This document shows positions 1 to 64,000 of a DNA stretch of 64,000 nt, in pieces. Made by a program: the position numbers and the translations under genes. This DNA comes from Isoptericola sp. AK164. GTDB lineage: Bacteria; Actinomycetota; Actinomycetes; Actinomycetales; Cellulomonadaceae. The notes beneath the pieces are model-generated. The model had not been told where the DNA came from and did not search any database. It saw nothing but the letters and a program-made list of their open reading frames with translations. The first letter of the stretch is position 1. Each line of letters begins with the position of its first letter. The stretch is from the NCBI RefSeq assembly GCF_029643425.1, contig NZ_CP119106.1:868001-932000 (forward strand), in the 5' to 3' direction.

Positions 1-533
1 TGACCGGGCTGATGCGGCACCGGGGCGAGGTGCGGTGGAACGGTGAGCCGGTCCGGGACCCCGAGACCTTCCTGCGTCCGGCCCGGGTGGCCCACGTCGC
101 GCAGGTGCCGCGGGTGCTGTCGGGGACCTTCGCGGAGAACGTGACGCTGGACCACCCGCGCGACGTCGTCGGACCCGTGGACGTCGCGCGGCTCGCGCCG
201 GACGTGGCGGACGCCGGCGGTCCGGACGCGCTGGTGGGGCACCGTGGGGTGCGGCTCTCGGGCGGCCAGGTGCAGCGGCTCGCCCTGGCGCGGGCCCTGG
301 CCACCGGCTCGGAGGTGCTGCTGGCCGACGACGTCTCCAGCGCCCTGGACGCGGCGACGGAGGTCGAGCTGTGGACGGCGCTGCGCGAGCAGGGGCTGAC
401 GGTGATCGGCTCGACCTCGAAGCGCGCGGCGCTCGCCCGCGCCGACCGCGTCGTCGTGCTGCTGGAGGGACGCGTCGTCGAGGTGGGGCCGTGGGCCGGG
501 CTGGAGCGTCGCTGGGGACACCTGGCCGGCTGA
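1..533 (+). CDS. ABC transporter ATP-binding domain, C-terminal part (5' truncated by window)
   Basis: This is the end of an ABC ATPase of the exporter class; the Walker A region and anything upstream lie outside the window. Reading begins in frame at base 3. The Q-loop region (VAQVPRVLSGTFAENV), the signature LSGGQVQRLALARAL and a D-loop (SSALD) are clear. Two usual catalytic positions look altered. The Walker B end reads LLADD, with Asp where Glu is normal. The H-loop position reads GSTSKR, where SHR-type sequences are expected, so the switch histidine is absent. Such changes are common in the degenerate half of heterodimeric exporters. The gene could be a fused membrane/ATPase exporter or a separate subunit. 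It ends 120 bp before the amylopullulanase gene and nothing here gives a substrate. Confidence 0.85.
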   Translation, partial: TGLMRHRGEVRWNGEPVRDPETFLRPARVAHVAQVPRVLSGTFAENVTLDHPRDVVGPVDVARLAPDVADAGGPDALVGHRGVRLSGGQVQRLALARALATGSEVLLADDVSSALDAATEVELWTALREQGLTVIGSTSKRAALARADRVVVLLEGRVVEVGPWAGLERRWGHLAG

Positions 534-572
534 CCTGCCTCGCCGCCCATGCTCGGCGGGCCCAGGGGTCTG

Positions 573-600
573 ACCGTTGCTGCAAGGTTGCAGCAACGGT
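573..600. promoter_or_regulatory. 28-bp perfect palindromic operator, MalR/LacI-like
   Basis: Two perfectly complementary 13-nt arms, ACCGTTGCTGCAA and TTGCAGCAACGGT, are separated by GG, 53 bp upstream of the amylopullulanase start. The inner TTGCnGCAA arms resemble the TTGCAG-type sites bound by MalR-class LacI regulators of starch and maltodextrin genes in actinobacteria. No regulator of this class is encoded next to it, so the protein would act from elsewhere. A terminator for the ABC gene is an alternative, but there is no T-tract and the repeat sits tight against the start of a catabolic gene. Confidence 0.7.
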
Positions 601-652
601 ACAGTCCTCCGCAGGTCGCGATCGACGCGCCCGGTCGACGAAGGAGTCCTCC

Positions 653-3600
653 ATGGCCCGTGCCACCCGCCCCCCTGCGCCACCACACGCGGTGCCACCT
701 CACGCAGCACCACGACGCGCCGTCGCCTCGCTGGCGGCGCTCGCCGTGGCCGTCCCCGCCGTGGCCGGCGGGCTGGCGCTCGCGGGTGTTCCCGCGGCCA
801 GCGCCGCCGACCGGTCCGTCGCTCTCGTCGGTGACCTGCAGTCCGAGCTGGGCTGCGGCGCCGACTGGGACCCGGCGTGCGACGCCACCGAGCTCGCGCC
901 CGCCGGCGACGGCACCTACGCGGCCGAGTTCGACGTCCCCGCCGGCACCTACGAGTACAAGGTCGCGATCGACGACTCCTGGGACGAGGCCTACGGCCGC
1001 GACGGCGGCGGCGACAACGCCCCCCTCGTGCTCGGCGGCGACACCCGCCTGCGCGTCACCTACGACGACGCCACGCACCTGACCGCGCTGACCCCGCTCG
1101 GCCTCGCGGGGGAGTACGACGCCGCCACGGACGACGCGCTGGTCGCGCCACCGGCCCGCCAGGCCGGCGGCGACGAGCAGTTCTACTTCGTCATGACCGA
1201 CCGGTTCGCCAACGGCGACACCTCCAACGACACGGCCGGGCTCGGCGACGACCCGCTCGTGTCCGGGTTCGACCCGACGAACAAGGGCTTCTACCAGGGC
1301 GGCGACCTGGCCGGTCTGCACGAGAACCTCGACTACATCGAGGGGCTGGGCACGACGGCCATCTGGCTGACCCCGTCGTTCACGAACCGCCCCGTCCAGG
1401 GCAGCGGCGACGACGTCAGCGCCGGCTACCACGGGTACTGGATCACGGACTTCACGCAGATCGACCCGCACCTGGGCACCAACGCGGAGCTCGAGGCGCT
1501 CATCGCCGACGCCCACTCGCGCGGCATCAAGGTGTACTTCGACATCATCACCAACCACACGGCCGACGTCGTCGACTACGCCGAGGGCGAGTACTCCTAC
1601 ATCGACCAGGCCACCTCGCCGTACACCGACGCCGCCGGGAACACCTTCGACCCGGCCGACTACGCGGGCACGGGCGACTTCCCCGAGCTCGACGCCGCGA
1701 CGTCGTTCCCCTACACGCCGGTGGTCGCCGACGCCGACGCCGACCTCAAGGTGCCGGCCTGGCTCAACGACTCGACGCTGTACCACAACCGCGGCAACTC
1801 GACCTGGAGCGGGGAGTCCGTCACCTACGGCGACTTCGCCGGCCTGGACGACCTCATGACCGAGCACCCGACCGTGGTGAACGGGTTCGTCGAGGTCTAC
1901 CAGGACTGGGTCGACCTCGGCATCGACGGGTTCCGCATCGACACCGTCAAGCACGTCAACCGCGAGTTCTGGGACACCTGGACCACCGAGGTCCTCGACT
2001 ACGCCCACGCCGCCGGCAAGGACGAGTTCTTCATGTTCGGCGAGGTGTACGACGCCGACCCGAAGCTCCTCTCGCCGTACGTGCGCGAGACCGACATGAG
2101 CTCGGTGCTCGACTTCGCCTTCCAGGCCTCGGCCACCAGCTACGCCAGCGGCAACAGCGCCCAGGGCCTCGCCGGGCTGTTCGCCGGCGACGACCGCTAC
2201 ACGACGCCGGACACCTCCGCCGCCGCGCTGCCGACCTTCCTCGGCAACCACGACATGGGCCGCGTCGGCTACATGCTGAACAGCACCGACGACCCGCTGG
2301 CACGTGACGAGCTCGCCCACGAGCTGATGTACCTCACGCGCGGCCAGCCCGTCGTCTACTACGGCGACGAGCAGGGCTTCGCCGGCAGCGGCGGCGACAA
2401 GGACGCCCGCCAGACGCTGTTCGCCACCCAGGTGGACTCCTACGCCAACCAGGAGCTGGTCACCGGCGAGACCGCCGGCAGCCAGGACCGGTACGACACC
2501 GACGCCCCGCTGTACTCGCTCATCGCCGACCTCTCGGCGCTGCGCGAGAGCACGCCGGCGCTGGGGCAGGGTGCGCAGATCGAGCGTTACATCGGCGATG
2601 CGGACGACGGCACGGATGGTGTCTACGCCGTCAGCCGCGTCGACCGGGACGAGAAGATCGAGCACCTCGTCGCGCTGAACAACGCCTCCGAGGAGCGCAC
2701 GGCCACCTTCACCACCCTTACCCCGGGCGCCACGTACACCGCGCTGTACGGGGAGACCGGCGAGGTCACGGCCGACGCCGCGGGCGAGGTGACGGTGACG
2801 GTCCCGGCGACCTCCGCCGTCGTGCTGGTCGCCGACCGCACGGTCGGTGCGGACACCGCCGGTGAGATCGCCGTCGAGGTGCCGGCGGCCGGTGCCGCCG
2901 TGTCCGGTGACGCCCCGGTGCGCGCTGCGATCGACGACGCCTGGGCGGAGACCTCCTTCGCCTGGCGCGAGGTCGGCACCACCGACTGGCAACCGCTCGG
3001 CACCGCCGAGGACACCACCCCGCGGGTCTTCCACACCACGGCCGGCCTGCGCGAGGGCACCCTGGTCGAGTACCGCGCGGTCACCGTCGACGCCGACGGC
3101 GACCGTGCCGCGGCCTCGACGTTCGCCTCCGTGGGGGTCGACGTCTCCGGCGTGGCCGGCGAGGAGGAGCCCCCGAGCGACATCGACATGGTGACCGTGC
3201 CCGGCAGCCACAACAGCGAGATGGGCTGTGCCGGGGACTGGACGCCGGACTGCGAGAACGCCCGCCTCACCGAGCGCGCCGACGGCGTGTACGAGGGCAC
3301 GTTCGACGTGCCGGCCGGCGACTACGAGTACAAGGTCGCGATCAACGGGTCGTGGGACCTCAACTACGGCGCCGGGGGCGAGCAGAACGGCCCCAACGCC
3401 ACGTACAGCCACGACGGCGGCGAGGTCACCTTCTACTGGGACCCGGTGAGTACGGACTTCTCCTCGACCGCCCAGGGACCGATCGTCACGCTGCCCGGCT
3501 CCTACCAGGACGAGGCCGGCTGCCCCGGCGACTGGCAGCCCGAGTGCCTCGCGACCTGGGCCAAGGACCCGGACGGCGACGGCGTCTACACCTGGTCCAC

Positions 3601-6547
3601 CGACGCCCTGCCGGGCGGTGCCTACGAGGTCAAGGTGGCCCACGGCATGAGCTGGGCCGAGAACTACGGGGTCGACGGGGCGCGTGACGGCGCGAACTAC
3701 TCCTTCTCCGTGGGGGAGAGTGAGACCGTGACGTTCTCCTACGACATCGCCACCCACGAGCTGACCATCGGCACCGAGAACCCGCCGTTGGCGGGTCTGG
3801 GCCAGCAGGCCGCGCACTGGGTGCGTGAGGACCTGCTGCTGGCCCCCGGAGACCTCGGGACCGGCGACACCTGGACCCTCTGGACCGCCCCGAAGGGCGG
3901 CCTCGAGGTCGCGGCGTCCTCGACGGACGGCGGCGCCGGAGCCGTCACCGGACCGGACGGCGGCGAGCTGCCTGCGGTTGCGGCCTCCTACACGCTCGAG
4001 CCCGGCGACCTGCCGGACGGCGTGACCGAGGACTTCCCGGCGCTCGCCGACCACACGGCGCTCGTGCCGACGTCGGACGGCGAGGCGCTGGACCGCGCGA
4101 CGGTCGAGGAGCTGCTCACCGGCCAGCTGCTGGTGACCCGCACCGACGGCGACACCCTCACCGCCGCCACCGGCGTGCAGGTGCCGGGCGTCCTGGACGA
4201 CCTGTACGCCAAGGAGGCGGCGAGCCGACCGTTCGGCGTCACGGTGCACCCGAACCTCAAGTGGGCCCTGTTCGGGCTCTGGTCGCCGACGGCCAAGGAC
4301 GTCGACCTGCTGGTCTGGCCCGCGGGCCGCGACCTCGGTGCGGAGCCCGACCGCTTCGACACCGCCCGCACCGCGGACGGCTCGTGGACGCTGGACGGCA
4401 AGGCCGAGGACAAGGAGTACCCCTGGTACGGCGCGCGCTACCAGTTCGCCGTCGAGGTGTACGTGCCGGGCGGCGGGGGCACCCCGGGCAGGGTGGAGAC
4501 GAACGTCGTCACCGACCCGTACTCGGTCGCGCTGACCACCGACTCGACGCACTCGGTCGTCGTGTCGCTGGACGACAAGCAGTTCCGGCCGAAGGTCTGG
4601 CGCACCAGCGCCCAGCCCGTCGTGGAGCGGCCCGTCGACCAGACGATCTACGAGCTGCACGTGCGGGACTTCTCGGTCGAGGACTCCACGGTCCCCGAGA
4701 AGGTGCGGGGCTCCTACCTGGCCTTCGCCGAGTCGGACTCGGACGGCATGACCCACCTGCGTGAGCTGGCCGAGGCCGGCATGACGACGGTGCACCTGCT
4801 GCCGACGTTCGACATCGCCTCGATCACCGAGGACCCGGCCGACCAGAAGACCACCGGCGATCTGTCCGGGTTCGCCCCGGACTCCACGGAGCAGCAGGCC
4901 GCCGTGGCCGAGGTGCAGGGCCAGGACGCCTTCAACTGGGGCTACGACCCGTACCACTTCACCGCGCCGGAGGGCTCCTACGCCGTCGACCGTGAGGGCG
5001 GGGCCCGCGTGGCCGAGTTCCGCACGATGGTGGGCTCGCTGCACGAGGCCGGGCTCCAGGTGGTCCTCGACCAGGTGTTCAACCACACCGCCCAGAGCGG
5101 CCAGGCCGAGAAGTCGGTGCTGGACAAGGTCGTGCCGGGCTACTACCACCGGCTGAACGCGACCACGGGCGCCGTCGAGACCAGCACCTGCTGCCAGAAC
5201 GTCGCCACCGAGCACGCCATGGCCGAGCAGCTCATGGTCGACTCGGTCGTCACCTGGGCCCGCGACTACAAGGTCGACGGTTTCCGGTTCGACCTCATGG
5301 GTCACCACTCGCGCGAGAACATGCTCGCCGTCCGCGAGGCGCTCGACGCGCTGACGGTCGACTCCGACGGCGTGGACGGCTCGGCCGTCTACCTGTACGG
5401 CGAGGGCTGGAACTTCGGCGAGGTGGCCAACAACGCCCTGTTCACGCAGGCCACGCAGGGCCAGCTCGGCGGCACGGGGATCGGGACGTTCAGCGACCGG
5501 CTCCGCGACGCCGTGCACGGCGGCTCGCCCGTCGACGGTCCGTCGACGTTCACCCAGGGCTTCGGCACCGGGCTGTTCACCGACCCGAACGGTCGGGAGG
5601 CCCGGACCGGCGAGCCCGGCACGGTGAACGACGGCGGGGACGACGAGGCGGCCGACCTCGCCCACCAGACGGACCTGGTCCGCCTGGGGCTGGCCGGCAA
5701 CCTGCGGGACTACACGTTCCTCACCTCGGACGGCGAGATGACCCGGGGCGAGGACCTCGACTACCGCGGCTCCCCGGCCGGGTACGCCGAGTCCCCGGAG
5801 GAGGTCGTCACCTACGTCGACGCCCACGACAACGAGACGCTGTTCGACCTGCTCACGCTCAAGCTGCCGCAGGCGACGTCCATGGACGACCGCGTCCGGA
5901 TGAACACCGTCTCGCTCGGCACGGCGGCACTGGCCCAGACGCCGTCGTTCTGGCACGCCGGCACGGACCTGCTCCGCTCGAAGTCGCTGGACCGCAACTC
6001 CTACGATTCCGGCGACTGGTTCAACGCCATCGACTGGTCGGGCCAGGACAACGGGTTCGCCCGCGGTCTGCCGATGGCCGCGGACAACGAGGAGAAGTGG
6101 CCGCTCATGGCGCCGCTGCTGGCCGACCCGGCGCTCAAGCCGACGCCGGAGCACATCGCCACGGCCTCGGCCCAGGCGCGGGAGCTCCTCGAGCTGCGCT
6201 CGTCGACGCAGCTGTTCCGGCTGGGGTCGGCCGAGCTCATCGGTGAGAAGGTCTCCTTCCCCGGCTCGGGCCCGGACGCCGTCCCGGGTGTCATCGTCAT
6301 GGCGATCGACGACACGGTCGGTGCCGACGTCGACCCGGCGCTCGACGGGGCGCTCGTGGTGTTCAACGCCTCGCCCGAGGCGGCCACGATCGACCTGCCG
6401 GACCTCGCCGGACGGGGCTTCGCGCTCTCGCCGGTGCAGGCCGGCGGCGTCGACCCCGTCGTCCAGGAGACCTCCTGGGACGGTGACGCCGGGAGCGTGA
6501 CGGTGCCGGCGCGGACCGTCGCGGTGCTGGTCGAGCCGCAGGGCTGA
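653..6547 (+). CDS. Secreted multidomain alpha-amylase / pullulanase (amylopullulanase)
   Basis: A 1,964-residue exported enzyme predicted to cut alpha-1,4 and alpha-1,6 links in starch, pullulan or glycogen. A signal peptide covers residues 1-52 (cleavage near AASA). It is followed by an X25-type starch-binding domain (about 55-150) and a GH13 amylase barrel (about 175-560) with DGFRIDTVKH (nucleophile D430), MFGEVYD (acid/base E464) and NHDMG (D534). Two more X25-like repeats lie near 845-925 and 943-1040. A pullulanase N-terminal region, a CBM48-like domain (about 1193-1330) and a second GH13 barrel follow, with FRFDLMGHH (D1547), YGEGWN (E1584) and HDNE near 1725, then a pullulanase C-terminal domain. 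The ATG at 653 follows aaggagtcctcc and directly yields the signal peptide; the frame is open further upstream but without a better start. Both active sites keep their acidic residues. Confidence 0.96.
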   Translation: MARATRPPAPPHAVPPHAAPRRAVASLAALAVAVPAVAGGLALAGVPAASAADRSVALVGDLQSELGCGADWDPACDATELAPAGDGTYAAEFDVPAGTYEYKVAIDDSWDEAYGRDGGGDNAPLVLGGDTRLRVTYDDATHLTALTPLGLAGEYDAATDDALVAPPARQAGGDEQFYFVMTDRFANGDTSNDTAGLGDDPLVSGFDPTNKGFYQGGDLAGLHENLDYIEGLGTTAIWLTPSFTNRPVQGSGDDVSAGYHGYWITDFTQIDPHLGTNAELEALIADAHSRGIKVYFDIITNHTADVVDYAEGEYSYIDQATSPYTDAAGNTFDPADYAGTGDFPELDAATSFPYTPVVADADADLKVPAWLNDSTLYHNRGNSTWSGESVTYGDFAGLDDLMTEHPTVVNGFVEVYQDWVDLGIDGFRIDTVKHVNREFWDTWTTEVLDYAHAAGKDEFFMFGEVYDADPKLLSPYVRETDMSSVLDFAFQASATSYASGNSAQGLAGLFAGDDRYTTPDTSAAALPTFLGNHDMGRVGYMLNSTDDPLARDELAHELMYLTRGQPVVYYGDEQGFAGSGGDKDARQTLFATQVDSYANQELVTGETAGSQDRYDTDAPLYSLIADLSALRESTPALGQGAQIERYIGDADDGTDGVYAVSRVDRDEKIEHLVALNNASEERTATFTTLTPGATYTALYGETGEVTADAAGEVTVTVPATSAVVLVADRTVGADTAGEIAVEVPAAGAAVSGDAPVRAAIDDAWAETSFAWREVGTTDWQPLGTAEDTTPRVFHTTAGLREGTLVEYRAVTVDADGDRAAASTFASVGVDVSGVAGEEEPPSDIDMVTVPGSHNSEMGCAGDWTPDCENARLTERADGVYEGTFDVPAGDYEYKVAINGSWDLNYGAGGEQNGPNATYSHDGGEVTFYWDPVSTDFSSTAQGPIVTLPGSYQDEAGCPGDWQPECLATWAKDPDGDGVYTWSTDALPGGAYEVKVAHGMSWAENYGVDGARDGANYSFSVGESETVTFSYDIATHELTIGTENPPLAGLGQQAAHWVREDLLLAPGDLGTGDTWTLWTAPKGGLEVAASSTDGGAGAVTGPDGGELPAVAASYTLEPGDLPDGVTEDFPALADHTALVPTSDGEALDRATVEELLTGQLLVTRTDGDTLTAATGVQVPGVLDDLYAKEAASRPFGVTVHPNLKWALFGLWSPTAKDVDLLVWPAGRDLGAEPDRFDTARTADGSWTLDGKAEDKEYPWYGARYQFAVEVYVPGGGGTPGRVETNVVTDPYSVALTTDSTHSVVVSLDDKQFRPKVWRTSAQPVVERPVDQTIYELHVRDFSVEDSTVPEKVRGSYLAFAESDSDGMTHLRELAEAGMTTVHLLPTFDIASITEDPADQKTTGDLSGFAPDSTEQQAAVAEVQGQDAFNWGYDPYHFTAPEGSYAVDREGGARVAEFRTMVGSLHEAGLQVVLDQVFNHTAQSGQAEKSVLDKVVPGYYHRLNATTGAVETSTCCQNVATEHAMAEQLMVDSVVTWARDYKVDGFRFDLMGHHSRENMLAVREALDALTVDSDGVDGSAVYLYGEGWNFGEVANNALFTQATQGQLGGTGIGTFSDRLRDAVHGGSPVDGPSTFTQGFGTGLFTDPNGREARTGEPGTVNDGGDDEAADLAHQTDLVRLGLAGNLRDYTFLTSDGEMTRGEDLDYRGSPAGYAESPEEVVTYVDAHDNETLFDLLTLKLPQATSMDDRVRMNTVSLGTAALAQTPSFWHAGTDLLRSKSLDRNSYDSGDWFNAIDWSGQDNGFARGLPMAADNEEKWPLMAPLLADPALKPTPEHIATASAQARELLELRSSTQLFRLGSAELIGEKVSFPGSGPDAVPGVIVMAIDDTVGADVDPALDGALVVFNASPEAATIDLPDLAGRGFALSPVQAGGVDPVVQETSWDGDAGSVTVPARTVAVLVEPQG

Positions 6548-6562
6548 CAGCGGGACCGGACG

Positions 6563-6600
6563 GACGGCGGGCGAGCCTGGCAGCAGGCACGCCCGCCGTC
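6563..6600. terminator. Bidirectional terminator-like hairpin between convergent genes
   Basis: An 11-bp stem GACGGCGGGCG/CGCCCGCCGTC (6563-6573 with 6590-6600) encloses a second stem GCCTG/CAGGC. It lies 15 bp after the pullulanase stop and 18 bp from the stop of the convergent hydrolase gene, so it can serve both. There is no U-tract, as is usual for actinobacterial hairpins. Confidence 0.75.
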
Positions 6601-6617
6601 GTGCTCCCCGGCGGGGT

Positions 6618-7415
6618 TCAGCCGCGGACACCGGCCAGGAAGGCCCGGACCGTGCGTGTGAAGGCCTCGGGAGTCTCGAGGTTGCTCAGGTGACCGGCCG
6701 CGGGGAGCACGACGAGGCGGGCGCCGGGGATCGCCTCGTGGAGGGCGGTGGCAACGGGCAGCGGCGCGCGGACGTCGAGCTCGCCGTGCAGCACGAGCGT
6801 GGGCACGCGGACGCTCCCGAGGGCGTCACGCAGGTCGGCGTCGGCCATGGCCTCGAGCATGGTGAGGCTCGCGCGCGGGTGGACCCCGGACATCAGGTCG
6901 AGGGTCCGCCTCCGCAGAGCGTCCGGTGCGGATGGGGTCAGCAGGCCGGGCAGGTACTCCGGCAGCCACTCGTGCGGGTCGCGGTTCACGTCGTCGGCGG
7001 CGCGTCGGAGCCGGCGGTCGACCTCGTCGGGCGGGAGCGAACCCGACCAGCCGGCGTAGGCGCCGGCGAGGACGAGGGAGCGCGGCACGTCCGGGTGCCG
7101 TGCCGCCAGGGCGAGCGCCACCCCGCCGCCGAACGACAGTCCCAGGACGTGGGGTCGGCCCAGTTCCAGAGCCGCGACGAAGCCGGCGAGCACGTCGGCG
7201 TAGTCGCCGAGGGTGAAGTCCTCCGGCGGGTCGTCGGAGCCGCCGGCGCCCGGGGCGTCCCAGGCGACGACGTCGTAGGCGTCGGCCAGGGTGTCGAGCT
7301 GCGGGGCCCAGGACCGGCTGTCGAACCCGAAACCGCCGTGCAGGAGCACCAGCGGGGCACCGGACCCCGCCCGGCGGTACGTGATCGTCAGCCCGGACAC
7401 CGTCACCGAGTCCAT
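6618..7415 (-). CDS. Alpha/beta-fold hydrolase
   Basis: A 265-residue single-domain hydrolase. Visible family features are the oxyanion loop LLHGGFG near residue 27, the nucleophile elbow GLSFGG (Ser), a late acid in LHGELDVRAP and the catalytic histidine in AAGHLSNLE. The pattern is that of esterase/lyase-type alpha/beta hydrolases; the substrate cannot be read from the sequence. The ATG at 7415 begins MDSVTVSGLTI, where the family fold begins. In-frame starts further upstream would only add a low-complexity leader, and no clear ribosome site favours any of them. It is monocistronic and convergent with the pullulanase gene. Confidence 0.88.
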   Translation of the reverse strand: MDSVTVSGLTITYRRAGSGAPLVLLHGGFGFDSRSWAPQLDTLADAYDVVAWDAPGAGGSDDPPEDFTLGDYADVLAGFVAALELGRPHVLGLSFGGGVALALAARHPDVPRSLVLAGAYAGWSGSLPPDEVDRRLRRAADDVNRDPHEWLPEYLPGLLTPSAPDALRRRTLDLMSGVHPRASLTMLEAMADADLRDALGSVRVPTLVLHGELDVRAPLPVATALHEAIPGARLVVLPAAGHLSNLETPEAFTRTVRAFLAGVRG

Positions 7416-7601
7416 GTCTGAGCATGGCACCGGGGCCGGGTGGCGTGCCATCATCTGGGGCGGCTTCGGGGGTGACACCCCGGCATAAGTTCGAGCACCG
7501 AACCCAACGGACAGCGTTATCCGGTCAAATCGGACCCTGCGGCGGCGGTGTGAACGCTCACTTTGTAACCAGATCGTGATTCTCTCGCGCCGTTCCGGCA
7601 T

Positions 7602-7622
7602 TGACTTCGAGTCCCGAAGTCA
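7602..7622. promoter_or_regulatory. Operator-like inverted repeat upstream of the first ChvE-type operon
   Basis: TGACTTCG and CGAAGTCA are perfect 8-nt arms around a 5-nt spacer. The left arm overlaps a TTGACT sequence that could be a -35 box, but I see no convincing -10 at the right distance. It is the only strong regulatory-looking element in the 317-bp gap 7416-7732, which otherwise shows a long leader and the gaaggagcgcgagg ribosome site. The ROK regulator encoded at 11841 is the natural candidate ligand; this is inference. Confidence 0.5.
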
Positions 7623-7732
7623 GCACAGTGGTCTTCGGTCACCGCGACGGTGGCTTCGGTCCGGCCCTCCGTGGGCACCGGTGGTGAAGGTCGCCGCCGG
7701 GGGGACCCTCGACGACGAGAAGGAGCGCGAGG

Positions 7733-8896
7733 ATGCGACTCGGCAAGAAGATGGGCGTGGTCGCCGCGGGTGCGGCGCTGGCGCTCACCCTCACCGCCTG
7801 CGCGGGTGAAGGCGCGGGCAGCGACAGCGGCAGCAGCGACAGCGGGGACTCCACGGCCGAAGGCGGCGACCTGAGCGTCGGCGTCGCGATGCCCACCGAG
7901 ACGTCGGAGCGGTGGATCGCCGACGGCAACGCGGTGCAGTCGGGCCTCGAGGAGGCCGGCTACGGCGTCGACCTGCAGTTCGCGGGCGACGACATCCCCA
8001 CCCAGACCCAGCAGATCGACGCCATGATCACCGGCGGCGTCGACGCGCTGATCATCGCCGCGATCGACGGCACGGCCCTGACGAGCCAGCTCGAGGCCGC
8101 CGCCGCCGCAGACATCCCGGTGGTCTCCTACGACCGCCTCATCAACGGCAGCGAGCACGTGGACTTCTACGTCTCGTTCGACAACTACAAGGTCGGCGTC
8201 GCCCAGGCGACCGCTCTCCTGTACGGGCTGGGTCTCACCGACCAGGACGGCAACCCGACCGACGAGGAGGGCCCGTTCAACGTCGAGCTCTTCGCCGGTT
8301 CGCCCGACGACAACAACGCGACCTTCTTCTGGAACGGCGCGATGGACACGCTCCAGCCGTTCCTCGACAGCGGTGCGCTCGAGGTCCCGTCCGGCCAGAC
8401 CGAGTTCGACCAGGCCGCCATCCTGCGCTGGCAGCAGGAGACCGCGCAGAAGCGCATGGAGGACCTCATCACCTCCACGTACTCCGGTGACACGGAGCTG
8501 CACGGCGTGCTGTCCCCGTACGACGGCCTCTCCCGCGGCATCATCACCGCCCTCAAGGGCGCCGGCTTCGGCGACACCATCGAGGACGGCCTGCCCGTCG
8601 TCACCGGCCAGGACGCCGAGATCGCCTCGGTCAAGCTGATCCAGGACGGCGTGCAGCAGTCCACGATCTTCAAGGACACCCGCAAGCTGGCCGACCAGGC
8701 CGTGGTCGCCACCGAGGCCTTCCTCGCGGGCGAGGAGCCCGAGGCGAACGACACCGAGACGTACGACAACGGCGTCAAGGTCGTCCCGTCCTACCTCCTC
8801 GAGGTCGACACCGTCTACGCGGACAACATCACCGAGCTGCTGGTCGACAGCGGCTACTGGACCCAGGACGAGATCGACGCCGGCCAGGCCGAGTGA
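7733..8896 (+). CDS. chvE: ChvE-like monosaccharide-binding lipoprotein
   Basis: A 387-residue substrate-binding lipoprotein for an ABC importer of monosaccharides. A lipoprotein signal ends in LTLTAC at Cys23 and is followed by a Ser/Gly/Asp-rich linker. The mature part is a periplasmic-binding type I fold starting LSVGVAMPTETSERW, with SYDRLINGSEHVDFYVSFDN in the middle. Both match the ChvE/multiple-sugar binding group that pairs with GguA and GguB. The ATG lies just after gaaggagcgcgagg. It begins a three-gene operon with the ATPase and permease that follow. ChvE-type proteins take several aldoses such as xylose, arabinose, glucose and galactose, so the exact ligand is open. Confidence 0.93.
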   Translation: MRLGKKMGVVAAGAALALTLTACAGEGAGSDSGSSDSGDSTAEGGDLSVGVAMPTETSERWIADGNAVQSGLEEAGYGVDLQFAGDDIPTQTQQIDAMITGGVDALIIAAIDGTALTSQLEAAAAADIPVVSYDRLINGSEHVDFYVSFDNYKVGVAQATALLYGLGLTDQDGNPTDEEGPFNVELFAGSPDDNNATFFWNGAMDTLQPFLDSGALEVPSGQTEFDQAAILRWQQETAQKRMEDLITSTYSGDTELHGVLSPYDGLSRGIITALKGAGFGDTIEDGLPVVTGQDAEIASVKLIQDGVQQSTIFKDTRKLADQAVVATEAFLAGEEPEANDTETYDNGVKVVPSYLLEVDTVYADNITELLVDSGYWTQDEIDAGQAE

Positions 8897-8910
8897 TCCG
8901 ATCCTGACCA

Positions 8911-8952
8911 CCGGGCCCGCTCCCGCCACCGCGGTGGCGGGAGCGGGCCCGG
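8911..8952. terminator. 42-bp perfect palindrome between binding protein and ATPase genes
   Basis: Two 21-nt arms, beginning CCGGGCCCGCTCCCGCCACC and its complement, meet without a spacer 14 bp after the binding-protein stop. In the transcript this gives a very stable hairpin. Since the next gene is on the same strand and functionally linked, it probably protects the binding-protein message or terminates part of the transcripts, giving more binding protein than transporter. Confidence 0.75.
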
Positions 8953-9015
8953 CCAGGGACCGCGGTCGGCGTCGCCGGTCCGCGGGCACACCCAGAAGGA
9001 GGGACGAGGGCGCAC

Positions 9016-10575
9016 ATGAGCACGATCCTGGAGATGCGCTCCATCACCAAGGAGTTCCCGGGCGTCAAGGCGCTGTCCGGAGTCGACCTCGACGTCGGCG
9101 AGCAGGAGATCCACGCGATCTGCGGCGAGAACGGTGCCGGCAAGTCGACGCTGATGAAGGTGCTCTCGGGGGTCTACCCCCACGGCAGCTACGACGGCGA
9201 GATCGTCTTCGAGGGCGAGACGGTGCGGTTCGGGTCGATCAACGACTCCGAGGACCAGGGCATCGTCATCATCCACCAGGAGCTCGCCCTGGTGCCGTAC
9301 CTCTCCGTGGCCGAGAACATCTTCCTCGGCAACGAGAAGCGCGGCCCCCTCGGGCTGATCGACTGGAACGACGCCAACCACCGCGCCGCCGAGCTGCTCG
9401 AGCGGGTCGGGCTGCACGAGAACCCCATGACGCCCGTGCAACAGCTCGGCGTGGGCAAGCAGCAGCTCATCGAGATCGCCAAGGCGCTGTCGAAGAAGGT
9501 CAGGCTGCTCATCCTCGACGAGCCGACCGCCGCCCTGAACGACACGGACTCGGCCCACCTGCTCGACCTGCTGCGAGCGCTGCGGGACGAGGGCATCACC
9601 TGCATCATCATCTCGCACAAGCTCAACGAGATCGCGGACATCGCCGACCGCACGACGATCATCCGCGACGGCGAGACGATCGAGACGATCGACATGTCCG
9701 AGCCGGACTCCACGCAGGACCGGATCATCCGCGGCATGGTGGGTCGTGACCTCGAGAACCGCTACCCGCACCGCACGCCGGAGATCGGCGAGGAGGTGCT
9801 GCGGATCGAGAACTGGAGCGTGGACCACCCGACCCAGGCCGGGCGCCAGGTGATCTCCGACGCCTCCTTCAACGTCCGTGCCGGCGAGGTCGTCGGGATC
9901 GCCGGCCTCATGGGTGCCGGCCGCACCGAGCTCGCCATGAGCGTCTTCGGGCACAGCTACGGGCGGAACATCCGTGGAACCGTCTACAAGGACGGCCGGG
10001 CCGTCCAGGTCCGGGACGTGTCCGAGGCGATCCGCCACAAGATTGCGTACGCGACGGAGGACCGCAAGCGGTACGGGCTCAACCTGCTCGACGACATCCG
10101 GCACAACATCTCCTCGGCCGGGTTGCGCCAGCTCGCGCCCGGCGGGTGGGTCAACGCCAACGAGGAGCTGAAGGTCGCCGAGGAGTACCGCGAGTCGCTC
10201 AACGTCAAGACGCCCCACGTGCTGGCGAACGTCGGCAAGCTGTCCGGCGGCAACCAGCAGAAGGTCGTGCTGTCCAAGTGGCTGTACACCGACCCGGACG
10301 TGCTCATCCTCGACGAACCGACGCGCGGCATCGACGTCGGCGCCAAGTACGAGATCTACACGATCATCAACAAGATGGTCGCCGCCGGGAAGGCGGTCAT
10401 CGTCATCTCCTCGGAGCTGCCCGAGCTGCTCGGCATCTGCGACCGCGTGTACACGCTGGCCTTCGGCCGGATCACCGGTGAGCTCCCGGTCGCCGAGGCG
10501 ACCCAGGAACGACTCATGGAGCTCATGACCCTCGAGCGCGACCAGCCCCTGCCCACGAAGGAATCGATCTCATGA
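9016..10575 (+). CDS. mmsA: Multiple-monosaccharide ABC transporter ATPase (GguA/MmsA type)
   Basis: A 519-residue tandem ATPase that powers the ChvE/GguB importer at the inner face of the membrane. The N-terminal half has Walker [10 protein letters not shown] near residue 41 and Walker [12 protein letters not shown]; its signature is degenerate (QLGVGKQQ). The C-terminal half lacks a good Walker A (GLMGAGRTE) but keeps [15 protein letters not shown] and [15 protein letters not shown]. This asymmetry is standard for RbsA/XylG/MmsA proteins. The start ATG follows aggagggacgagggcgcac. The stop overlaps the permease start in ATGA, implying translational coupling. Confidence 0.95.
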
Positions 10576-11750
10576 ACGTCATCGCCGGAGCCCGGGACCT
10601 CGCGACCCGGCACCTGCGCGAGAGCGGCATCTTCATCGCGTTCGCCGCGCTCGTGATCCTCTTCGCCGCGCTGAACCCCAACTTCCTCAGCGCGAACAAC
10701 CTGACGAACATCATCCTGCAGTACTCCTACATCCTGATCCTCGCGATCGGGATGGTGATGGTGATCGTCGCCGGACAGATCGACCTGTCGGTCGGATCGG
10801 TGGTGGCCCTCACCGGGGCCGTGTCGGCGGTGGTCGTCATCAGGATGGGCATGCCGTGGTACGTCGGTGTGCTCGCTGCCCTCGTCGTCGGCCTGCTGGT
10901 CGGCATCTGGCAGGGATTCTGGGTGGCCTACGTCGGCATCCCCGGGTTCATCGTGTCGCTCGCCGGCATGCTGCTCTTCCGCGGCCTGACCTACCTGGTG
11001 CTCGACAACGTCTCGCTCTCGCCGTTCGGCGGGACCTACTACGAGATCGCCAACGGGTTCCTCAACGGTCTGCTCGGCGGGATGGGCTTCGACGTCTTCA
11101 CCCTGGTCATCTTCGGCATCGCGGTGGCCGGCTACGCCGTCAGCCAGTGGCGCAGCCGCCAGGGCAAGATCGCCTACCAGCAGCAGGTCGAGACCCTGGG
11201 CCTGTTCGTGCTGAAGATCGTCCTCGTCGCGGCCGTGGTCATGTGGTTCGGCTACCAGCTGTCCACCTACCGCGGGCTCCCGCTGGTGCTCATCATCCTG
11301 GCGGTGCTGATCATCGTCTACGCGCTGGTGACGCAGAAGTCCGTCTTCGGCCGGCACATCTACGCCGTCGGCGGCAACCGGCACGCCGCCGAGCTGTCCG
11401 GTGTGAAGGTCCGCCGGATCAACTTCTGGGTCTTCGTCAACATGGGCGTCCTGGCCTCCGTGGCCGGCATCGTGTACTCCTCGCGCATGAACGCCGCCCA
11501 GCCGGGCGCCGGCAACATGTTCGAGCTCGACGCGATCGCCGCCTGCTTCATCGGTGGTGCCTCCACCACCGGCGGTATCGGCCGCGTGGGGGGCGCGATG
11601 ATCGGTGGTCTGATCATGGCGGTCATGTCCAACGGCATGCAGCTCATGGGTGTGCCGCAGTCGATGCAGCAGGTGGTCAAGGGCCTCGTGCTCCTGCTCG
11701 CCGTCGCCTTCGACATCTGGAACAAGAAGCGCGCCGCCTCGGCACGCTGA
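10572..11750 (+). CDS. gguB: Multiple-monosaccharide ABC transporter permease (GguB type)
   Basis: A 392-residue polytopic membrane protein of the RbsC/XylH permease family, with about ten hydrophobic segments. The conserved family motif [15 protein letters not shown] lies near residue 73, and the late [16 protein letters not shown] followed by [16 protein letters not shown] is typical of the C-terminal half. The length fits the GguB subgroup. It overlaps the ATPase gene by 4 bp and ends the operon, with a hairpin 9 bp beyond its stop. It is the only permease of this class in this part of the window, so the second binding-protein/ATPase pair downstream may also depend on it. Confidence 0.94.
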
Positions 11751-11758
11751 TCCGGCAC

Positions 11759-11802
11759 GACGGCGGGCGGTCGGGGGCGAGGTCCCCCGGCCGCCCGTCG
11801 TC
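11759..11802. terminator. Hairpin terminator after gguB
   Basis: GACGGCGGGCGG and CCGCCCGTCGTC form a 12-bp stem with one mismatch, extended inside by a GGGG/CCCC stem. It separates the importer operon from the ROK regulator gene. A TAGACT sequence just after it (11809-11814) is a plausible -10 box for the regulator. Confidence 0.7.
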
Positions 11803-11840
11803 GACGCCTAGACTCACCGCTCGTGAAGGGACGGCAGGCC

Positions 11841-13025
11841 ATGGCGCGGACGCAGTCGTCGCTGCGGGAGGCCAACCGTGCTCGAGTGGTCGACGCGGTC
11901 AAGAAGCACGGGAGTCTCACCCAGGTGGAGCTGACGGGCGCCACGGGGCTGTCCGCGGCCACGGTGTCGACCATCGTCAAGGAGCTCGTGGCCGCCGAGG
12001 TCGTCGAGGTCCGCAACACCGTCCGGTCCGGCCGGCGGGCCCAGCTCGTCACGCTCGCCCACCGGGTCGGCCTCGTGGCCGGCGTCGTCGTCGGGTACCG
12101 CACGATGCGGGTGGCGATCGCCGACGTCGCGCACGAGATCCTCGCCGAGCAGAGCCTGCCCCTGCCCGCCGACCACCGCTCCGACACGAGCCTCGACCGC
12201 GCCGCCCTCCTCGTCGTCGACCTGCTCGACCGCATCGGGTCGACCCTCGACGAGCTGCTCACCATCGGGCTCGGCGTCCCGGCGCCGGTCCATCCCACGA
12301 CCGGGATGCTCAGCGTCCGCGGTGTGCTGCGCGGCTGGGACGCCGTCCAGATCGGCCAGGTGCTGGAGAAGCGGCTCGCCCGGCCCGTGTACGTCGACAA
12401 CGACGCGAACCTCGGTGCGCTCGCCGAGTCGACGATGGGCGTGGGCCGACCGTGGCGCGACATGATCTACGTCAGCGTCGCGCACGGTGTCGGGGCCGGA
12501 CTCGTCATCGGCGGGACGGTGCACCGCGGGGTCGACGGCACGGCCGGGGAGATCGGGCACGTCCAGGTCGACCCGGCCGGACGCATCTGCCTGTGCGGCA
12601 GCCGGGGCTGCCTGAACACCGTGGTCGGCCTGCCGGCGCTGCTGGAGCCTCTGCAGACCAGTCACGGCCACCTCTCCCTGCGCGACGTCGTGCGCCTGGC
12701 CGGCGACGACGACCCGGGATGCCGGGAGATCGTGGCCGACGCGGGAGAACGTGTCGGCGGTGTCGTCGCCGCCCTGGCGACGGGTCTGGGCATCCAGGGC
12801 GTCGTCGTCGGCGGTGAGCTGGCAGCGACGGGGGAGACGTTTCTGGCACCCTTGCGTGCGGCGCTCGAACGGCGCACGGTGCTCAACCAGGCCGGAGGCC
12901 CGGAGGTCGTCCCCTCCGCGCTGGGGACGCGGGCCGAGCTGGTGGGCGCCGTCGCGCTCGCTCTCGAGCACACCGACGTGTTCGACCGACATGACCGCAC
13001 CGACGAGGAGATGGCTGGACGATGA
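11841..13025 (+). CDS. ROK-family transcriptional regulator
   Basis: A 394-residue sugar-responsive repressor of the NagC/XylR class. Residues about 5-75 form a winged helix-turn-helix (SLTQVELTGATGLSAATVST). The rest is a ROK sugar-kinase-like domain with DNDANLGALAE, the GEIGH element and the zinc-binding cluster CLCGSRGCL. A GTG at 11823 would add six residues. I prefer the ATG at 11841 because aaggga lies at good distance before it, while the GTG has no ribosome site. The gene sits between two ChvE-type transporter modules and overlaps the next ATPase gene (ATGA), so it most likely controls one or both. Candidate site: the inverted repeat at 7602. Confidence 0.92.
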   Translation: MARTQSSLREANRARVVDAVKKHGSLTQVELTGATGLSAATVSTIVKELVAAEVVEVRNTVRSGRRAQLVTLAHRVGLVAGVVVGYRTMRVAIADVAHEILAEQSLPLPADHRSDTSLDRAALLVVDLLDRIGSTLDELLTIGLGVPAPVHPTTGMLSVRGVLRGWDAVQIGQVLEKRLARPVYVDNDANLGALAESTMGVGRPWRDMIYVSVAHGVGAGLVIGGTVHRGVDGTAGEIGHVQVDPAGRICLCGSRGCLNTVVGLPALLEPLQTSHGHLSLRDVVRLAGDDDPGCREIVADAGERVGGVVAALATGLGIQGVVVGGELAATGETFLAPLRAALERRTVLNQAGGPEVVPSALGTRAELVGAVALALEHTDVFDRHDRTDEEMAGR

Positions 13026-13765
13026 GGCCGCCACAGTCCCGCACGCCCCTGCTCGCCCTGCACGAGGTGAGCAAGTACTTCGGTGCCGTCGAGGCGCTGG
13101 TGGGCGTGGACCTCGAGGTGCACGCCCACGAGGTGGTCGCGCTCGTCGGGGACAACGGTGCCGGCAAGTCGACGCTGGCGCAGGTCGTGGCCGGTGTGCT
13201 GTCCCCCGACGCCGGGCAGATCGAGATCGCCGGTCGGCCGGTGACCATCTCCTCGCCGTCGGCGGCCAACGAGCTCGGCGTGGCCAGCGTGTTCCAGGAC
13301 CTGGCCGTCTGCGAGAACCTCGACGTCACCGCCAACGTGTTCCTCGGCCGCGAGCAGCGCAACCGCCTCGGGCTGATGCACGAGGGGGAGATGGAGGTCG
13401 AGACCCGCCGGCTGCTGCAACGGCTGACGGTGCGGATCCCCTCGGTGCGCACCACGCTCCGTCAGCTCTCGGCGGGGCAGCGGCAGGCCGTCGCGATCGC
13501 CCGCACCCTCATCGGCGACCCGCGCATCGTGGTGCTCGACGAGCCCACGGCGGCGTTGTCGGTGGCGCAGACCGGTGAGGTGCTGACCCACATCCAGCGC
13601 CTGCGCGACCTGGGGCTGGGCGTGATCCTCATCAGCCACAACCTCAACGACGTCCGGGCCGTCGCGGACCGCATCGAGGTGCTGCGCCACGGGCGCAACA
13701 ACGGCTCCTTCCCGGCCACGGCGTCGCACGAGTCCATCCTGGCCGCCATCACCGGAGCGGCCTGA
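13022..13765 (+). CDS. Single-domain sugar ABC transporter ATPase
   Basis: A 247-residue ATPase with one nucleotide-binding domain: Walker A GDNGAGKST near residue 42, a Q-loop in SVFQDLAVCENLDV, signature LSAGQRQAVAIART, Walker [12 protein letters not shown] and H-loop LISHNLNDV. It resembles the FrcA/short ATPase group of monosaccharide importers rather than the two-domain MmsA type at 9016. It overlaps the ROK gene and precedes a second ChvE-like binding-protein gene. No permease follows, so the module as written is incomplete and would need a partner in trans. Confidence 0.92.
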   Translation: MRPPQSRTPLLALHEVSKYFGAVEALVGVDLEVHAHEVVALVGDNGAGKSTLAQVVAGVLSPDAGQIEIAGRPVTISSPSAANELGVASVFQDLAVCENLDVTANVFLGREQRNRLGLMHEGEMEVETRRLLQRLTVRIPSVRTTLRQLSAGQRQAVAIARTLIGDPRIVVLDEPTAALSVAQTGEVLTHIQRLRDLGLGVILISHNLNDVRAVADRIEVLRHGRNNGSFPATASHESILAAITGAA

Positions 13766-13812
13766 CACTGTCCCGCCGGGGCCGGGCGACCGCCCGCGCC
13801 ACCGACGGGTCC

Positions 13813-13924
13813 GACGGCGGTGCCGCCGTCGCCCACCGCGTGACGGTGCGTGAACCGTGACGTCGCGCTGCGTGGTTTCTTGACGACGAGGAACGAGACG
13901 GGCCCGCCCAGGGACGGGCGGGCC
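13813..13924. other. Leader with two hairpins before the second binding-protein gene
   Basis: GACGGCGG-TG-CCGCCGTC (13813-13830) and GGCCCGCCC-agggac-GGGCGGGCC (13901-13924) are perfect stems in the 175-bp gap after the ATPase gene. The second ends six bases before the aaggaa ribosome site of the binding-protein gene. The first may end ATPase transcription and the second may shape translation of the leader. Confidence 0.5.
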
Positions 13925-13940
13925 GAGCGAAAGGAACGCG

Positions 13941-15050
13941 ATGACGCGACGAGTGGCAGCAGCGGCTGCCGCACTGGTCAGCACGGGCGTGCTCGCCCTG
14001 TCGGGCTGCGGGGTGCTCGACGGGACGGAGACGATCGGTGTGGCGATGCCCACCGAGTCCTCCGAACGATGGATCACCGACGGCGAGACGCTGGCCGACG
14101 GCCTGGAGGGGGCCGGGTACGAGGTCGACCTGCGGTACGCCGGGGACGACATCGCCCAGTACCGGCAGGCCGACCAGGTCCAGGAGATGATCGACGACGG
14201 CGTGGAGCTGCTGATCGTCGCGGCCGTCGACGGCGCCGGGCTCGTGGACCAGCTGGCCGCGGCCGAGGCGGCGGGGATCCCGGTGATCGCCTACGACCGG
14301 CTCCTGCTGGACTCCGAGCACGTCGACCACTACGTCACCTTCGACAACTACGGCGTGGGGGTCGCCCAGGCCCAGGCCCTGCTGCGGGGGCTCGGTGTCG
14401 TCGACGCCGACGGGGCGCCCACGGGCGACGGCGGGCCCTACAACATCGAGCTGTTCGCCGGGTCGCTGGACGACAACAACGCGCTGATCTTCTGGGAGGG
14501 CGCGATGGACACGTTGCGGCCCTACCTCGACGACGGCACGCTGCGGGTGCCGTCCGGCCAGACCGAGGTCGCGTTCGCCGAGACCTACCGCTGGTCGGAG
14601 GACACCGCCCGTGACCGGATGGGCAGCCTGCTGTCCCAGTACTACGACGACGGCACCGAGCTGCACGGGGTGCTCTCCCCGTACGACGGCATCTCCCGGG
14701 GGGTCATCGCGGCCCTCGGGCTGTGGGGGATCGGTCCGACCCTCGGCGAGGGGCTCCCCGTCGTCACCGGTCAGGACGCCGAGGCCGGCTCGGTGCAGCT
14801 GATGCGTCAGGACATGCAGCACTCGACGATCTTCAAGGACACCCGGGTGCTCGCCGACCGTGCGGTCGACGCGGCCCTGGCGTACCTGGAGGGCGGGGAG
14901 CCGGAGGTCACCGACACCACCACCTACGACAACCGCGTCAAGGTGGTGCCCACCTACACCCTGGACATCGAGACGGTGTACCGCCGGGACATCGAGGAGG
15001 TCCTGGTGGCCAGCGGCTACCTGACCGAGGAGGAGATCTCGGCCGGCTGA
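13941..15050 (+). CDS. Second ChvE-like monosaccharide-binding lipoprotein
   Basis: A 369-residue paralogue of the binding protein at 7733. The signal ends in ALSGC (lipobox Cys23). The core repeats the same landmarks: TIGVAMPTESSERWITDG, AYDRLLLDSEHVDHYVTFDN, ELFAGSLDDNNALIFWEGAM and LHGVLSPYDGISRG. Unlike the first copy it has almost no linker after the lipid-modified cysteine. The start follows gcgaaaggaacgcg. With the ROK gene and the short ATPase it forms a module that lacks a permease. The similarity suggests it could dock on GguB or supply sugar to a ROK-controlled response; both are inference. Confidence 0.9.
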   Translation: MTRRVAAAAAALVSTGVLALSGCGVLDGTETIGVAMPTESSERWITDGETLADGLEGAGYEVDLRYAGDDIAQYRQADQVQEMIDDGVELLIVAAVDGAGLVDQLAAAEAAGIPVIAYDRLLLDSEHVDHYVTFDNYGVGVAQAQALLRGLGVVDADGAPTGDGGPYNIELFAGSLDDNNALIFWEGAMDTLRPYLDDGTLRVPSGQTEVAFAETYRWSEDTARDRMGSLLSQYYDDGTELHGVLSPYDGISRGVIAALGLWGIGPTLGEGLPVVTGQDAEAGSVQLMRQDMQHSTIFKDTRVLADRAVDAALAYLEGGEPEVTDTTTYDNRVKVVPTYTLDIETVYRRDIEEVLVASGYLTEEEISAG

Positions 15051-15063
15051 CACCGACCGACGT

Positions 15064-15119
15064 CGTCCCGGGCGTCCGGTGCCGCACCCCCGCGGGGTGC
15101 CGGCCCGGTCCCCGGGACG
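15064..15119. terminator. Bidirectional hairpin between convergent genes
   Basis: CGTCCCGGG (15064-15072) pairs with CCCGGGACG (15111-15119), and inside is GCACCCC-cgc-GGGGTGC. It sits between the ends of the second binding-protein gene and the MarR gene and can serve both. Confidence 0.7.
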
Positions 15120-15127
15120 TCGTCGTC

Positions 15128-15628
15128 TCAGCGGCGCTCGTGGTCGGCGAGGCCGAACGTGTCGTGCGGGTCGACGTGCGCCAGGATCGCGTCGAGGACA
15201 CGGGTCAGGGCTCGCAGGTCCTCGGGGTCGAGGTCGTCGTAGACGGTCTCCAGCACCGTGCGGGCGTGGCCGGGTGCGCTCGCGACGACCTTGTCCCACC
15301 CGTCCTCGGTCAGGTGCGCGACGGTGGCCCGCCGGTCGTCGGGCGCGGGCCCGCGGTCCAGGTAGCCCCGTTCCTCGAGCCGCCGCGCGACGTGCGAGAG
15401 CCTCGGCAGCGTGGCGCTGGTGAGCCGGGCGAGGTCGCTCATGCGCAGCGACCGGTCCGGGGCCTCGGACAGCATCGCCAGCGTCAGGTACTCGAAGTGG
15501 GTCAGGTGGGCGTCGCGCCGCAGCTGCTGGTCCAGCAGGGCGGGCAGCAGACCGATCACGGCCTGCAGGCGGAGCCAGCTGCGCATCTGCTCGTCGTCGA
15601 GCCAGCGCGGGGGTGCACCGTCGTCCAT
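15128..15628 (-). CDS. MarR-family transcriptional regulator
   Basis: A 166-residue winged helix regulator. The DNA-binding part runs about residues 35-105 with HFEYLTLAMLSEAPDRSLRM, the recognition-helix region LARLTSATLPRLSHVARRLE and the wing GYLDRGPAPDDRRATVAHLT, which is diagnostic of MarR. The ATG at 15628 follows gggagggagac on the minus strand; an earlier in-frame start would fall in the operator. It is divergent from the NADP-binding protein gene at 15732, and a long inverted repeat in the gap overlaps that gene's promoter, the usual arrangement for repression of both by the regulator. Confidence 0.93.
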   Translation of the reverse strand: MDDGAPPRWLDDEQMRSWLRLQAVIGLLPALLDQQLRRDAHLTHFEYLTLAMLSEAPDRSLRMSDLARLTSATLPRLSHVARRLEERGYLDRGPAPDDRRATVAHLTEDGWDKVVASAPGHARTVLETVYDDLDPEDLRALTRVLDAILAHVDPHDTFGLADHERR

Positions 15629-15650
15629 GGAGATGTCTCCCTCCCATAAT

Positions 15651-15697
15651 GGTTGACACGACAACTATAGCGTCCTATCTTTGTTGTAGCGTCAACC
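15651..15697 (+). promoter_or_regulatory. MarR operator overlapping a consensus promoter
   Basis: The outer arms GGTTGAC/GTCAACC and inner arms ACAAC/GTTGT form a two-step inverted repeat over 47 bp. Inside it TTGACA (15653-15658) and TATCTT (15676-15681) are exactly 17 bp apart, a strong rightward promoter for the gene at 15732. Both half sites touch the promoter elements, so binding of a MarR dimer would block polymerase. Confidence 0.8.
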
Positions 15698-15731
15698 AAT
15701 CGGGTCGACGTCCCACCGAAGGAGAAGAGTC

Positions 15732-16358
15732 ATGAGCAGCATCAGCATCATCGGCGCCGGGAACATGGGTGCCGCCATCGCCCGCCTCGCTCTCGCCGCC
15801 GGCACGCCGGTCCAGGTCGTGACCCGCGACGTCTCCGCGGCGCAGGCCGTCGACCCGGCCGTGACCGCCACCGCCTTCGGCGAGCCGCTGACCGGTGACG
15901 TCGTGGTCCTCGCCCTGCCGTACCCCGCGCTGGAAGACGTCGTGGCCACCTACGGCGACCAGCTCGCCGGCCGGACCGTCGTCGACATCACCAACCCGCT
16001 CGACTTCTCGACCTTCGACTCCCTGGTCGTGCCTGCGGACTCCTCGGCGGCCGCCGAGCTGGCCGCCGAGCTGGCCGCCGCGCTCCCCGGTGCCTCCGTG
16101 CTCAAGGCGTTCAACACGAACTTCGCCGCCACCCTCGCCACCGGCACCGTGGGCGACGTGCCGACCACCGTGCTCGTCGCGGGCGACGACGCCGACGCCA
16201 AGACCGCCTTCACCGCGGCCTTCGACGGCTCGGCCGTGCGCGTCGTCGACGCCGGCTCCCTCGCGCGAGCCCGAGAGCTCGAGGCGCTCGGCTTCCTGCA
16301 GCTGACCCTGGCCGCCGGCGAGAAGACCTCGTGGACCACCGGGTTCGCGCTGCTCTGA
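15732..16358 (+). CDS. NADPH-dependent F420-reductase-like oxidoreductase
   Basis: A 208-residue protein with an N-terminal Rossmann fold: ISIIGAGNMGAAIARLAL is the dinucleotide-binding loop and VTRDVSAA follows at the NADP 2'-phosphate position. DVVVLALPYPALEDV, DITNPLDF and VLKAFNTNFA match the F420H2:NADP oxidoreductase family, of which many actinobacterial members have unknown substrates. The ATG follows aaggagaagagtc. The strong promoter at 15653 and the divergent MarR gene imply induction by a small molecule, perhaps a phenolic or electrophile. It is probably cotranscribed with the dioxygenase-fold gene 50 bp downstream. Confidence 0.85.
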   Translation: MSSISIIGAGNMGAAIARLALAAGTPVQVVTRDVSAAQAVDPAVTATAFGEPLTGDVVVLALPYPALEDVVATYGDQLAGRTVVDITNPLDFSTFDSLVVPADSSAAAELAAELAAALPGASVLKAFNTNFAATLATGTVGDVPTTVLVAGDDADAKTAFTAAFDGSAVRVVDAGSLARARELEALGFLQLTLAAGEKTSWTTGFALL

Positions 16359-16408
16359 GTCCCCGCACCGCCTCACGCCCGACCCGCCCCAGCACCCAGG
16401 AGCCGTTC

Positions 16409-17290
16409 ATGCACCCCGCGACCGGTCGTCCCGAGGATCTCCTCGCCCCCGAGACCACGATGGGAGCCGTCACGCTCCACGTCGGCGACCTCGCCGCGAT
16501 GAGCGCGTACTACCGGGAGGCGATCGCGCTCACCGAGCTGCCCGGGCTCGGAGCGCCCGACCGCGTCGTCCTGGGGCGGGGGCGCACGCCCGTCGTCGTG
16601 CTGCAGCACACGCCGGGGCTGCCGGCGACGTCGCGGCACCAGGCAGGCCTGTTCCACACCGCCGTCCTGTTCGACACCGAGGAGGCGCTGGCGGCCGCGG
16701 TGGCCCACGCCGCCCGGCACCCGCTGTCCCGGTTCGTCGGGAACGCCGACCACTGGGTCTCCCGGGCGTTCTACTTCACCGACCCCGAGGACAACGGCAT
16801 CGAGCTGTACTGGGACCGGCCGCGCGAGACCTGGCAGCGGTCCGGCGGCCGGGTGGCGATGGGGACGGACTGGTTCGACCCGAACGCCTACCTGCAGCAG
16901 CACCTCAGCGAGTCGGCGCTGGACGGCGCCGCCGGGCAGGGCGCCCAGGTGGGGCACGTCCACCTGCAGGTCGGCGACGTCCCGACCGCCCGGCAGTTCT
17001 ACGTCGACACCCTCGGGTTCGAGATCATGGCGGACCTGCCCGGTGCGCTGTTCGTCGCGGCCGGCGGCTACCACCACCACCTGGCGGTCAACACGTGGAA
17101 CAGCGCCGGGGCGGGGCCGCGGGCGGCGTCCCTGGGGCTCGGTCAGGTGGCGCTCACCGTGCCGGGCCAGGACGACGTCGACGCGCTGCGCGACCGGTTG
17201 CGGCACGCGCGCGTCCCCGTGCGCGACGACGGACGGACGCTCCGTTTCGACGACCCGTGGAAGACGCTCGTCGAGGTCTCGGTCGGCTGA
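16409..17290 (+). CDS. Two-domain VOC (glyoxalase/extradiol dioxygenase-fold) protein
   Basis: A 293-residue protein made of two vicinal-oxygen-chelate modules, as in CatE-like catechol 2,3-dioxygenases. The first module begins GAVTLHVGDLAAMSAYYREA and contains HQAGLFHTAVLF and DPEDNGIELYWDRP. The second begins GHVHLQVGDVPTARQFYVDT and has YHHHLAVNTW and DPWKTLVEV. Candidate metal ligands are the His of GHVHL, a His of the YHHH run and the late Glu. The ATG at 16409 follows caggag and starts where the domain begins. It follows the MarR-controlled oxidoreductase, so it may act on an aromatic or electrophilic compound; this is not proven by the sequence. Confidence 0.86.
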   Translation: MHPATGRPEDLLAPETTMGAVTLHVGDLAAMSAYYREAIALTELPGLGAPDRVVLGRGRTPVVVLQHTPGLPATSRHQAGLFHTAVLFDTEEALAAAVAHAARHPLSRFVGNADHWVSRAFYFTDPEDNGIELYWDRPRETWQRSGGRVAMGTDWFDPNAYLQQHLSESALDGAAGQGAQVGHVHLQVGDVPTARQFYVDTLGFEIMADLPGALFVAAGGYHHHLAVNTWNSAGAGPRAASLGLGQVALTVPGQDDVDALRDRLRHARVPVRDDGRTLRFDDPWKTLVEVSVG

Positions 17291-17302
17291 GGCCCGGTCG
17301 GC

Positions 17303-17388
17303 GAGGACGCCTCGGAGGGGCGGTCGCGTTCACGGTCGCTGCGCGACCTGCACTTCGCGGCTGACGACCGCCCCTCCGAGGCGTCCTC
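17303..17388. terminator. 24-bp perfect stem, bidirectional terminator
   Basis: Positions 17303-17326 (GAGGACGCCTCGGAGGGGCG, then GTCG) are perfectly complementary to 17365-17388, with a 38-nt loop. It lies between the convergent VOC and purU genes, 12 bp and 48 bp from their stops. The arms are much longer than a terminator needs. Confidence 0.8.
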
Positions 17389-17436
17389 ACCTCGGTCCCG
17401 CGCGTCCCGGGCCCTCGCTCGCCCGGACGCCGACGG

Positions 17437-18336
<900 letters not shown>

Positions 18337-18364
18337 TGTCGCCCAGTTCTGCGACGATGGACCC

Positions 18365-18946
18365 ATGAGCGACACCACCGCCACGTCCGGTCGCCCCGGG
18401 GACGGGTCCGCCCACCCGGAGGCGCCGACCCGCATCGCCCTCGTCGACGACTCCCACGCCGGCGAGCTGCTGACGCTGCGCCGTGCCGCGTTCGTCTCGG
18501 AGGCGCAGGTCTACGGTGACCCGAACATCCCGCCGCTGACGCAGACGCTGCACGAGCTGCGCGAGGACATGGCGCGCGACGACGTGGTGACCATCGGTGC
18601 CTGGACGGGCGAGCGCCTCGTCGGCTCGATCCGCGTCGAGCTCGAGGACGGCCGTGCCACGCTCGGCCGGCTGGCGGTCGCTCCGGACCAGCAGGGACGC
18701 GGGCTGGGGACGACCCTGCTGTTCGCGATCCTGGACCACCTGCCCGAGGACGTCTCGGAGATCTGGGCCTTCACCGGCAAGGACTCCCAGCAGAACCTGG
18801 CGATGTACACCAAGCACGGCTACGAGGCGCAGTACGACGAGGCCGCCGGCGAGCTGACCTACACCTACCTGCGCCGCGTGCTGCACGAGGTCGACGCGCG
18901 CAACGCCGCCGAGCGGCCGGCAGGCCCGCCCGCCGAACGGCCGTGA
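18365..18946 (+). CDS. GNAT-family N-acetyltransferase
   Basis: A 193-residue acetyl-CoA-dependent transferase. The central fold is visible: TRIALVDDSHAGELLTLRR at the start, GAWTGERLVGSIRVELED, then LGRLAVAPDQQGRGLGTTLL, which contains the Q/RxxGxG/A acetyl-CoA loop, and a late YTKHGYEAQYD. The acceptor cannot be inferred. The ATG at 18365 lies close to the purU start, and its stop overlaps the GTG of the next LacI gene, so it is transcribed into the arabinose regulator gene. Confidence 0.88.
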   Translation: MSDTTATSGRPGDGSAHPEAPTRIALVDDSHAGELLTLRRAAFVSEAQVYGDPNIPPLTQTLHELREDMARDDVVTIGAWTGERLVGSIRVELEDGRATLGRLAVAPDQQGRGLGTTLLFAILDHLPEDVSEIWAFTGKDSQQNLAMYTKHGYEAQYDEAAGELTYTYLRRVLHEVDARNAAERPAGPPAERP

Positions 18947-20001
18947 ACGGCCCGGCGGCCGCACGGTCGGTGCGCCGACCGTCCATGGCCGACGTGGCCG
19001 CGCTCGCCGGCGTGTCCCACCAGACCGTCTCGCGGGTGCTGAACGAGCACCCGAGCGTGCGCGAGGCCACGCGGGAGAGGGTCCAGGCTGCGATCGACGA
19101 GCTCGGCTACCGCCGCAACAGCGCGGCACGTGCCCTGGTGACGTCACGGTCGGCGACCCTCGGTGTCGTGACCACGGGGTCGGCGCTCTTCGGCCCGACC
19201 AGCACGCTCATCGCCGTCGAGGAGGCGGCGCGGGACCGGAGCTACTTCGTCTCGGTCGCCACGCTGCGCAGCTACGACACCGCGTCGATGCACCAGGCGC
19301 TCGAGCACTTCATGGCCCAGGGCGTCGACGGGATCGTCGTCATCGCCCCGCACGCGGCGGTGGCCTCCGCGGTGGAGTCGTTCCGCGCACCGGTCCCGGT
19401 GGTCGTGGTGGCGGCGCTGGAGGGCGCGACGACGTCGGACGGGCCGGCGTCGTCGACGATGTCGGTCGCCGTCGACCAGCGGGCCGGTGCGCGCCTGGCC
19501 ACCGAGCACCTGCTCGACCTGGGCCACGCGAACGTGGTCCACGTCGCGGGGCCGCAGGACTGGTTCGACGCCCGTGAGCGCTGGGCCGGCTGGCGCGAGG
19601 CCCTGGTGGCGCGGGGGATCCAGCCCGCCCGGCCGCGCGAGTGCTCCTGGTCCGCGGGGGACGGCTACGCGGCCGGCCGCGACCTGGCCGAGGCGGTCGG
19701 GTCGGGCGAGGGACCGACGGCGGTCTTCGCCGGCAACGACCAGCTCGCCCTCGGCGTGCTGCGCGCGCTGTGGGAGCGCGGGCTGCGGGTCCCCGACGAC
19801 GTCTCCGTGGTGGGGTTCGACGACGTCGCGGGGTCGGCGTACTTCGTGCCGCCGCTGACGACCGTGCGGCAGCCGTTCGCCGAGCTCGGCGCCCGGTCGG
19901 TGGCGATGGTGCTCAGCTCCCTGGAGGGGGAGCCCGTGGCGGTCCAGCGCATCGAGCCAGAGCTCGTCGTGCGCTCGTCGACGGCGCCTCCGCCCCCCTG
20001 A
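18943..20001 (+). CDS. araR: LacI-family regulator, probable arabinose repressor
   Basis: A 352-residue LacI/GalR repressor. The DNA-binding region is MADVAALAGVSHQTVSRVLN with the hinge helix RNSAARALVTSRS; the ligand domain ends in VSVVGFDDVAGSAYFVPPLT. The GTG at 18943 overlaps the stop of the acetyltransferase gene; an ATG at 18985 just before the helix-turn-helix is an alternative. It lies directly upstream of araBDA, with the operator TGTGAGCGTTAACA in the 92-bp gap, so regulation of araBDA by L-arabinose or a derivative is likely. The second LacI protein at 24168 has a very similar recognition region and could share sites. The gene symbol rests on context. Confidence 0.88.
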   Translation: MNGPAAARSVRRPSMADVAALAGVSHQTVSRVLNEHPSVREATRERVQAAIDELGYRRNSAARALVTSRSATLGVVTTGSALFGPTSTLIAVEEAARDRSYFVSVATLRSYDTASMHQALEHFMAQGVDGIVVIAPHAAVASAVESFRAPVPVVVVAALEGATTSDGPASSTMSVAVDQRAGARLATEHLLDLGHANVVHVAGPQDWFDARERWAGWREALVARGIQPARPRECSWSAGDGYAAGRDLAEAVGSGEGPTAVFAGNDQLALGVLRALWERGLRVPDDVSVVGFDDVAGSAYFVPPLTTVRQPFAELGARSVAMVLSSLEGEPVAVQRIEPELVVRSSTAPPPP

Positions 20002-20046
20002 CCGGACGGCCGGGGCGCCCTGGCCGGGACATTTGAGCAGGACCCC

Positions 20047-20062
20047 ATGTGAGCGTTAACAT
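20047..20062. promoter_or_regulatory. AraR-type operator upstream of araB
   Basis: ATGTGAGCGTTAACAT, an imperfect palindrome centred on CG, typical of LacI-family sites. Its core TGTGANCGNTAACA recurs at 26870 (minus orientation) and 31835. It lies 32 bp before the kinase start. Confidence 0.8.
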
Positions 20063-20093
20063 CTGAGGGACGACAGCGAGGAGTGACACGGCG

Positions 20094-21707
20094 ATGACGC
20101 GGCAGGACGAGGCGACCGACATCCGGGACGCCATTCAGGCCGGGCGGACCACGCTCGGCATCGAGCTCGGCTCGACCAACATCAAGGCGGCCCTCATCGG
20201 GCCGGACCACGACGTGCTCGCCAGCGGCTCCCACGCCTGGGAGAACGAGCTGGCCGACGGGCTGTGGACCTACTCGCTGGACGCCGTCCACGCCGGCCTG
20301 CAGGGTGCCTACGCGGCGCTGGTGGCCGACGTCGAGCAGCGGTACGGCGTGCGTCCCACGACCTACGGCGCGCTCGGTGTCTCGGCGATGATGCACGGGT
20401 ACCTCGCGTTCGACGCCGACGACGAGCTGCTGGTGCCGTTCCGCACCTGGCGCAACACCAACACCGGCACGGCGGCCGCGGAGCTGTCCGAGCTGTTCGG
20501 CTACAACATCCCGCTGCGCTGGTCGATCGCGCACCTGTACCAGGCGATCCTCGACGACGAGCCCCACGTGCCGCAGATCGCCTCGTTCACGACGCTCGCC
20601 GGGTACGTCCACCGGGTGCTGACCGGCCGGCACGTCCTGGGCGTCGGCGACGCCTCGGGCATGTTCCCGGTCGACCCCGCGACCCGCGACTACGACCAGC
20701 GCCTGCTGCAGCAGTTCCGCCACCTCGTGGCGGCCAAGCGCCCCGGCCTGCACGTGGAGGGGCTCCTGCCCGAGGTCCTGGTCGCCGGCGCCGACGCCGG
20801 GCACCTGACCCCTCAGGGCGCCGCGCTGCTGGACCCCAGCGGCGAGCTGCAGCCGGGCATCGTGCTGTGCCCGCCCGAGGGTGACGCGGGCACCGGCATG
20901 GTCGCGACCGACGCCGTCGCGCCGCGGACCGGCAACATCAGCGCCGGCACCTCCATCTTCGCGATGGTCGTGCTCGAGAAGCCGCTGACGAGCGTGCACC
21001 ACGAGCTGGACCTGGTCACGACCCCCGCCGGGGACCTCGTGGCGATGGTGCACTGCAACAACGGCGCGAGCGAGCTCGACGCCTGGGCCGGGGTGTTCTC
21101 CGAGTTCGCCGCGGCGCTGGGTCACCCGAGCGCGGCGGACGACGTCTTCGGCGCGCTCTTCACGGCCGCGCTGGACGGCGAGGCCGACGGCGGCGGGCTG
21201 CTGGCCTACAACTACCTCGCCGGGGAGCCCATCACCGGCCTCGAGGAGGGGCGTCCGCTCGTCGTCCGCACCCCGGACAGCCGGCTGACGCTGGCCAACA
21301 TGATGCGCACCCAGATCTACGGCGCCTTCGGCACGCTGGCGCTCGGCATGAAGGTGCTGCACGGCGAGGGCGTCGCCATCGACACCATGTTCGCCCACGG
21401 CGGCATGTTCCGGACCGCCGGGGTCGCCCAGCGCTTCCTGGCCGCCGCCGTCGACGCCCCGGTCGCCGTCGCGCAGACCGCCTCCGAGGGCGGCGCGTGG
21501 GGGATCGCGGTGCTCGCCGCCTTCACCCGGGCCGCCGCCGAGCAGCCGGGCCTCACCCTGGACGGCTACCTGACCGACCGCGTCTTCGCCGACGCGGCGG
21601 TGGACGTCGCCCAGCCCGACGCCGGGGACGTCGCCGGGTTCGCCGCCTACCTCGACCGGTACTCCGCAGGGCTCGCCGTCGAGCGGGCCGCCACCGAAGC
21701 CCTCTGA
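20094..21707 (+). CDS. araB: FGGY-family ribulokinase-like sugar kinase
   Basis: A 537-residue carbohydrate kinase. The N-terminal phosphate loop LGIELGSTNIKAALI and the C-terminal half with TGNISAGTSIFAMVV and FAHGGMFRTAGVAQ mark the FGGY fold. SAMMHGYLAFD and FRTWRNTNTGTAA are in the sugar-binding half. The position directly before araD and araA, with an AraR operator in front, indicates phosphorylation of L-ribulose to L-ribulose 5-phosphate. The sequence type differs from the classical enterobacterial AraB, as is common in actinobacteria; xylulokinase activity is a possible alternative. The start follows gaggagtgacacggcg. Confidence 0.9.
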   Translation: MTRQDEATDIRDAIQAGRTTLGIELGSTNIKAALIGPDHDVLASGSHAWENELADGLWTYSLDAVHAGLQGAYAALVADVEQRYGVRPTTYGALGVSAMMHGYLAFDADDELLVPFRTWRNTNTGTAAAELSELFGYNIPLRWSIAHLYQAILDDEPHVPQIASFTTLAGYVHRVLTGRHVLGVGDASGMFPVDPATRDYDQRLLQQFRHLVAAKRPGLHVEGLLPEVLVAGADAGHLTPQGAALLDPSGELQPGIVLCPPEGDAGTGMVATDAVAPRTGNISAGTSIFAMVVLEKPLTSVHHELDLVTTPAGDLVAMVHCNNGASELDAWAGVFSEFAAALGHPSAADDVFGALFTAALDGEADGGGLLAYNYLAGEPITGLEEGRPLVVRTPDSRLTLANMMRTQIYGAFGTLALGMKVLHGEGVAIDTMFAHGGMFRTAGVAQRFLAAAVDAPVAVAQTASEGGAWGIAVLAAFTRAAAEQPGLTLDGYLTDRVFADAAVDVAQPDAGDVAGFAAYLDRYSAGLAVERAATEAL

Positions 21708-21732
21708 CGACCCCCGAACGGAACGGAACCCC

Positions 21733-22455
21733 ATGTCGAACGACGCATCCCTGACCGAGGTGCCGGCTCACCTGCGCACCGCCGTCGACGCCGCCAAGCA
21801 GAAGGTCGCCACCCTGCACGCCGAGCTGCCCCGCTGGGAGCTCGTCGTGTGGACGGCCGGCAACGTCTCGGAGCGGGTGCGGGACCCCGAGGCCGGGCCC
21901 GACGGCGAGGGCGATCTCCTCGTCATCAAGCCCTCCGGCGTCTCCTACGACGACATCACCCCCGAGGCCATGGTCGTGTGCGACCTGGCGGGCAACCTCG
22001 TCGAGGGCGACCGCGCGCCGTCGTCGGACACCGCCGCGCACGCCTACGTGTACGCGCACATGCCCGAGGTCGGCGGCGTGGTGCACACGCACTCGACCTA
22101 CGCCACGGCGTGGGCCGCCCGGGGCGAGGAGATCCCCTGCGTGCTGACGATGATGGCCGACGAGTTCGGCGGCCCGATCCCCGTCGGCCCGTTCGCGATC
22201 ATCGGCGACGACTCGATCGGTCGCGGCATCGTCGAGACCCTGCGCGGGTCCCGCTCCAAGGCCGTGCTGATGAAGAACCACGGCCCGTTCACCATCGGCG
22301 GCGACGCCAAGGCCGCCGTCAAGGCCGCGGTGCTCTGCGAGGAGGTCGCGCGCGCCGTGCACGTCTCCCGCCAGATCGGCGAGCCGCTGCCGATCGAGCA
22401 GCAGTACGTCGACTCCCTGTACGACCGCTACCAGAACGTCTACGGCCAGCGCTGA
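21733..22455 (+). CDS. araD: L-ribulose-5-phosphate 4-epimerase
   Basis: A 240-residue class II aldolase/epimerase that turns L-ribulose 5-phosphate into D-xylulose 5-phosphate. TAGNVSERV is the phosphate site. [20 protein letters not shown] and [20 protein letters not shown] follow. The zinc ligands are in [10 protein letters not shown] and the later histidine in KNHGPFTIG. The length fits the family. It lies 25 bp after araB and 41 bp before araA, so the three genes form one araBDA operon. Confidence 0.96.
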
Positions 22456-22496
22456 CGGCGCCGTCGGCTCGTGATTCTCTTCGAAAGGACGCCCCT

Positions 22497-24008
22497 ATGA
22501 GCAAGCCCTACGGTGACCGCGAGGTCTGGTTCCTCACCGGCAGCCAGGACCTGTACGGTCCCGAGACGCTGGAGCAGGTCGCCCAGCAGTCCCAGGAGGT
22601 CGCCGCCGCGCTGGACGCGTCGGGCGACGTCCCCGCGAAGGTCGTGTGGAAGCCGGTCCTGAAGGACTCCGCCGCCATCCGCCGCGCAATGCTGGAGGCG
22701 AACAGCGACGACGGCGTCCTCGGCGTCGTGACCTGGATGCACACCTTCAGCCCGGCCAAGATGTGGATCGCCGGCCTGGACGCCCTGCGCAAGCCGCTGC
22801 TGCACCTGCACACGCAGGCGAACGTCGAGCTCCCCTGGTCGGAGATCGACATGGACTTCATGAACCTCAACCAGGCCGCGCACGGCGACCGCGAGTACGG
22901 CTACATGCTGACCCGCCTCGGCGTCGCCCGGACCACCGTGGTGGGTCACGTGTCCGACCCGGCCGTGCAGCGTCGCGTCGGCACCTGGGTCCGCGCGGCG
23001 GCCGGCCGCCTGGCCACCCAGGAGCTGAAGCTGGTCCGCTTCGGCGACAACATGCGCAACGTCGGCGTCACCGAGGGCGACAAGACCGAGGCCGAGCTGC
23101 AGTTCGGCGTCAACGTCAGCACCTGGGGCGTCAACGACCTCGTCGCCGCGGTCGAGGCGGTCGCCGAGTCCGACGTCGACGCGCTCGTCGCCGAGTACGC
23201 CGAGCTCTACGACGTGGCCGCCGAGCTGCAGGCCGGGGGAGAGCGGCACGAGTCGCTGCGCTACGCGGCCCGCCAGGAGCTCGCCATGGAGGCGTTCCTC
23301 GTCGAGCGCGGGGCCAAGGCGTTCACGACGAACTTCGAGGACCTGGGCGCGCTGCGCCAGCTGCCGGGTCTCGCCGTGCAGCGCCTCATGGCCAAGGGCT
23401 ACGGGTTCGGCGCCGAGGGCGACTGGAAGACCGCCGTCCTGGTCCGCGCCGCGAAGGTCATGGGCGAGGGGCTGCCGGGCGGCGCCTCCCTCATGGAGGA
23501 CTACACCTACGACCTCACGCCGGGGTCGGAGCTGATCCTCGGGGCGCACATGCTCGAGATCTGCCCGACCCTGACGACCGCGAAGCCCCGGGTCGAGATC
23601 CACCCGCTCGGCATCGGCGGCAAGGAGGACCCGGTGCGCATGGTGTTCGACACCGACGCGACCGAGGGCGCCGTCGTCGTGTCGCTGGCCGACATGCGCG
23701 ACCGCTTCCGCCTGACCGCCAACGTCGTCGACGTCGTCCCGCCGGCCCAGGAGCTGCCGAACCTGCCGGTGGCCCGTGCCGTGTGGAAGCCGCGTCCGGA
23801 CTTCGCGACGTCGGCCGAGTCCTGGCTGACCGCCGGCGGTGCGCACCACACCGTGATGTCGACCGCCGTCGGTATCGAGGCGTTCGAGATGTTCGCCGAG
23901 ATCTCGGGCACCGAGCTGCTCGTCATCGACGAGAGCACCACGCGGCGCGGCTTCGCGGACCAGGTGCGCTGGAACCAGGTCTACTACAAGCTCGCCCAGG
24001 GGCTCTGA
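22497..24008 (+). CDS. araA: L-arabinose isomerase
   Basis: A 503-residue isomerase converting L-arabinose to L-ribulose. It opens with the family signature [49 protein letters not shown] and [20 protein letters not shown] are highly conserved. The Mn-binding residues are present in [24 protein letters not shown] and [12 protein letters not shown] with the late [18 protein letters not shown]. It is full length. The ATG follows cgaaaggacgcccct. It is the last gene of araBDA and is closed by a 20-bp inverted repeat. Confidence 0.98.
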
Positions 24009-24020
24009 CCCCCTGCGCCG

Positions 24021-24085
24021 GCATCGAGCGTGCCGGGTTCTCCCTCATGACCTGATCGGGAGGAGGAACCCGGCACGCTCGATGC
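24021..24085. terminator. Terminator of the araBDA operon, 20-bp perfect stem
   Basis: GCATCGAGCGTGCCGGGTTC (24021-24040) is perfectly complementary to 24066-24085, with a 25-nt loop. It begins 12 bp after the araA stop and separates the operon from the second LacI gene. Confidence 0.8.
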
Positions 24086-24167
24086 GTCGGGGGGAAGGTC
24101 GACGGCGGTATCCTGTCGACGCACCGCCGCCTCTCGGTCGTCCGGCGGGAACCGATGGAGGCCCTGC

Positions 24168-25187
24168 ATGGTGAGTCCCGGAGTCGACAAGCCGAACATC
24201 CGGCAGGTCGCCCAGCTCGCCGGCGTGTCGCACATGACCGTGTCGCGGGTGCTCAACGACCACCCGAACATCCGCGAGGCCACCCGGCGCCGCGTCGAGG
24301 AAGCCATCGCGGAGCTCGGCTACCGCCCGAGCATGACGGCCCGCGCCCTCGCCACCCAGCGCAGCCACCGCATCGGCGTCCTCGTCGAGAGCGCGGTGAC
24401 CCACGGGCCGGTCAGCACGCTGTACGCCGTGGAGTCCGCCGCCCGGGCCTCGGGCTACGAGGTCAGCTCGGTGCTGCTGCGGGCCGGGGAGGAGATCACC
24501 CCCCAGGAGGCCGTCGACCACCTGATCATGCTGGGCGTCGACGCGCTGTGCGTCGTCGCTCCCCGCTCGTCGTCGATCGCGGCGCTGCGCCGCATCTCCG
24601 TCGGTGTCCCCGTCCTCGTGGTCAAACCCGACAAGGACCCGACGTTCCTCACGGTGACCGTCGACCAGCAGGCGGGCACCGTGCTCGCCGTCGACCACCT
24701 CGTCTCGCTCGGGCACCGCGACATCCTGCACGTGGCCGGCCCGCTCGACTGGCTCGACGCGCGCGCCCGCGAGCGTGCCTTCCACGCGCGGGCGAAGTCC
24801 TGGGGGATCCGTGAACGACCGATCGTCGTGGGGGACTGGACGGCGGACTTCGCCTACGACTTCGCGCGCGGGATCCGCGAGCTCCCGGAGTACACGGCGG
24901 TCTTCGTCGCGAACGACGACATGGCGGTCGGGCTCGTCCACGGGCTGCACGAGCGGGGCTTCTCCGTGCCGGACGACCTCAGCGTGGTCGGGTTCGACGA
25001 CATCCCGCTGGCACGGCACGTCATCCCGCCGCTGACCACCGTGCGACAGGGCTTCGACGCGCTCGGGGTCTCCGTCGTCGACGTCCTGCGTGCGGCGATC
25101 GAGGAGCGGGAGATCCCGGCCGTGACGCGCATCCCCGCCGAGATCGTGGCGCGCGACTCCAGCGCGCCGCCGAGGAAGGCCGGCTGA
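24168..25187 (+). CDS. LacI-family regulator of the second arabinose module
   Basis: A 339-residue LacI/GalR repressor with VAQLAGVSHMTVSRVLNDHP as helix-turn-helix, the hinge SMTARALATQRS and the usual ligand-binding domain ending VGFDDIPLARHVIPPLTTV. The recognition segment is nearly the same as in the regulator at 18943 (VSHxTVSRVLNxHP), which fits the finding that one operator type occurs before both araB and the YtfQ-like gene. The ATG follows gatggaggccctgc. Its stop overlaps the start of the next ATPase gene (TGATG). The sugar it senses is not visible; arabinose is inferred from context. Confidence 0.9.
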   Translation: MVSPGVDKPNIRQVAQLAGVSHMTVSRVLNDHPNIREATRRRVEEAIAELGYRPSMTARALATQRSHRIGVLVESAVTHGPVSTLYAVESAARASGYEVSSVLLRAGEEITPQEAVDHLIMLGVDALCVVAPRSSSIAALRRISVGVPVLVVKPDKDPTFLTVTVDQQAGTVLAVDHLVSLGHRDILHVAGPLDWLDARARERAFHARAKSWGIRERPIVVGDWTADFAYDFARGIRELPEYTAVFVANDDMAVGLVHGLHERGFSVPDDLSVVGFDDIPLARHVIPPLTTVRQGFDALGVSVVDVLRAAIEEREIPAVTRIPAEIVARDSSAPPRKAG

Positions 25188-26758
25188 TGGCCGCCCGGGA
25201 CGCGTCCACGCCGACGACGGCACGCCCCGTCGTCGAGATGTCCGGGATCACCGTGGACTACGCGGGGGTGCGGGTGCTCGACGGGGCGGACCTGACGGTG
25301 CACGCCGGCGAGGTGCACGCGCTGATGGGGGAGAACGGTGCCGGCAAGTCCACCCTCATCGGTGCGCTGACGGGCACCGTGCCGATCGTGGCGGGCACCG
25401 TCCTGGTCGGCGGCGAGCCCCTGACGCCGACCAGCGTCGCCGACAGCCGGGCGGAGGGGATCGCGACGGTCTTCCAGGAGTCGCACCTGAGCCCGCAACT
25501 GTCGGTGGCCGAGAACATCATGATCGGCCACGAGGTGCGAGGACGGTTCGGCATCAGCTGGTCGCGCAGCCGCGAGCGCGCCTCGGCCGCCCTGGCGACG
25601 CTGGGGATCGAGGACGTCGACCCGCGCACGCCGTTGGAGGCGCTGTCGCCGGCGACCAAGCAGCTCGTGGCCGTGGCCCGCGCGATCGTCCTGGAGCCTC
25701 GGGTGCTCGTCCTCGACGAGCCGACGTCGAGTCTCGACGAGGCCGAGGCCGCACGTCTGCTCGGCGTCGTCCGGCGTCTGTGCGACCAGGGCGTGGCGGT
25801 GCTGTTCGTCTCCCACTTCCTGGAGCAGGTGCTCGAGGTGAGCGACCGGATGACGGTGCTGCGGGGCGGCCGGGTGGTGGCCGAGTACGACACGGCGCAG
25901 GTGGAGCGGGCCGAGCTGATCTCGAAGATGATCGGCGAGGACATCGACGCGCTCCAGGCCCTGCACTCCGAGCGCCTGGAGCACCACTACGCGCAGTCGG
26001 GTCCCGTGACGTTGCGGGCGGCCTCGATCGGGCGCCGCGGCACGCTCGAGCCCACCGACGTCGACCTCAGCCGGGGAGAGGTCGTGGGGTTCGCCGGTCT
26101 GCGCGGGTCGGGACGCACCGAGCTCGCCCGCCTGATGAGCGGCGTCGAGCGTGCCGACCGGGGCGAGCTCTGGCTGGACGGCGCCCCGGTGCAGCTCCGG
26201 GGTCCGGCCTCGGCCCTGCGGCACCGGATCGCGGTGTCGACCGAGAACCTGCGCCACGAAGGCATCGTCGCGGCGTTGACGGTCCGCGAGAACATCGTGC
26301 TGGCCCTGCAGGCGCTGCGCGGCTGGACCCGCCCGTTGTCCCGCGCCGAGCAGGCGGCGGTGGTCGACACCTATCTCCACGCGCTGCACCTGTCGCCCGA
26401 GGACCTCGACCGGCCGGCGGGCGAGCTGTCGGGAGGCACGCAGCAGAAGGTGGTGCTGGCCCGGCTGCTGGCCACCCGGCCGCACGTGCTGATCCTGGAC
26501 GAGCCGACCCGCGGCATCGACATCGGGGCCAAGCTGGACATCCAGCGTCGCGTCGCCAAGCTGGCGGGCGAGGGGGTGGCCGTCGTCTTCATCTCCTCCC
26601 AGCTCGAAGAGGTGGTGCGGCTCAGCGACCGCATCGTGGTCCTCAAGGACCGGGAGAAGATCGGCGAACTGAGCAACGGTCCCGGGGTCACGGTGGACAC
26701 GGTCGTGGAGATGATCGCGGCGGAGCTGGACGGGCTCGTGACCGGCGACGACGCCTGA
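25187..26758 (+). CDS. Two-domain sugar ABC ATPase, paralogue of the 28090 gene
   Basis: A 523-residue tandem ATPase of the YtfR/RbsA type. The first half has GENGAGKST (residue about 47), VFQESHLSPQLSVAENIM, a weak signature (LSPATKQLVAVARAI) and LVLDEPTSSLD. The second half has GLRGSGRTE instead of a Walker A, then LSGGTQQKVVLARLL and [15 protein letters not shown]. It is translationally coupled to the LacI gene and is followed, after a promoter region, by a full transporter operon that has its own ATPase with the same opening (RPVVEMSGI). It is therefore either a spare or alternative ATPase for those permeases, or a leftover of a duplicated operon whose permease genes were lost. Confidence 0.92.
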   Translation: MAARDASTPTTARPVVEMSGITVDYAGVRVLDGADLTVHAGEVHALMGENGAGKSTLIGALTGTVPIVAGTVLVGGEPLTPTSVADSRAEGIATVFQESHLSPQLSVAENIMIGHEVRGRFGISWSRSRERASAALATLGIEDVDPRTPLEALSPATKQLVAVARAIVLEPRVLVLDEPTSSLDEAEAARLLGVVRRLCDQGVAVLFVSHFLEQVLEVSDRMTVLRGGRVVAEYDTAQVERAELISKMIGEDIDALQALHSERLEHHYAQSGPVTLRAASIGRRGTLEPTDVDLSRGEVVGFAGLRGSGRTELARLMSGVERADRGELWLDGAPVQLRGPASALRHRIAVSTENLRHEGIVAALTVRENIVLALQALRGWTRPLSRAEQAAVVDTYLHALHLSPEDLDRPAGELSGGTQQKVVLARLLATRPHVLILDEPTRGIDIGAKLDIQRRVAKLAGEGVAVVFISSQLEEVVRLSDRIVVLKDREKIGELSNGPGVTVDTVVEMIAAELDGLVTGDDA

Positions 26759-26845
26759 TCGCGTCCCCGTGCGGGCGCGCGGGACCGACCGTCGTCCGTG
26801 ACGGTTGCGTTACGAGATCGTGACGTCCGATCGAGGGAACCCTCT

Positions 26846-26883
26846 TTGTGACCGGTCACATCTTCGCTATGTTAGCGATCACA
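26846..26883 (+). promoter_or_regulatory. Promoter with two operator palindromes before the YtfQ-like operon
   Basis: TGTGACCGGTCACA (26847-26860) is a perfect 14-bp palindrome overlapping a TTGTGA -35-like box. TGTTAGCGATCACA (26870-26883) is the reverse complement of the AraR-type core and overlaps the -10-like TATGTT (26868-26873), 16 bp downstream. The first palindrome has only four bases between TGTGA and TCACA, so it is not a standard CRP site. Two different regulators may act here. The rest of the 206-bp gap 26759-26964 shows only the ribosome site aagaggaggacgaac. Confidence 0.75.
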
Positions 26884-26964
26884 ACGCATGCCTTGTCGGA
26901 GGGTCAGAGCTGACCCGCAGGCCGGACCCACCGGTCACCCGGCGTCTCGAAGAGGAGGACGAAC

Positions 26965-27990
26965 ATGGCACGGAAGATGTGGATGCGCGGCACGGTGGCA
27001 GCCCTGTCGGCGACGGCCCTGCTGGCCCTGGGTGCGTGCAGCAGCGAGCAGGCCCCTGCTGCCGAGGGCGAGGAGACCACGTCCTACGACGGCGGCGAGA
27101 CGGAGGAGGCCGGCGACGAGCTCATCTCGATCGGCTTCTCCCAGGTCGGCGCCGAGTCGGGCTGGCGCGCCGCGAACACCAAGTCCATCCAGGACACGCT
27201 GACCGCGGACAACGGCTTCGACCTGAGCTTCTCGGACGCCCAGCAGAAGCAGGAGAACCAGATCCAGGCGATCCGGTCCTACATCGCCCAGGGCGTGGAC
27301 GTCATCTCGTTCTCCCCGGTCGTCGAGACGGGCTGGGGCCCGGTGCTGGAGGAGGCCAAGGCGGCCGACATCCCGGTGATCCTGACCGACCGCGCCGTCG
27401 ACACCGAGGACGACACCCTCTACGAGTCCTTCATCGGCTCCGACTTCGTCCTCGAGGGCGAGATGGCCGGCGAGTGGGCCGTCGAGCAGTACGACGGCGA
27501 GGGCTACCAGATGGTCGAGCTGCAGGGCACGACCGGCTCCGCCCCGGCGATCGACCGCAAGGAGGGCTTCGCCGACGCGATCTCGGGCAGCGACATCGAG
27601 GTCATCGACTCCCAGACCGGTAACTTCACCCGGACCGAGGGCAAGCAGGTCATGGAGGGCTTCCTGCAGAAGTACGACGAGATCGACCTCGTCTTCGCCC
27701 ACAACGACGACATGGGCCTGGGTGCCATCGAGGCCATCGAGGCCGCCGGCATGACGCCGGGCGAGGACATCAAGATCATCACGATCGACGCGGTCAAGGA
27801 CGGCATGCAGGCCCTGGCCGACGGCAAGATCAACTACATCGTCGAGTGCAACCCGCTGCTCGGACCGGACCTGGCCGAGGTGGCCCAGAAGGTCGTCGCC
27901 GGCGAGGAGGTCGAGAAGCGCATCGTGGTCGAGGACAAGACCTTCGACCAGGAGGCCGCGGTCGAGGCCCTGCCCTCCCGCGAGTACTGA
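26965..27990 (+). CDS. YtfQ-like sugar-binding lipoprotein
   Basis: A 341-residue substrate-binding lipoprotein with lipobox ALGAC and an acidic linker. The mature part starts ISIGFSQVGAESGWRAANTK and continues QKQENQIQAIRSYIAQGVDV, landmarks of the YtfQ group that binds furanose sugars such as galactofuranose or arabinofuranose. FAHNDDMGLGAIEAIEAAG is the usual C-terminal lobe motif. It starts the operon binding protein - ATPase - permease - permease. An AraR-type operator in its promoter and the neighbouring ara genes favour L-arabinose (furanose) as ligand; this is inference. Confidence 0.92.
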   Translation: MARKMWMRGTVAALSATALLALGACSSEQAPAAEGEETTSYDGGETEEAGDELISIGFSQVGAESGWRAANTKSIQDTLTADNGFDLSFSDAQQKQENQIQAIRSYIAQGVDVISFSPVVETGWGPVLEEAKAADIPVILTDRAVDTEDDTLYESFIGSDFVLEGEMAGEWAVEQYDGEGYQMVELQGTTGSAPAIDRKEGFADAISGSDIEVIDSQTGNFTRTEGKQVMEGFLQKYDEIDLVFAHNDDMGLGAIEAIEAAGMTPGEDIKIITIDAVKDGMQALADGKINYIVECNPLLGPDLAEVAQKVVAGEEVEKRIVVEDKTFDQEAAVEALPSREY

Positions 27991-27999
27991 TCGACCCCT

Positions 28000-28071
28000 C
28001 CCGGGGCGCGGCGGGTCCGCGCCCCGGGGCATCGACCCGCGGCGGGGTGCGGAGCTCCGCACCCCGCCGCG
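28000..28071. terminator. Tandem hairpins between binding protein and ATPase genes
   Basis: CCCGGGGCGCGG/CCGCGCCCCGGG (28000-28011 with 28017-28028) is followed at once by a perfect 34-bp palindrome with 17-nt arms CGCGGCGGGGTGCGGAG and its complement (28038-28071). They fill the 99-bp gap before the ATPase gene. As at 8911, they probably stabilise the binding-protein message and reduce downstream expression. Confidence 0.75.
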
Positions 28072-28089
28072 TCCCACGGAAGGTCAACG

Positions 28090-29627
<1,538 letters not shown>

Positions 29628-29628
<1 letters not shown>

Positions 29629-30704
29629 TGCCTGCGACCATGGGAGCGTCGACGCGCACCGCAGGCCCGGGCGGGCTGCGGCGCCTCGCGCACCACACCA
29701 TCTTCTGGCCCGTCGTGGCGCTGATCGCGCTGCTGGTGGCCAACACCCTGTACAGCCCCGACTTCCTGGCCGTGTCGATCCTCGACGGGCACCTGTTCGG
29801 CGCGCCGATCGACATCCTGCGCAACTCGGCGCCGCTGCTGCTGGTCTCGCTGGGCATGACCCTGGTCATCGCCACCCGCGGCATCGACCTCTCCGTCGGC
29901 GCGGTGGTCGCGATCGCCGGGGCGCTGTCGCTGAGCTTCATCGCGACCTCGCCGAACCCGGGCTCGGTGACGACGGTGCTCGTCGCCATCGCGATCGCCC
30001 TGGGCCTGTGCCTGCTGCTCGGCGTGTGGAACGGGTTCCTGGTCTCGGTGGTGGGCATCCAGCCGATCATCGCGACCCTGATCCTCATGACCGCGGGACG
30101 CGGCGTGGCGATGCTCATCACCGAGGGGCAGATCACCACGGTGAACAGCGCGCCCTTCAAGACGCTCGGCGCCGGGTTCTGGCTCGGGCTGCCCGCGGCG
30201 GCGCTCATCGCCTACGGCGTCTACGTCGTCGTCGCGCTGATCACCCGCCGCACCGCCCTCGGCATGCTGGTCGAGTCCGTCGGCATCAACCCGTCGGCGA
30301 GCCGGCTGGCCGGCGTCAGGGCGCGCACCATCGTGTGGACGGTGTTCGCCCTGTCCGGGCTCTTCTCCGGGCTGGCCGGACTGATCCTGGCGTCCAACGT
30401 CATGGCGGCCGACGCCAACAACGCCGGCCTGTTCATCGAGCTCGACGCGATCCTCGCCGTCGTCATCGGCGGCACCTCGCTCCAGGGCGGCAAGTTCTCG
30501 CTGTCCGGGACGCTCGTCGGCGTGCTCATCATCACGACCCTGACCCTGACCGTGACGATCGTGGGGATCTCCCCGCTGGTCACCCCGCTGTTCAAGGCGC
30601 TCGTGGTGATCGCGGTGACCCTGCTGCAGTCGCCCAGGGTCCGCGAGAGACTCGCCGCCCGCCAACGGCAGCGCGTGGCGAAGCCCGAGGAGGTGGCGGC
30701 CTGA
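29628..30704 (+). CDS. YtfT-like sugar ABC transporter permease
   Basis: A 358-residue integral membrane protein of the RbsC family with eight to ten hydrophobic segments. ATRGIDLSVGAVVAIAGAL is the diagnostic family motif and VGINPSASRLAGVRARTIVW with AVVIGGTSLQGG marks the C-terminal half. It pairs with the next permease, as YtfT pairs with YjfF, to form a heterodimeric channel. Both gene junctions are TGATG overlaps, so ATPase and two permeases are translationally coupled. Confidence 0.93.
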
Positions 30705-31750
30705 TGACCGCGACGACGCCCCAGAAGACGGCGACCCCGTCCGGCCCCGACGGGCCGGGAGGGAACGGGTCGCGGCTGCCGGCGCTCACGCGACGGCTGC
30801 GCGTCGACCGGCGGTACCTGCCGGTGCTCGGCACCTTCGTGGTGCTCGCCCTGATCCTCGCGATCGGCGGCGTGCGCTACGAGAACTTCCTGTCGACCGG
30901 AGTCCTGGCGAACCTGTTCATCAACAACTCGTTCCTCATCGTGCTCGCGGTGGGCATGACGTTCGTCATCCTGACCGGCGGCATCGACCTGTCGGTCGGG
31001 GCGGTGCTGGCCCTGTCGGCGGTCTCGACCGCGTTCCTGCTGGACGCCGGCCTCCCCGTGGCGGTCGTCCTCCCCGGCGCGGTGCTCATCGGCTCGATCA
31101 TCGGGCTCCTCATCGGGCTGATGGTGCACGTGTTCGAGGTGCAACCGTTCATCGCGACGCTGGCCGGGATGTTCTTCGCCCGCGGGCTCTGCTTCGTCAT
31201 CGCCCCGGAGTCGATCCCGATCACCGACGAGGCGTTCGTGGCGCTCGCCGGCTGGGACACCTGGATCGGCGGCCAGTGGCGGATGACCACGAGCGTGATC
31301 ATCGCGCTGGTCGTCATCGCGGTCGCCTTCTACCTGCTGCACTACACGCAGTTCGGGCGGACGGTGTACGCGATCGGCGGCGGCGAGCAGTCGGCCCAGC
31401 TCATGGGTCTGCCCGTGGCGCGCACCAAGGTGCTGGTCTACGTGATCTCCGGCACCTGCGCCGGTCTCGGCGGTCTGCTCTTCGCGATGTACTCGCGGTC
31501 CGGGTACTCGCTGACCGGTGTCGCGATGGAGCTCGACGCGATCGCCGCGGTCGTCATCGGCGGCACCCTGCTCACCGGTGGCACCGGTTTCGTCCTCGGG
31601 TCGGTGCTCGGTGTCCTGGTGCTGGGCCTGATCCAGACGATCATCACCTTCGAGGGCACGCTGAGCTCCTGGTGGACGAAGATCTTCATCGGCGTGCTGC
31701 TGCTGGTGTTCGTCGTCCTGCAGCGGGTGCTCAGCCTCCGCAAGACCTGA
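30704..31750 (+). CDS. yjfF: YjfF-like sugar ABC transporter permease
   Basis: A 348-residue second permease of the same importer, with ILTGGIDLSVGAVLALSAV, GGGEQSAQLMGLPVARTKV and AVVIGGTLLTGGTGFVLGS. The stretch IAPESIPITDEAFVALAGWD between membrane segments resembles YjfF. An N-terminal extension rich in Pro and Gly (residues 1-25) is cytoplasmic. It ends the operon, and a 14-bp perfect stem follows 10 bp after its stop. Confidence 0.92.
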   Translation: MTATTPQKTATPSGPDGPGGNGSRLPALTRRLRVDRRYLPVLGTFVVLALILAIGGVRYENFLSTGVLANLFINNSFLIVLAVGMTFVILTGGIDLSVGAVLALSAVSTAFLLDAGLPVAVVLPGAVLIGSIIGLLIGLMVHVFEVQPFIATLAGMFFARGLCFVIAPESIPITDEAFVALAGWDTWIGGQWRMTTSVIIALVVIAVAFYLLHYTQFGRTVYAIGGGEQSAQLMGLPVARTKVLVYVISGTCAGLGGLLFAMYSRSGYSLTGVAMELDAIAAVVIGGTLLTGGTGFVLGSVLGVLVLGLIQTIITFEGTLSSWWTKIFIGVLLLVFVVLQRVLSLRKT

Positions 31751-31760
31751 CCGTCTTCCC

Positions 31761-31790
31761 GGCCTCCGCCGCGGTCCCGCGGCGGAGGCC
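31761..31790. terminator. Terminator of the YtfQ-like transporter operon
   Basis: GGCCTCCGCCGCGG and CCGCGGCGGAGGCC are perfect 14-nt arms around TC, 10 bp after the last permease stop. Confidence 0.85.
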
Positions 31791-31812
31791 GGGTGTTCCC
31801 GCCATCTCGACC

Positions 31813-31849
31813 AAGGAGGTGTCACGACGCAGGATGTGATCGCTAACAC
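31813..31849 (+). promoter_or_regulatory. Orphan ribosome site and AraR-type operator without a gene
   Basis: AAGGAGGTG (31813-31821) is a near-perfect ribosome site, and ATGTGATCGCTAACAC (31834-31849) carries the AraR-type core. The ATG at 31834 is followed immediately by TGA, so nothing is translated from it. The 566-bp gap 31751-32316 has no credible gene. It contains this element, a 62-bp inverted repeat at 32033 and the promoter region of the next gene. The pair may be the scar of a deleted arabinose-regulated gene. Confidence 0.55.
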
Positions 31850-32032
31850 TCGCAGGCGAGCTGTTCGCGCTCTTGCTCGACACCGGTGTTCGACGCCGAG
31901 CACCGGTGGCGGAGCGGAAATCCGCCCCGCACCGAGTCACGCTCATCGAGGAGTAGACACGAGGAGAACTTCCCGGCGTTCCGCGACGCCATCGCACCCG
32001 TGGAGTGATCCCGGCCTCGTGCCACGCATGAC

Positions 32033-32094
32033 GTTGTGGGCGTGAAATCTGCGGTTCCGGAGTGCTCCGGAGTTGCAGATTTCACGCCCACAAC
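32033..32094. repeat. 62-bp inverted repeat in the 566-bp gap
   Basis: GTTGTGGGCGTGAAATCTGC (32033-32052) is perfectly complementary to 32075-32094; the 22-nt centre contains CTCCGGAG. Its arms are less GC-rich than the surroundings. It may be a terminator, but the nearest upstream gene ends 280 bp away and already has one, so it could mark a vanished gene. Confidence 0.6.
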
Positions 32095-32199
32095 TGGTGA
32101 GGAGGTGGCACGAGCAGAGGCGCTCGACGTGGTGACGGACGCCCCTCGGACGACGACGCCGCGAGATCGACGGTCTCTCGCACGGGATGTGAGAGGTTT

Positions 32200-32288
32200 G
32201 CGGACGGAACGTGACGTCCTCTCGCCCGGCGGCGAGTCGGGTCGCGGACGGAACGTTGACTTCCGTGCGCTGCAACTGCTGATATATA
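32200..32288 (+). promoter_or_regulatory. Putative promoter with duplicated 13-bp motif before the membrane HTH gene
   Basis: GCGGACGGAACGT occurs twice, at 32200-32212 and 32244-32256, 44 bp apart, about four helical turns. The second copy touches TTGACT (32256-32261), and an unusually AT-rich TGATATATA follows with about 18 bp spacing. The copies could bind a regulator, perhaps the HTH protein encoded next. Confidence 0.5.
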
Positions 32289-32316
32289 GCCTCATCACGA
32301 TATTTCGGAGGCAGAC

Positions 32317-33879
32317 GTGACTCAGCAGGACATGCCCGCTTCGACCGCAGGCGATGCCCCGCCGAGAGTGCGCTACCGCGGTCGGCACCTGCCCATGGTG
32401 GCCGTGGTCATCGCCGCGTTCATCGCGACCGCGCTGGCCTACAGCGGCATGGTCCTGTTCGGGCTCGAGGTCGCCAACATGGCGCCCCTCGAGGCCTATG
32501 CGCTCGCCGGCTTCCTCGAGGTCAGCCTGGTCGCCGTCGCGCTCATGGCCCGCAACGCCGCGCTCGAGGGCCGGCCCTACGGCGTGCTGCTGACCCTGAC
32601 GTGGATCCTGTCCGGCACGTCCGGCGTGTTCGCCGCGCTGCACGAGATCGCGGTGCCCAACGAGTCGACGCCGTACATGGTGGTCTTCCGGTTCGTGCCG
32701 CCGCTGGTCGCCGCCCTGATGTGGCACCTGGCCCTCGTGGGGGAGCGGCACCTCGTCACGGGCCACACGCTCGACGAGCGCCGACGCGAGCACCGGGTGC
32801 ACCAGTACGTCACCGCGCTGGAGGAGTGGCGCGACGCGCGGCTCGACAACAGCGGCAACCGCCGCGGGACGCAGAAGGTCCGGGCGGCGCACCAGCGCCA
32901 GCGGGCGGCGCGCGACCGTGCCCTGAAGCTGCTCACGGTCGAGGACTTCGAGCGTCGGATGCAGGTCTGGGTCCAGCGCCTCGAGGCCGCCGAGCGCCAC
33001 GGCAGCCGGCTGGACTCCATCGGGGCGAGCTCGGTCAAGCGCGGCATGGTTCGTGGTGTCACGGGCTGGTCGGACGAGCCCGCACCTGCACCTGCCGCGG
33101 CGCCCGCCCCGGCCGGCGCCGAGGACGGACGACCTGCTCCGGCACGGGCCGCGACGCCGTTCGACGCCGCCGGCGAGCAGCCCTACGAGCCCGCAACGGC
33201 GTTCGAGGAGCTGCCCGCGTTCGAGTCGCGCGTCCGCCAGGCCTTCGCCATGCACGAGCCCGCCGTGCCGGTCGAGGCTCCCGCCGCGCCCGAGGAGCAG
33301 GCGACCGCTCCGGTCCCCAGCCCGGCGACGACCGGGCAGGCCTCCGCCGGCACCACGAAGCGGACCGAGCCGCTGCCGGAGACGGGCCACACCCGTCGCG
33401 TCGAGGTGTTCGACCTCGCCGACCGCGCCGCCGCCCCGACGGCGCCGAGCGCCGACGTGCCGGACTGGTCCTCGGTGCACGAGCCGGCCGAGGGCTCCTC
33501 GGCGACGACCACCACGCAGGACGCGGCCGACGACGCGGCGGCGCCGAGCAGCGAGTCGACCAGCGAGTCGACCAGCGAGTCGACCAGCGAGTCGACCAGC
33601 GAGTCGACCACCGAGACGACGACCATGGACCCGGTGGACGGGGCCGAGGCGCCCGACCCCGGGGCGTCGGACGAGAGCGGGGTGCAGGGCACCGACGCGT
33701 CGCCGACGGCGGAGCGCGACCGGCTCATCGTCGAGCTCGCCACCGAGGGGCTGACGCAGCGCGAGATCGCGGAGAAGGTCTCGGCCTCCCGTTCCACGGT
33801 CAGCCGCGTCGTGCGCCGCTACGAGGACCAGAAGGCCGAGCGCGGCCGCGACGAGGAGCTGGAGCTCGCTCCCGCCTGA
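32317..33879 (+). CDS. DUF2637-like four-helix membrane protein with C-terminal helix-turn-helix
   Basis: A 520-residue protein. Residues about 27-150 form four hydrophobic helices, starting MVAVVIAAFIATALAYSG, and resemble DUF2637/Spd-type proteins known from actinobacterial plasmids. Residues about 150-230 are charged and helical (ERRREHRVHQYVTALEEWRD). A long disordered Pro/Ala/Glu-rich linker follows, with a (Glu-Ser-Thr-Ser)n repeat near 413-432. The C-terminus (RDRLIVELATEGLTQREIAE then KVSASRSTVSRVVRRYED) is a clear helix-turn-helix of resolvase/sigma-like type. With four membrane helices both ends should be cytoplasmic, so the DNA-binding domain is tethered. The GTG follows tcggaggcagac. 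No transfer genes are nearby; its role is unknown and it has no evident link to arabinose. Confidence 0.85.
   Translation: MTQQDMPASTAGDAPPRVRYRGRHLPMVAVVIAAFIATALAYSGMVLFGLEVANMAPLEAYALAGFLEVSLVAVALMARNAALEGRPYGVLLTLTWILSGTSGVFAALHEIAVPNESTPYMVVFRFVPPLVAALMWHLALVGERHLVTGHTLDERRREHRVHQYVTALEEWRDARLDNSGNRRGTQKVRAAHQRQRAARDRALKLLTVEDFERRMQVWVQRLEAAERHGSRLDSIGASSVKRGMVRGVTGWSDEPAPAPAAAPAPAGAEDGRPAPARAATPFDAAGEQPYEPATAFEELPAFESRVRQAFAMHEPAVPVEAPAAPEEQATAPVPSPATTGQASAGTTKRTEPLPETGHTRRVEVFDLADRAAAPTAPSADVPDWSSVHEPAEGSSATTTTQDAADDAAAPSSESTSESTSESTSESTSESTTETTTMDPVDGAEAPDPGASDESGVQGTDASPTAERDRLIVELATEGLTQREIAEKVSASRSTVSRVVRRYEDQKAERGRDEELELAPA
33553..33612 (+). repeat. 12-bp tandem repeat inside the membrane HTH gene
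   Basis: Five units of gagtcgaccagc, the last ending cacc, encode Glu-Ser-Thr-Ser repeats in the linker of the 32317 protein. The unit keeps frame, so copy number can change without disrupting the gene and would alter tether length. Confidence 0.85.
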
Positions 33880-33898
33880 TCGTCCCGTCGCCTCGACC

Positions 33899-33963
33899 AG
33901 ATCGACCCTCCCGGATCGGGTCCCACCGCCAGGCGGTGGGACCCGATCCGGGAGGGTCGATCT
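33899..33963. terminator. 32-bp perfect inverted repeat between convergent genes
   Basis: Arms of 32 nt (33899-33930 and 33932-33963) flank a single A; the inner part is CCCACCGCC-A-GGCGGTGGG. It lies between the convergent membrane-HTH and arabinofuranosidase genes, about 20 bp from each stop, and should end both transcripts. Its length is exceptional. Confidence 0.8.
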
Positions 33964-33984
33964 CGTGCGGTTCCCGCGGTGCCG

Positions 33985-35514
33985 TCAGGCGCGGGCGAAC
34001 GTCCCCGAGAACGCGGTCCAGGACTCCGGCGCGAGGCGCACGGTCGTCGTCCCGCCCGCGGTGCCCGTGACGGCGGACGCCACGTCGACGGAGGACCAGC
34101 ACGTCTCGGCCACCTTCGCGGCGTGCTCGGGACCGTGCACGGCCGGCTCGTGGTCGGCGACCATCTGGTGACCCTCGGTGAGCGCGAGCGCGGCGCCGAC
34201 GTGCGCCAGGTCGACCTCGACGACTCGGTCGGTGCGGTTCGTGAGGAACAGCCCCAGCGCGCCGTCGTCGCCGACGGTCGCGGCCGCCGTGACGGTGGGG
34301 GCCGCGCCGTGGCGCGTGGTCTCGTACGACGGCGCCTCGACGCGCACGTCCAGCGCGGTGCCCTGGGCGAGCCGCGCGGTGGTGGCGAACGGGTGGAAGG
34401 TGGGCTGACGCCACGCCTCCCCGCCGGGCTCGGTCATGATCGGGGCGATGACGTTGACGAGCTGCGCCAGCGCGGCGACCGGGACGCGGTCGGCGTGGTT
34501 GAGCAGGGTGACCAGGAGGTCGCCCACGACGACGGCGTCCAGCCCGGAGTAGACGTCCTCGATGATGCGCGGGGCGTCACGCTGGATGGGCAGGTTGGAC
34601 TCGCCGGGGAACCGGGTCTCGAGGTACCAGACGTTCCACTCGTCGAAGGAGATGGTGATCTTCTTGTCCGACCGCCGCTCGGCCCCGACGGCGTCGGCCG
34701 AGGCGACGACGCGGTCGATGAACTGGTCCATCGCCGTGCCGGACGCGAGGAAGGACCGGCGGTCGCCGCCGTGCTCCTCGTAGTACGCGTGCATCGAGAT
34801 GTGGTCGACGATGTCGTACGTGTAGGACAGCACGACGCGCTCCCACTCGCCGAAGGTCGGCATCTGCATCGAGCTGGACCCGCAGACGACGAGCTCGATG
34901 GAGGGGTCCACGAGCTTCATCGCCTTGCCGGCCTCGGCGGCGAGCTTGCCGTACTCGTGGGCGTCCTTGTGGCCGATCTGCCAGGGGCCGTCCATCTCGT
35001 TGCCGAGGCACCAGAGCTTCACGCCGTAGGGCTCGGTGCGGCCGTTGGCGATGCGCAGGTCGGCCCAGCGGGTGCCGGCCTCGCCGTTGCAGTACTCGAG
35101 GAGGGCCGCGGCGGCGTCGACGCCCCGGGTGCCGAGGTTGACGGCCATCATCGGCTCGATGCCCTCGCGCTCGGCCCACTGCAGGAACTCGTCGGTGCCC
35201 ACGAGGTTGGGCTCGACGGTGCGCCAGGCCAGGTCCAGGAAGGGCTTGCGCTCCTCCACCGGGCCGACGGCGTCCTCCCAGACGTAGTTGGACACGAAGT
35301 TGCCCCCGGGGTAGCGCACCATCGGGACGCCGAGCTCGGTGATGAGGTCCGCGACGTCGCGACGGAAGCCGTGCTCGTCGGCCTGCGCGTGCTCGGGCTC
35401 GTAGATGCCGGTGTAGACGGCGCGGCCGAGGTGCTCGACGAACGAGCCGAACAGGCGCCGGTCGACGGTGCCCCGCCGGAAGTCGGGGTGGAGGGTGATG
35501 CGGGCGTCAGCCAT
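33985..35514 (-). CDS. abfA: Intracellular alpha-L-arabinofuranosidase, GH51
   Basis: A 509-residue glycosidase that removes non-reducing arabinofuranose units from arabino-oligosaccharides. FGSFVEHLGRAVYTGIYEPE at residue 22 is diagnostic for GH51. The acid/base is E173 in GNEMDGPWQ and the nucleophile E292 in SFDEWNVWY. The end is the beta-sandwich domain. There is no signal peptide, so it acts in the cytoplasm on imported oligomers. It is transcribed away from the LacI gene at 35652, with the operator TACAACGATGTA in the shared 137-bp promoter region. A second GH51 gene lies at 40287, with catalytic residues at identical positions. Confidence 0.97.
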   Translation of the reverse strand: MADARITLHPDFRRGTVDRRLFGSFVEHLGRAVYTGIYEPEHAQADEHGFRRDVADLITELGVPMVRYPGGNFVSNYVWEDAVGPVEERKPFLDLAWRTVEPNLVGTDEFLQWAEREGIEPMMAVNLGTRGVDAAAALLEYCNGEAGTRWADLRIANGRTEPYGVKLWCLGNEMDGPWQIGHKDAHEYGKLAAEAGKAMKLVDPSIELVVCGSSSMQMPTFGEWERVVLSYTYDIVDHISMHAYYEEHGGDRRSFLASGTAMDQFIDRVVASADAVGAERRSDKKITISFDEWNVWYLETRFPGESNLPIQRDAPRIIEDVYSGLDAVVVGDLLVTLLNHADRVPVAALAQLVNVIAPIMTEPGGEAWRQPTFHPFATTARLAQGTALDVRVEAPSYETTRHGAAPTVTAAATVGDDGALGLFLTNRTDRVVEVDLAHVGAALALTEGHQMVADHEPAVHGPEHAAKVAETCWSSVDVASAVTGTAGGTTTVRLAPESWTAFSGTFARA

Positions 35515-35557
35515 GTCTGTTCCTCTGCGAACGGAGCGGGGTGGTACCGCCTTTGGT

Positions 35558-35569
35558 TACAACGATGTA
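35558..35569. promoter_or_regulatory. LacI-type operator between abfA and its regulator
   Basis: TACAACGATGTA, centred on CG, matches the sites at 36748 and 36780 (TACAACGNTGTA). It lies 43 bp before the abfA start and 82 bp before the regulator start, so one site could control both divergent genes. Confidence 0.75.
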
Positions 35570-35651
35570 GAGTTAATCACAGTCATCGGGCGACGCACCA
35601 GCCGGCATCGAGTGGCCTACGCTGTGGCGCGTCGACCAGGAGGAGAGTCAC

Positions 35652-36668
35652 ATGGCAGTGACCATGCACGACGTGGCGCAACGGGCCGGCGTCTCGATCA
35701 AGACCGTCTCGAACGTCGTCAACGGGTACCCGCACATCCGGCCCGAGACGCGGCGTCGTGTCCAGGACGCGATCGACGAGCTGGGCTACCGGCTCAACAC
35801 GACCGCCCGCAACCTGCGCCAGGGGCGCACCGGCATGATCGGGCTGGCTCTGCCGGAGCTGTCCCTGCCGTACTTCGCCGAGCTGGCGGACTCCGTCATG
35901 CGCGCCGCCGAGGCCCGCGGCGTGGTGGTGCTGCTGGAGCAGACGGGCGCGCAGCGGGAGCGCGAGCTCCAGGCGCTCGACTCGCCCCACCGTCGGCTCA
36001 CCGACGGGCTGCTGTTCTCCCCGCTGGCCCTCGAGCCCGAGGAGACCGAGCGGCTCCAGGTCGACTACCCGATGGTCCTCCTCGGCGAGCGCATGTTCGG
36101 CCCGGTCGACCACGTCACGATGGCCAACGTCGAGGCGGCCAGGGCGGCCACCCTGCATCTCGTCGAGCGCGGGTGCCGCCGGATCGCGACGGTCGGTGCG
36201 CACCCCGGCGAGACCATGGGGTCCGCCCGGCTGCGCCTCGACGGGTACCGCAAGGCGCTCGCCGAGGCGGGGCTACCCTTCGACCCCGACCTGGTCGCCG
36301 ACGCCGGGCTCTGGCACCGCTCGACCGGCGCCGAGGCCATGACACGGCTGCTCGACGCCGGGGTGCAGCTCGACGGCGTCTTCGCCATGAACGACGCCCT
36401 CGCGCTCGGTGCGCTGCACGTGCTCCACACCCGGGGCGTCGCGGTGCCGCGCGACGTGGCGGTCATCGGCTTCGACGACATCGACGACGCCCGCTACTCC
36501 GAGCCGCTGCTGAGCACGGTCGACCCCGGGCGGGAGCAGATCGCCGGCACCGCCGTGGACCTGCTGCTGGAGCGCATCGCCGGATCCACGGTCGCGCCTC
36601 GACGCGTCGTCGCGGACTTCCGCATCGTCGCCCGGGAGTCGTGCCTGCTGGGGCAGGACGTGCACTGA
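35652..36668 (+). CDS. LacI-family regulator of the arabino-oligosaccharide genes
   Basis: A 338-residue LacI/GalR repressor. MHDVAQRAGVSIKTVSNVVN is the helix-turn-helix and differs from the two other LacI proteins here (SIKTVSNVVN against SHxTVSRVLN). This agrees with a different operator in its flanks. The hinge is NTTARNLRQGRT and the ligand domain ends VIGFDDIDDARYSEPLLSTV. The ATG follows gaccaggaggagagtcac. TACAACGNTGTA sites lie before the divergent abfA and twice before the importer gene at 36866, so it should repress both in the absence of an arabino-oligosaccharide or arabinose signal. Confidence 0.93.
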   Translation: MAVTMHDVAQRAGVSIKTVSNVVNGYPHIRPETRRRVQDAIDELGYRLNTTARNLRQGRTGMIGLALPELSLPYFAELADSVMRAAEARGVVVLLEQTGAQRERELQALDSPHRRLTDGLLFSPLALEPEETERLQVDYPMVLLGERMFGPVDHVTMANVEAARAATLHLVERGCRRIATVGAHPGETMGSARLRLDGYRKALAEAGLPFDPDLVADAGLWHRSTGAEAMTRLLDAGVQLDGVFAMNDALALGALHVLHTRGVAVPRDVAVIGFDDIDDARYSEPLLSTVDPGREQIAGTAVDLLLERIAGSTVAPRRVVADFRIVARESCLLGQDVH

Positions 36669-36681
36669 CACGCGCGGCCGG

Positions 36682-36697
36682 CACGGCGCGCGCCGTG
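36682..36697. terminator. Short palindrome after the LacI gene
   Basis: CACGGCGC directly joined to GCGCCGTG, 14 bp after the regulator stop. A modest hairpin with no spacer; likely a weak terminator that isolates the repressor gene from the importer operon. Confidence 0.4.
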
Positions 36698-36747
36698 GTG
36701 CGGTGACGATCGGGTCACGACGGCACGAGGGGGTTGCGGACCGGATG

Positions 36748-36791
36748 TACAACGGTGTAAAAATGGTCCTACTCCGATCTACAACGTTGGA
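36748..36791. promoter_or_regulatory. Operator pair before the arabino-oligosaccharide importer operon
   Basis: TACAACGGTGTA (36748-36759) and TACAACGTTGGA (36780-36791) are 32 bp apart start to start, close to three helical turns, so two repressor dimers could sit on one face. They lie 75-118 bp upstream of the binding-protein gene. The second site is degenerate in its right half. Confidence 0.75.
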
Positions 36792-36865
36792 GAGAAGGCA
36801 CCGCGGTCGGTGACCTTTCGCCGGAGGCCAAGGCGGCCCCCGCGCACATCAAGGAGGAACTTCGA

Positions 36866-38245
36866 ATGCGCATCTCACAGCGACGTGGAGCAGCAGCCGT
36901 CGCGGCCACCGTGGCGGCCGGTGCGATCCTCACCGCCTGCTCGTCCGGCGGGTCCGAGGACGGCCAGACCGACGCAGGGTCCGCCGCCGGCGGCGAGGAC
37001 GCGACCTGCACGAACGAGATCCTGAACGCCGACGCTCCCCAGGTGAGCGTCTGGGCCTGGTACCCCGCCTTCGAGTCGGTCGTGGACCTCTTCAACGAGA
37101 CCCACGACGACGTCCAGGTCTGCTGGACGAACGCCGGTCAGGGCGCCGACGAGTACAACAAGTTCTCGACGACCATCGAGGCCGGCAGCGGTGCGCCCGA
37201 CGTCATCATGCTCGAGTCCGAGATCCTGCCGACCTACACGATCCTCGACTCGCTGGTCGACCTGTCGGAGTACGGTGCCGGCGAGCTGGAGAGCCAGTTC
37301 ACCACCGGTTCCTGGTCGGACGTCTCCAACGGCGACTCGGTCTACGCCGTCCCCGTGGACGGCGGCCCGATGGGCATGCTGTACCGCGCCGACATCTTCG
37401 ACGAGTACGGCGTCGAGCCCCCCACCACGTGGGACGAGTTCGCCCAGGCGGCCCAGGACCTGCGGGACGCCGGCTACGACGGCTACATCACGAACTACCC
37501 GACCAACGGCAATGCGCTGAACTACGCGCTGTTCGCCCAGAACGGCTGGTCGCCGTTCGAGTACGACAACGCGAACCCGGCCGAGATCGGCATCGACGTC
37601 GCCACGCCGGAGGCCGAGGAGGTCCTGTCCTACTGGAACGACCTCATCGAGTCCGACCTGGTCGCCACCGACGACGCCTTCACCTCCGACTACAACACGA
37701 GCCTGGTCGACGGCACCTACGCCGTCTACCTCGCCGCCGCGTGGGGCCCGGGCTACCTGCAGGGTCTGTCCGACGCCGACTCGGGCGCCGAGTGGAAGGC
37801 GGCACCGCTGCCGCAGTGGGACCCGGCGAACCCGGTCCAGGTCAACTGGGGCGGCTCGACCTTCGCCGTGACCGAGCAGGCCGCCGACCCCGAGCTGTCC
37901 TACACCGTCGCCAGCGAGCTGTTCGGCACGATGGACGCCTGGGAGCTCGGCATCGACGAGGCGGCGCTGTTCCCGCAGTGGCTCGAGGCGCTGGAGTCGG
38001 ACTTCTTCGTCGAGAAGGAGTACGAGTTCTTCGGCGGGCAGCAGATCAACAAGGACGTCTTCATCGAGGCCGCGAACGGCTACGAGGGCTTCTCCTTCAG
38101 CCCGTTCCAGGTCTACGCCTACGACCAGCAGACGCAGGCGCTGTACGACATGGTCGAGTCCGGCGGCGACGCCGCCGGCGCGCTGCAGACCATCCAGGAC
38201 GCCCTGGTGACCTACGCCCAGCAGCAGGGCTTCACCGTCAAGTGA
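36866..38245 (+). CDS. Arabino-oligosaccharide-binding lipoprotein (family 1 solute-binding protein)
   Basis: A 459-residue extracellular lipoprotein with lipobox ILTAC, a Gly/Ser/Glu linker and a large two-lobed maltose-binding-type fold. VSVWAWYPAFESVVDLFNET, AGSGAPDVIMLESEILP and PVDGGPMGMLYRADIFDEYG are family landmarks. The ATG follows aaggaggaacttcga. It starts an operon with two MalF/MalG-type permeases, a GH51 and a GH43 enzyme, which points to arabino-oligosaccharides as ligand, as with AraN. No ATPase is encoded here; such systems usually share an MsmX/MsiK ATPase encoded elsewhere. Confidence 0.92.
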   Translation: MRISQRRGAAAVAATVAAGAILTACSSGGSEDGQTDAGSAAGGEDATCTNEILNADAPQVSVWAWYPAFESVVDLFNETHDDVQVCWTNAGQGADEYNKFSTTIEAGSGAPDVIMLESEILPTYTILDSLVDLSEYGAGELESQFTTGSWSDVSNGDSVYAVPVDGGPMGMLYRADIFDEYGVEPPTTWDEFAQAAQDLRDAGYDGYITNYPTNGNALNYALFAQNGWSPFEYDNANPAEIGIDVATPEAEEVLSYWNDLIESDLVATDDAFTSDYNTSLVDGTYAVYLAAAWGPGYLQGLSDADSGAEWKAAPLPQWDPANPVQVNWGGSTFAVTEQAADPELSYTVASELFGTMDAWELGIDEAALFPQWLEALESDFFVEKEYEFFGGQQINKDVFIEAANGYEGFSFSPFQVYAYDQQTQALYDMVESGGDAAGALQTIQDALVTYAQQQGFTVK

Positions 38246-38248
38246 TGG

Positions 38249-38284
38249 CAGGGCCGCCGGTCCGGGCGACCGGGCCGGCGGCCC
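38249..38284. terminator. Intra-operon hairpin after the binding-protein gene
   Basis: AGGGCCGCCGG (38249-38259) pairs with CCGGCGGCCCT (38274-38284), with an inner CCGG/CCGG pair. It begins 4 bp after the stop and, like the hairpins at 8911 and 28000, separates a binding-protein gene from transporter genes. Confidence 0.75.
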
Positions 38285-38317
38285 TCCCTCTCACGCAGGA
38301 TCGCGCAGGGAGAAACC

Positions 38318-39298
38318 ATGACAACGTCGTCGACGGCAGTCGACCAGACTGCCGGACCCGCGGCTGCGGGTGCACGCGGCGGCAAGCTCCGCAGGAGCTC
38401 GTCCACCAGCACCATCGACAGCAAGCGGCAGTGGTGGGGATGGATCTTCACCACCCCGTTCACCATCGTCTTCGTGCTGTTCCTCATCGTGCCGCTCTCC
38501 TACGCGTTCTGGATGAGCCTGCACAACAAGGGGATCGCCACCGGCGGTGAGTCGGTCTTCGTCGGGATCGACAACTACGTCCGCGCCTTCACCGACCCGA
38601 TCTTCCTCGACGGGCTGCTGCTGGTGGCACGGTTCGTGGCCGTGATGGTCCCGATCCAGATCGGCGTCGCGCTGCTGTGCGCGCTGGTGCTCGACACGCT
38701 CGCCACGCAGCTCAGCAAGGCCTCGCGGCTGCTCATCTTCGTTCCGTACGCCGTCCCGGCGGTCATCGGCGCCCTGATGTGGGGCTTCCTCTACAGCCCG
38801 CGCTTCGGGCCCGCCCAGGACCTCTTCGGGCTTTTCGGCCTCGCGGCGCCCGACTTCCTCAGCTCGTCGATGATCTTCACCTCGCTGGTGAACATCGTGA
38901 CGTGGCAGTGGGTCGGCTACTACATGATCATCATCTACGCCGCCCTGCGGACCATCGACCCCTCGGTCTACGAGGCCGCCCGCATCGACGGCGCGAACGG
39001 CGCCCAGATCGCGCTGCGCATCAAGGTGCCGATGGTGTCGTCGTCGATGGTCATGGTCGTGATCTTCTCGTTGATCGGCACGCTGCAGTTCTTCACCGAG
39101 CCCACGGTGCTGCGCTCGGTCGCGCAGGGCGCGATCCCGCCGGACTACACGCCGAACATGTACGCGTACTCGCTGGCGTTCTCGTACAGCCAGTTCAACT
39201 ACGCGTCCACGATCGCCTTCGCACTGGGCATCTTCGTGTTCATCGGGTCGTACCTCTTCCTGTACCTGACCCGCAAGCAGAGCGGACTGAAGTCATGA
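38318..39298 (+). CDS. AraP-like sugar ABC transporter permease
   Basis: A 326-residue MalF-type permease with a cytoplasmic N-terminus and six membrane segments. The conserved ATPase-coupling loop is YEAARIDGANGAQIALRIKV followed by PMVSSS, close to the EAAxxxG motif. The ATG follows cgcagggagaaacc. The stop overlaps the next permease start (ATGA). It forms the channel with the 39295 protein. Confidence 0.94.
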   Translation: MTTSSTAVDQTAGPAAAGARGGKLRRSSSTSTIDSKRQWWGWIFTTPFTIVFVLFLIVPLSYAFWMSLHNKGIATGGESVFVGIDNYVRAFTDPIFLDGLLLVARFVAVMVPIQIGVALLCALVLDTLATQLSKASRLLIFVPYAVPAVIGALMWGFLYSPRFGPAQDLFGLFGLAAPDFLSSSMIFTSLVNIVTWQWVGYYMIIIYAALRTIDPSVYEAARIDGANGAQIALRIKVPMVSSSMVMVVIFSLIGTLQFFTEPTVLRSVAQGAIPPDYTPNMYAYSLAFSYSQFNYASTIAFALGIFVFIGSYLFLYLTRKQSGLKS

Positions 39299-40203
39299 CT
39301 ACGGACCTCGAGACGACCCAGGCCCCGTCGCGTCGTACCCGGCGCGCGAGCTCCAAGAACAGCCGGCGGATCGGTTCGCACGCGTTCCTGCTGATCATGG
39401 CGCTGTACTTCGTCATCCCGCTGTGGTTCCTCATCGTCGGCTCGACCAAGTCCAACAGCGGGCTGTTCGTCGGGTCCGGCGGGGCGCTGTGGTTCAACGA
39501 CGAGTTCAACCTCGTCGAGAACATCCGCGGGCTCTTCGAGCACCAGGGCGGGATCTACTGGATCTGGCTGCGCAACTCGTTCGTCTACGCCTTCGCCGGC
39601 GGGGTCGGCGCCACCGTGCTGGCGGTCTTCGCCGGGTACGGCCTGGCCAAGTACCGGTTCCGGGGGCGTGGTGCCTACTTCACCGTGCTGCTCGGGTCCG
39701 TCATGGTGCCGCTGACGGCGCTGACGATCCCCACGTTCGTGCTGCTCAGCGACATCGGCCTGATCAACACCATGTGGGCGGTCATCCTGCCCTCCCTGCT
39801 CAGCCCGATCGGCGTCTACCTGATCCGCGTCTACTCCCAGGACGCGATCCCGGACGAGATGCTCGACGCGGGCCGCGTGGACGGCGCCGGGGAGCTGCGG
39901 CTCTTCTTCCGGGTGTCGTTGCCGCTGCTGCGTCCCGCCATGGTGACGGTGCTGCTGCTCGCGACGGTGTTCAGCTGGAACAACTTCTTCCTCCCGCTGG
40001 CCGTGCTGCGCGACACCGACCTGCTGCCGGTGACGGTCGGCCTGAACCAGTGGCAGGCCCTGTCGAACGCCGGTGCCGGCGGCGAGCAGGTGTGGAACCT
40101 CATCGTCACCGGTGCGCTGGTGTCGATCATCCCGCTGATCGCCGCGTTCCTCGGCCTGCAGAAGTACTGGCAGGGCGGGCTCTCCCTCGGGTCGATCAAG
40201 TAG
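39295..40203 (+). CDS. AraQ-like sugar ABC transporter permease
   Basis: A 302-residue MalG-type permease: six membrane segments, a Lys/Arg-rich N-terminus (SRRTRRASSKNSRR) and the coupling loop DEMLDAGRVDGAGELRLFFR with the following SLPLLRPAMV. It overlaps the AraP-like gene by 4 bp. It is followed by a strong hairpin and then the second GH51 gene. Confidence 0.94.
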   Translation: MTTDLETTQAPSRRTRRASSKNSRRIGSHAFLLIMALYFVIPLWFLIVGSTKSNSGLFVGSGGALWFNDEFNLVENIRGLFEHQGGIYWIWLRNSFVYAFAGGVGATVLAVFAGYGLAKYRFRGRGAYFTVLLGSVMVPLTALTIPTFVLLSDIGLINTMWAVILPSLLSPIGVYLIRVYSQDAIPDEMLDAGRVDGAGELRLFFRVSLPLLRPAMVTVLLLATVFSWNNFFLPLAVLRDTDLLPVTVGLNQWQALSNAGAGGEQVWNLIVTGALVSIIPLIAAFLGLQKYWQGGLSLGSIK

Positions 40204-40221
40204 TCGACCCGACCCCACGCC

Positions 40222-40253
40222 CCGGTGGGCACCGCTCCCGCGGTGCCCACCGG
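40222..40253. terminator. Intra-operon hairpin between permease and GH51 genes
   Basis: CCGGTGGGCACCGC and GCGGTGCCCACCGG are perfect 14-nt arms around TCCC, 18 bp after the permease stop. It may partly terminate, lowering expression of the two glycosidase genes relative to the transporter. Confidence 0.75.
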
Positions 40254-40286
40254 ACCCATCGTCGTCCCCACCGCGGGGGAGGAATC

Positions 40287-41801
40287 ATGCTGTCCGCATC
40301 CGTCACCGTCGACCCGGCCTTCGTCGTCGGACCCGTGCGTCGTCGCACGTTCGGTTCGTTCGTCGAGCACCTGGGCCGTTCCGTCTACACCGGGATCCAC
40401 GACCCCGAGCACCCGACCGCCGACGCCGACGGGTTCCGCGGCGACGTCGTCGAGCTCACCCGAGAGCTGGGCGTCTCGACCGTCCGCTACCCGGGCGGCA
40501 ACTTCGTCTCCGGCTACCGCTGGGAGGACGGCATCGGCCCGGTCGAGGACCGCCCGCGCCGTCTCGACCTGGCCTGGCACTCCACCGACCCCAACCTGGT
40601 CGGGGTCGACGAGTTCATGCGCTGGGCCGAGCGCACCGGCGTCGAGCCCATGATGGCCGTCAACCTCGGCACGCGCGGCGTGCAGGAGGCGCTCGACCTG
40701 CTCGAGTACTGCAACGTCCCCGGCGGCACCGCCTGGAGCGACCTCCGTCGAGCGAACGGCGCCGAGGAGCCGTACCGCGTGTCGATGTGGTGCCTGGGCA
40801 ACGAGATGGACGGGCCGTGGCAGATCGGCGCGAAGACCGCCGCCGAGTACGGCCGCCTCGCCGCCGAGACCGCGCGGGCCATGCGCATGATCGACCCGGA
40901 CCTCGAGCTGGTCGTGTGCGGGTCGTCCAACTCCGGCATGCCCACCTTCGGCGCCTGGGAGCACACGGTGCTCACCGAGGCGTACGAGCACGTCGACCAC
41001 GTCTCGGCGCACGCCTACTACTACGAGGAGGACGGCGACCTCGCCTCGTTCCTCGCGTCGGCCGTCGACATGGACCACTTCGTCGACTCCGTCGCGGCCA
41101 CCGCCGACGCCGTGCGGGCAGCCGGCAAGCACACCAAGCGGATCCACATCTCGTTCGACGAGTGGAACGTCTGGTACCAGAAGCGCGCCGAGTCCCGTCC
41201 GCCGTCGGGCGACGACTGGCCGGTCGCACCCGTGCTCCTCGAGGACCGGTACAACGTGGCCGACGCCGTCGTGGTGGGCAACCTGCTCATCAGCCTGCTG
41301 CGGCACACCGACCGCGTGCACGCGGCCTCGCAGGCCCAGCTCGTCAACGTCATCGCGCCGATCATGACCGAGCCGGGCGGCCGGAGCTGGAAGCAGACGA
41401 TCTTCCACCCGTTCGCCCTGACCTCCCGGCACGCGGCGGGCGAGGTGCTGCGTCTGGCGATCGACGCGCCGACGACCGACACGGCCCGCTTCGGCGAGGT
41501 CCCCGTGCTCGACGCCGTGGCCACCCACGACGCCGGGACCGGGGAGGTCGTGGTGCTGGCGACGAACCGGTCGGTCACCGACGAGGTCACGCTCGACGTC
41601 GACCTGCGCGGCTTCGAGGGGCTGCGGGTCGTCGAGGCGCTCACCCTGTCCAACCCCGACCACACCTGGACGGCCACCGCCGACGACGACTCGTCGGTCG
41701 CACCCCGGCCCAACGCGACCGCGCAGGTCGCCGACGGTCGGCTCGGCGCCGTCCTGCCGCCGGTGTCGTGGAGCATCGTCAGGCTCGGGCCCGCGGCGTG
41801 A
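40287..41801 (+). CDS. Second intracellular alpha-L-arabinofuranosidase, GH51
   Basis: A 504-residue paralogue of the enzyme at 33985. The opening FGSFVEHLGRSVYTGIHDPE, the acid/base E173 in GNEMDGPWQ and the nucleophile E292 in SFDEWNVWY align without gaps to that point. It differs after the nucleophile, with an insert around KRAESRPPSGDDWP that may reshape the substrate cleft. There is no signal peptide. The ATG follows gcgggggaggaatc. The stop overlaps the GTG of the GH43 gene. Two GH51 enzymes of different specificity, for example for alpha-1,2/1,3 branches and alpha-1,5 links, would be a reasonable division of labour. Confidence 0.96.
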   Translation: MLSASVTVDPAFVVGPVRRRTFGSFVEHLGRSVYTGIHDPEHPTADADGFRGDVVELTRELGVSTVRYPGGNFVSGYRWEDGIGPVEDRPRRLDLAWHSTDPNLVGVDEFMRWAERTGVEPMMAVNLGTRGVQEALDLLEYCNVPGGTAWSDLRRANGAEEPYRVSMWCLGNEMDGPWQIGAKTAAEYGRLAAETARAMRMIDPDLELVVCGSSNSGMPTFGAWEHTVLTEAYEHVDHVSAHAYYYEEDGDLASFLASAVDMDHFVDSVAATADAVRAAGKHTKRIHISFDEWNVWYQKRAESRPPSGDDWPVAPVLLEDRYNVADAVVVGNLLISLLRHTDRVHAASQAQLVNVIAPIMTEPGGRSWKQTIFHPFALTSRHAAGEVLRLAIDAPTTDTARFGEVPVLDAVATHDAGTGEVVVLATNRSVTDEVTLDVDLRGFEGLRVVEALTLSNPDHTWTATADDDSSVAPRPNATAQVADGRLGAVLPPVSWSIVRLGPAA

Positions 41802-42835
41802 GCCGCTGGCGCGCCGTCGTCGGCCTCGTCGCCGTCGTCGTGATCGGTGCCGGGGTCGCGCTCGCCGCGCTCCGGCCCTGGCAGACGGCGAGCGAGCCCG
41901 AGCCGCTGGCCCTGGAGGGCGACCTGGCCACCCACGACCCGGCGCTCGTCGTCGGGGACGAGGGCGAGCCCTGGTTCGTCTACTCCACCGGCGCCCCGGG
42001 CAAGTCCCGGGGCGCCCCGCTGGTCCACCGGTCCGACGACGGCGGGACCACCTGGGAGGCCGCCGGGACGGCCTGGTCGACCGACGAGGACCCGCAGTGG
42101 GTCCGCGACTCGATCGACGGTGTCGAGCACTTCTGGGCGCCGGAGCTCGTCGAGCACGACGGCACCTGGTACCTGTACTACTCGGCCTCGACCTTCGGCT
42201 CGAACACGTCGGCCATCGGACTGGCCACCGGGTCCACGCTGGACCCGGAGGACCCGGACTACGGCTGGACCCACCAGGGCGCGGTCTGGCGCTCGCAGGC
42301 CGGCGACCCCTACAACGCCATCGACCCCGGGGTGATCACGGACGCCGACGGCACGCCGTGGTTGTTCTACGGCTCCTTCTGGGAGGGCATCCACGTGCTG
42401 CCCCTCGACCGGCCCTCGGGGATGCCGGCGGAGGACGCCGACCCCGTGCAGGTGGCGAGCCGGCCCGGCGTCACGAACAACCCGATCGAGGCGCCGTACG
42501 TCGTCGAGCGGGACGGCTGGTACTACCTGTTCGTCTCGTGGGGGAAGTGCTGCTCCGGCGTCAGCTCGACCTACTCGATCCACGTCGGGCGCTCCCGCGA
42601 CGTCACCGGTCCCTTCGTGGACGCCGACGGCGTGGACATGGCCGACGGCGGCGGGACGCTCGTGCTCGGGTCGCGCGACTCCCTGATCGGCCCGGGAGGG
42701 CAGTCCCTCTCGGAGGGCTACCTCGCTTACCACTTCTACGACGGCGACAACGCCGGCGCCCATCGGCTCGCGATCCAGCGGCTCGGCTGGGACGACGGCT
42801 GGCCGGTGGCGACGACGACGGTGCCGGAGCCCTGA
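41798..42835 (+). CDS. Exported or membrane-anchored GH43 arabinanase
   Basis: A 345-residue five-bladed propeller glycosidase, probably an arabinan endo-1,5-alpha-L-arabinosidase. Residues 1-26 are a hydrophobic export segment (AVVGLVAVVVIGAGVALAAL). Catalytic acids are D47 (THDPAL), D176 (NAIDPGV) and E231 (NPIEAPYV). FWAPELVEHDGTWYLYYSAS and YLFVSWGKCCSGVSSTY are typical of the arabinanase subgroup. The GTG overlaps the stop of the GH51 gene. It ends the operon, so one transcript can supply the extracellular depolymerase, the importer and an intracellular arabinofuranosidase. Confidence 0.94.
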   Translation: MSRWRAVVGLVAVVVIGAGVALAALRPWQTASEPEPLALEGDLATHDPALVVGDEGEPWFVYSTGAPGKSRGAPLVHRSDDGGTTWEAAGTAWSTDEDPQWVRDSIDGVEHFWAPELVEHDGTWYLYYSASTFGSNTSAIGLATGSTLDPEDPDYGWTHQGAVWRSQAGDPYNAIDPGVITDADGTPWLFYGSFWEGIHVLPLDRPSGMPAEDADPVQVASRPGVTNNPIEAPYVVERDGWYYLFVSWGKCCSGVSSTYSIHVGRSRDVTGPFVDADGVDMADGGGTLVLGSRDSLIGPGGQSLSEGYLAYHFYDGDNAGAHRLAIQRLGWDDGWPVATTTVPEP

Positions 42836-42839
42836 CCGG

Positions 42840-42889
42840 GCCGGACCGGCCCCGTGTGTTCGGCCCACGCCCCGACGGGCCGGTCCGGC
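42840..42889. terminator. Terminator of the arabinan operon
   Basis: GCCGGACCGGCCC (42840-42852) is perfectly complementary to GGGCCGGTCCGGC (42877-42889), 4 bp after the GH43 stop. Confidence 0.8.
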
Positions 42890-42894
42890 GCTGC

Positions 42895-42900
42895 TAGGAT
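42895..42900 (+). promoter_or_regulatory. -10 box for the glyA-folD transcript
   Basis: TAGGAT, a common actinobacterial -10 sequence, ends about 8 bp before the first helix of the riboswitch, so transcription would start at the riboswitch 5' end. No clear -35 is seen. Confidence 0.6.
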
Positions 42901-42904
42901 CGGG

Positions 42905-42985
42905 GGCGTCGTGACTGGCGTGCAGGTGGATCACCACCGGGGAGCGACATGCTGTGCTGACGACGGGTCGGTCGCCTGGGCCCGG
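42905..42985 (+). promoter_or_regulatory. ZTP (pfl) riboswitch upstream of glyA
   Basis: The conserved parts of the ZTP/ZMP aptamer can be read in order: GTCGTGACTGGCG (42908-42920), a hairpin GGTGG-ATCA-CCACC (42925-42938), the invariant GGGGAGCGAC (42939-42948), a variable linker, and GGTCGCCTGGGC (42970-42981), which closes the pseudoknot domain. This RNA senses the purine intermediates ZMP/ZTP, which accumulate when 10-formyl-folate is short, and typically turns on glyA, folD and purH. Here glyA and folD follow directly. The aptamer ends about 50 nt before the start, so control is probably translational or by a short expression platform. Confidence 0.9.
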
Positions 42986-43032
42986 TCGGTAACGACAACC
43001 GTGGAACCGCCGACACAGCAGGAGACGCCCCC

Positions 43033-44316
43033 ATGAGCACTCCCGACCCCACGTTCGACGCCCCTCTCGCCGAGGTCGACCCGGAGATCGCCGCCGTCCT
43101 CGACGGCGAGCTGGCCCGGCAGCGCGACACCCTCGAGATGATCGCGTCGGAGAACTTCGTCCCCCGCGCCGTGCTGCAGGCACAGGGCTCGGTGCTGACG
43201 AACAAGTACGCCGAGGGCTACCCCGGTCGCCGCTACTACGGCGGCTGCGAGCAGGTCGACATCGCGGAGAACCTCGCGATCGAGCGGGCCAAGGCGCTGT
43301 TCGGCGCCGAGTACGCCAACGTCCAGCCGCACTCCGGCGCCCAGGCGAACGCCGCCGTCCTGCACGCGCTCATCAAGCCCGGCGACAAGATCATGGGTCT
43401 CGAGCTGGCGCACGGCGGCCACCTCACGCACGGCATGAAGATCAACTTCTCCGGCAAGCTCTACGACGTCGCCGGGTACGGCGTCGACCCGCAGACCTAC
43501 CGGATCGAGATGGACGAGGTGCGCAAGCGGGCCCTGGAGCACCGCCCCGACGTCATCATCGCCGGCTGGTCGGCCTACCCGCGCGAGCTCGACTTCGCGG
43601 CCTTCCGCGAGATCGCCGACGAGGTCGGCGCCAAGCTCTGGGTCGACATGGCCCACTTCGCCGGCCTCGTGGCCGCGGGTCTGCACCCGTCGCCGGTGCC
43701 GCACGCCGACGTCGTCTCCTCGACCGTGCACAAGACCATCGGCGGCCCGCGCTCCGGTTTCATCCTGTCCTCGGACGAGCACGCCAAGAAGCTCAACTCC
43801 GCGGTGTTCCCCGGCCAGCAGGGCGGCCCGCTCATGCACGTCATCGCCGGCAAGGCGGTGGCGTTCAAGATCGCGGGCACCGACGCGTTCGTCGAGCGTC
43901 AGGAGCGCACCCGCCGCGGCGCGCGCATCATCGCCGACCGTCTCGCCCAGGCCGACGTCGCCGAGACGGGGGTGTCGGTGCTCACCGGCGGCACCGACGT
44001 CCACCTGGTGCTCGTGGACCTGCGGAACTCCGCGATGGACGGCCAGCAGGCCGAGGACCTCCTGCACTCGGTCGGCATCACGGTGAACCGCAACGCGGTC
44101 CCGTTCGACCCGCGCCCGCCGCGCGTGACCTCGGGTCTGCGGATCGGTACCCCGGCGCTGGCGACCCGCGGGTTCGGCGACGCCGAGTTCACCGAGGTGG
44201 CCGACATCATCGCCGCCGCCCTGCGCGAGGGCACCGCGGCCGACGCCGAGGCGCTCAAGGCCCGCGTCGCGAAGCTCACCGCGGACTTCCCGCTCTACCC
44301 GGGGCTGTCCCAGTGA
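43033..44316 (+). CDS. glyA: Serine hydroxymethyltransferase
   Basis: A 427-residue pyridoxal-phosphate enzyme that makes glycine and 5,10-methylene-tetrahydrofolate from serine. [40 protein letters not shown] and [19 protein letters not shown] are highly conserved. The Schiff-base lysine is K234 in [13 protein letters not shown]; the more common form is STTHKTLRGPRGG, so the Thr-Val and Leu-Ile/Arg-Gly changes around it are slightly unusual. The ATG follows agcaggagacgccccc. It lies under ZTP riboswitch control and overlaps folD. Confidence 0.97.
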
Positions 44317-45194
44317 CCGCGCAGAAGCTGGACGGCAAGGCGACCGCCGCCGCGATCAAGGACGAGCTCCGCGGGCGTGTCGCCGCGCTGCGCGAGCAGG
44401 GGATCACGCCGGGCCTGGGCACGCTGCTCGTGGGCGACGACCCCGGCTCCCAGTGGTACGTCGCCGGCAAGCACCGCGACTGCGCCGAGGTCGGCATCGA
44501 GTCCCTCCGCGAGGACCTGCCGGCCGACGCCACGCAGGCCGACATCGAGGCCGCCGTCGCGCGCCTCAACGACGACCCGGCCTGCACCGGCTTCATCGTC
44601 CAGCTCCCGCTCCCGCCGGGGATCGACACGAACCGCGTCCTCGAGCTCGTCGACCCGGCCAAGGACGCCGACGGGCTGCACCCGACGAACCTGGGCCGGC
44701 TCGTGCTGCGCGTGAGCGGGGACATCACCTCCCCGCTGCCGTGCACGCCGCGCGGCATCGTCGAGCTGGTCGAGCGGCACGGCGTCGACTGGGCGGGCAA
44801 GGAGGTCGTGGTCCTCGGCCGCGGCGTGACGGTGGGCCGCCCGATCGGGCTGCTGCTGACCCGCAAGTCCGTCAACGCCACCGTGACGCTGACGCACACC
44901 GGCACCCGTGACCTACCGGACCTGGTGCGCCGGGCCGACGTCGTGATCGCGGCGGCGGGGGTCGAGGGCATCGTCACCGCCGACATGGTCAAGCCGGGTG
45001 CGGTGCTCATCGACGTCGGCGTCTCACGGCGCACCGACCCCGAGACCGGCAAGTCGCGGGTGGTGGGCGACATCGCGCCCGAGGCCCGCGAGCAGGCGGC
45101 CTGGTACTCGCCGAACCCCGGGGGAGTGGGCCCGATGACTCGGGCGATGCTCCTGGCGAACGTCGTCGACACCGCCGAGCGTCAGGCCGGTTGA
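44313..45194 (+). CDS. folD: Methylene-tetrahydrofolate dehydrogenase / cyclohydrolase
   Basis: A 293-residue bifunctional enzyme oxidising methylene-tetrahydrofolate to 10-formyl-tetrahydrofolate. The catalytic Tyr-Lys pair is in [41 protein letters not shown] and CTPRGIVEL follow. The NADP site is [17 protein letters not shown], where GRS is more usual than GRG, and the end carries [12 protein letters not shown]. The GTG overlaps the glyA stop, so both enzymes of this folate branch are made together under the ZTP riboswitch. Confidence 0.97.
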
Positions 45195-45218
45195 GGTCGG
45201 TCGGCGTCGACGTGGTGA

Positions 45219-45297
45219 CTCCTGCCCGTGTCGCGATCGCGTTCACGCGCCCTGGGGCGCTCCGCTTCGGGATCGACGACCGCGACACGGGCGGGAG
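45219..45297. terminator. Bidirectional terminator after folD
   Basis: CTCCTGCCCGTGTCGCG (45219-45235) pairs with CGCGACACGGGCGGGAG (45281-45297) with one G-U type mismatch. It separates folD from the convergent lipoprotein gene. Confidence 0.75.
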
Positions 45298-45323
45298 CCG
45301 CCCGTCGTGTCGAGTCCGGCGTC

Positions 45324-45743
45324 CTACTCGCAGCCGAGCTCGGCGGTGACGTCCGTGTTCGCGGACTGCACCTCCTGAGCCTGGGCGGAGATCTGCTGCG
45401 CGGCCTCGCCCAGCGTGGCGTCGTCGTCCAGGTCGTCGACGGCGTCGCTCAGCTCGTCCCAGGCGTTCTCCAGCTCCTCGGCGCGGTCCTCGGCCACGTC
45501 GCCCAGCGACTCCTCCAGGTCGTCCCAGGCGTCGTCGACGGCGTCGCGGGCGTCCTCGACCTCGCCGACGGTCGGTTCGGACCCGAGCGTGCCGACGAGA
45601 TCGCCGAGGGCCGCCGTGTAGGTGTCCCAGTCGGTGCAGGCGTCGGCGGTGTTCTCCTCGGGGGAGTCGCCGCCGCAGGCGGTCAGGGTGCCGACGGCCA
45701 ACGCGGCCGTGGCGGCGGTGGCCCAGAGGCGTGTGGTGCGCAT
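45324..45743 (-). CDS. Small acidic lipoprotein, unknown function
   Basis: A 139-residue lipoprotein. The signal (MRTTRLWATAATAALAVGTL) ends in LTACGG. The mature part is very acidic and almost all helical, with heptad-like stretches such as ARDAVDDAWDDLEESLGDVA and NAWDELSDAVDDLDDDATLG, and two further cysteines (ACTDWD and the final GCE) that could form a disulfide. I do not recognise a family beyond this general actinobacterial type. The start follows cgaaggagcatctcc on the minus strand. It is monocistronic and divergent from the PhnB-like gene. Confidence 0.85.
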   Translation of the reverse strand: MRTTRLWATAATAALAVGTLTACGGDSPEENTADACTDWDTYTAALGDLVGTLGSEPTVGEVEDARDAVDDAWDDLEESLGDVAEDRAEELENAWDELSDAVDDLDDDATLGEAAQQISAQAQEVQSANTDVTAELGCE

Positions 45744-45932
45744 GGAGATGCTCCTTCGACGTCGCGAGGTGGTGGACGGGCGGTCGCCGCGGACGGCCCG
45801 CTGCGATGATGCGACACTCCAGACAATTCCGCATCCGGTAGGTCGTTCCCCGGCCGGTGCGATGAGTTCCGTGCGGCGTCGTCGTCCCCCCTGCATGCCC
45901 CGACCCGCGGGGCCGTGCCGAGGAGGGACGAC

Positions 45933-46415
45933 ATGATCACCGTGCGACCGCACCTGTGGTTCGGGAACGACCGGGCGCTCGAGGCGGCGGCGTTCTACGC
46001 CGACCACATCCCCGGTTCCAGCGTGGACCGTGTGCTGACGGCATCGGAGGGCATCCCGGGAGCGACGGCGGGCGCTCCGTTCATCGTCGAGTTCACCGTC
46101 TGCGGGCTCGAGGTCGTGGGGCTCAACGCCGGACCCGCGCTGCAGCTCGACGAGGCGTTCAGCCTCTACCTGCTTTGCGACGACCAGGCGGAGGTCGACC
46201 ACTACTGGGACCTCCTGACCGCCGACGGCGGCAAGCCCGGGCCGTGCGGCTGGTGCACGGACCGCTTCGGCGTGAGCTGGCAGGTGATCCCCCGCCAGCT
46301 CGAGGAGCTGTGCGGCGACTACACCACGGCCGCGAACCAGCGCACCGTGCAGGCCATGCTGCAGATGGGCAAGATCGACGTCGCGACGCTGGAGGCCGCC
46401 CACCGCGGTGAGTGA
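45933..46415 (+). CDS. PhnB-like VOC-family protein
   Basis: A 160-residue single VOC domain protein of the PhnB / 3-demethylubiquinone methyltransferase-like type. PHLWFGNDRALEAAAFYADH opens the fold; PFIVEFTVCGLEVVGLNAGP and SLYLLCDDQAEVDHYWDLLT follow, and CGWCTDRFGVSWQVIPRQL is the typical C-terminal strand pair with YTTAANQRTVQAMLQMGKID. The function in this family is generally unknown. The ATG at 45933 follows gaggagggacgac. It probably forms a unit with exonuclease III, 36 bp downstream. Confidence 0.85.
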   Translation: MITVRPHLWFGNDRALEAAAFYADHIPGSSVDRVLTASEGIPGATAGAPFIVEFTVCGLEVVGLNAGPALQLDEAFSLYLLCDDQAEVDHYWDLLTADGGKPGPCGWCTDRFGVSWQVIPRQLEELCGDYTTAANQRTVQAMLQMGKIDVATLEAAHRGE

Positions 46416-46451
46416 GGCGCGTCGCTGACGGCGTCGGCGACGTGTGGTGGG

Positions 46452-47273
46452 ATGGCGCGCGTGCTGACTGTCGCCACCGCCAACGTCAACGGGATCCGAG
46501 CCGCCGTCCGCCGCGGCATCGACGACTGGATCGCCCGGTGGGATCCGGACGTCCTGCTCCTGCAGGAGGTCCGTGCTCCCGACGAGCTGGTCCGGGCCCA
46601 CTTCGCCGACCGCCACGTCGCGCACGTGCCGAGCCGGCTCAAGGGACGGGCGGGTGTCGCGGTGGTCTCGCGGCTGCCCCTCGCCGCGGTGCGCGACGGC
46701 GTCGAGGCGGACGACGTCGCCGAGCCCGACGTCGACAGCGGGCGCTGGCTCGAGGCCGACCTCGAGCTCGGTGACGGGGGCCGTCTCACGGTCGTCTCGG
46801 CCTACCTCCACTCGGGGTCCGCCAAGCCCGGCCAGGAGCACACGATGACCGCGAAGTACGCCCATCTCGACAAGGTCTCCCGGCGGCTGGACGCGCTCGC
46901 CGCGGGGTCGGACCCGGTCCTGGTGGCGGGTGACGTGAACATCGCCCACCGCGAGGTCGACATCGCGAACTGGAAGGGCAACCTGAAGAGCTCGGGGTTC
47001 CTGCCGGACGAACGGGCGTACCTCGACCGCTGGTTCGAGGCGGGCTGGACGGACCTGGGCCGCGCCCACGGCGGCGAGGGGCCGGGGCCGTACACCTGGT
47101 GGACCTGGCGGGGGCAGGCGTTCGACAACGACCGGGGCTGGCGGATCGACTACCACCTCGCCAACCCGCCGCTCGCGGACCGGGCCGTGAAGGTGCAGGT
47201 GGACCGGGCGCCGTCCTACGACGCGCGGTGGAGCGACCACGCCCCGGTGGTGGCGACCTACGACCTCGGCTGA
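46452..47273 (+). CDS. xthA: Exodeoxyribonuclease III
   Basis: A 273-residue DNA repair nuclease acting at abasic sites and 3' ends. The EEP-fold motifs are all present: ATANVNGIRAAVRRG, LLLQEVRAP (metal Glu), VVSAYLHSGS, AGDVNIAHREVDIANWKGN (catalytic Asp and Asn), WWTWRG, WRIDYHLAN and the final WSDHAPVV (catalytic Asp-His). The length fits the XthA group. The ATG at 46452 follows gtgtggtggg. Confidence 0.95.
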   Translation: MARVLTVATANVNGIRAAVRRGIDDWIARWDPDVLLLQEVRAPDELVRAHFADRHVAHVPSRLKGRAGVAVVSRLPLAAVRDGVEADDVAEPDVDSGRWLEADLELGDGGRLTVVSAYLHSGSAKPGQEHTMTAKYAHLDKVSRRLDALAAGSDPVLVAGDVNIAHREVDIANWKGNLKSSGFLPDERAYLDRWFEAGWTDLGRAHGGEGPGPYTWWTWRGQAFDNDRGWRIDYHLANPPLADRAVKVQVDRAPSYDARWSDHAPVVATYDLG

Positions 47274-47311
47274 CGAGGTCAGGTGAACGTGTGATGCACG
47301 AAACCGTGCGT

Positions 47312-47333
47312 GTTCATCTTCTGTTTACCTGAC
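47312..47333 (+). promoter_or_regulatory. Pho box before the Na/phosphate symporter gene
   Basis: GTTCATCTTCT (47312-47322) and GTTTACCTGAC (47323-47333) are adjacent 11-nt direct units matching the actinobacterial PhoP consensus (G-T-T-C-A-Y-Y-Y, 11-nt period). A further half site in the opposite sense (GGTGAAC, 47282-47288) lies upstream. The gene begins 97 bp downstream. Confidence 0.75.
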
Positions 47334-47430
47334 GGCTGGGATGGCGTCATCCACGACTGGTTCTCTCAGGAGTGCCATGACGTGAGGCGGCTCCGCGGGG
47401 AGCCGCCTCCACCCTGACGGGAGCCGCTAC

Positions 47431-48663
47431 ATGACCGACGTCGTCCCCCAGACGTCCTTGACCGCCGCGAACGACGCGCAGGTCGAGCCGAAGCGTCTGC
47501 GCAGTCCTTTCGAACGGTTCGGGCTGACCGGCCGGCCGCTGCGCACCGCGAACTGGCTCGGCGTCGTCGCCGGCGTCTACGTGCTCATCACGGCCGTGGA
47601 GCTCATCGGCTCCGGGTTCAAGGCGTCGACGGGCAGCGCGGCCGAGGACCTCTTCGCGTTCGCGTCGAACCCGTTCGTGGCCCTCATGGTCGGCGTGCTG
47701 TTCACCGCCGCCACCCAGTCGAGCTCGACCACGACCTCGGTCACCGTCGGTCTCGTGGCCGGCGGGCTCCCGATCGAGATCGCGATCCCGATGCTCATGG
47801 GCGCCAACATCGGCACCACGCTGACCAACACGCTGGTCAGCCTGGGCATGGCGCGCGACCGGGAGAGCTTCCGGCGGGCCTTCTCCGCGGCGACCGTGCA
47901 CGACTTCTTCAACCTGCTCGCCGTCGCGATCTTCCTCCCGCTCGAGATGGCGTTCGGCCTGCTGCAGCGTGCTTCCTCCTGGCTCGCCGCCTCCACCTCG
48001 GGCGGTGACGGCGGATTCGTCGCGACCGCCTTCTCCGCGGTCGGCACCGCCGTGGACACGGTCACCGAGCCGCTGGCGAACCTGCTCGAGGCCGGGACCT
48101 CGTTCCTGCCCGACCCGTGGCACGGCGTGCTCATGATCGTCCTCGGCATCGGCCTGATCCTCGGCGTCATCAACTGGCTCGGACGCCTGCTCAAGGTGCT
48201 CATGGTGGGCAAGGCCGCCGAGATGCTCCACGCGTCCGTGGGCCGCGGCCCGATCAGCGGCGTCGCCAGCGGCGCGGCCGTGACGATGATGGTCCAGTCC
48301 TCCTCGACGACGACGAGCCTGATGATCCCGCTGGCCGGTTCGGGGACCTTCTCCTTGAAGCAGGTCTACCCGTTCACCGTCGGCGCCAACATCGGCACCA
48401 CGATCACCGCGCTCATCGCCGCCTTCGCCTTCACCGGTGCCGAGGGCGAGCTCGCGCTGCAGGCTGCGTTCGTGCACGTGCTGTTCAACGTCTTCGCCGC
48501 GCTGGTGATCTTCGGTCTGCCGCTCCTGCGTCAGGTGCCGCTCCGCGGAGCCGTGTGGCTGGGCGACGTCGCCGCCACGAACAAGCTCTGGGCGGCCGGT
48601 TGGGTGCTCGGTGTGTTCGTCGGCGTCCCGATGGCGCTCATCGCCCTGACCGCCGTCCTGTGA
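47431..48663 (+). CDS. Na+/phosphate symporter (NptA family)
   Basis: A 410-residue membrane protein importing inorganic phosphate with sodium. The inverted-repeat structure of the Na/Pi-II family is evident: each half has a QSSSTTTS motif (AATQSSSTTTSVTVGLVAGG and MMVQSSSTTTSLMIPLAGSG) followed by GANIGTTLTNTLV or GANIGTTITALIA. Eight to ten hydrophobic segments surround them. The ATG follows ctgacgggagccgctac. A Pho box upstream indicates induction under phosphate limitation. A small coiled-coil protein gene overlaps its end. Confidence 0.94.
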   Translation: MTDVVPQTSLTAANDAQVEPKRLRSPFERFGLTGRPLRTANWLGVVAGVYVLITAVELIGSGFKASTGSAAEDLFAFASNPFVALMVGVLFTAATQSSSTTTSVTVGLVAGGLPIEIAIPMLMGANIGTTLTNTLVSLGMARDRESFRRAFSAATVHDFFNLLAVAIFLPLEMAFGLLQRASSWLAASTSGGDGGFVATAFSAVGTAVDTVTEPLANLLEAGTSFLPDPWHGVLMIVLGIGLILGVINWLGRLLKVLMVGKAAEMLHASVGRGPISGVASGAAVTMMVQSSSTTTSLMIPLAGSGTFSLKQVYPFTVGANIGTTITALIAAFAFTGAEGELALQAAFVHVLFNVFAALVIFGLPLLRQVPLRGAVWLGDVAATNKLWAAGWVLGVFVGVPMALIALTAVL

Positions 48664-49007
48664 CCACGCCGCACGACCGGCCCGACCGGTCCTCGACGGA
48701 GCGCAGCGAGGACATCGCCGCGCTGGAGCAGGAGCTGGCCCGCGTCGTGGCCGAGGCGGAGGCCCGCCTGGCCGAGGTGCGTCGAGAGCTGGCCGAGCGG
48801 CGCCTGCAGGAGGCCCAGCACGCCGAGATCGACCGGCTCGAGGAGCATCTCGCCAACGCCACCGTGCGCTGGCGCGAGGTGGGGGAGTTCTTCGAGGACG
48901 CGCTGCAGCAGCTGCGTAGCGGTCGGCCCGACGACGAGCCTGCGCCGGGAGCGGCACCGGCGTCCGACGACCTGGGCCCGTCGCCGGCGGAGGACTCCCC
49001 GGCCTGA
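48660..49007 (+). CDS. Small coiled-coil protein coupled to the phosphate symporter
   Basis: A 115-residue protein with no family I recognise. Residues about 15-75 form a long amphipathic helix (EDIAALEQELARVVAEAEAR, then LAEVRRELAERRLQEAQHAE), and the end is Pro/Ala/Asp-rich and disordered. The GTG overlaps the TGA of the symporter gene, so it is translationally coupled and may be an accessory or regulatory subunit. It stays open without frameshift and its codon use looks like that of its neighbours, so I take it as real. Confidence 0.75.
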   Translation: MTTPHDRPDRSSTERSEDIAALEQELARVVAEAEARLAEVRRELAERRLQEAQHAEIDRLEEHLANATVRWREVGEFFEDALQQLRSGRPDDEPAPGAAPASDDLGPSPAEDSPA

Positions 49008-49080
49008 CGCGCCGGTCCCTCCCGCCGGGTTCGGCCGCCACGGTCCGGCCGAGGCGGTCCGACCGCCGCCCCGGGCGTGC

Positions 49081-50310
49081 TCAGTGCGCCGGGGACGACG
49101 GCGGCGCGAGCAGGAACCCGGGAGCCGTGAGACCGGCGGCGACGAACGCCTCGTGCACGGCGGCCGCGACCGTGTCGACCTGATCGGCGCGCACCAGCGC
49201 GATCGCCGAGCCGCCGAAGCCGCCACCCGTCATCCGGGCCCCGAGCGCGCCGGCGGCGAGCGCCGTGTCGACGACGAGGTCCAGCTCGCGGGCCGAGACC
49301 TCGTAGTCGTCGCGCAACGAGACGTGCGAGGCGTTCATCAGCGGCCCGACCTCGTCGACGCGTCCGTCGCGCACGAGAGCCGCGAAGTCCTCGGTGCGGG
49401 CGATCTCGGTGACCACGTGACGCACCCGCCGGCGCAACACGTCGCCGTCGTCGGCTTCCGCGAGCCGGGTCAGCTGCTCCTCGAGATCGCCCGGGGAGAT
49501 CTCCCGGAGCGAGCCGACGCCGAGCGTGTCGGCGGCGCGCTCGCAGGACGCGCGTCGCGCGGCGTACTGGCCGTCCACCAGGGCGTGCTCGGCGCGGGTG
49601 TCGACCACGAGCAGGGTCAGACCGGCCCCGGCGAGGTCGAACGGGACGGCGTCGGCCGACTCCAGCGCGGACAGGCCCGGCCGGCAGTCGAGCAGGAGCG
49701 CGTGGCCGGTCGAGCAGCGCAGCGACGCCGCCTGGTCCATGCCGCCGGTCGGTGCCCCGGCGATCTCGTTCTCGGCACGCACGCACGCGGCGGCCAGGTC
49801 GGCGCGACCGGCGTCGTCGGCCGCGAGGCCGAGCCCGTGCACGGCGTCGAGCGCCACCGCGACGGCGCACTCGAGCGCCGCGGAGGACGACAGGCCGGCA
49901 CCGAACGGGACGCAGGAGTCCACGACGGCGTCGAAGCCTCCGACGTCGTGCCCCGCGGCGCGCAGCGCCCAGGCCACGCCGGCCACGTAGGCGCCCCAGC
50001 CCTTGGTGTCACCGGGGGCGACGTCGGCCAGGCGGGTCTCCCAGGTCTCGCCCCGGGCCTGCGCGGACGAGAGCCGCACGACGTCGTCCGGGCGGCCCCG
50101 CAGCGCCACGTACGTGCGGTGGGGGAGAGCCACCGGCAGGGCCAGGCCGGCGTTGTAGTCGGTGTGCTCGCCGATCAGGTTCACGCGGCCCGGCGCGGAC
50201 CAGACCCCGTCGAGGTCGGCGTCGCTGCCGAAGACCTCGCGGAACAGGGTGCGGACGCGTGCGGCGCCGTCGTCGGCGGACCAGGACTCGAGCCACTCGG
50301 GAGACGTCAT
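49081..50310 (-). CDS. galK: Galactokinase
   Basis: A 409-residue GHMP kinase making galactose 1-phosphate. The three family motifs are present: WSAPGRVNLIGEHTDYNAGL near residue 41, VPFGAGLSSSAALECAVAVA for ATP binding, and GARMTGGGFGGSAIALV near the end. GAPTGGMDQAA carries the catalytic aspartate. The ATG at 50310 follows a CATACT sequence by 7 bp on the minus strand, suggesting a leaderless message. No galT or galE is nearby, so the Leloir pathway must be completed elsewhere. Confidence 0.95.
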   Translation of the reverse strand: MTSPEWLESWSADDGAARVRTLFREVFGSDADLDGVWSAPGRVNLIGEHTDYNAGLALPVALPHRTYVALRGRPDDVVRLSSAQARGETWETRLADVAPGDTKGWGAYVAGVAWALRAAGHDVGGFDAVVDSCVPFGAGLSSSAALECAVAVALDAVHGLGLAADDAGRADLAAACVRAENEIAGAPTGGMDQAASLRCSTGHALLLDCRPGLSALESADAVPFDLAGAGLTLLVVDTRAEHALVDGQYAARRASCERAADTLGVGSLREISPGDLEEQLTRLAEADDGDVLRRRVRHVVTEIARTEDFAALVRDGRVDEVGPLMNASHVSLRDDYEVSARELDLVVDTALAAGALGARMTGGGFGGSAIALVRADQVDTVAAAVHEAFVAAGLTAPGFLLAPPSSPAH

Positions 50311-50420
50311 GGCCCCCAGTATGGAGGACCGGCACGCTGTCCCGGCGGGACGTCCGGCCACCGGTCCGCGGAGCGGACACCCGGCGACCGGCGGACCGGT
50401 CACCGGGACCGCCCGGGGGC

Positions 50421-51572
50421 TCAGCCGACCGGGGTGACCCCGAGCCGGCGGCCGGCCAGGCCACGCTCCCGCCCGGCGAGCTGCCGGGCGACGTCGCGCA
50501 GCACACGGGCCCCGGGAGCCTCCGGGTCGCTGAGGACGACCGGGGTGCCCTCGTCACCACCCTCGCGCACGGCCACGTCGAGCGGCACCTGGCCGAGCAG
50601 CGGGACGTCCTGCCCGACGACGGTGCTGAGCCGCTGCGCGACGGTGCTCCCGCCGCCGGCGCCGAAGACCTCGAGGCGCGTGCCGTCGTGCTGCTCCAGC
50701 CACGACATGTTCTCGACGACGCCGATCACGCCCTGCGAGGTCTGGGTGGCCACCGACCCGGCCCGCTCGGCAACCTCGGCGGCGGCCGTCTGGGGGGTCG
50801 TGACCACGAGGATCTCGCTGCCGGGCAGGAGCTGGGCGACCGAGATGGCGATGTCGCCGGTGCCGGGCGGCAGGTCGAGCAGCAGCACGTCCAGGTCGCC
50901 CCAGAACACGTCGGAGAGGAACTGCTCGAGCGCGCGGTGCAGCATGGGCCCGCGCCACACGACCGGCTGGCCCTGGGGCACGAACATGCCGATGGACACC
51001 ACCTTGACGCCGTGCGCGATCGGCGGCAGCAGCATGGAGTCGACCCGGGTGGGCTGCCGGTCGACGCCGAGCATGCGGGGGATGGAGAAGCCGTAGATGT
51101 CGGCGTCGACGACCCCGACGGTGAGCCCGTCGGCCGCCATCGCCGCGGCGAGGTTGGCCGTGACGCTCGACTTGCCGACCCCGCCCTTGCCCGAGGCCAC
51201 CGCGTAGACCTTCGTCAGGCTGTCCGGCTGCGCGAACGGGATGCTCGGGTCCCCGCTGCCGCCCCGGAGCCGGGACCGCAGCGACTGGCGCTGCTCGGGG
51301 GTCATGACGCCCAGGTCGACGTCGACCCGGCCGACGCCCTCGACCGCGCGGGTCGCCGCCGTCACGTCGGTCACGAGCGTGTTCTTCATCGGGCACCCGG
51401 CGATGGTGAGGTCCACCCCCACGGTGACGTGGGCGCCGTCCGCGGGGTCCTGCGCGGCCTCGACCTCGATCGAGCGGATCATGTCCAGCTCGGTCAGGGG
51501 GCGGCGGATCTCCGGGTCGACGACCCCGGACAGGGCGTCGCGGACGCGGGCCTCGAGATCGGTGGTGCTCAT
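50421..51572 (-). CDS. mrp: Mrp/NBP35-family P-loop ATPase (iron-sulfur carrier type)
   Basis: A 383-residue ATPase. An N-terminal MIP18/DUF59 domain (residues about 5-95: LSGVVDPEIRRPLTELDMI, AGCPMKN) is fused to a deviant Walker P-loop, AVASGKGGVGKSSVTANLAA, followed by VDADIYGFSIPRMLG and LDLPPGTGD. Such proteins carry or assemble iron-sulfur clusters. The usual CxxC cluster-binding pair after the ENMS motif is missing: here ENMSWLEQHDGTRLEVFGAG. This absence is common in actinobacterial Mrp proteins and makes a different cluster-binding mode or another role possible. It lies 110 bp upstream of galK on the same strand. Confidence 0.93.
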   Translation of the reverse strand: MSTTDLEARVRDALSGVVDPEIRRPLTELDMIRSIEVEAAQDPADGAHVTVGVDLTIAGCPMKNTLVTDVTAATRAVEGVGRVDVDLGVMTPEQRQSLRSRLRGGSGDPSIPFAQPDSLTKVYAVASGKGGVGKSSVTANLAAAMAADGLTVGVVDADIYGFSIPRMLGVDRQPTRVDSMLLPPIAHGVKVVSIGMFVPQGQPVVWRGPMLHRALEQFLSDVFWGDLDVLLLDLPPGTGDIAISVAQLLPGSEILVVTTPQTAAAEVAERAGSVATQTSQGVIGVVENMSWLEQHDGTRLEVFGAGGGSTVAQRLSTVVGQDVPLLGQVPLDVAVREGGDEGTPVVLSDPEAPGARVLRDVARQLAGRERGLAGRRLGVTPVG

Positions 51573-51624
51573 GCCTCGATCCTACGGACCGCGACCGACC
51601 GTCCGGACCCATCGGGAGAAAACT

Positions 51625-51637
51625 AGTCCAGTGGTCT
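51625..51637. promoter_or_regulatory. Possible GntR operator before the MurNAc operon
   Basis: AGTCCA-G-TGGTCT is an 11 of 12 symmetric inverted repeat. TGGTCT is the half site known from DasR/NagR-type regulators, though the usual order TGGTCT-AGACCA is reversed here. It lies 36 bp before the chosen GntR start. Confidence 0.4.
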
Positions 51638-51672
51638 TGATTTATGGGGTGAGTGTGTGCCTGAATGAACCG

Positions 51673-52395
51673 GTGACCAAGTACCACGCCGTCCGGGACC
51701 AGATCCTCGACCGCCTCGAACAGATGGCTGCCGGAGAGCAGCTGCCGCCGGAGCGCGATCTCGCTCCTGAGCTCGGCGTCTCGCGCATGACCCTGCGGCG
51801 CGCCATCGACGAGCTCGTGGCGCGCGGTGTCGTCCGGCGCCGGCACGGTGCGGGCGTGTTCGCCCTCGGACCCAAGGTGGACCAGGGGCTGATGGCGACC
51901 TCGTTCACTGCCGACATGCGCGCGCGGGGGCTGCGGGCAGGTTCTCGGGTGCTGGCCTTCGAGGTCGGCAGCGCCGGCGTCCGCATCGGGCGCAGGCTGC
52001 AGATCGACCCGGCGGAGGAGGTCGTGCAGATCACCCGTCTCCGGCTGGCCGACGACGTGCCGATGGCCCTCGAGGAGCTGCACGTGCCCCGGAGTCTCGT
52101 GCCCGGGCTCGTGGCGGAGGACCTCGAGGGCGGCTCCTTCTACGAGCTGCTGGACTCCCGCTACGGCCAGGTCGTCGCGCGCGGCGTCCAGACCATCGAG
52201 CCCACCGTGCTGGACGACCAGGAGGCCGGCGACCTCGACGTGCCCGTGCACTCGCCGGCCCTGCAGTTCGAGCGCACCTCCTGGAATCCCGACGGTGACG
52301 TGGTCGAGTTCGTCCGGTCGGTCTACCGCGGTGACCGCTACAAGATCCGCACCGAGCTGCCGGTGCGCGTCGGCCGGGACGGAGGATCGGCATGA
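51673..52395 (+). CDS. GntR/HutC-family regulator of amino-sugar genes
   Basis: A 240-residue regulator: an N-terminal winged helix-turn-helix (YHAVRDQILDRLEQMAAGEQ, LPPERDLAPELGVSRMTLRR) and a C-terminal UTRA ligand domain (RRLQIDPAEEVVQITRLRLA, MALEELHVPRSLVP). This is the NagR/DasR architecture, whose members bind amino-sugar phosphates. The start is uncertain; in-frame GTG codons lie at 51649, 51655 and 51673, none with a clear ribosome site. I chose 51673 because the domain begins there. It overlaps anmK and heads the MurNAc operon, so it is the obvious local regulator. Confidence 0.9.
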   Translation: MTKYHAVRDQILDRLEQMAAGEQLPPERDLAPELGVSRMTLRRAIDELVARGVVRRRHGAGVFALGPKVDQGLMATSFTADMRARGLRAGSRVLAFEVGSAGVRIGRRLQIDPAEEVVQITRLRLADDVPMALEELHVPRSLVPGLVAEDLEGGSFYELLDSRYGQVVARGVQTIEPTVLDDQEAGDLDVPVHSPALQFERTSWNPDGDVVEFVRSVYRGDRYKIRTELPVRVGRDGGSA

Positions 52396-53573
52396 TCGTC
52401 GCGGGGACGATGGGTGGTACCTCGGCGGACGGGCTCGACGTGGCCCTGGTCGAGATCGGCCCGGAGGAAACGACGGACGACGCGCTGGTGATGCGTGTTC
52501 TGGCGACGCGTGAGGTGGCCTTCGACGACGCGCTCGCGCTCGACATCCTGCGCCTGATCGCGCCTGGCGACGTGCCGCTCGACCTGGTCAGCAGCGTCGA
52601 CACGCGGCTCGGCCAGGCCTGTGCGGCGGCTGTCGACGAGCTGTGCCGGACGACCGGGCTCTCGTGCGAGCTCGTCGTGATGCACGGACAGACGATCCGG
52701 CACGACGTGGTGGACGGACGGGTCACGGGCACGTGGCAGATCGGCCAGCCTGCCTGGGTCGCCGAGACGACGGGAGCGCCCGTGCTGTCCGACGTCCGTG
52801 CGCGCGACGTCACCGCGGGCGGCCAAGGCGCTCCGCTCGCCGGGATCCTCGACGGGCTGCTCCTTGCGGGGGCCGAGGAGCCCTCTGCGCTGCTCAACCT
52901 CGGCGGCATCGCAAATCTCACCGTGGTCGCCCCGGGCCGTGACCTGGTCGCGTTCGACACGGGACCGGCGAACGCGCTGATCGACCTCATGGCCCGGCGC
53001 ATCACCGGGGATCGGCGCGGGTACGACCGTGACGGAGCGCTGGCAGCCCGAGGGCAGGTCGACCCCGCGCTGCTCGACGACCTGCTCGCCGAGCCCTACT
53101 ACGGTCGCGCGACCCCGAAGTCGACCGGCAAGGAGCTCTTCCACGGCGGCTATCTCGACCGGTACCTGGACGGGCGCCGGGACGTGTCGGATCTCGACGT
53201 GATCGCTACGCTCACCCGGCTCACCGCCCGCACGGTGGCCGACGCGTGCCGCCAGCACGACGTCCGGACGGTCGTCGCCTCCGGCGGCGGTACGCGCAAC
53301 CCGTCGCTGATGGCTGCGCTGCGCGAGGAGCTCGGTCCCCGGGTGCCGCTCTCGACGACGGACGAGACTCTCGGCCTGCCCGAAGGTGCGAAGGAAGCCT
53401 GCCTCATGGCCCTCCTCGGATGGATGACGTGGCACGGCGTCCCCGCCACCACCCCGGCCGTGACCGGTGCGCGGCACGCCACGCTCGCCGGGCGCCTGAC
53501 CCCCGGATCGGGTCCGCTCCGGTTGCCCGACCCGATCCCCCGCCCCCCGGTGCGACTGCGCGTCGCCCGCTGA
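52392..53573 (+). CDS. anmK: Anhydro-N-acetylmuramic acid kinase
   Basis: A 393-residue kinase that opens 1,6-anhydro-MurNAc and phosphorylates it to MurNAc 6-phosphate. The start VAGTMGGTSADGLDVALVEI corresponds to the family GTMSGTSxDGxD, with Gly in place of the first Ser. VVMHGQTIRHD, ALLNLGGIANLTVVAPG, AFDTGPANALIDLMARR and ASGGGTRNPSLMAAL are further signatures. The ATG overlaps the GntR stop. It feeds MurQ, three genes further on. Confidence 0.96.
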   Translation: MIVAGTMGGTSADGLDVALVEIGPEETTDDALVMRVLATREVAFDDALALDILRLIAPGDVPLDLVSSVDTRLGQACAAAVDELCRTTGLSCELVVMHGQTIRHDVVDGRVTGTWQIGQPAWVAETTGAPVLSDVRARDVTAGGQGAPLAGILDGLLLAGAEEPSALLNLGGIANLTVVAPGRDLVAFDTGPANALIDLMARRITGDRRGYDRDGALAARGQVDPALLDDLLAEPYYGRATPKSTGKELFHGGYLDRYLDGRRDVSDLDVIATLTRLTARTVADACRQHDVRTVVASGGGTRNPSLMAALREELGPRVPLSTTDETLGLPEGAKEACLMALLGWMTWHGVPATTPAVTGARHATLAGRLTPGSGPLRLPDPIPRPPVRLRVAR

Positions 53574-53616
53574 GCCCGACCCCTCCCTGACCGCATCCCT
53601 GACGAAGGAGCACGGA

Positions 53617-55116
53617 GTGCTGCACACAGTCGACCTCTTGGTCATCATCGCCTACCTCGCCGCGACCGCCTGGCTCGGTCTCAAGCTCAGCGGACGGCAG
53701 TCCGGGCTGCGGGACTACTTCCTCGGCGGCCGGAACCTTCCGTGGTGGGCGGTCTGCCTGTCCGTGGTCGCCACCGAGACCAGCGCCCTGACGGTGGTCG
53801 GGATCCCGGTGATGAGCTTCCTCGGGGACATCTCCTACCTGCAGGTGGCGATCGGCTACATCATCGGTCGCGTCATCGTGGCGTTCTTCATGCTGCCGCG
53901 CTACTACGACGGCGAGATGGTCACGGCCTACGCCTACCTGGGCAAGCGGTTCGGCCAGAGCACCCAGACGACGGCGGGCATCACCTTCCTCGTCACTCGG
54001 CTGATGGCCGACGGCGTGCGCGTGCTGGCCGCGGCGATCCCGCTGAAATTGATCCTCGACGGGATGGGGATCGAGACGAACTACTTCACGATCATCGTCG
54101 TGCTCGCGGTCGTGACGATCCTCTACACGTTCATCGGTGGCATCAAGGCCGTGGTGTGGGTCGATGTCGCGCAGATGTTCCTCTACGTGCTCGGGGGAGT
54201 CCTCACGATCGTCGTCGTGTCCGCCACCACCGGCGGCGGCTGGTTCACGGACGCCGCGGAGGCCGGCAAGCTCTCGATGTTCGTCTTCTCCGGAAACCCG
54301 ATCTCGGACGCGTCGTCGTTCGTGCCCTCGCTCGTCGGCGGTGCCGTGTTCGCGATGGCTTCCCACGGCGCCGACCAGCTCGTGGTCCAGCGACTGCTGG
54401 CGTGCCGGACGAAGGTCGAGGCGCAGAAGGCGCTCATCTGGTCGGGGGTCGTGGTCTTCGTCCAGTTCGCCGTCTTCCTCGTCGTCGGCCTCGCCCTGTG
54501 GGGCTACTACGAGCAGCAGACCCCCGCGCAGCTCGGCCTGACCCGTGACGACGAGATCTTCCCGCTGTTCATCATCGAGGGGCTGCCGCAGGGCGTCTCG
54601 GGCCTGCTGCTCGCGGGCATCCTCGCAGCAGCGATGTCGACCCTGTCCTCCTCGCTGTCCGCGCTGTCCTCGTCGACGGTGACGGACGTCTACGGCCGGC
54701 TCAAGAAGTCGCCCGTCACGGACGCGCAGGGACTCCGCGTCGGGCGCTGGGCCACGATCGGTTGGGGCCTGGCCTTCATCGTCCCCGCGGCGTTCTTCCG
54801 GTCCGACGAAGGCAGCATCGTCATCCTGGCGCTGGGGATCGCCGGCATCACCTACGGCGGGCTGCTCGGTGCCTTCGTGTTCGGCATCGTCAACAAGCGT
54901 GCCGACGCGGTCGACGCCAACGTGGCCTTCGTGGTGGCGGTCGCCGTCAACGCGTTCTTCTTCGTGATGGAGAAGTTCGTCACGGGAGAGGTCTGGGTCG
55001 CCTGGCAGTGGTACCCGTTGCTCGGGGTGCTGGTGACGTTCGCCGTCGGCGGGCTGCTGTCGCTGCGTCACCCGGCCGCTGCCGTCGCCGCGCGTGACCG
55101 GGAGACCGTGCGATGA
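53617..55116 (+). CDS. SSS-family sodium:solute symporter, probable MurNAc/amino-sugar uptake
   Basis: A 499-residue membrane protein of the sodium:solute symporter family with about 13 hydrophobic segments. YFLGGRNLPWWAVCLSVVAT at residue 30, TLYTFIGGIKAVVWVDVAQM-like sequence at residue 170 (here ILYTFIGGIKAVVWVDVAQM) and QRLLACRTKVEAQKALI are family landmarks. GTG start with gacgaaggag 6 bp before it. The substrate is inferred from position between anmK and murQ: cell-wall sugars such as anhydro-MurNAc, MurNAc or sialic-acid-like compounds. The stop overlaps murQ. Confidence 0.9.
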   Translation: MLHTVDLLVIIAYLAATAWLGLKLSGRQSGLRDYFLGGRNLPWWAVCLSVVATETSALTVVGIPVMSFLGDISYLQVAIGYIIGRVIVAFFMLPRYYDGEMVTAYAYLGKRFGQSTQTTAGITFLVTRLMADGVRVLAAAIPLKLILDGMGIETNYFTIIVVLAVVTILYTFIGGIKAVVWVDVAQMFLYVLGGVLTIVVVSATTGGGWFTDAAEAGKLSMFVFSGNPISDASSFVPSLVGGAVFAMASHGADQLVVQRLLACRTKVEAQKALIWSGVVVFVQFAVFLVVGLALWGYYEQQTPAQLGLTRDDEIFPLFIIEGLPQGVSGLLLAGILAAAMSTLSSSLSALSSSTVTDVYGRLKKSPVTDAQGLRVGRWATIGWGLAFIVPAAFFRSDEGSIVILALGIAGITYGGLLGAFVFGIVNKRADAVDANVAFVVAVAVNAFFFVMEKFVTGEVWVAWQWYPLLGVLVTFAVGGLLSLRHPAAAVAARDRETVR

Positions 55117-56030
55117 CGCGCACCCTCCCGCCCACCGAGTCCCGCAACCCCCGGTCCGAGGGGCTCGACGATCTCAGCACCGCGGAGGTCCTGCGTCTGC
55201 TCAACGCCGAGGACCGGCACGCCGTCGACGCCGTCGGGCAGGTGCTGCCCGACCTCGCCCACGTCGTGGACGTCGCCGCGGAACGCTTCCGGCGGGGCGG
55301 CACCGTCCACTACTTCGGCGCAGGGACATCGGGACGCCTCGGGGTGCTCGACGCCAGCGAGCTCCTGCCCACCTTCAACCTCGAGCCCGGACGGGTCGAG
55401 GGCCACGTCGCGGGTGGCGAGGCAGCGCTCGTGCAGGCCGTGGAGAACGCCGAGGACTCCGAAGCGGACGGACGCCGGGAGGCGGCGGGCCTGACCGCCG
55501 ACGACCTCGCGATCGGGCTCGCGGCGAGCGGCTCGACGCCGTACGTCGGTGGAGCGCTCGCGGCCGCGCGTTCCGCCGGCGCGTACACGGTGCTGGTCTC
55601 GAGCAACCCGGAGGCCCCCCTGGAGGGTCTGGCGGACACGAACATCGTGCTGCCGACCGGCCCCGAGGTGATCACCGGTTCGACACGGCTGAAGGCCGGC
55701 ACGGCGCAGAAGCTCGTGCTGAACGGCTTTTCCACCGCGCTCATGATCGCGGTCGGACGCACGTGGAAGAACCTCATGGTCTCGGTGGTGGCGACGAACG
55801 CGAAGCTGCGGGAACGGACCGTCCGCATCCTGCGCGAGGCGACCGGACTGGACGACACCGCCGCCCGCGAGCTCCTGGACCGCACCGACGGCGAGCTCAA
55901 GACGGCGATCGTCGTGGCGCTCGGCGGGATCGGTGTCGACCGGTCGCGCGAGCTCCTCGGCACCTGGTCCGGTTCGGTCCGGGACGCGTTGACGGCCGCG
56001 TACGGCCGCGCACCGGAGGCACGCTCGTGA
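55113..56030 (+). CDS. murQ: N-acetylmuramic acid 6-phosphate etherase
   Basis: A 305-residue SIS-domain lyase that removes D-lactate from MurNAc 6-phosphate, leaving GlcNAc 6-phosphate. TESRNPRSEGLDDLSTAEVL, YFGAGTSGRLGVLDASELLP (catalytic Glu), QAVENAEDSEADGR (second Glu) and GLAASGSTPYVGGAL are diagnostic. TGPEVITGSTRLKAGTAQKL and TWKNLMVSV follow. The length is normal. The ATG overlaps the symporter stop and the end overlaps the next kinase gene. Confidence 0.97.
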   Translation: MTRTLPPTESRNPRSEGLDDLSTAEVLRLLNAEDRHAVDAVGQVLPDLAHVVDVAAERFRRGGTVHYFGAGTSGRLGVLDASELLPTFNLEPGRVEGHVAGGEAALVQAVENAEDSEADGRREAAGLTADDLAIGLAASGSTPYVGGALAAARSAGAYTVLVSSNPEAPLEGLADTNIVLPTGPEVITGSTRLKAGTAQKLVLNGFSTALMIAVGRTWKNLMVSVVATNAKLRERTVRILREATGLDDTAARELLDRTDGELKTAIVVALGGIGVDRSRELLGTWSGSVRDALTAAYGRAPEARS

Positions 56031-56962
56031 TCACGATGGGTGTCGACCTCGGCGGGTCCGGGAGCCGGGTGGCGCTGAACCGCGGCGACGACGGCCCCCG
56101 GGAGGAGCTCGTCGGTCCGCCGATCGCCGTGGGGGAGACGGGCGCGACCGTCCCTGGGCTGCTGCAGCACCTCCTGCGGGAGGCTGCGACGCGGTGGCCC
56201 GTCGAGCTGTCGCAGGTCACCGGCGTCGGGGTCGGCGCCACCGGGCTCGCCTCCCTGGTCGAGAGCCCGTCGGCGGTCGCCGAGCAGGTCCGCACCGCGC
56301 TGGACGCGCCCGTCGTCGTCGCGATCGACGCCGTCGCCGCGCACCTTGGCGCCCTGGCAGGAGCCGAGGGGGCCGTCGTGGCGCTCGGCACCGGGGCGGT
56401 CGCCATCGGCCGGGGTGCGGACGGTCGGTGGCGGCGTGTCGACGGCTGGGGTCATCTCCTCGGCGACCGGGGCGGGGGCGCCTGGCTGGGACGTCGGGGT
56501 CTGGAGGCAGCGTTGCGAGCGTACGACGGGGTCGACGACGCCGGGTCCGCCCTGCTCGCGGCCGGCCGCCGCCGACTCGGCGAGCCGGTCACCTGGCCGG
56601 CCCAGCTCTACCCGCGGGCCGACCGTGCGGCGGTGCTGGCAGGCTTCGCCCCCGACGTCGTCGCCGCGGCGGCGACCGGGGACGAGGCTGCCCGGGCGCT
56701 CCTGACGGAGGCGGGCCGCGAGGCGGCCGACAGCGTCCTCGCCGCTCTCGATCCCGAGACGACGCCCCGGGTCGCCCTCACCGGTGGCCTGGCCAGGGCG
56801 GGAGGCGACCTGTCCGCCGGGTTCTCCGCACGCGTCGCGCAGCGCCGTCCGGACGTCGTCGTCCGCCCGCCGGCCGGGGACCCGCTCGACGGAGCGATGC
56901 ACCTCGCGCGCCGTGCGGCGCGAGGCACGATCGTGACGCAGGAGGGATTCGTATGGGACTGA
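56027..56962 (+). CDS. BadF/BadG-type N-acetylglucosamine kinase-like protein
   Basis: A 311-residue ASKHA kinase. The first phosphate loop is MGVDLGGSGSRVAL; VVALGTGAVAIGRG and GWGHLLGDRGGGAWLGRRGL are the second phosphate and adenosine regions; VALTGGLARAGG ends the fold. This matches eukaryote-like N-acetylglucosamine kinases found in MurNAc operons. It could phosphorylate GlcNAc or MurNAc entering through the symporter. GTG at 56027 has gagg 7 bp upstream and overlaps the murQ stop; an ATG at 56036 is the alternative. It overlaps the next gene by 10 bp. Confidence 0.9.
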   Translation: MITMGVDLGGSGSRVALNRGDDGPREELVGPPIAVGETGATVPGLLQHLLREAATRWPVELSQVTGVGVGATGLASLVESPSAVAEQVRTALDAPVVVAIDAVAAHLGALAGAEGAVVALGTGAVAIGRGADGRWRRVDGWGHLLGDRGGGAWLGRRGLEAALRAYDGVDDAGSALLAAGRRRLGEPVTWPAQLYPRADRAAVLAGFAPDVVAAAATGDEAARALLTEAGREAADSVLAALDPETTPRVALTGGLARAGGDLSAGFSARVAQRRPDVVVRPPAGDPLDGAMHLARRAARGTIVTQEGFVWD

Positions 56963-59829
56963 CCGACGACCTGAGCCGGACGCTCGGCACCGAGCGGGTG
57001 CTGACCAGGGCGCTCGATCGCCACGCGCGGGCTCATGATGCCTCCCACTACCTGCTCGTCCCGGAGGTCGTCGCCGTGGCGGAGGACGCCGGCGACGTGG
57101 CACGGACGATGACGACGGCCCGTGCGCACGCCACGCCGGTCACCTTCAGATCCGGCGGCACGAGCCTGTCCGGGCAGGCCGCCGGAGCGGGCGTCCTGGT
57201 CGACACCCGACGCGGGTTCCGGCGAGTGGAGGTGCTCGACGACGGACGACGGGTCCGCGTCCAGCCCGGCGCCACGCTGCGCACGGTGAACGCCCGGCTC
57301 GCGCCGTTCGGCCGCGCGCTCGGTCCCGACCCTGCCAGCGAGGCGGCGTGCACGATCGGCGGCGTGATCGCCAACAACTCGTCCGGGATGGCGGCGGGGA
57401 CGGAGCACAACAGCTATCGCACCCTGGAGTCGATGGTCGTGGTGCTCGCCTCGGGAACCGTCCTGGATACCGGGGCGCCCGGAGCGACGGACCGGCTGCG
57501 CGCCGAGGAGCCGGCGCTGTGCGCGGAGCTGGAGACCCTGCGCGACCGGGTGCGTTCCGACCCGGTCGTTGCGGAGGAGATCCGTCGACGGTTCGCCATG
57601 AAGAACACGATGGGCTACGCGCTCGACGCCTTCTGCGACTACAGCGACCCGGTCGACCTGCTGGCGCACCTGCTGGTCGGCTCCGAGGGGACGCTCGGCT
57701 TCGTGGCCGAGGCCGTGTTCCGCACTGTCCAGGTCCAGGGGGCCGCCGCGACAGGGCTGCTGGTGTTCGAGTCGGTCGATGACGCGACCCGCGCACTGCC
57801 CGCGCTGGTGGGCACCGGGGCGGCAGCGCTGGAGTTCATGGACTCGACCTCGTTGCGCGTCGCCCGGCGGTCCCCGGGGGCCCCCGAGTCGGTCACGGGC
57901 TTCCCTGTCGACGAGCACGCGGCGATCCTGGTCGAGTACCGCGCCGACGACGCGGACCTGCTCGCCGAGACCGTCGGAGCCGCCGAGGGGGTGCTCGACG
58001 GTCTCCCGACGGTCCTGCCGCTCCGCCTGACCCGTGACGATGCCGAACGAAGCGCGCTCTGGAAGGTGCGCAAGGGGCTCTACGCGACCGTCGCGGGGGC
58101 CCGGCCGCCGGGTACCACGGCTCTGCTCGAGGACATTGTGGTGCCCGTCGCCGAGCTCGCGGATACCTGTCGCGAGCTCCGTGACCTGCTGGCCGTGCAC
58201 GGCTACGTCGACCCCGTCGTCTTCGGGCACGCGAAGGACGGAAACCTGCACTTCATGCTCACGCAGGACACGGAGGACCCGGCAGCCGTGTCGCGGCTGG
58301 CGGCGTTCACCGACGACCTCGTCGAGCTGGTGCTCCGGCACGGGGGCAACCTCAAGGCCGAGCACGGCACCGGCCGTGCGATGGCACCGTTCGTGGAGCG
58401 GCAGTACTCGCCCGCCCTGGTGGACGTCCTGTGGCGGGTCAAACGTGCCTTCGACCCGGCCGGGATCCTCAATCCCGGGGTCGTGCTCACCACGGACCGG
58501 CGCGCACACCTCACGGACCTCAAGCCGGTCGAGCCGGTCGACGCCGAGGTCGACCGGTGCGTCGAGTGCGGCTACTGCGAGCCGGTCTGCCCGAGCCGGG
58601 ACCTGACGCTCACGCCACGGCAACGCATCGTGGCGCGGCGTGCCCGTGCCCGGGCCGAGGCACGTGGCGACGGCGCCCTGGTCGCCGAGCTCGACGAGCA
58701 GTTCGGCTACGACGGCGTGGACACCTGCGCGGCTGACGGCATGTGTGCGACGTCCTGCCCCGTCCAGATCGACACCGGTGCCCTCGTCAAGAGGCTGCGG
58801 CAGGAGCAGCGTGGCCGGTCCGAGCAGCGTGCATGGAGCGCCGCAGCATCGCACTGGGGCGCGGCGACCACGGTCGCCCGTGCCACGTTGAGCACCGCTG
58901 CTCGGCTCCCGGCGCCGTTCGTCCAGGTCCCGAACCGCGCGGCACGAGCCGTCGCGGGAGCCGACGACGTGCCGTGGTGGACGCCTGACTTGCCGGCAGG
59001 CGGCCGACCTCGCAGCCGGACCGACGGGGGCAGGGGGCTGCCGGGCGAGCCGGCGGCGATCTTCCTGCCCTCCTGCCAGGGTGCGATGTTCGCTCCGGCC
59101 ACCGCGTCCGGCGGCGTCCAGACCGCGCTCGCCGTGCTGTGCCGCGCTGCCGGCGTCGGCCTCGTGCCGCTCGACGACGTCGACGCGCTGTGCTGCGGCA
59201 CGCCGTGGTCGTCGAAGGGCTTCGACGACGGGCATCGTGTCATGGCCGAGCGCGTCCTCGATGCCGTCGACCGTGCTCGACGGGCGGCACGGCGATGGAC
59301 CGGGCGGGACCTACCCGTCGTGGTCGACGCCACCTCGTGCACGGAGGGTGTAGCAGGTGTCATGGCGACCGCGCGTGCCTCGGGCGACCCGAGAGCCGCT
59401 CGCGTCGTCGACGCCGTTACGTTCGCCGTCGAGCACGTGCTGCCCCGCCTCGACATCGACGACGATCGTCGCGTCGACTCGGTGACGGTGCACCCGACCT
59501 GTTCCTCGACCCGTGCAGGGCTCGACGGTGACCTGCGTGTGCTGGCGAGTGCCGTCGCGCGCGACGTCCACGTGCCCGTCGACTGGGGATGCTGCGGGTT
59601 CGCCGGTGATCGCGGCATGCTCCACCCGGAGCTGACTGCCGCGGCGACGGCCGCGGAGGCTGCCGAGGTGTCGCGTCTGGCCGGTGCCGAACATGCGTCG
59701 TGCAACCGGGCCTGCGAGATCGGCATGAGCCGTGCGACCGGACGGTCCTACCGACATCTGCTCGAGATCGCCGCGGACGTCGTCGAGAGCTCAGTGTCGC
59801 TCGACGGTCCGGCCGTCGAGGTGGAGTGA
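56953..59829 (+). CDS. FAD/Fe-S oxidoreductase, probable D-lactate dehydrogenase
   Basis: A 958-residue fusion. Residues about 35-520 are a GlcD-type FAD domain: FRSGGTSLSGQAAGAGVLVD, GGVIANNSSGMAAGTEHNSY and GTLGFVAEAVFR bind FAD; GHAKDGNLHFML and KAEHGTGRAMAPFVE are active-site segments. A ferredoxin-like part follows with CVECGYCEPVCPSRD (about 536) and CAADGMCATSCP (about 592). A GlpC-type domain ends the protein with CCGTPWSSKG and WGCCGFAGDRGM. This arrangement fits D-lactate dehydrogenases of the Dld2 type. It directly follows MurQ, which releases D-lactate, so it should oxidise that lactate to pyruvate. Other D-2-hydroxy acids remain possible. Confidence 0.93.
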   Translation: MGLTDDLSRTLGTERVLTRALDRHARAHDASHYLLVPEVVAVAEDAGDVARTMTTARAHATPVTFRSGGTSLSGQAAGAGVLVDTRRGFRRVEVLDDGRRVRVQPGATLRTVNARLAPFGRALGPDPASEAACTIGGVIANNSSGMAAGTEHNSYRTLESMVVVLASGTVLDTGAPGATDRLRAEEPALCAELETLRDRVRSDPVVAEEIRRRFAMKNTMGYALDAFCDYSDPVDLLAHLLVGSEGTLGFVAEAVFRTVQVQGAAATGLLVFESVDDATRALPALVGTGAAALEFMDSTSLRVARRSPGAPESVTGFPVDEHAAILVEYRADDADLLAETVGAAEGVLDGLPTVLPLRLTRDDAERSALWKVRKGLYATVAGARPPGTTALLEDIVVPVAELADTCRELRDLLAVHGYVDPVVFGHAKDGNLHFMLTQDTEDPAAVSRLAAFTDDLVELVLRHGGNLKAEHGTGRAMAPFVERQYSPALVDVLWRVKRAFDPAGILNPGVVLTTDRRAHLTDLKPVEPVDAEVDRCVECGYCEPVCPSRDLTLTPRQRIVARRARARAEARGDGALVAELDEQFGYDGVDTCAADGMCATSCPVQIDTGALVKRLRQEQRGRSEQRAWSAAASHWGAATTVARATLSTAARLPAPFVQVPNRAARAVAGADDVPWWTPDLPAGGRPRSRTDGGRGLPGEPAAIFLPSCQGAMFAPATASGGVQTALAVLCRAAGVGLVPLDDVDALCCGTPWSSKGFDDGHRVMAERVLDAVDRARRAARRWTGRDLPVVVDATSCTEGVAGVMATARASGDPRAARVVDAVTFAVEHVLPRLDIDDDRRVDSVTVHPTCSSTRAGLDGDLRVLASAVARDVHVPVDWGCCGFAGDRGMLHPELTAAATAAEAAEVSRLAGAEHASCNRACEIGMSRATGRSYRHLLEIAADVVESSVSLDGPAVEVE

Positions 59830-59851
59830 CCGACACAGGAAGGAGGCCTCC

Positions 59852-60634
59852 ATGGAGGTCGTCATCGCTCCCGAGCGGGAGCTGGCGGCGCTGGCCGCCG
59901 ACGCGATCGAGTCGTTGCTGCGTCGTCGTCCCCGGACCGTGCTGGGGCTGGCCACGGGCTCGAGCCCGCTGAAGGTCTACGACGAGCTGGCTCGCCGTCA
60001 CACCGAGGACGGGCTGTCCTTCGCCGAGGCGCGGGGGTTCATGCTCGACGAGTACGTGGGTCTGGCCGCCGACCACCCGGAGCGGTACCGCAACGTCATC
60101 GCGACCGAGATCGCCGAGCGGGTGGACTGGCCCGCCGACCAGGTCCGGGGTCCGGACGGGCTGGCGGTGGACCTGCCGGCGGCGTGCGCGGCCTACGAGG
60201 AGTCGATCCGGGCGGCCGGGGGAGTGGACCTGCAGCTGCTGGGGATCGGGACCGACGGGCACATCGCGTTCAACGAGCCGGGGTCCTCGTTGGCCTCGCG
60301 CACGCGGATCAAGACGCTGACGCGTCAGACGCGGGTGGACAACGCCCGGTTCTTCGACGGTGACGTCGAGCGGGTGCCCACGCACTGCTTGACTCAGGGT
60401 CTCGGCACGATCATGCAGGCCCGGCACCTGGTGCTGCTGGCCACGGGCAAGCACAAGGCCGAGGCGGTGCACCAGCTCGTCGAGGGCCCGGTCTCGGCGC
60501 TGTGGCCGGCGACGGTGATGCAGTTACACCCGCACGCCACGGTGCTGGTGGACGAGGCGGCCGCCTCGCGTCTGCAGCTGGCCGACTACTACCGCCAGAC
60601 GTACGCCTCCAAGCCCGACTGGCAGGGCCTCTGA
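59852..60634 (+). CDS. nagB: Glucosamine-6-phosphate deaminase
   Basis: A 260-residue enzyme that converts glucosamine 6-phosphate to fructose 6-phosphate and ammonia. VLGLATGSSPLKVYDELARR is the phosphate loop, FMLDEYVGL holds the catalytic Asp, and GIGTDGHIAFNEPGSSLASR holds the Asp-His pair. THCLTQGLGTIMQARHLVLL and TGKHKAEAVHQLVEGPVSAL complete the signature. The ATG follows caggaaggaggcctcc. It closes the MurNAc operon. NagA, needed to deacetylate GlcNAc 6-phosphate first, is not in the window. Confidence 0.96.
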   Translation: MEVVIAPERELAALAADAIESLLRRRPRTVLGLATGSSPLKVYDELARRHTEDGLSFAEARGFMLDEYVGLAADHPERYRNVIATEIAERVDWPADQVRGPDGLAVDLPAACAAYEESIRAAGGVDLQLLGIGTDGHIAFNEPGSSLASRTRIKTLTRQTRVDNARFFDGDVERVPTHCLTQGLGTIMQARHLVLLATGKHKAEAVHQLVEGPVSALWPATVMQLHPHATVLVDEAAASRLQLADYYRQTYASKPDWQGL

Positions 60635-60691
60635 GACGAGGTTCGCGGGGTGAGTGTGGCCCTGGGCCGCCGGGTGCGAAATACTGGGCGA

Positions 60692-61504
60692 ATGAGCATG
60701 AGCCGTTCGAATCCCCTGCCTCGGGTCCCCACGCCGCCTCAGGGGGACGAGGTCGCCGCCTACGACTCGTACCTCGAGGCGCAGAAGGCCGTCGACTACC
60801 TCTCGGACGAGAAGTTCCCCGTCCAGCACGTCACCATCGTGGGCACCGACCTGCGGATGGTCGAGCGCGTCACCGGCCGGCTGACGTACGGCCGGGTGGC
60901 GCTGGCCGGCGCCCTGTCCGGCGCCTGGTTCGGCTTCTTCGTGGGCCTGCTCCTGATGTTCTTCGCCGCGGGCGAGACCAGCGTGCTGCTCGTCGCGCTG
61001 GCGCTCGGCGCCGGGTTCGGACTGATGTTCTCCGTGCTCTCCTACGCCTTCACCGGCGGGCGGCGGGACTTCACGTCGCAGTCGCAGATCGTGGCGTCCA
61101 CGTACGCCCTGCTGTGCGCCACCGAGCACGCGGCCGAGGCGCGGACCATGCTGCAGAACGCACCGGGCGGGCTGGGCAAGCCCCGGCGCCGGGAGCGGCC
61201 GGCCGCTCCCGCGGCCCCGTCGTCCCCGGACCCGCGATGGACGATGCCCGACGGCGCCCCGCGCTACGGCGCGATGCGGCCCGGCGGGGAACCAGGTCCG
61301 GCCGCGACCCCGGGCGGGTCGGGATCGTCGACGTCGGCCGTCGCCGGCGGCGAGGGGCCCTCGCAGCCGCAGCCGGGCCCCGACGAGCTGCCGCCCGCGG
61401 TGCCGCCGCAGGGCGGGGAGTCGCCGTCGTCGACCTCCACGCCGACGGCCCCGCCGCCGTCCTCGGACCCCGACGACCCGTACGCGCCGCCGCCGGAGCG
61501 CTGA
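60692..61504 (+). CDS. Gly-zipper membrane protein, general-stress-protein type
   Basis: A 270-residue protein. Residues about 20-80 match the small domain of general stress protein 17M-like proteins (YDSYLEAQKAVDYLSDEKFP and VTIVGTDLRMVERVTGRLTY). Two Gly-rich membrane helices follow (ALAGALSGAWFGFFVGLLLM and LALGAGFGLMFSVLSYAF). The last 110 residues are a Pro/Gly/Ser-rich disordered tail ending DDPYAPPPER. ATG at 60692 or 60698; no ribosome site, but TACTGG lies just upstream, so a leaderless transcript is plausible. The function of this actinobacterial family is unknown. Confidence 0.85.
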   Translation: MSMSRSNPLPRVPTPPQGDEVAAYDSYLEAQKAVDYLSDEKFPVQHVTIVGTDLRMVERVTGRLTYGRVALAGALSGAWFGFFVGLLLMFFAAGETSVLLVALALGAGFGLMFSVLSYAFTGGRRDFTSQSQIVASTYALLCATEHAAEARTMLQNAPGGLGKPRRRERPAAPAAPSSPDPRWTMPDGAPRYGAMRPGGEPGPAATPGGSGSSTSAVAGGEGPSQPQPGPDELPPAVPPQGGESPSSTSTPTAPPPSSDPDDPYAPPPER

Positions 61505-61582
61505 GCGCCGGTTCCGCGTCCGCCAGGGCGCCGTCCGAGCCGCCACCTGCCGGTTCGGGATCCGGCCGCGCCGCCGTGGTGA

Positions 61583-61644
61583 GTTCGGTCCGTCGCAACG
61601 AGTTCGGTCAGGATCCTGACCGAACTCGTTCCACCCGACCGAAC
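61583..61644. repeat. 62-bp palindromic element, left copy
   Basis: Order: GTTCGGTC - 6 nt - AACGAGTTCGGTC - aggatcct - GACCGAACTCGTT - 6 nt - GACCGAAC. The central 34 bp (61597-61630) are a perfect palindrome. It lies 78 bp after the stress-protein gene and 103 bp before the AbiEi/DUF559-like gene. The right copy at 62670 has the same length and spacing. Confidence 0.85.
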
Positions 61645-61747
61645 GGTGCGCCGTGCGGGCCACCCACAGCACCGGCTGTCCACACCACGGGCCGGATCCT
61701 GTCGGCTCGCGCCACCGCATGTCCGGCAGGCGCGGCACCGTGGCCGG

Positions 61748-62653
61748 ATGAGCCCCTCCGACGAGATCACCCTGGCCGGCGACACCTACCGGGCCGCACT
61801 GACCCGGTCGGTCCGGGCCGGCGAGGTCGTCAAGGTCCGCTACGGCGCCTATCGGGCGCGGGCCGACGGCGAGATCGGCCTGACGGACCACGTCCTGGCG
61901 CTGCGGCGTCAGCTGCGCGACCCCGTGTTCAGCCACGAGACCGCTGCTGTGCTGCTGGGCTGCTCGCTCTGGCACCGCCCGGAGCGGGTGCACGTGATGC
62001 GACCGTACCGGCGCTCGGGCCACGCCTCACGAGACGTGCAGTGGCATCTCGGCACCGTCCCTGCGGAGGAGCTGCTCCGCCTCCGGGGACTCGAGGTGAC
62101 GACGCTGGCCCGGACGGTCGTCGACTGCGCCCTGACGTCGCATCCTCTGCAGGCACTGGTCGTCGCCGACTCCGCACTGCGGCTGGACCCACCCCTGGAC
62201 CTGACGGCGGCGCACCATGTGCTGCGGCGTTCGCGTCGTCGCCAGGGCCGGGCACGTGCGCGCTGGGTCCTCGACCATGCCGACGGCGGGTCGGAGTCCC
62301 CCTGGGAGACCTGGACACGCTACGTGTGCCTGCGCGCCGGGATGCCCCGTCCGATCACCCAGGCGCCCGTCAGGACCCGGGTCCGTCTCTACCGCTGCGA
62401 CCTCGGCTGGCCCGAGCACGGCGTGTACGTCGAGTTCGACGGTCGCATCAAGTACGCGCGGTCCGGCACCGCGGAGCTGCTGCGGGAGAAGAAGCGCTCC
62501 GACGACCTGCGCGAGGCGGGAGTGGTCCCGGTCCGGGTGCTGGCGACGCAGCCGTCGGGCGTACCGCGGGTCGTGGGCGCCGTCGCGCGGAGGTTTCCTC
62601 CGGAGGTGGCGGCGCGATTCCGGGTGAATCCCGTGCTTCCGGCGCCGACCTGA
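61748..62653 (+). CDS. AbiEi/DUF559-like protein
   Basis: A 301-residue protein of a large actinobacterial family. The N-terminal part resembles the winged-helix of AbiEi-type antitoxins (GDTYRAALTRSVRAGEVVKV followed by RYGAYRA). The middle (FSHETAAVLLGCSLWHRPER, then VTTLARTVVDCAL) fits transcriptional-regulator/AbiEi-like proteins. The C-terminal part (WETWTRYVCLRAGMPRPITQ, YRCDLGWPEHGVYVEFDGR, REKKRSDDLREAGVVPVRV) looks like the DUF559/Vsr nuclease-like fold with a D-x(n)-E-F-D-G-R pattern. No AbiEii-type toxin gene is adjacent. Two 62-bp palindromic elements flank it. Function unknown; a regulator or nuclease in defence or repeat handling are possibilities only. Confidence 0.82.
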   Translation: MSPSDEITLAGDTYRAALTRSVRAGEVVKVRYGAYRARADGEIGLTDHVLALRRQLRDPVFSHETAAVLLGCSLWHRPERVHVMRPYRRSGHASRDVQWHLGTVPAEELLRLRGLEVTTLARTVVDCALTSHPLQALVVADSALRLDPPLDLTAAHHVLRRSRRRQGRARARWVLDHADGGSESPWETWTRYVCLRAGMPRPITQAPVRTRVRLYRCDLGWPEHGVYVEFDGRIKYARSGTAELLREKKRSDDLREAGVVPVRVLATQPSGVPRVVGAVARRFPPEVAARFRVNPVLPAPT

Positions 62654-62669
62654 CGACCCAATCCGGTCG

Positions 62670-62731
62670 GTTCGGTCGTCCGGAACGGGTTCGGTCGACA
62701 TGTTGACCGAACCCGTTCCGGACGACCGAAC
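62670..62731. repeat. 62-bp palindromic element, right copy
   Basis: Order: GTTCGGTC - gtccgg - AACGGGTTCGGTC - gacatgtt - GACCGAACCCGTT - ccggac - GACCGAAC. Here the whole 27-nt arms (62670-62696 and 62705-62731) are perfectly complementary around an 8-nt loop. It begins 16 bp after the stop of the flanked gene and also lies between convergent genes, so it can act as a terminator. Confidence 0.85.
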
Positions 62732-62740
62732 GGAGAGACT

Positions 62741-62782
62741 GCTCAGGGCTCAGGGCTCAGGGCTCAGGGCTCAGGGCTCAGG
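62741..62782. repeat. Heptanucleotide tandem repeat
   Basis: Six perfect copies of GCTCAGG, 42 bp, starting 10 bp after the right palindrome and ending 12 bp from the stop codon of the peptidase gene. The peptidase gene end contains GCTCAGGC, so the array may have grown from it. The unit is not a multiple of three but is intergenic. Confidence 0.9.
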
Positions 62783-62794
62783 GCAGCGGGGAGC

Positions 62795-64000
62795 TCAGGC
62801 GCGTACGCGCGCCATCCAGGCCTCGACGTCCTCGGGGCGCCGGGGGAGCGCCGCGGAGAGGTTCTCGTTGCCGTCGGCGGTGACCAGGACGTCGTCCTCG
62901 ATGCGCACCCCGATGCCGCGGTACTCCTCGGGCACGGCCAGGTCGTCGGCCTTGAAGTAGAGCCCCGGCTCGATGGTGAACACCATCCCCGGCTCGAGCA
63001 CGCCGTCCAGGTACATCTCCCGGCGGGCCTGTGCGCAGTCGTGCACGTCGAGACCCAGGTGGTGCGAGGTGCCGTGCACCATCCAGCGACGGTGCTGCTG
63101 GCCCTCGGGGGACAGCGACTCCTCGGCGCTCACCGGCAGCAGCCCCCACTCTTCGAGCCGGGCGGCGATGACCTCCATCGCGGCGGCGTGGATGTCGCGG
63201 AACTTCGCGCCGGGCTTCGCCACGGCGAACGCGGCGTCGGCGGCGTCGAGCACGGCGGTGTAGATGCGGCGCTGGACGTCGGTGTACTCGCCGTCCACGG
63301 GCAGCGTGCGCGTGACGTCGGCGGTGTACAGCTCGTCGATCTCGACACCGGCGTCGAGCAGCACCATCTCGCCGGATCGCACGACGCCGTCGTTGGTGAT
63401 CCAGTGCAGCGTGGTGGCGTGCTCGCCGGCCGCGGCGATGGTCTCGTAGCCGACCGTGTTGCCCTCGAGCCGGGCGTGCGCGTCGAACGTGGTCTCGATG
63501 ACGCGCTCGCCGCGGCGGTGCTCGACGGCGCGCGGCAGGGCCCGGACGACCTCCGCGAACCCGTCGATCGTGCGGTCCACGGCCTCACGCATGAGCTCGA
63601 TCTCGAGCTCGTCCTTGACCAGGCGCAGCTCGGAGGCCGCCTCGGCCAGCGCGTCGTCGGAGGCGGACTCCTCGGTGCCGGCCTCGGTGCGGATCGCCTC
63701 GATCACGGCGGTGATCTCGTCGTCGGCCTCCGCGATCACGAGGACCTGCACGCCGTCGGCGCCGACGTCCTTGGCGAGGGCCTCGCGCAGCTCGTCGACG
63801 TGCCGCGCCTCGACGCCGGTGGTGGTGGTGACGTCGTCGAGGGTGGGCCGGGCGCCCACCCAGAACTCGCCGTAGCGGGCGTCGGCGTAGAACTCCTCGG
63901 TGTCCCGCGGGGCCAGGGGGCGCACGTACAGCACGGCGTGGTGGTGCGACCCGCCGTCACCCTCGCCCTCGGCGGTGGGGTGCAGCACGAGCACGGCGTC
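62795..64000 (-). CDS. pepP: Xaa-Pro aminopeptidase, M24B (N-terminus beyond window)
   Basis: At least 401 residues of a metallopeptidase that removes an N-terminal residue before proline. The N-terminal (creatinase-like) domain is cut by the window edge; reading is open to base 64000. The pita-bread metal ligands are complete: LLDAGVEIDELYTADVTRTL (two Asp), GTSHHLGLDVHDC (His), VFTIEPGLYF (Glu) and GIGVRIEDDVLVT (Glu). The order and the preceding HWITNDGV and GYETIAAAGEHATTLH segments fit PepP. It is convergent with the AbiEi/DUF559-like gene. Confidence 0.94.
   Translation of the reverse strand, partial: DAVLVLHPTAEGEGDGGSHHHAVLYVRPLAPRDTEEFYADARYGEFWVGARPTLDDVTTTTGVEARHVDELREALAKDVGADGVQVLVIAEADDEITAVIEAIRTEAGTEESASDDALAEAASELRLVKDELEIELMREAVDRTIDGFAEVVRALPRAVEHRRGERVIETTFDAHARLEGNTVGYETIAAAGEHATTLHWITNDGVVRSGEMVLLDAGVEIDELYTADVTRTLPVDGEYTDVQRRIYTAVLDAADAAFAVAKPGAKFRDIHAAAMEVIAARLEEWGLLPVSAEESLSPEGQQHRRWMVHGTSHHLGLDVHDCAQARREMYLDGVLEPGMVFTIEPGLYFKADDLAVPEEYRGIGVRIEDDVLVTADGNENLSAALPRRPEDVEAWMARVRA

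Follow-up and report, generated by a model that had tools for sequence, protein, structure and literature searches.

A nuclease-like gene between two matched palindromes as a probable resident source of dispersed hairpin repeats

Why should a single nuclease-like gene stand between two long palindromes of nearly the same design, and do these palindromes belong to the gene? The locus that raises this question lies in a window of 64,000 nucleotides (the whole stretch analyzed, G000:C1:868001-932000), inside a 3.58-Mb single-contig genome of 71.7% GC. An earlier note, made from the letters alone, had described two 62-bp elements with a common motif plan and differing spacers around an AbiEi/DUF559-like gene. 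Our scan confirmed the two elements (Table 1), which match the plan with no mismatch where 100 shuffles lead one to expect none. They are identical at 48 of 62 positions and their spacers do differ, as had been claimed; one correction is that the two N6 spacers of the right element are complementary, which makes it an almost unbroken palindrome, whereas those of the left element are not (54 of its 62 positions are self-complementary). Folded as DNA, both are far more stable than their shuffles (z of -6.7 and -9.2). The gene is flanked by those of a YflT-domain protein (yflT) and an M24 peptidase (pepP). Directly past the right palindrome, at about 62741-62783, the 7-bp unit GCTCAGG forms a short tandem array. 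An Rfam search of positions 60000-64000 returned three sub-threshold microRNA matches, which we dismissed as generic hairpins.

Table 1. Coordinates of the features discussed, in positions of the window
Feature	Position	Strand	Remarks
Left bracketing palindrome	61583..61644	.	62 bp, dialect GTTCGGTC-N6-AACGAGTTCGGTC; N6 arms not complementary
Right bracketing palindrome	62670..62731	.	60/62 positions self-complementary; starts 16 bp past the stop codon
Nuclease-like gene	61748..62653	+	301-aa protein; AbiEi-like N-terminal and Vsr/MTES_1575/DUF559-like nuclease parts, both via homologs
DnaA-box-like site CTGTCCACA	61676..61684	+	1 base off the actinobacterial DnaA box TTGTCCACA
Solo palindrome, clade C dialect (CATCGAGCGTGC)	24021..24085	.	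Similar brackets at L163, L146
Solo palindrome, dialect D (GTTGTGGGCGTGAAATCTGC)	32033..32094	.	Belongs to a dialect with at least 63 sites genome-wide
Solo palindrome, clade B type (AGATCGACCCTCCCGG)	33899..33963	.	Relatives have palindromes of the same or another spelling at this site

The gene belongs to a large actinobacterial family in which, judging by the homologs, an AbiEi-like N-terminus is joined to a MTES_1575/DUF559-type nuclease C-terminus, and relatives are annotated as 'AbiEi family antitoxin' or 'DUF559'. The AbiEi/DUF559 label first given to the gene holds through the Pfam matches of its homologs; the protein itself has no Pfam match at E 0.001 (nor at E 0.01 in the family survey). 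Among 29 members surveyed at E 0.01, 14 match the MTES_1575 nuclease, six AbiEi_4 and three DUF559. When 29 of the 41 bracketed members described below are aligned, residues E187, D218, D231, G232 and R250 (numbering of the window protein) are invariant and E229 is nearly so; the conserved acidic residues are of nuclease type, and the window protein aligns with the invariant positions. Profile match and conserved acidic residues thus place it in the MTES_1575/DUF559 group by way of its homologs. The best PDB profile match was to the endonuclease-like 3hrl (E 0.0011), and a weak match to 3r3p covered the ExDG region (E 0.32). We liken the nuclease part to Vsr or EDxHD-type nucleases, among which we would group 3r3p, which we take to be a mobile intron protein. 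Structure prediction from the window protein alone, without relatives, gave a pLDDT of 36 and was unusable.

A search of the genus returned 99 matches in all 18 genomes, kept as 97 loci because two rows are second pieces of a gene. Across the class, 107 of 148 genomes, the window's own included, carry a homolog at E 1e-20. Viral contigs and phage records yielded no family relative, and a search of plasmids gave six records with weak matches.

At 41 of the 97 genus loci, a matched palindrome pair (about 45-85 bp, identity at least 0.77) stands on both sides of the gene; one locus has two unmatched palindromes, 26 have a palindrome on one side and 29 have none, in a mechanical scan (limits of 45 bp and 330/120 bp) that scored loci cut by contig ends as misses. 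Randomly mismatched partners show a median identity of 0.60, with 95% at 0.74 and a maximum of 0.85. Bracketed genes have one palindrome before the start and the other beside the stop codon. Three of the eight family members in the window's own genome have a pair (L016, L019, L020), in quite different spellings. A contiguous control of 337 kb held just two pairs of 0.75 or above, both at family members. Two sub-threshold pairs of the control (0.71 and 0.68) have no family member between them. These results, together with the joint change of both ends described below, support the proposed link between gene and element.

Outside the genus, a pair of identity 0.70 or above was found at seven of 49 homologs and no matched pair at the other 42 (2 of 29 in one batch, or 3 of 30 counting the own locus, then 5 of 20); these scans were looser (38 bp, up to 450 bp away), scored some loci cut by contig ends as misses, and covered high-scoring rows, the second batch being hand-picked from the same list, so that the loci are not a random sample. 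Two of the seven pairs reach 0.74 and 0.76, near the chance level of the genus test. A number of homologs without matched brackets (L017, L091, L108, L110-L113, L115, L118, L119, L122, L126 and L154) cluster in the tree, and most of these have a shorter, ordinary hairpin about 270-480 bp upstream. They may represent a conserved, non-dispersing branch.

The spelling of the palindromes varies by clade and by genome, with both ends of a locus varying together (letters A to D denote clades as labeled in this analysis). The exact motif plan was found in the window's own genome alone among the 148 genomes searched for relatives, and a scan of GTDB added seven single matches in unrelated taxa. Around the same locus in relatives, the arrangement is constant and the spelling changed. 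Where the gene stands next to pepP (seven genomes), the two ends of a locus have an identity of 0.90 and same-side ends of different genomes one of 0.72; five of the seven within-locus values are above all values between genomes. The figures for three other same-site groups are 0.91, 0.87 and 0.89 within a locus versus 0.70, 0.73 and 0.71 between genomes; one group of three loci is hardly concerted (0.81 versus 0.77). Palindrome identity also rises with protein identity (r = 0.29 over 40 loci and 715 comparisons without shared flanks), a correlation that none of 2000 permutations reached.

We read the same locus in ten relatives. The gene is present between yflT and pepP in the own genome, G008, G009 and G013, is also present there in G017 between two matching palindromes, and is inverted in G011; each of these five relatives has two mutually matching palindromes of about 60 bp in a genome-specific spelling. 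G010 and G004 have yflT and pepP with a single palindrome and no gene between them, and in G012 the interval holds neither gene nor long palindrome. The stretches of G001 and G002 contain no yflT and therefore say little about the presence of the gene. G012 and G004 may retain remnants, which would suggest loss of the gene.

Presence, absence and inversion at one site would fit an insertion-sequence-like transposon, in which the gene and both palindromic ends move jointly and the solo copies are internal-deletion derivatives, and the paired ends do look like transposon ends. The earlier note had proposed such a mobile unit of gene plus ends, and to this extent it is partly supported. Against joint movement, 67 pairs of bracketed loci, involving 38 of the 41, have flanking sequence in common, none of the 41 pairs has a target-site duplication (lengths 2-12, never above the best of 200 shuffles), and each end is a complete palindrome, the similarity between the two ending at the palindrome edges. 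We consider a transposon very unlikely. As the bracketed loci lie mostly at shared sites, the part that disperses is mainly the palindrome.

Palindromes are indeed found away from the gene. The window's own spelling occurs at five full-length places in its genome (four exact, one with two mismatches): the window pair itself and three solos, two exact and one with the two mismatches, besides one decayed copy. One of these solos sits between divergent genes. When these copies were checked for proximity to other AbiEi/DUF559 genes, none was seen to lie beside the seven other family members found in the genome, the nearest being about 15 kb away. Within the window, 11 palindromes passed the chosen score and none did in each of five shuffles; three of the 11 are long and of another spelling (Table 1).

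Dialect D was searched with a covariance model that combined four brackets with the solo at 32033 of the window. Counts are lower bounds with up to 150 candidates scored per genome: at least 126 two-strand matches, equivalent to 63 sites or more, in the own genome, at least 76 matches in G002, 39 in G017, 37 in G001, 35 in G008, 33 in G014, 32 in G012 and 28 in G009, then at least 6 in G010, 2 in G011, 2 in G013 and 1 in G004, and none among the scored candidates of six genomes. We placed 21 D sites of the own genome (20 among the best-scoring, plus the window copy) relative to simple gene calls: 16 have convergent and 5 co-directional neighbors, and no site has divergent neighbors or falls inside a gene, the calls being uncertain at 6 of the 21, where one neighbor is more than 300 bp away and a gene was possibly missed. 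At 8 of the 16 convergent sites, neither stop codon is more than 40 bp away.

A few sites hold a palindrome in one genome and lack it in a relative, with no target duplication. The D element at 607219 of the own genome is missing in G017, where the flanks of the site are 90% identical. Three more empty sites were seen among 36 palindromes of at least 50 bp in the compared stretches, many of which have no counterpart and where deletion can mimic an empty site. The palindrome L214:8628 of G017 is missing in the own genome, a site occupied in both G009 (L308:13831) and G010 (L312:12860) has no palindrome in G008, G013, G000 and G002, and L210:3934 of G013 is missing in G008.

Copy number follows the presence of the cognate gene, though not without exception. 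Of the 18 genomes, 11 carry a D-clade gene; the seven genomes without it have 0 to 6 dialect-D matches, and counts differ between the two groups with p = 0.007, a value that, like the other p values here, is a guide, because the genomes are related and rank tests on them are not independent. The exceptions are G007, G015 and G011, which have a D-clade gene yet 0, 0 and 2 matches, and whose brackets start TGTGAGC. Counting these three as non-cognate, a choice made post hoc, lowers p to 1.7e-4, or to 5e-4 if the two model genomes are left out. The D-clade genes of G001, G008, G009 and G012 have no bracket pair, though their genomes do have dialect-D matches; G008 has a second D-clade copy, bracketed and interrupted.

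Dialect C served as a second test, predicted beforehand. The five genomes with a gene bracketed by dialect C have the top five of the 18 counts (55, 38, 29, 27 and 25), followed by G014 with 22 and the other twelve genomes with 10 or fewer; the model sequences came from these same five genomes, as those of the D model likewise came from searched genomes. With the bracket copies subtracted, p is 0.001 and G014 ranks above G017. G014 thus has 22 matches without a known gene bracketed by dialect C.

Some D-clade genes look damaged. That of the own genome (G000:C1:2850364-2851300; L252, L259) is apparently broken, running in two frames with an internal TGA, and the genome keeps its dialect-D palindromes, at least 63, despite this. 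Second D-clade copies in G008 (L257), G012 (L258) and G009 (L260) contain internal stops, with palindromes of the type TGTGGGTGCACGACACGCCG and variants, a further dialect, nearby.

The hairpin of dialect D is conserved as a structure. In 20 copies of the own genome (19 of 20 read stretches, L292 being omitted for length, plus the window copy), pairing holds in 98.5% of 600 stem cells, and 69 of the cells are altered on both sides versus 20.8 in shuffles. The outer 20 bp or so are almost fixed; about 8 bp by the loop are variable yet complementary. Since stem positions covary, the hairpin itself is kept.

A kept hairpin could be a terminator, and as RNA the five window palindromes of Table 1 form very stable hairpins, with folding energies of -39 to -72 kcal/mol. 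The palindromes would then be bidirectional terminators retained at gene ends, with spellings spread by recombination and the nuclease genes as well-insulated cargo. The convergent placement of most D sites, half of these with both stop codons close by and none of the 21 intragenic, agrees with this, as do the differently spelled palindromes that relatives carry in the same place at 33899. Ordinary terminators, which had been offered as an alternative from the start, are nevertheless insufficient: a scan of the window pair gave neither a T-run nor a terminator-like call, the left palindrome precedes the bracketed gene, one own-dialect solo sits between divergent genes, and spelling is tied to the clade and the presence of the gene. 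Many elements after unrelated genes, with no link to this family, were to have marked a general terminator class; elements after unrelated genes are seen, and the link to the family is there as well. A system of terminators with the gene as cargo is in our view unlikely, and termination by the solos may be a secondary benefit.

Alternatively, the palindromes could be operators, through which the AbiEi-like domain would repress its own promoter as AbiEi antitoxins do, the solos being the sites of a regulon. The palindrome upstream of the start suits this reading, and there is a precedent, as PMC3985639 describes a Streptococcus agalactiae AbiEi that represses its own promoter. An operator does not account for the second copy at the stop codon nor for D solos mainly at gene ends, and it does not need covariation in the loop-proximal arms. 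It is the least probable reading that we weighed.

Another feature accompanies the gene itself. Of 95 homologs (two shorter ones being dropped), 79 have a TCCACA/TGTGGA core in the 200 bp upstream, versus 80 of 2000 random stretches, and 11 have the full box TTGTCCACA there, versus none of the 2000. The orientation of the motif largely tracks clade. According to PMC4285127, TTGTCCACA is the high-affinity DnaA box in Mycobacterium tuberculosis and Streptomyces coelicolor. Because the motif is found with and without brackets, it belongs to the gene family and not to the palindromes. The DnaA-box-like site may tie expression of the gene to replication.

Taken together, the gene and its two palindromes are probably the resident source unit of a hairpin-repeat system that follows REP/RAYT-like logic with an unrelated, non-HUH nuclease. 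Bracketing, the joint change of both ends, copy number and the nuclease residues lead us to infer that the protein would recognize and cut the hairpin. Its AbiEi-like N-terminus would recognize the outer arm of the palindrome, and the Vsr-like nuclease would cut the extruded or single-stranded hairpin. Replication or repair might then copy the hairpin into new intergenic sites; copies would survive best between convergent genes, where they may serve as bidirectional terminators.

The HUH-based RAYT system of proteobacteria is an established example of scattered hairpin repeats that have their own dedicated gene. If our reading is true, actinobacteria hold a second system with an unrelated nuclease, such an arrangement evolved twice, and a widespread family annotated 'AbiEi family antitoxin' or 'DUF559' gains a role. 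The matched enzyme-hairpin dialects would provide a natural series for testing how such repeats spread. A search of an open-access library found no report of such a system.

Several known systems share single features with this one. The weak profile match to 3r3p recalls Vsr/EDxHD-type nucleases; here the gene is not intron-encoded, and as both palindromes are intact beside it, the gene leaves its supposed recognition site whole. AbiE type IV toxin-antitoxin systems share the AbiEi_4 N-terminal match of six of the 29 family members. The window gene differs in having no neighboring AbiEii partner, its neighbors being the YflT-domain and M24 peptidase genes, and in the nuclease-like C-terminus of its family. 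TIRtrons and TIRYTs resemble the locus in that a transposase gene lies between repeats, some of them from repeat families, according to PMC3733652; TIRYTs, however, keep the catalytic tyrosine and the HUH motif and have terminal inverted repeats as ends.

The closest likeness is to REP/RAYT. PMC2817692 and PMC8049555 describe a rayt transposase gene between two palindromic repeats that are dispersed in the genome, REP palindromes kept by complementary changes, and rayt genes that are single-copy and vertically inherited. Here too a gene is flanked by its own repeat (the 41 bracketed genus loci) and the repeat is dispersed in intergenic DNA (no D site of 21 is intragenic). The enzyme differs, as no Y1 Pfam family was found in 29 members and a HUH-like tripeptide in 4 of 97. 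The repeat differs as well: REP repeats are 20-40 bp with a GTAG-type head according to PMC3733652, those described here are full palindromes of about 60 bp, and the listed brackets are long full palindromes rather than short ones next to a GTAG (or GTGG) head. As two features that define RAYTs, the HUH enzyme and the GTAG head, are thus missing, we describe a separate system with the same logic. Whether it is an independent counterpart of REP/RAYT is to us an even question: resident actinobacterial AbiEi/Vsr-like nucleases would each recognize their own long hairpin and copy it through intergenic DNA, a DnaA-like site possibly timing their expression, with enzyme and hairpin co-diverging into coexisting dialects.
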